The notes beneath the pieces are model-generated. The model saw only the letters and a list, made by a program, of their open reading frames with translations. It was not told where the DNA came from and ran no database searches. DNA of 12,477 nt from a bacterium. Lineage in GTDB: Bacteria > T1Sed10-126. Shown piece by piece: positions 1-12,477 of this stretch (positions are counted from its first letter, which is position 1; every line of letters begins with the position of its first letter). The DNA lies in contig PWOD01000161.1 of the NCBI GenBank assembly GCA_003557545.1, positions 1-12,477 of the forward strand, given 5' to 3'. The position numbers and the translations under genes are program-made.

Positions 1-933
1 AGTTCTGGGATAACTAACCGATCCCAGATCATTGGTTGATATCAACCGTCCAGCACTTGTTTCCCCACCAATGATACTTCCGTTCTTATCTATGATAATA
101 ATATCTTCTTCAGACTCGAGCTGGCTGTGCATCGTCACCTCCTTGATAATTATCCGTTTACCCGCCTTAATCCTGGCATTTTCAGCAAACCGACTGTAAA
201 CCAGACCACTCGCCTGAATACGCTGTTTTTCGCCACCCTTAATTCCACCTCTAACGATTATATTTCCGCTGGCTTTCAACCGGGCCCGGCCCACAATCCC
301 CATGACCCAGATATTCCCCCGGGCTTCCACCAGCCGATTTTCCACAACCTTGCCCTCTACGAAAATATTACCGTCATACCGAATATCACCTCTCTCATGG
401 TTCACATCGCCCTCGATATGCATAATTGGAAGAACGTGGACCGTATTGTCATCCCATACTACCTGGCCGGGTCGGCCGGCAAATAATCTTCGCCCATCCT
501 TACTGGCCCTTACATAACGACCCGCTTTGAACTCAACCGTTTCTCCCTCCCTAAGATCAGCTGCCAGCAGCTGCCCGGGCTTCGCCTCCTGAAGATTTTC
601 CATCGCTTCACTAAACTCAGCCAGCTGTGTTTCAATATCTTTTTTCTGCTCCCGTTTTTCAACCTCTTCTGTCTCATCCTTATTGAAACTGTATAATTTA
701 GGGATTTTTTCCTCTTCATCTTCTTCCTCCTCTTCCTCCTCATCCTCAACATTGGATCTGATAGTTGTTCCCTGCATCTCAATCAGATTATCTTCCAATT
801 CAAACAGTTCATCTTCCAGCTCAAGTATATCCTCCTCGGTCAATTCGAGATCATCATCCAACACCTCCCCCTCGAACTCCTCGTCCAGTTGTTCTTCAAG
901 TGTTTTATCCTCGAGCAACTCACCATCGGCCAT
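1..933 (-). CDS. FapA/DUF342-family protein with acidic N-terminal region (3' end cut by window edge)
   Basis: The frame is open from an ATG at 933 to the left edge, giving 311 residues without a stop. Residues 1-75 are strongly acidic, ending in a run of 13 Asp/Glu at 63-75. Residues about 90-115 look like a charged helix. From about residue 117 the pattern is that of FapA (DUF342): a KPGQLLA-like turn, then short beta-helix repeats of the type GDI-x-V-x-G (about 173-260), a hallmark Met-His-Ser at 268-270, and a GGE-x-x-AG element followed by DLGS at 289-305. Family members include Bacillus FloA-independent flagellar or polymer-associated proteins and many uncharacterised DUF342 proteins; the biochemical role is poorly known. 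An in-frame TGA two codons upstream fixes the earliest start, and AGGGTG lies 7 nt before the ATG. No signal peptide is seen, so it is probably cytoplasmic. Family assignment is firm, function is not. The C-terminus lies outside the window. Confidence 0.85.
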   Translation of the reverse strand, partial: MADGELLEDKTLEEQLDEEFEGEVLDDDLELTEEDILELEDELFELEDNLIEMQGTTIRSNVEDEEEEEEEDEEEKIPKLYSFNKDETEEVEKREQKKDIETQLAEFSEAMENLQEAKPGQLLAADLREGETVEFKAGRYVRASKDGRRLFAGRPGQVVWDDNTVHVLPIMHIEGDVNHERGDIRYDGNIFVEGKVVENRLVEARGNIWVMGIVGRARLKASGNIIVRGGIKGGEKQRIQASGLVYSRFAENARIKAGKRIIIKEVTMHSQLESEEDIIIIDKNGSIIGGETSAGRLISTNDLGSVSYPRT

Positions 934-1105
934 TAGTCAACACCCTGATCTGGAATTTACACCTTACCTCAAGAAAAAATCTCCCTGATAGCAAGTAGAT
1001 AGTATAAATAGCTTCTTTATGTCTGGTACTTTTAACACAATCCCGGATTAATTTATTCAATCAACCGTCCATAAGCTGAGATAATTATCATTATCCCCCG
1101 ACTAA
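934..1105. other. Intergenic spacer upstream of the FapA-like gene
   Basis: This 172-bp AT-rich spacer separates the stop of the zinc-ribbon membrane gene from the FapA-like start. It contains a perfect but AT-only inverted repeat at 1080-1095 (GATAAT / ATTATC) with no T-run. On the minus strand a TATACT hexamer at 1001-1006 could be a -10 box, but no convincing -35 lies 16-18 nt upstream. It may hold a separate promoter for the FapA-like gene. I cannot support a specific site. Confidence 0.3.
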
Positions 1106-1558
1106 TTAAGTCCCGAGGCTGGCGATAAGGATCACCATCCAGTAAACTGCCAGCAAAAGATTAGCAACCAACAACAATCCACCAATAAACCAGGTAACCG
1201 GCCAACTTTTCACAGTTCTGATCTCAATATATTTCAGCTGAACTGTCCAGATGACAGCCCAGAAAAGCCAGAATCCAAGAGCAGTAATAAGTCCGCCGGT
1301 TGACAGACTATCGACCAGCAAACCCCGACCTGTAAGGGTCCAGAACACTGTAGAAATAAACAAAATCAACGCTCCAGGACCATACCATCCATACCACAGT
1401 TGACCCAGGCCGGGCAGAATAATCGACAGCAGATAAACAGTCCGTGGTTTTGACGGATTTATCAACCTGCTCATTGTAAGAGGGGTCCCACAACAGCTAC
1501 AAGCGGACGGTTTACCAAAGACCCGCCCCCGGCAAGTCGGGCATTCCGGCCGGCTAAT
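1106..1558 (-). CDS. Multi-pass membrane protein with N-terminal zinc ribbon (start codon non-standard, uncertain)
   Basis: The product, about 150 residues, begins with a zinc-ribbon-like cluster: CPTC, then C-x-CC-G eleven residues later. Four hydrophobic segments follow. The first reads LSIILPGLGQLWYGW, which resembles the start of TM2-like membrane proteins. No ATG, GTG or TTG lies in frame close before the Cys cluster. The nearest standard starts are TTG at 1657, which would bury 100 nt of the gene inside sppA and has no ribosome-binding site, and ATG at 1474, which would delete the zinc ribbon. I place the start at ATT 1558, which shares a base with the sppA stop (ATTAG) and has GGGGAAG 7 nt upstream; that arrangement mimics ATGA-type coupling. 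The overlap puts the gene in the sppA operon. Function is unknown; a membrane quality-control role beside sppA would be inference only. Confidence 0.65.
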   Translation of the reverse strand: MSRPECPTCRGRVFGKPSACSCCGTPLTMSRLINPSKPRTVYLLSIILPGLGQLWYGWYGPGALILFISTVFWTLTGRGLLVDSLSTGGLITALGFWLFWAVIWTVQLKYIEIRTVKSWPVTWFIGGLLLVANLLLAVYWMVILIASLGT

Positions 1559-2492
1559 TGGTATTACTTCCCCATTCAGGAGCTTTATACAACAATCTAA
1601 TACCCTGGTCTGAGCTGCCCAGATTTGATTCAAAAAAATCCAGAATACGTCCAACAAAACGAACTGTTGAGGTCTCCCGACGGCGCATTTCCTCTAGTTG
1701 TACATCATCCTCTAGACCTGCCGCCTGGCGAGCAACTTCAATCGCATCTGCCCGGCCACCAAGCAGGTCAACCAACCCCTTTTCCAGGGCTTGACGACCA
1801 CTGAATATACGCCCATCAGCCAGACTTTCCAACTGCTGACGTCCGAGCTGTTTTCGGGCACCTGCAACATGTTCAATAAACTGATCATAAACATCCATTA
1901 CCAGTTCCTGCAGAAGCTCTCGGTCCATGTCAGACATATCTCGAAAGGGTGAACCCAGATCTTTAAACTGACCGGAGCGGATAACCTCATAGTCAACACC
2001 GATTTTTTCAACCAGATCATGGGCTCTTACAAACTGTATCATGACCCCGATACTACCGACTATACTACCCGGATTTACCACGATGGTATCACTGTTAACA
2101 GCCACGTGATATGCTCCTGAAGCCCCCATGTTTCTGATAAAAGAGATAACAGGTTTTCCGGTTTTAGCTCGATACCCGGCCAGGGCATGACTGAGTTCCT
2201 GTGTAGGTCCAACAGCGCCACCCGGACTATCAATATCAACCAGCAAAGCCTTCACATCGCGGCGATCTTCAAGTTGCTGTATGCGGTTGATATGGGGCTG
2301 AATATCATCTATGAATCCAGTCAAACTTATGACGGCGATTCTATCCTGACCAGGAACTGTAATAAATCCCGGATACAGGGTTCCAATAACTCCCCAGAAG
2401 ATTAAACTCTGGATTGCTAAAAAAACAACCAGTCCTCCAATTATCAAAAAAGTTAACAATCTCCCAAGGTTTTTCATCCAGCCTTTTTCCAC
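1554..2492 (-). CDS. sppA: Signal peptide peptidase SppA, 36K type
   Basis: This membrane-bound serine protease cleaves signal peptides left in the membrane after export and may also act on other membrane peptides. At 312 residues it has the length of the short, single-domain (36K, Bacillus-like) form. Residues about 10-40 form a hydrophobic N-terminal anchor. Family landmarks are visible: DIDSPGG at 86-92, the nucleophile Ser125 in GASGAY, the GSIGV segment at 146-150, and the general base Lys177 in SGQFKDLGSP. The start is GTG at 2492, with GGTGAG 5 nt upstream; an ATG five codons later behind AAAAAGG is a possible alternative. It lies 29 nt after the small zinc-ribbon gene, and its TAG overlaps the next gene. 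Both catalytic residues are present, so it is predicted to be active. Confidence 0.93.
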   Translation of the reverse strand: MEKGWMKNLGRLLTFLIIGGLVVFLAIQSLIFWGVIGTLYPGFITVPGQDRIAVISLTGFIDDIQPHINRIQQLEDRRDVKALLVDIDSPGGAVGPTQELSHALAGYRAKTGKPVISFIRNMGASGAYHVAVNSDTIVVNPGSIVGSIGVMIQFVRAHDLVEKIGVDYEVIRSGQFKDLGSPFRDMSDMDRELLQELVMDVYDQFIEHVAGARKQLGRQQLESLADGRIFSGRQALEKGLVDLLGGRADAIEVARQAAGLEDDVQLEEMRRRETSTVRFVGRILDFFESNLGSSDQGIRLLYKAPEWGSNTN

Positions 2493-2521
2493 AATAACTC
2501 ACCACACAATTTTAAAATAAA

Positions 2522-2767
2522 TTATCCATCTGTGACTCGCTGATAGCAGTAGGGACAACCTTTAATTTTCAACTCTGATTCATGTTGATTTTTTCTTATT
2601 TCACTGGCCAGTAAAGATTGGTTTTGAGTAAGCGTTGAACCACAAAGTGGGCAGGTTCGTTTCAGTGGTCGTTTTTTTTTCGATCCAGAAAGGCCCCAGA
2701 CCCTAACCAGAGCAATCATCACACCGGCTATTAATAACAGATAGAGAAACCAGATAAATTCAGTCAT
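2522..2767 (-). CDS. Small membrane-anchored zinc-ribbon protein
   Basis: The 81-residue product has one hydrophobic segment at about residues 4-24, a basic stretch (KKKRPLKR, 30-37), then a likely zinc ribbon with CPLC at 39-42 and CPYC at 71-74, spaced by a polar helix-like stretch. The positive charges after the hydrophobic segment suggest the ribbon faces the cytoplasm. I chose ATG 2767 over a TTG six codons upstream because the ATG overlaps the stop of the preceding gene by 8 nt (ATGACTGA), a typical translational-coupling arrangement. The next gene, sppA, starts 29 nt downstream. No specific family is recognised and function is unknown; zinc binding is inferred from the Cys pairs. Confidence 0.75.
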   Translation of the reverse strand: MTEFIWFLYLLLIAGVMIALVRVWGLSGSKKKRPLKRTCPLCGSTLTQNQSLLASEIRKNQHESELKIKGCPYCYQRVTDG

Positions 2768-5700
2768 CCAGACCACCACTTCCAATTAACTCTGGCAGTT
2801 CTATTGCTGATTTTTCACGCGACCTATCTAAGTATAAAATATCTCGGCTATAAGTTAAAAACTTTTGTAGATCGGCAGGCAAATAATTCTTCAAATAATC
2901 GACCAGCTGAAACCTCCCGGGATCTGTTTTCTTACTGAACAGAACCAGCTTATTCTGCAGGTTGAAAATATCTGGATAGTTTTCAAACAGCCGCAGTAAC
3001 TCTCCAGTCTCTCCAAGCTCCAGCAAACTATCTTTTAATAAATAAATGGCATATTGATGGTATCGACCATCTTCAACCAATGAAACAAACAGTTCTAACC
3101 GGGAACGAGCCCGTCCATAATCTCCCTTCTGGTAATATTTGACTGCAGTTTCCAACAGTGGTACCGGCTCAGGTGGATAGAGCAAGGTTGTCTGTTCCTC
3201 TCCAAATTGATCCGGCTGAATGATTTTTGAAAAAGGACTGCTCAGATGATGAGAATAGGAAACAGAATAAAGTTCTACATAACCAGCCGGCAGCTTATCC
3301 TCCATAAACAGGCCGCCTGGATCAGTTTCAAACCAGCGACCACCAGGATATAAAAACAGCGGTATTCCAGACAATGATACCGGACCATCTGAAACTATCC
3401 GGCCCCTGACTCCCCCCCTGGAGATTTCCCCGTCGGTTGCAATTTCCACCAGATAACCCTGATCATCAGCTGATAGCAGCCCGATTACAGGACCGTTTTC
3501 CAGAGGTTTCAAAAGTTCTAATTCACCAACTATTTCCAGCAGAGATTTACGCTCTTCATACCTCTCATCCCAGCTTATCAGCTCAGAAATACCTCCCCGA
3601 GTAATCAGTAACAAATATCTATCAGTTCCCTGTTTTACCACTTGAACAATTTGATTTTCCGAACGATAAATTTCAGTCTTTTCCTGCCAGACCACCGTTT
3701 CTCCAGAAATTTGTACATAACCACTATTTACCACCCACTCTGGTCCCTCCTGTTTTACCGAATAAAACAGCTCTGTTTCCTCACTTAATTTACCAAGCTG
3801 CTGCAATCCCGAACTGTTCTTCAAAACTCCTGAGTCGGACTCTCCCACCCGATGGTACCGATGAATCAATTTAGTATCCCCACTTCCCGAGATAGCAGGA
3901 AAAACCAACATATTCTGCGCCACCAAAAAATCTCCGGTTCCAACCGGGTAATCAATTATACCAGTTTCAGACACCCTGTAAATTCCACGCTCCGCCGTCA
4001 ACAACCTGTATTTACCCCGGTCATCAACTGATTCCCAAAAATACAGTCTATTGGCATCAGGATCCACATAAAAGAATCGTGGGGTTTTAGCGGTACGTCG
4101 CAATACATCCTCAAATTTTCCTGTGGAATGATCATATTCATAAAAGGCACCAGCTGACCGGGGAGCGATCCCCTCCTTACCGTAAAACAATGTCTGGTTA
4201 TGATCAATTCTGTAAGCTTCCGTTATCATTAGACTCCGACGGGGTGATCGATAAAGCGACGGTACTGAAGGCTTGTTTTCGACGATCGAAAGCTGTTCAC
4301 CTGATTTTTCCAGCACCAACAGCCCCTCAGCAAAATTTGTCAGGTAAACCGGATCCCTCAGACCCTCAATCACTCCCCGCGGAAATCCATCTTTATCAAA
4401 CCGTTGAATATAATCAGGAAACAAAATATAGATGAATCCATCGCCACCATAATGAACTCCGGACGGCTGAAGATTAGGCCATCCGGCCAGTTCTGAAACC
4501 CTGGGAACAGGCAAAACCCTCTCCAGACTACCCTGCCGATCAATCAGCATCACAACTCGTTGATCACCAATCCCGGGAACTATTACCTTTCCCGAAAATC
4601 CCAGGTATTGTTCATCCACACCAACAAACTCCAGCTTTCCAAAATATTGTAGAGCCGCGGTATCAAGATTTATCTGTTCTACCAGCTCATTATCTCGGTT
4701 GTACGCCCCGACTGCCATCTCTGACCGGAAAAAATAATAGATCAAGCCCTCGGAGTTACGAATACTCTGGGGGATATTTAAATATTGAACAGCGGACACT
4801 GGAACCGCTTCCCAGGAAATCTCTTGAATCTCCCGCGATTCCCCCCGGTCTGTCAGTTTCACCCTGGTTGGACTGTCCCCCCCCATATAGAGAAAAACTG
4901 TTTCACCGACTGTTTCATCCTTTTCAAACCAGATCTTTGAGGAACTTCTCGGAAATAACTGATAATTAGAAAAATCGATGACCGGGTCTGGATCATAACG
5001 TCTACTGAGGAAAAAAAAGATTCTTCGCCCAATCTCAAGTTCTGTCTCATAAAGCGCTTTATCCGCCAATATATAGCCGGTACCCTGATGAACCGCAAAA
5101 TCTACAGGGGTAAATTCCTGGCGACTGTCAAAAACATATTCAATCCCGGTGTCAACCTTATATTTAACAATTCTTCCGGTATTTTTTAAAAAATAAATAT
5201 TATCCCCCTCAATATCCAGGCCAATCAGCCCTGAATAACTGCGGCTTTCAACTAACCGACGAGTGTCATAAATAAATACCGTATCACCCGACCGGGTCAC
5301 CAGTTTACCGCCATCAGTAACTCCAACCGCATCACCCCTGAAAAGAGGGAAAACAGTGTCGGACAGCACCTGTGAGTTTGTTTCATCGATTCTGGTTAAG
5401 AGTCCTGTGTCTGGCTGAATAAACAGCTGATTATCATGTTTAAATATTCGCCTGACCGGACCAGATATTTCCAACGGTGGACTATCTGCGAAAAATGGTT
5501 GGATATAAAAACTATCCGCGGTCAAAGCAAGTTTTTTATCAAAATACCAGTATTCGTCATAATCATCCCAAAACCCGTTCAACTCAACTGTTATCGAACT
5601 TTCCCGCAAAAATTTACCTGTTCGCTTTTCTCGATAACTGCTGATTTCCGGTTTGATCACAGGACTACCAGGGGTAAAATTTTCCAGATTAATAAACCGG

Positions 5701-5918
5701 TACGTAGAAAAATTAGCATCCCACATTGCTACCCGCCCGGTCGAACTAATCTCCAACGAAACCGGGTTTTCTAAAAAAATCTCCGGTTCCTCGGTCAATC
5801 TAAAACTGAGAGGAAGATCAAAAGTTTCAGCCAGGAGGCTGCCAGGTCCCAGCAAAATCAATCCAAGGATGATAATCGGATAAAATATTTTCCAAAATTG
5901 GACAGTTCTAAACAACAA
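2760..5918 (-). CDS. Large exported protein with beta-propeller-like body and TPR-like C-terminus, function unknown
   Basis: The product has 1052 residues. The N-terminus carries a Sec signal peptide: hydrophobic core at about 13-28, likely cleavage after LLA at about residue 30. There is no lipobox and no cysteine anywhere in the protein. The long middle part is rich in beta-strand and turn patterns with repeated Gly-Asp-Gly and Tyr-x-Phe motifs; the segment around 491-512 (GDGFIYILF, then IQRFDKDG) is typical of NHL or six-bladed propeller blades. Residues about 918-1040 are helical and TPR-like (YYQKGDYGRARSRLELFVSL). The start is TTG 5918 (or TTG 5915), directly after an in-frame TAA, with GGTGAT about 5 nt upstream; no ATG fits. 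A strong promoter lies about 50 nt upstream. It is first in an operon with the small zinc-ribbon gene and sppA. It is probably periplasmic or cell-surface. I recognise no named family. Confidence 0.8.
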   Translation of the reverse strand: MLFRTVQFWKIFYPIIILGLILLGPGSLLAETFDLPLSFRLTEEPEIFLENPVSLEISSTGRVAMWDANFSTYRFINLENFTPGSPVIKPEISSYREKRTGKFLRESSITVELNGFWDDYDEYWYFDKKLALTADSFYIQPFFADSPPLEISGPVRRIFKHDNQLFIQPDTGLLTRIDETNSQVLSDTVFPLFRGDAVGVTDGGKLVTRSGDTVFIYDTRRLVESRSYSGLIGLDIEGDNIYFLKNTGRIVKYKVDTGIEYVFDSRQEFTPVDFAVHQGTGYILADKALYETELEIGRRIFFFLSRRYDPDPVIDFSNYQLFPRSSSKIWFEKDETVGETVFLYMGGDSPTRVKLTDRGESREIQEISWEAVPVSAVQYLNIPQSIRNSEGLIYYFFRSEMAVGAYNRDNELVEQINLDTAALQYFGKLEFVGVDEQYLGFSGKVIVPGIGDQRVVMLIDRQGSLERVLPVPRVSELAGWPNLQPSGVHYGGDGFIYILFPDYIQRFDKDGFPRGVIEGLRDPVYLTNFAEGLLVLEKSGEQLSIVENKPSVPSLYRSPRRSLMITEAYRIDHNQTLFYGKEGIAPRSAGAFYEYDHSTGKFEDVLRRTAKTPRFFYVDPDANRLYFWESVDDRGKYRLLTAERGIYRVSETGIIDYPVGTGDFLVAQNMLVFPAISGSGDTKLIHRYHRVGESDSGVLKNSSGLQQLGKLSEETELFYSVKQEGPEWVVNSGYVQISGETVVWQEKTEIYRSENQIVQVVKQGTDRYLLLITRGGISELISWDERYEERKSLLEIVGELELLKPLENGPVIGLLSADDQGYLVEIATDGEISRGGVRGRIVSDGPVSLSGIPLFLYPGGRWFETDPGGLFMEDKLPAGYVELYSVSYSHHLSSPFSKIIQPDQFGEEQTTLLYPPEPVPLLETAVKYYQKGDYGRARSRLELFVSLVEDGRYHQYAIYLLKDSLLELGETGELLRLFENYPDIFNLQNKLVLFSKKTDPGRFQLVDYLKNYLPADLQKFLTYSRDILYLDRSREKSAIELPELIGSGGLDD

Positions 5919-5925
5919 TTATAAT
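5898..5925 (+). promoter_or_regulatory. Candidate plus-strand promoter inside the 5' end of the minus-strand gene
   Basis: TTGGAC at 5898-5903 and a perfect TATAAT at 5920-5925 are separated by 16 bp. It points toward the terminator-like hairpin at 6025-6064 and would give a transcript of roughly 130 nt running through the opposing promoter. The -35 match is modest and the region is AT-rich, so chance occurrence is quite possible. Confidence 0.3.
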
Positions 5926-5964
5926 CACCATATAGTCTGAAATAATCTAACCAAATAAGATCTG

Positions 5965-5992
5965 ATAATATTTACACAGAAGATCCAGTCAA
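5965..5992 (-). promoter_or_regulatory. Sigma70-type promoter for the propeller protein/zinc ribbon/sppA operon
   Basis: On the minus strand TTGACT (5992-5987, five of six to TTGACA) and TATTAT (5970-5965, five of six to TATAAT) are separated by 16 bp. Transcription would start near 5958, leaving a leader of about 40 nt before the TTG start at 5918. It is the best promoter match in the window for the minus-strand genes. Confidence 0.6.
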
Positions 5993-6024
5993 CAGTTGAT
6001 AAGAATATTTTAACCTTTATCAAG

Positions 6025-6064
6025 CGGTTTGCAGTGATTCCGTCACTGAAAAACCGGTTTTTTT
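6025..6064 (+). terminator. Rho-independent terminator-like hairpin on the plus strand, with no known gene upstream
   Basis: CGGTTT (6025-6030) pairs with AAACCG (6051-6056), and CAGTGA (6032-6037) pairs with TCACTG (6043-6048), around a TTCCG loop. A small internal loop (G against AA) separates the two 6-bp helices. G and then seven T residues follow (6058-6064). The T-run makes it directional for plus-strand transcripts; the minus-strand reading lacks one. No plus-strand gene lies to its left, so it either ends an unannotated short RNA or shields the rpmB promoter (6085-6113) from read-through. Confidence 0.55.
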
Positions 6065-6084
6065 CCTCTATAAACCATTTTCTG

Positions 6085-6113
6085 TTGTATTATCAGACGA
6101 ACTTGCCTATAAT
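6085..6113 (+). promoter_or_regulatory. Promoter of the rpmB-rpmG-tRNA-Leu transcript
   Basis: A perfect TATAAT at 6108-6113 is preceded, at the optimal 17-bp spacing, by TTGTAT (6085-6090), a weak -35 that keeps the TTG. Transcription would start near 6120 and give a leader of about 180 nt before rpmB. It lies 20 bp after the terminator-like T-run. Confidence 0.55.
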
Positions 6114-6193
6114 AATACCTAAACTCAGAGTTCTTATATAGATTTCTCCATCTCAGCTGACCCAGCCCGATCAATCTTCTGGGGAAATTCAAT

Positions 6194-6244
6194 AAAATCT
6201 GCCGGCTCTACGGCCAGATTTTGTTATGCGGTCCAGCTGCGGAC
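6194..6244 (+). promoter_or_regulatory. Structured 5' leader of rpmB with two hairpins
   Basis: The first hairpin spans 6194-6222: AAAATCT pairs with AGATTTT, and GCCG pairs with CGGC, around loop GCTCTA with one bulged C. The second spans 6231-6244: GTCC and GGAC around AGCTGC. They sit in the middle of a leader of about 180 nt. The first ends in TTTT that belongs to its own stem, so it is at most a weak terminator or attenuator. Autoregulation by a ribosomal protein is plausible for such a leader, but no known L28-binding motif is recognised here. Confidence 0.35.
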
Positions 6245-6298
6245 TCTGTTTAGATGACGATGATTAAATTTTATTTTAGTTTGGAAGGAGCGATAAAA

Positions 6299-6535
6299 AT
6301 GCCCAGATATTGCCAGGTCACAGGGAAAAAGACTGTCACTGCAAATAATGTTTCCCACGCCAACAACCGAACCCGGCGGACCCAGAAACCGAACCTTCAG
6401 AAAAAGAAATTTTTTCTTCCCGGCGAACAACGCTGGATCAAACTGCAGGTTTCCGCCCGGGGGATTAGAATCATTGATAAAAAAGGTATTGAACAGGTAG
6501 TCAAAGAGATGCGCGAACGCGGCGAAAAAATTTAG
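6299..6535 (+). CDS. rpmB: 50S ribosomal protein L28
   Basis: The 78-residue product is a component of the large ribosomal subunit. It opens with [21 protein letters not shown], matching the conserved L28 start (C-x-x-TGK, then NNVSHANN-x-T-x-R), and ends with [18 protein letters not shown] and RGEKI, very like the proteobacterial form. The ATG at 6299 is chosen because GGAAGGAG lies 8 nt upstream; an in-frame ATG at 6254 would add 15 hydrophobic residues not found in L28 and would contain that ribosome-binding site. rpmG follows after 78 nt, probably on the same transcript. Confidence 0.96.
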
Positions 6536-6613
6536 TTGGTCAAAAAAATTCTTTGCTCCAACCAGATGATCGTACGCGAAACTAACAATTAAGGTACTGG
6601 ACGGTGAAACTTG

Positions 6614-6790
6614 ATGGCACGTGAAAAGATTAAGATGGTAAGCACGGCTGGAACCGGTTATTTCTATACGACTTTTAAAAACCGTACCAATAACCGTGAC
6701 AAACTAATCTTAAAAAAATATGACCCTGTAGTTAAAAAACATGTTGAGTTTGAAGAGAAGGAAATGGATTCAGGGCGGAAAAAAGGCTAG
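6614..6790 (+). CDS. rpmG: 50S ribosomal protein L33 (cysteine-free type)
   Basis: The 58-residue product is a large-subunit ribosomal protein. It reads [19 protein letters not shown], then [23 protein letters not shown], which is the standard L33 pattern. It lacks the zinc-binding Cys pairs of the other L33 form, as in proteobacterial L33. Its C-terminus ([12 protein letters not shown]) is a few residues longer than the usual KEAKIK ending. The ATG at 6614 has GGACGGTGA upstream, about 6 nt away. The rpmB-rpmG order is the classical pairing. The TAG stop is 7 nt before the tRNA gene, so the mRNA probably carries the tRNA as well. Confidence 0.95.
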
Positions 6791-6797
6791 ACAGTTA

Positions 6798-6883
6798 GCC
6801 GGAGTGGCGGAACCGGCAGACGCGCGGGATTCAAAATCCCGTGGGCTATTACGCCCGTGTGGGTTCGAGTCCCACCTCCGGCA
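6798..6883 (+). tRNA. tRNA-Leu (anticodon CAA)
   Basis: The acceptor stem is GCCGGAG (6798-6804) paired with CTCCGGC (6876-6882), with discriminator A6883. The anticodon stem CGGGA/TCCCG (6825-6829, 6837-6841) closes a seven-base loop with anticodon CAA at 6832-6834, reading UUG. A long variable arm (GGGC/GCCC) marks a class II tRNA, as expected for leucine. The T arm is GTGGG-TTCGAGT-CCCAC. CCA is not encoded. The gene starts 7 nt after the rpmG stop and is likely cut from the rpmB-rpmG transcript by RNase P. Confidence 0.97.
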
Positions 6884-6897
6884 TTTGATTGTTGAAC

Positions 6898-7698
6898 CTA
6901 ACGAGGCCTTCTGTAGGGCATATTTAATATTCCTTCTCGTTCCATGTGAATCGGTTCCTTTATCCCTCTTATAAATCTAATCTCAAGCTGTCTATCAACT
7001 GGTTGTTGTTCTCGTAACCAGCTTACAGTTCGATTATAAACATCAACCGGGTAAGGGTCGTCAATTATCCTGGTAAGGTCGACCTTACCAATATTATGGG
7101 TGATTCCTGTGGGGTCAACACCAACTGCTTCATAAAGTTTAAAACGATAAGGAACAGCTGTTCTATGCAGTTCAGAATAGGCCACTGCCAGCCTTGAATT
7201 CAACTCAAGAACTGCTGACAGATCAACCCCTCTGTAGAAAAATCCCCTGCGTTTTTCTAACGGTCCGATGCGAAAATACCCATCTCGGTCAAGCATGGTT
7301 GAGCCAAGCAGTCGAATCTCAAGATCCTGGTCATAAACTTCAACTCTTCCTCCACGCCTATCATAGAGATTAATTGTTGCAGGCTCAACCCCCACAACTC
7401 TACCGGTGAGATAAAAAAGCTCCTCACCAATGATAGGTGATATATAGGGTCCGGGCAGCTCATTTAAATCCGGTCCGGATTGAATAACTCCCGGATCAGC
7501 CAGAGATAACTTGTCTCTAAACTGCCGGGTAGGAACCGGTGCTTCCACCCCAGGCAGTCCTTCGGCAGCCCGGGGGACAGCGACAAATTCCCAGCCATAA
7601 AAAATATCTGCCGACCCCAGAAAAAACAGTACTACAAATATAACAATTAGTTTGGTCAACAGACCATCTAAACTCCAACTACTTTTAAGAGTTTTCAT
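6898..7698 (-). CDS. Membrane-anchored periplasmic protein of unknown function, last gene of the exbBD-tonB-TPR operon
   Basis: The 266-residue product has one hydrophobic segment at about 13-30, preceded by a Lys-containing N-terminus, so it is either a signal anchor or a signal peptide with possible cleavage after GSA at 28-30. The remainder is soluble, without cysteine, with many beta-strand-like patches (for example LTGRVVGVEPATINLYD and VEVYDQDLEIRLLG) and a basic C-terminus. I recognise no family. I chose ATG 7698: it overlaps the stop of the TPR gene by 14 nt and has AGGAGG 12 nt upstream; the longer frame back to 7788 lies entirely within the TPR gene. Its tight coupling to the TPR protein suggests the two act together. 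The stop lies 14 nt from the convergent tRNA, with no terminator visible. Confidence 0.75.
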   Translation of the reverse strand: MKTLKSSWSLDGLLTKLIVIFVVLFFLGSADIFYGWEFVAVPRAAEGLPGVEAPVPTRQFRDKLSLADPGVIQSGPDLNELPGPYISPIIGEELFYLTGRVVGVEPATINLYDRRGGRVEVYDQDLEIRLLGSTMLDRDGYFRIGPLEKRRGFFYRGVDLSAVLELNSRLAVAYSELHRTAVPYRFKLYEAVGVDPTGITHNIGKVDLTRIIDDPYPVDVYNRTVSWLREQQPVDRQLEIRFIRGIKEPIHMEREGILNMPYRRPR

Positions 7699-10348
7699 TG
7701 AGGATATCGGCCTCCTCCTGTCGTCCCAATTTTTCCAATAAATCAACCAGTTTATCAACAACCTTTTCATACTCTTCCCATCCCTCATAAAGATAAATTA
7801 TTCTGAACCAGGATTCTTCGGCCAACTCATAATCACCTAGTTCCCTGGCAGTCTTTCCCAGCCAGAGATATTTTAATGGAGCAACAACACTGGTGGCCGG
7901 AGGCTGGAGATGTTCTAACTGCTCCAAAGCCTGATCAAACCTCCCCAGACCATAGTTAATCTGAGCTTCAAACAACTCTTCCGTAATCCCCGGCTGTTCA
8001 ATCTTCTCAAGATATTTAAACGCTTGTTCATAGGCTTCAATCCCAATCAGGGCCTCAACAAGCAGCGAATTCAACTGATCATCATCAAGAAAATCCGGAG
8101 TAACCTCCGCCAGATCTTTCAGATAGTCAAGTGCCCTTTCATAGTCCCCACTCAATAACTTAAATTGACCCAACCTAAAACCAGCACGCTGCTGCAGCCG
8201 GGGGCGACGGCTACCCAACTGATAACTCTTTTTATAATCTTCCAGCGCCTCATCCAGTCTATCCTCGGAACGAACAACCTCAGCTCGAATAAAATATATT
8301 TCTGCATCCATAGGAGTTGTCACAAAAATATCGAGATAATGGGCAATAAGCTCCTCAAGCGATTCTATCTGACGTTTCATATAAAGCCGGTTTATCAGAG
8401 TATAAGCTGGTCGGAAAAGTTCTGACTCATGCGGTCTATCAGTTAAAGCAAGAAACTCCTCCCGAGCTGTTTGATAATCAGCTTCAGCTATATAAGTTTG
8501 AATAATCCATCCTTCGGCCTGCGCCTGCAATTCTAGCTCCGGCTGCTGCTCCAGCAGTTGCTCAAATCGCTGGCGGGCAGATTTATATTCAGCCAGATCA
8601 AACAACGCTTCTCCCCAGCTTTTTAACATCTGAGGACGGCGTTCCTGGGGAGCTTGCTCAATTTTTTTACTGATTTTTTCAAGCTGTCCTATATCAGCCG
8701 GATCAAGCTGATCAAGCTCAGCTCTAAACCCCAGGATTTTGGCGGCTTCAACAAACTCAGATTCAGGATGATCTCTTGAAATCCGTTCAAAATAATCCCG
8801 CGCCTGACCGGGCTGACCAACCTGTAATGCTGCTTCGCCGGCGAAATAAAGAAACTCCGGGCCCAGCAACTCTTCCAACCGATCGGCATAAAAGCTGAAC
8901 ACTGACCAGGCAAGATTAGCCCGTCCCTGCTCCAGCGCAGTTCTCCCCAGGGAAAAATTGACAGCCGGTTCAAGTGACTTGATCGGTGGCTCCCGACTTA
9001 ACTCCAGAAATATTTCAAAGGCTTGTTTTATCTCACCAGTTTGATAATAGATCTGCCCGAGATCATATTTAACTCTCTGCCGCTCATCTATTTCAAGCGG
9101 GCCTTCCAGAGCCTGAAGATAGTGTTTTGCCGCCTCGTCAATATTTTCCAGCTGCAAAGCCACCCTGCCCCTGATACGAGCAAGCTGACTGCCATCTATC
9201 TCTTCACCCGGCGCAGCCATTTCCAACACCCTCCATGCCTCACTATAATCTCCCAGCCGATAATGACTCCAGCCCAACCAATAGCGCAGATCATTTAGAA
9301 ATTTTTCATCCTCAACCAGCACTATTGCCCGACGCAGGGCCCGCACGGCTGCCCCATAATCTCCCACCTCCAGGGCGAGATTTCCCAGCAGTCGACTGGC
9401 CTCAGCTCCAATTTTCCCCTGATCACTCCAATCCTTTTGCTCCAACAACTCACGGGCGGCCCCGGTTTCTCCATGCTGGTCCAGCACCCAGGCCAGCCCG
9501 AAAGTCGTTTCTGCTTGATATCGAGAAAGTTCATGCAGTTGACTGTAAAGTTGTTTCGCCTGATCCCAGTTTTCAGCGGCTACGGCTGCTTCGGCCAGAT
9601 AAAACTTAAACTCCAATGATTGCCATTCCACCGGGAATTTATTAGCAATTTCCAATAATATTTCCGGTTGATTATCCTCCCAGAGATTTTTCGCTACAAC
9701 ATTTAACAGACTCTTCCGTATAGGTTTAGCAAGCTTCTGTAGCTCCTGCTCAGTTGTAGAATCAAACTCCCCTGATAACAGCTGTTCAATTAACATACTG
9801 GTCTTATCGTCAAGCTGCTGCCGGGCTAAAAATTTCTTGCTATTCTCTGTTAAACTCTGACGTGGCAGTAACAATAATTTAGCAGCCAGTCTATCCAGCT
9901 CACCAGCTTCCCAGAGCCAGCTTATCAGGTAATTCTGAAGAACCGGTTTCTGTTCCATAAGCTCTGCGGTTAATAGATCGATTATTTTCTCCTGCTGCTG
10001 AAGCCCGGTGGCCAGATAAGCCAGTCGGTGGACAACCATCCGGGGTTCAAACTCAGGATAGTTCTGATATAAATTTAGCAACTGTCGATAAGCTCTTTTC
10101 TCTTCATCAAGCTGACGTAATCCTTCGGCCCGCCAGAACATAACCCGGGGCGAGGCGCTATCCCCCGGATAATCTTCTAAAAATTTTTCAAATCCTCTCA
10201 CCGCCATCGAATAATTGCCCGCATTATAGGCACGAATCGAAAAATCAAGTGTACCATCTCTTTCAGCCCACAAAACGGTCGGAACCAAGATCCCCAGCGC
10301 AATCGCTATTACTATTAACAGGGATAATTTTTTAAATAAAATTTTCAT
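7685..10348 (-). CDS. Large exported TPR-repeat protein of a Ton-type operon
   Basis: The 887-residue product begins with a Sec signal peptide (KILFKKLSLLIVIAIALG, likely cleavage after LWA at about residue 28); there is no lipobox and no cysteine. The rest is almost wholly alpha-helical tetratricopeptide repeats. Clear examples are AYNAGNYSMAVRGFEKFLEDYP near the N-terminus, LGQIYYQTGEIKQAFEIFLEL in the middle, and LWLGKTARELGDYELAEESWFRI near the end, many with the canonical W/L-G-Y-A-P positions. TPR arrays are protein-binding scaffolds. In this position, between tonB and an anchored protein, it probably scaffolds the periplasmic part of the complex, as TPR proteins do in some TonB and gliding systems (inference). 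The ATG at 10348 is preferred to the adjacent TTG because GAGGAG lies 7 nt upstream. It starts 49 nt after the tonB-like stop. Confidence 0.88.
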   Translation of the reverse strand: MKILFKKLSLLIVIAIALGILVPTVLWAERDGTLDFSIRAYNAGNYSMAVRGFEKFLEDYPGDSASPRVMFWRAEGLRQLDEEKRAYRQLLNLYQNYPEFEPRMVVHRLAYLATGLQQQEKIIDLLTAELMEQKPVLQNYLISWLWEAGELDRLAAKLLLLPRQSLTENSKKFLARQQLDDKTSMLIEQLLSGEFDSTTEQELQKLAKPIRKSLLNVVAKNLWEDNQPEILLEIANKFPVEWQSLEFKFYLAEAAVAAENWDQAKQLYSQLHELSRYQAETTFGLAWVLDQHGETGAARELLEQKDWSDQGKIGAEASRLLGNLALEVGDYGAAVRALRRAIVLVEDEKFLNDLRYWLGWSHYRLGDYSEAWRVLEMAAPGEEIDGSQLARIRGRVALQLENIDEAAKHYLQALEGPLEIDERQRVKYDLGQIYYQTGEIKQAFEIFLELSREPPIKSLEPAVNFSLGRTALEQGRANLAWSVFSFYADRLEELLGPEFLYFAGEAALQVGQPGQARDYFERISRDHPESEFVEAAKILGFRAELDQLDPADIGQLEKISKKIEQAPQERRPQMLKSWGEALFDLAEYKSARQRFEQLLEQQPELELQAQAEGWIIQTYIAEADYQTAREEFLALTDRPHESELFRPAYTLINRLYMKRQIESLEELIAHYLDIFVTTPMDAEIYFIRAEVVRSEDRLDEALEDYKKSYQLGSRRPRLQQRAGFRLGQFKLLSGDYERALDYLKDLAEVTPDFLDDDQLNSLLVEALIGIEAYEQAFKYLEKIEQPGITEELFEAQINYGLGRFDQALEQLEHLQPPATSVVAPLKYLWLGKTARELGDYELAEESWFRIIYLYEGWEEYEKVVDKLVDLLEKLGRQEEADILNENS

Positions 10349-10397
10349 CAATCTGCTCCTCTCTCAAATCGCTGTCTAAATTAATTACCTAAATATT

Positions 10398-11165
10398 TTA
10401 CCGCCCCGGAACAGCAACTGTTACAGTTAACTGATGTTCAGCATCCGAGCGAGTGTAACGCCAGTTTCTTACCCATTCTTTAAGTTTCAAATCAAGCTGA
10501 CTGTTTCCAGAAGAATCAACCAGCTCGACCTCTCTAACAAATCCTCTCGGATTGACTAGCAAACTATAGCTAACCTCTGTTTCAGATTCTAAAAGTAAAT
10601 GTTGAACTCCTGAATAGGGAAACGTTGGTCTTGCACTAAGACGGGGAGCACGGCTCATCCCCTCCAGAGGTTCCCTATCGATTTCCAGCGGTTGAATCTC
10701 CAGCTGTTCTAATTCTACCGGACCCCTGTTTAACTCTTCCCCGGCGACCTCTGTTACAGAGGGCAGTTCAGGGGTCGTAACCGGCTGGTAAACTTCTGCT
10801 AAAAGCGGCGGAAAATCAAACTTCGACAGCCGGGCAATTAGTCCAGCCCTTGAAACCTCTCCCGGACTCTTTGCCAGCGGCTGAATCTCATAGGACAACT
10901 TTGTTGTCCCCCTGACTCTATCAACTCGAGCCGATTTCCAGGCAACATCCGCCGGCAAATCCAATGTTTCAACCTGATGTCGCAAACTTAACTGTTGATC
11001 GGGCGTTTCTCGCTGATACAGTCGGACAGGTAAACTCTCTGGTGGCGGTTCTTGAACAGCCAACCAATCATCCGGCACCAGCAGGACTAACAATACAAGA
11101 TGCAACAATATGGAAAAAACAATGTAAAAGCCAAATCCACGCCGTTTTGGTTTCCCATCAACCAT
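10398..11165 (-). CDS. tonB: TonB-like energy transducer
   Basis: The 255-residue product has the TonB layout: a short basic cytoplasmic tail (KPKRR), a transmembrane helix at about 11-30, a periplasmic linker of about 165 residues, and a C-terminal domain at about 199-255 (SYSLLVNPRGFVREVELVDSSG, then LKEWVRNWRYT) that matches the TonB_C fold pattern. Ser18 and His22 in the helix keep the S-x3-H spacing of E. coli TonB (Ser16/His20), the contact with ExbB-ExbD. The linker contains scattered prolines but not the Lys-Pro/Glu-Pro runs of E. coli TonB. The ATG overlaps the exbD stop by 8 nt. A TolA-like role is possible but less likely given the C-terminal domain. Confidence 0.85.
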   Translation of the reverse strand: MVDGKPKRRGFGFYIVFSILLHLVLLVLLVPDDWLAVQEPPPESLPVRLYQRETPDQQLSLRHQVETLDLPADVAWKSARVDRVRGTTKLSYEIQPLAKSPGEVSRAGLIARLSKFDFPPLLAEVYQPVTTPELPSVTEVAGEELNRGPVELEQLEIQPLEIDREPLEGMSRAPRLSARPTFPYSGVQHLLLESETEVSYSLLVNPRGFVREVELVDSSGNSQLDLKLKEWVRNWRYTRSDAEHQLTVTVAVPGR

Positions 11166-11580
11166 CCAACTTACCTCTTGTTAAGGCAATTTCAAACCCA
11201 TACTGCTCAATCCCGACCTGACGCGCCGCTCCGATAATATCTACCAGTGACTGGTGACGTGAACGAGCATCAGCAGTAATAAGCAATACAGGATTATCTA
11301 CCTCATTCTGTAACCCTCTGAAAACACCGGGTAATTCAGTTTTATCTATCCATTGCTGACGAAATCTGACTCTGCCAGTTTCTGAAAGAAACAACCTGAA
11401 GGTTGTTTCGGCCGGACCATCAGCAAGCTCCGTTTCAGGTAAGACTATATCCAATTTCTGTGGTGTGGCTACAAAGGTCGCAGTAACAAGAAAAAAGATT
11501 AATACCAGTAAAACAATATCGACCAGCGGAACTATCTCAGGAAAAAAATCTTCCTTATCATCAATCCGATAAACCTGCAT
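11158..11580 (-). CDS. exbD: ExbD/TolR-family biopolymer transport protein
   Basis: The 140-residue product has one transmembrane helix at about 17-37 carrying Asp21 in PLVDIVLLVLIFFLV. This Asp corresponds to the essential proton-carrying residue of ExbD (Asp25) and TolR (Asp23). The periplasmic domain follows the family pattern, with KLDIVLPE after the helix and VLLITADARSRHQSLVDIIGAARQVGI near the C-terminus. It forms the ion-conducting motor with ExbB. The ATG overlaps the exbB stop (TAATG). The tonB-like gene starts inside its 3' end, and the coupling of all three favours a TonB-type assignment over TolR. Confidence 0.92.
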   Translation of the reverse strand: MQVYRIDDKEDFFPEIVPLVDIVLLVLIFFLVTATFVATPQKLDIVLPETELADGPAETTFRLFLSETGRVRFRQQWIDKTELPGVFRGLQNEVDNPVLLITADARSRHQSLVDIIGAARQVGIEQYGFEIALTRGKLDG

Positions 11581-12308
11581 TACAAACCCTCACCTTCAAC
11601 TTTTTCAGCTGACTCTATGGGATCAGTCAAACCATCGTCTTCCTCCACAAAATCCGGATTTTCAAAGATCAAACTATCCGGGAAATGTAGCGCTTTCATT
11701 AATTCATGGCTAAACTCTTCAAATTCAGCTGCATAATTATTAACCCGATTTCTAAAATAACTGAATACCACCAGAAACGGGATCCCAATCGAAAGTCCTA
11801 CCGCAGTTGTTACCAGCGCCTGGCTAATCCCCTGTCCGACAACCATGGGATCTGCTTGAGCACCAATAGAAACCTCACCCATGGCCATGATCATCCCAAT
11901 AACTGTCCCCAGCAGACCTATCAGCGGCGAAATTTTGGCCAGCACTCCAAGAGTTCTAATCCTTTTGGCTATATTTCTAATATGAAGACTGGCCACAGCT
12001 GAAGTTTCTGCAAGTAGCTCTTCACGTGGTAAATTCTTCACAAGTTGGGCCGAACTAACCATATCAACCATGGGAGCAGGAGCAGCGCTTTTAGCCCGTC
12101 TTATCGAAGCTTTTTCGGCCGACTTTAAAGCCAGCAAAAGATTTACAGCCGCGCTCTCATCAAATACATTATCCCGGCGTAAAACAATAATTTTTTCTAA
12201 TATAATAGCCAGACCAACAACAGAAATAAGTAGTAACAAATATACCAGGAAACCTCCCTGGGCCACCAGCTCACTCCATCCTTCAAGACTGTATCTCAAT
12301 AACCACAT
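11580..12308 (-). CDS. exbB: ExbB/TolQ/MotA-family proton-channel protein
   Basis: The 242-residue inner-membrane product has three helices: about 19-40, 122-145 and 164-185. The family signature is clear in LAKISPLIGLLGTVIGMIMAM (with Thr135) and GISQALVTTAVGLSIGIPF (with Thr167/Thr168), the polar residues thought to line the ion path. The cytoplasmic loop between helices 1 and 2 is about 80 residues, and the C-terminal tail is acidic (EEDDGLTD, then EKVEGEGL). With ExbD it converts the ion gradient into movement of the TonB-like protein. AGGAGG lies 10 nt before the ATG. It starts 29 nt after the stop of the upstream outer-membrane protein gene, with no terminator between. Confidence 0.93.
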   Translation of the reverse strand: MWLLRYSLEGWSELVAQGGFLVYLLLLISVVGLAIILEKIIVLRRDNVFDESAAVNLLLALKSAEKASIRRAKSAAPAPMVDMVSSAQLVKNLPREELLAETSAVASLHIRNIAKRIRTLGVLAKISPLIGLLGTVIGMIMAMGEVSIGAQADPMVVGQGISQALVTTAVGLSIGIPFLVVFSYFRNRVNNYAAEFEEFSHELMKALHFPDSLIFENPDFVEEDDGLTDPIESAEKVEGEGL

Positions 12309-12337
12309 AAGGCTAATTCCTCCTGTAAAATGACAAT

Positions 12338-12477
12338 CTAAAAACTCACAGTACCGCCCATTCTCACAACTCTTCCATATTGATCACGTAAATATCCGAC
12401 TCGCATTGTAATTCCCGGAAAAAACAGCTCCACAGCACCGGTAAATCCACTCTCATCCTCATAAATATCTCGATAAC
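12338..12477 (-). CDS. C-terminal end of an outer-membrane beta-barrel protein (partial, cut by window edge)
   Basis: A minus-strand frame is open from the right edge to a TAG at 12338-12340, encoding the last 46 residues of a protein. The end shows alternating hydrophobic and polar residues (GAVELFFPGITMRVGYL, then VVRMGGTVSF) and a terminal Phe, the C-terminal beta-signal recognised by BamA in outer-membrane barrels. It is 29 nt upstream of exbB and so likely cotranscribed, which makes it a candidate partner or substrate receptor of the Ton-type complex. The family cannot be told from this fragment. Confidence 0.6.
   Translation of the reverse strand, partial: YRDIYEDESGFTGAVELFFPGITMRVGYLRDQYGRVVRMGGTVSF

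Follow-up and report, generated by a model that had tools for sequence, protein, structure and literature searches.

An ExbBD-TonB Operon with a PorV-Family Barrel, a Giant TPR Protein, and a Rare Anchored Protein in Two Bacterial Phyla: A Candidate Force Module for Type IX-Like Surface Export

The window analyzed here is contig PWOD01000161.1 (C19) in its full length of 12,477 bases; it belongs to a 2.15-Mb draft genome (G000) of the phylum T1Sed10-126 (alias Ca. Busufiota), which comprises two genomes, 2.15-2.2 Mb in size and recovered from hypersaline soda lake sediment (PMC11382960). The phylum is uncultured. Translation and profile searches place on the minus strand, in this order, the C-terminus of an outer-membrane barrel, exbB, exbD, a tonB-like gene, a gene for a large TPR protein, and a gene for an anchored protein of 266 amino acids (Table 1). 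Spacing is tight: about 30 bp separate the barrel stop from exbB, a gap of 49 bp lies between tonB and the TPR gene, and overlaps join exbB to exbD (1 bp), exbD to tonB (8 bp), and the TPR gene to the 266-aa gene (14 bp). The six features named in the original prediction are all present on this one strand, and the lengths that it gave for the last two proteins are correct; mechanical calling of open reading frames gives 888 and 296 residues instead. Because the window is the entire contig, the 5′ part of the barrel gene lies outside the data.

Table 1. Features of the operon, in gene order
Feature	Position	Strand	Length	Evidence
Barrel, C-terminal end (...GGTVSF, stop), cut by contig end	12338..12477	-	45 aa	PorV/PorQ family by orthology
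exbB, proton channel subunit	11580..12308	-	242 aa	Pfam PF01618 MotA_ExbB, E 1.3e-24
exbD	11158..11580	-	140 aa	PF02472 ExbD, E 1.6e-20
tonB-like transducer	10398..11165	-	255 aa	PF03544 TonB_C, 24.0 bits (cut-off 24.6)
Exported TPR protein	7685..10348	-	887 aa	TPR_16, E 5e-27, and other TPR models; ATG at 10348 behind agaggag
Anchored protein	6898..7698	-	266 aa	ATG at 7698 behind aggaggagg
Terminator-like hairpin with T-run, operon end	6785..6800	-		Consensus match only

The aspartate expected in the N-terminal transmembrane segment of ExbD was read directly from its motif (IVPLVDIVLLVLIFF / PLVDIVLLVLIFF). The TonB-like protein has a transmembrane helix with an S...H motif (FSILLHLVLL), a pattern known from TonB and TolA, followed by a non-repetitive linker and a TonB_C-like end; it scores 24.2 bits against TIGR01352 (cut-off 27.1). 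The three energy-transducing parts of a TonB-ExbBD system (ExbB, ExbD, and a TonB with the transmembrane histidine motif) are present, with TonB_C slightly below the curated cut-off, and the motor appears functional as judged by eye from these motifs.

The two genes that follow are not found in standard Ton loci. The 266-aa protein consists of a signal or anchor helix, a linker, and a C-terminal domain that is rich in beta strands and belongs to a rare family, and sequence searches of Pfam, NCBIfam, and the PDB gave no match; as far as these searches reach, it is the sole part of the operon outside curated families. The domain family occurs in five of 386 genomes (G000 included), and a profile built from a three-sequence alignment matched only the three known relatives. 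An AlphaFold2 model from four sequences is of low confidence (pLDDT 43), with a helix at residues 10-29 and strands between 94 and 207; a transthyretin/carboxypeptidase-regulatory-like reading, proposed from the sequence pattern, finds no support in the fold search, which gave no match at E ≤ 0.001. The TPR protein was not accepted as a member of PorW/SprE: it scores 70.9 bits where the cut-off is 250, and unrelated TPR families score similarly.

A search for the same gene order in related genomes, proposed with the original prediction, found the order PorV barrel, exbB, exbD, tonB, TPR, and anchored protein kept in three of them. The other genome of the phylum, MAG T1Sed10_126 (G001), has two PorV-family genes, exbB, exbD, tonB, the TPR gene, and a homolog of the 266-aa protein (42% identical to it in the C-terminal part), and the genes farther downstream also match those of the window. 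In the Lindowbacteria group, which belongs to another phylum, Candidatus Lindowbacteria RIFCSPLOWO2_12_FULL_62_27 (G029) and a groundwater MAG of the same family code (G098) carry a barrel, exbB, exbD, tonB, the TPR gene, and a longer protein with the 266-aa-family domain at its end. The TPR counterparts have 908 aa in G001 and about 1,000 aa in G029 and G098, and the TonB-like protein was aligned with its counterparts in G001 and G098. The expectation that the TPR and 266-aa genes go together with exbBD-tonB holds for the operon as a unit but not for every copy of the domain: in G271 it stands alone beside genes of unrelated function, with no exbBD on its contig. Locus L093 has exbB-exbD-tonB-TPR without the 266-aa gene.

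In a tree of ExbB, the proteins of the window and G001 join those of G029 and G098 (SH-aLRT 94) and then that of G086 (92), whose cluster reads exbB-exbD-tonB-TPR; a second exbB-exbD-tonB-TPR cluster of G000, on contig C208, is placed elsewhere, apart from the window clade. Association with a TPR gene is clustered on the tree (12 changes versus 21 in shuffles; 0 of 500 shuffles as low).

The barrel, left unnamed in the original prediction, could be assigned to the PorV/PorQ family through the profile scores of its orthologs and the modeled fold of the one in G001. Its 45 residues align with the end of the G001 barrel, which lies in the same place (40% identity, E 2e-12 in a two-sequence comparison), and the G001, G029, and G098 barrels score 94.4, 188, and 185 bits against NF033709 PorV_fam (cut-off 90). 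The G001 barrel was modeled with 14 strands (pLDDT 64); in the PDB this model best matches barrel chains of the Type 9 translocon (8gl6_F, E 1e-12; 6h3i_F, E 2e-10), with FadL and TodX ranking lower.

Further features point to type IX secretion. Immediately upstream of PorV, G029 and G098 each encode a protein whose type IX sorting domain scores over the TIGR04183 cut-off; in G000 the contig ends before the place where such a neighbor would be. An SprA-family translocon is encoded in G000 in two pieces, C23 with the N-terminal 1,004 residues (283 bits, E 5e-87) and C86 with the C-terminal 699 (47 bits), which cover adjacent parts of a profile built from SprA proteins of other phyla, on which unrelated barrels score nothing; against TIGR04189 the protein reaches 59.6 bits, below the cut-off of 200. 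A full-length SprA-family protein is present in G029 (360 bits), a fragment related to the G000 protein in G001, and a weak match only in G098 (E 0.008). No SprA gene was found in or near the operon. Searches with the GldM model TIGR03517, the only motor model used, gave no match in G000, G001, G029, or G098; the model was built on Bacteroidota, and a diverged GldM may escape it. In the larger sample, SprA matches (E ≤ 1e-8) occur in 134 of 386 genomes and GldM matches in 4 of the same 386 (three matches lie over the TIGR03517 cut-off), so SprA in this sample is mostly found without a recognizable GldM.

Described type IX systems are driven by GldLM/PorLM, and their ring and translocon are connected by the TPR protein PorW (PMC8754138); the jobs proposed here for the Ton motor and the long TPR protein correspond to these, while the motor proteins differ. 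We tentatively favor the reading, somewhat short of probable, that the operon may encode a Ton-type module that supplies force for PorV/SprA-type surface export, where it would stand in for GldLM. Proton flow through ExbBD would turn the motor and move TonB, which would carry the force through the periplasm; a bridge from there to the outer membrane would be formed by the long TPR protein, and the 266-aa protein may be an accessory. The target would be the operon's PorV barrel together with the SprA-family translocon encoded elsewhere, and proteins that bear type IX-like C-terminal domains would thereby be exported, released, or handled at the surface. Such a module would replace GldL/GldM as motor and PorW/SprE as TPR bridge where GldM is not found. 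The original prediction offered three roles for the operon (transport of a specific substrate, surface assembly, or motility); surface assembly or secretion is the best supported of them.

The operon resembles a type IX system in its PorV/PorQ barrel, in the SprA-family translocon of the genome, in the sorting-domain proteins that adjoin it in the Lindowbacteria group, and, in principle, in the pairing of a proton-driven motor with a TPR bridge. It differs in using ExbB-ExbD and a TonB-like transducer as its motor, with no GldM found, and in having a TPR protein that does not qualify as a PorW equivalog. To our knowledge, its gene order matches no described type IX locus. Reviews confine type IX secretion to the Bacteroidota/FCB group and give it a GldLM-type motor, and a literature search found no report of ExbBD standing in for GldLM.

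Neighbors of 120 ExbD loci in genomes of other phyla were scored by six-frame HMM search; a TPR gene counted as big if it encodes 600 aa or more and lies on the ExbD strand no farther than 6.5 kb away. In tests that ignore kinship, related genomes not being independent, SprA-positive genomes have a big TPR gene near 12 of their 44 ExbD loci and SprA-negative genomes near 6 of their 76 (Fisher p 0.007; counted by genome, 10 of 27 versus 6 of 49, p 0.018), and PorV lies near ExbD at 5 of 44 versus 0 of 76 (p 0.006), an association that is partly trivial if PorV is confined to SprA-positive genomes anyway. Six SprA-negative genomes contain big TPR-ExbBD-TonB clusters, so such clusters are not bound to SprA. 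In a third lineage, G064 encodes in a row a CTD-like protein, PorV, a TPR protein (1,024 aa), ExbB, ExbD, and TonB, and in G025 and G072 PorV, TPR, and ExbBD-TonB genes lie near each other. It is possible, if doubtful, that outside Bacteroidota PorV/SprA-type export is commonly powered by ExbBD-TonB with a giant TPR protein rather than by GldLM.

The operon has all three energy-transducing proteins of the TonB-ExbB-ExbD system, in order, and might instead energize import, with TonB driving uptake through a FadL/PorV-like barrel or through receptors encoded elsewhere and the TPR protein organizing receptors. Plug-domain TonB-dependent receptors are encoded in G000 (one), G001 (two), and G098 (two); the operon's ExbD is the only one found in G001, so its TonB may also serve the receptors there, and a receptor role of the operon's TonB in that genome is likely. 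Other lineages pair a TPR gene of about 1,000 aa with a protein of 500-610 aa and ExbBD-TonB, and two of these proteins weakly resemble the C-terminal end of models for TonB-dependent receptors. In Fibrobacter, cellodextrin import has been proposed for a TonB/ExbB/ExbD cluster (FSU_2400-2403) numbered beside TPR genes FSU_2397-2398 (PMC6851124). The operon itself has no TonB-dependent receptor gene and adds TPR, barrel, and 266-aa genes to the Ton set. Against import, its barrel is of the PorV/PorQ family, without a plug domain; the sorting-domain neighbors point outward rather than inward; and G029 keeps the operon without any plug-domain receptor, so receptors cannot be its sole purpose. We consider this explanation rather unlikely. 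The predicted contrast between a dedicated machine and a general TonB supply agrees with the lack of plug-domain receptors in G029 but is not fully supported, given the receptors of the other three genomes and the single ExbD found in G001.

The closest described module is the Agl-Glt core of Myxococcus, with which the operon shares an ExbB/ExbD motor, a transducer with a TonB motif, a very large exported TPR protein, and outer-membrane proteins; the counterparts there are AglRQS, GltG (TonB motif), GltD (a 1191-aa TPR protein), and GltA/H, with homologs in Gammaproteobacteria and Fibrobacteres (PMC3169522). A related core could use ExbBD, the TonB-like protein, and the large periplasmic TPR protein to move outer-membrane complexes in gliding or surface transport. 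The window differs in having one ExbD rather than two, a transducer without an FHA domain match, no further TPR gene of the gltC/gltE kind alongside, a PorV-type barrel, and the 266-aa protein, and G000 also carries a flagellar mot/fli operon; a motility or transport role of this kind seems improbable. TPRs are generic, so homology of the TPR protein to those of the Glt system cannot be judged.

A substitute for Tol-Pal, keeping the outer membrane attached during division, would fit the top score of the window's ExbB, which is against the TolQ model, and the small number of motors: with two ExbB-type genes besides MotA and no more in G000, and a single ExbD in G001, no separate TolQR is seen. 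Profile searches of the window, however, found neither TolB nor Pal next to the operon; CpoB is much smaller than the long TPR protein; and the adjoining PorV and sorting-domain proteins are not Tol-Pal parts. A Tol-Pal-like layout is seen instead at many control clusters, where genes for proteins of about 430 aa and about 190 aa and a small TPR protein follow tonB. This role is very improbable for the operon.

Clusters with a vWA force transducer (PMC12204202) are similar in that 5:2-type motor genes adjoin an uncharacterized TPR gene; they have a vWA transducer and two TolR-like genes, in contrast to the TonB-like transducer here. A literature search found no report of ExbBD-TonB-TPR genes joined to PorV and the 266-aa family across two phyla; apart from the 266-aa protein, each part of the operon belongs to a known family.

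If the export reading holds, itself a tentative matter, the operon would be a compact example of an undescribed second way to energize type IX-like export, which we regard as a doubtful though real prospect. SprA-family proteins occur in about a third of the 386 genomes and matches to the curated GldM model in almost none, and the operon is a candidate power source for export in such organisms. Conservation of the order in a distant phylum suggests that ExbBD-TonB may power surface export where the usual type IX motor is not found with the GldM model. The operon also offers a testable candidate for how a single motor family came to serve import, tethering, and motility, and perhaps secretion as well.

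The 1052-residue protein encoded in the window has no match in Pfam or NCBIfam; a 1054-residue gene in the equivalent position (locus L010, 6895-10059) in G001, the other genome of the phylum, appears to encode a homolog.

Other genes of the window
Feature	Position	Strand	Remark
FapA-domain protein, zinc-ribbon membrane proteins, SppA peptidase	1-2785	-	Gene order shared with G001
1052-residue protein	2760-5918	-	Signal-like N-terminus

The genome that carries the window encodes another exbB-exbD-tonB-TPR cluster (contig C208; L006, 4216-7543), a distant relative of the window's, with a (Pro-Glu)n-rich TonB and an incomplete TPR gene that extends past the contig end. On contig C86 of the same genome, the C-terminal half of SprA, the type IX secretion translocon, adjoins a putative Tad/Flp pilus cluster (L019, 364-6874) with what appear to be secretin, CpaB-like, and TadE-like genes. 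The two PorV genes of G001 are separated by a gene for a 115-residue protein resembling DUF559 proteins (L030, 3202-3549).

Five loci in other SprA-positive genomes (L079, L081, L084, L092, and L097) contain, in this order, a TPR gene of about 1000 codons, a gene for a protein of 507-610 residues, and ExbB-ExbD, followed directly by TonB in four. The 507-610-residue proteins are barrel-like in sequence and have no match in Pfam; two are weakly similar to the C-termini of TonB-dependent receptors. At L097 (genome G072), a gene for a cNMP-binding-domain protein (12424-12924) separates PorV from the TPR gene. The C-terminal domain of the window's 266-residue family is found on a stand-alone protein in G271, also SprA-positive, next to mtgA-like and hslUV-like genes (L027, 1548-3119).

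SprA-family matches at E <= 1e-8 were found in 134 of the 386 sampled genomes (90 of them exceeding the curated cut-off), whereas GldM, a component of the usual GldLM motor, was matched in only four; SprA without a recognizable GldM is common in this sample.
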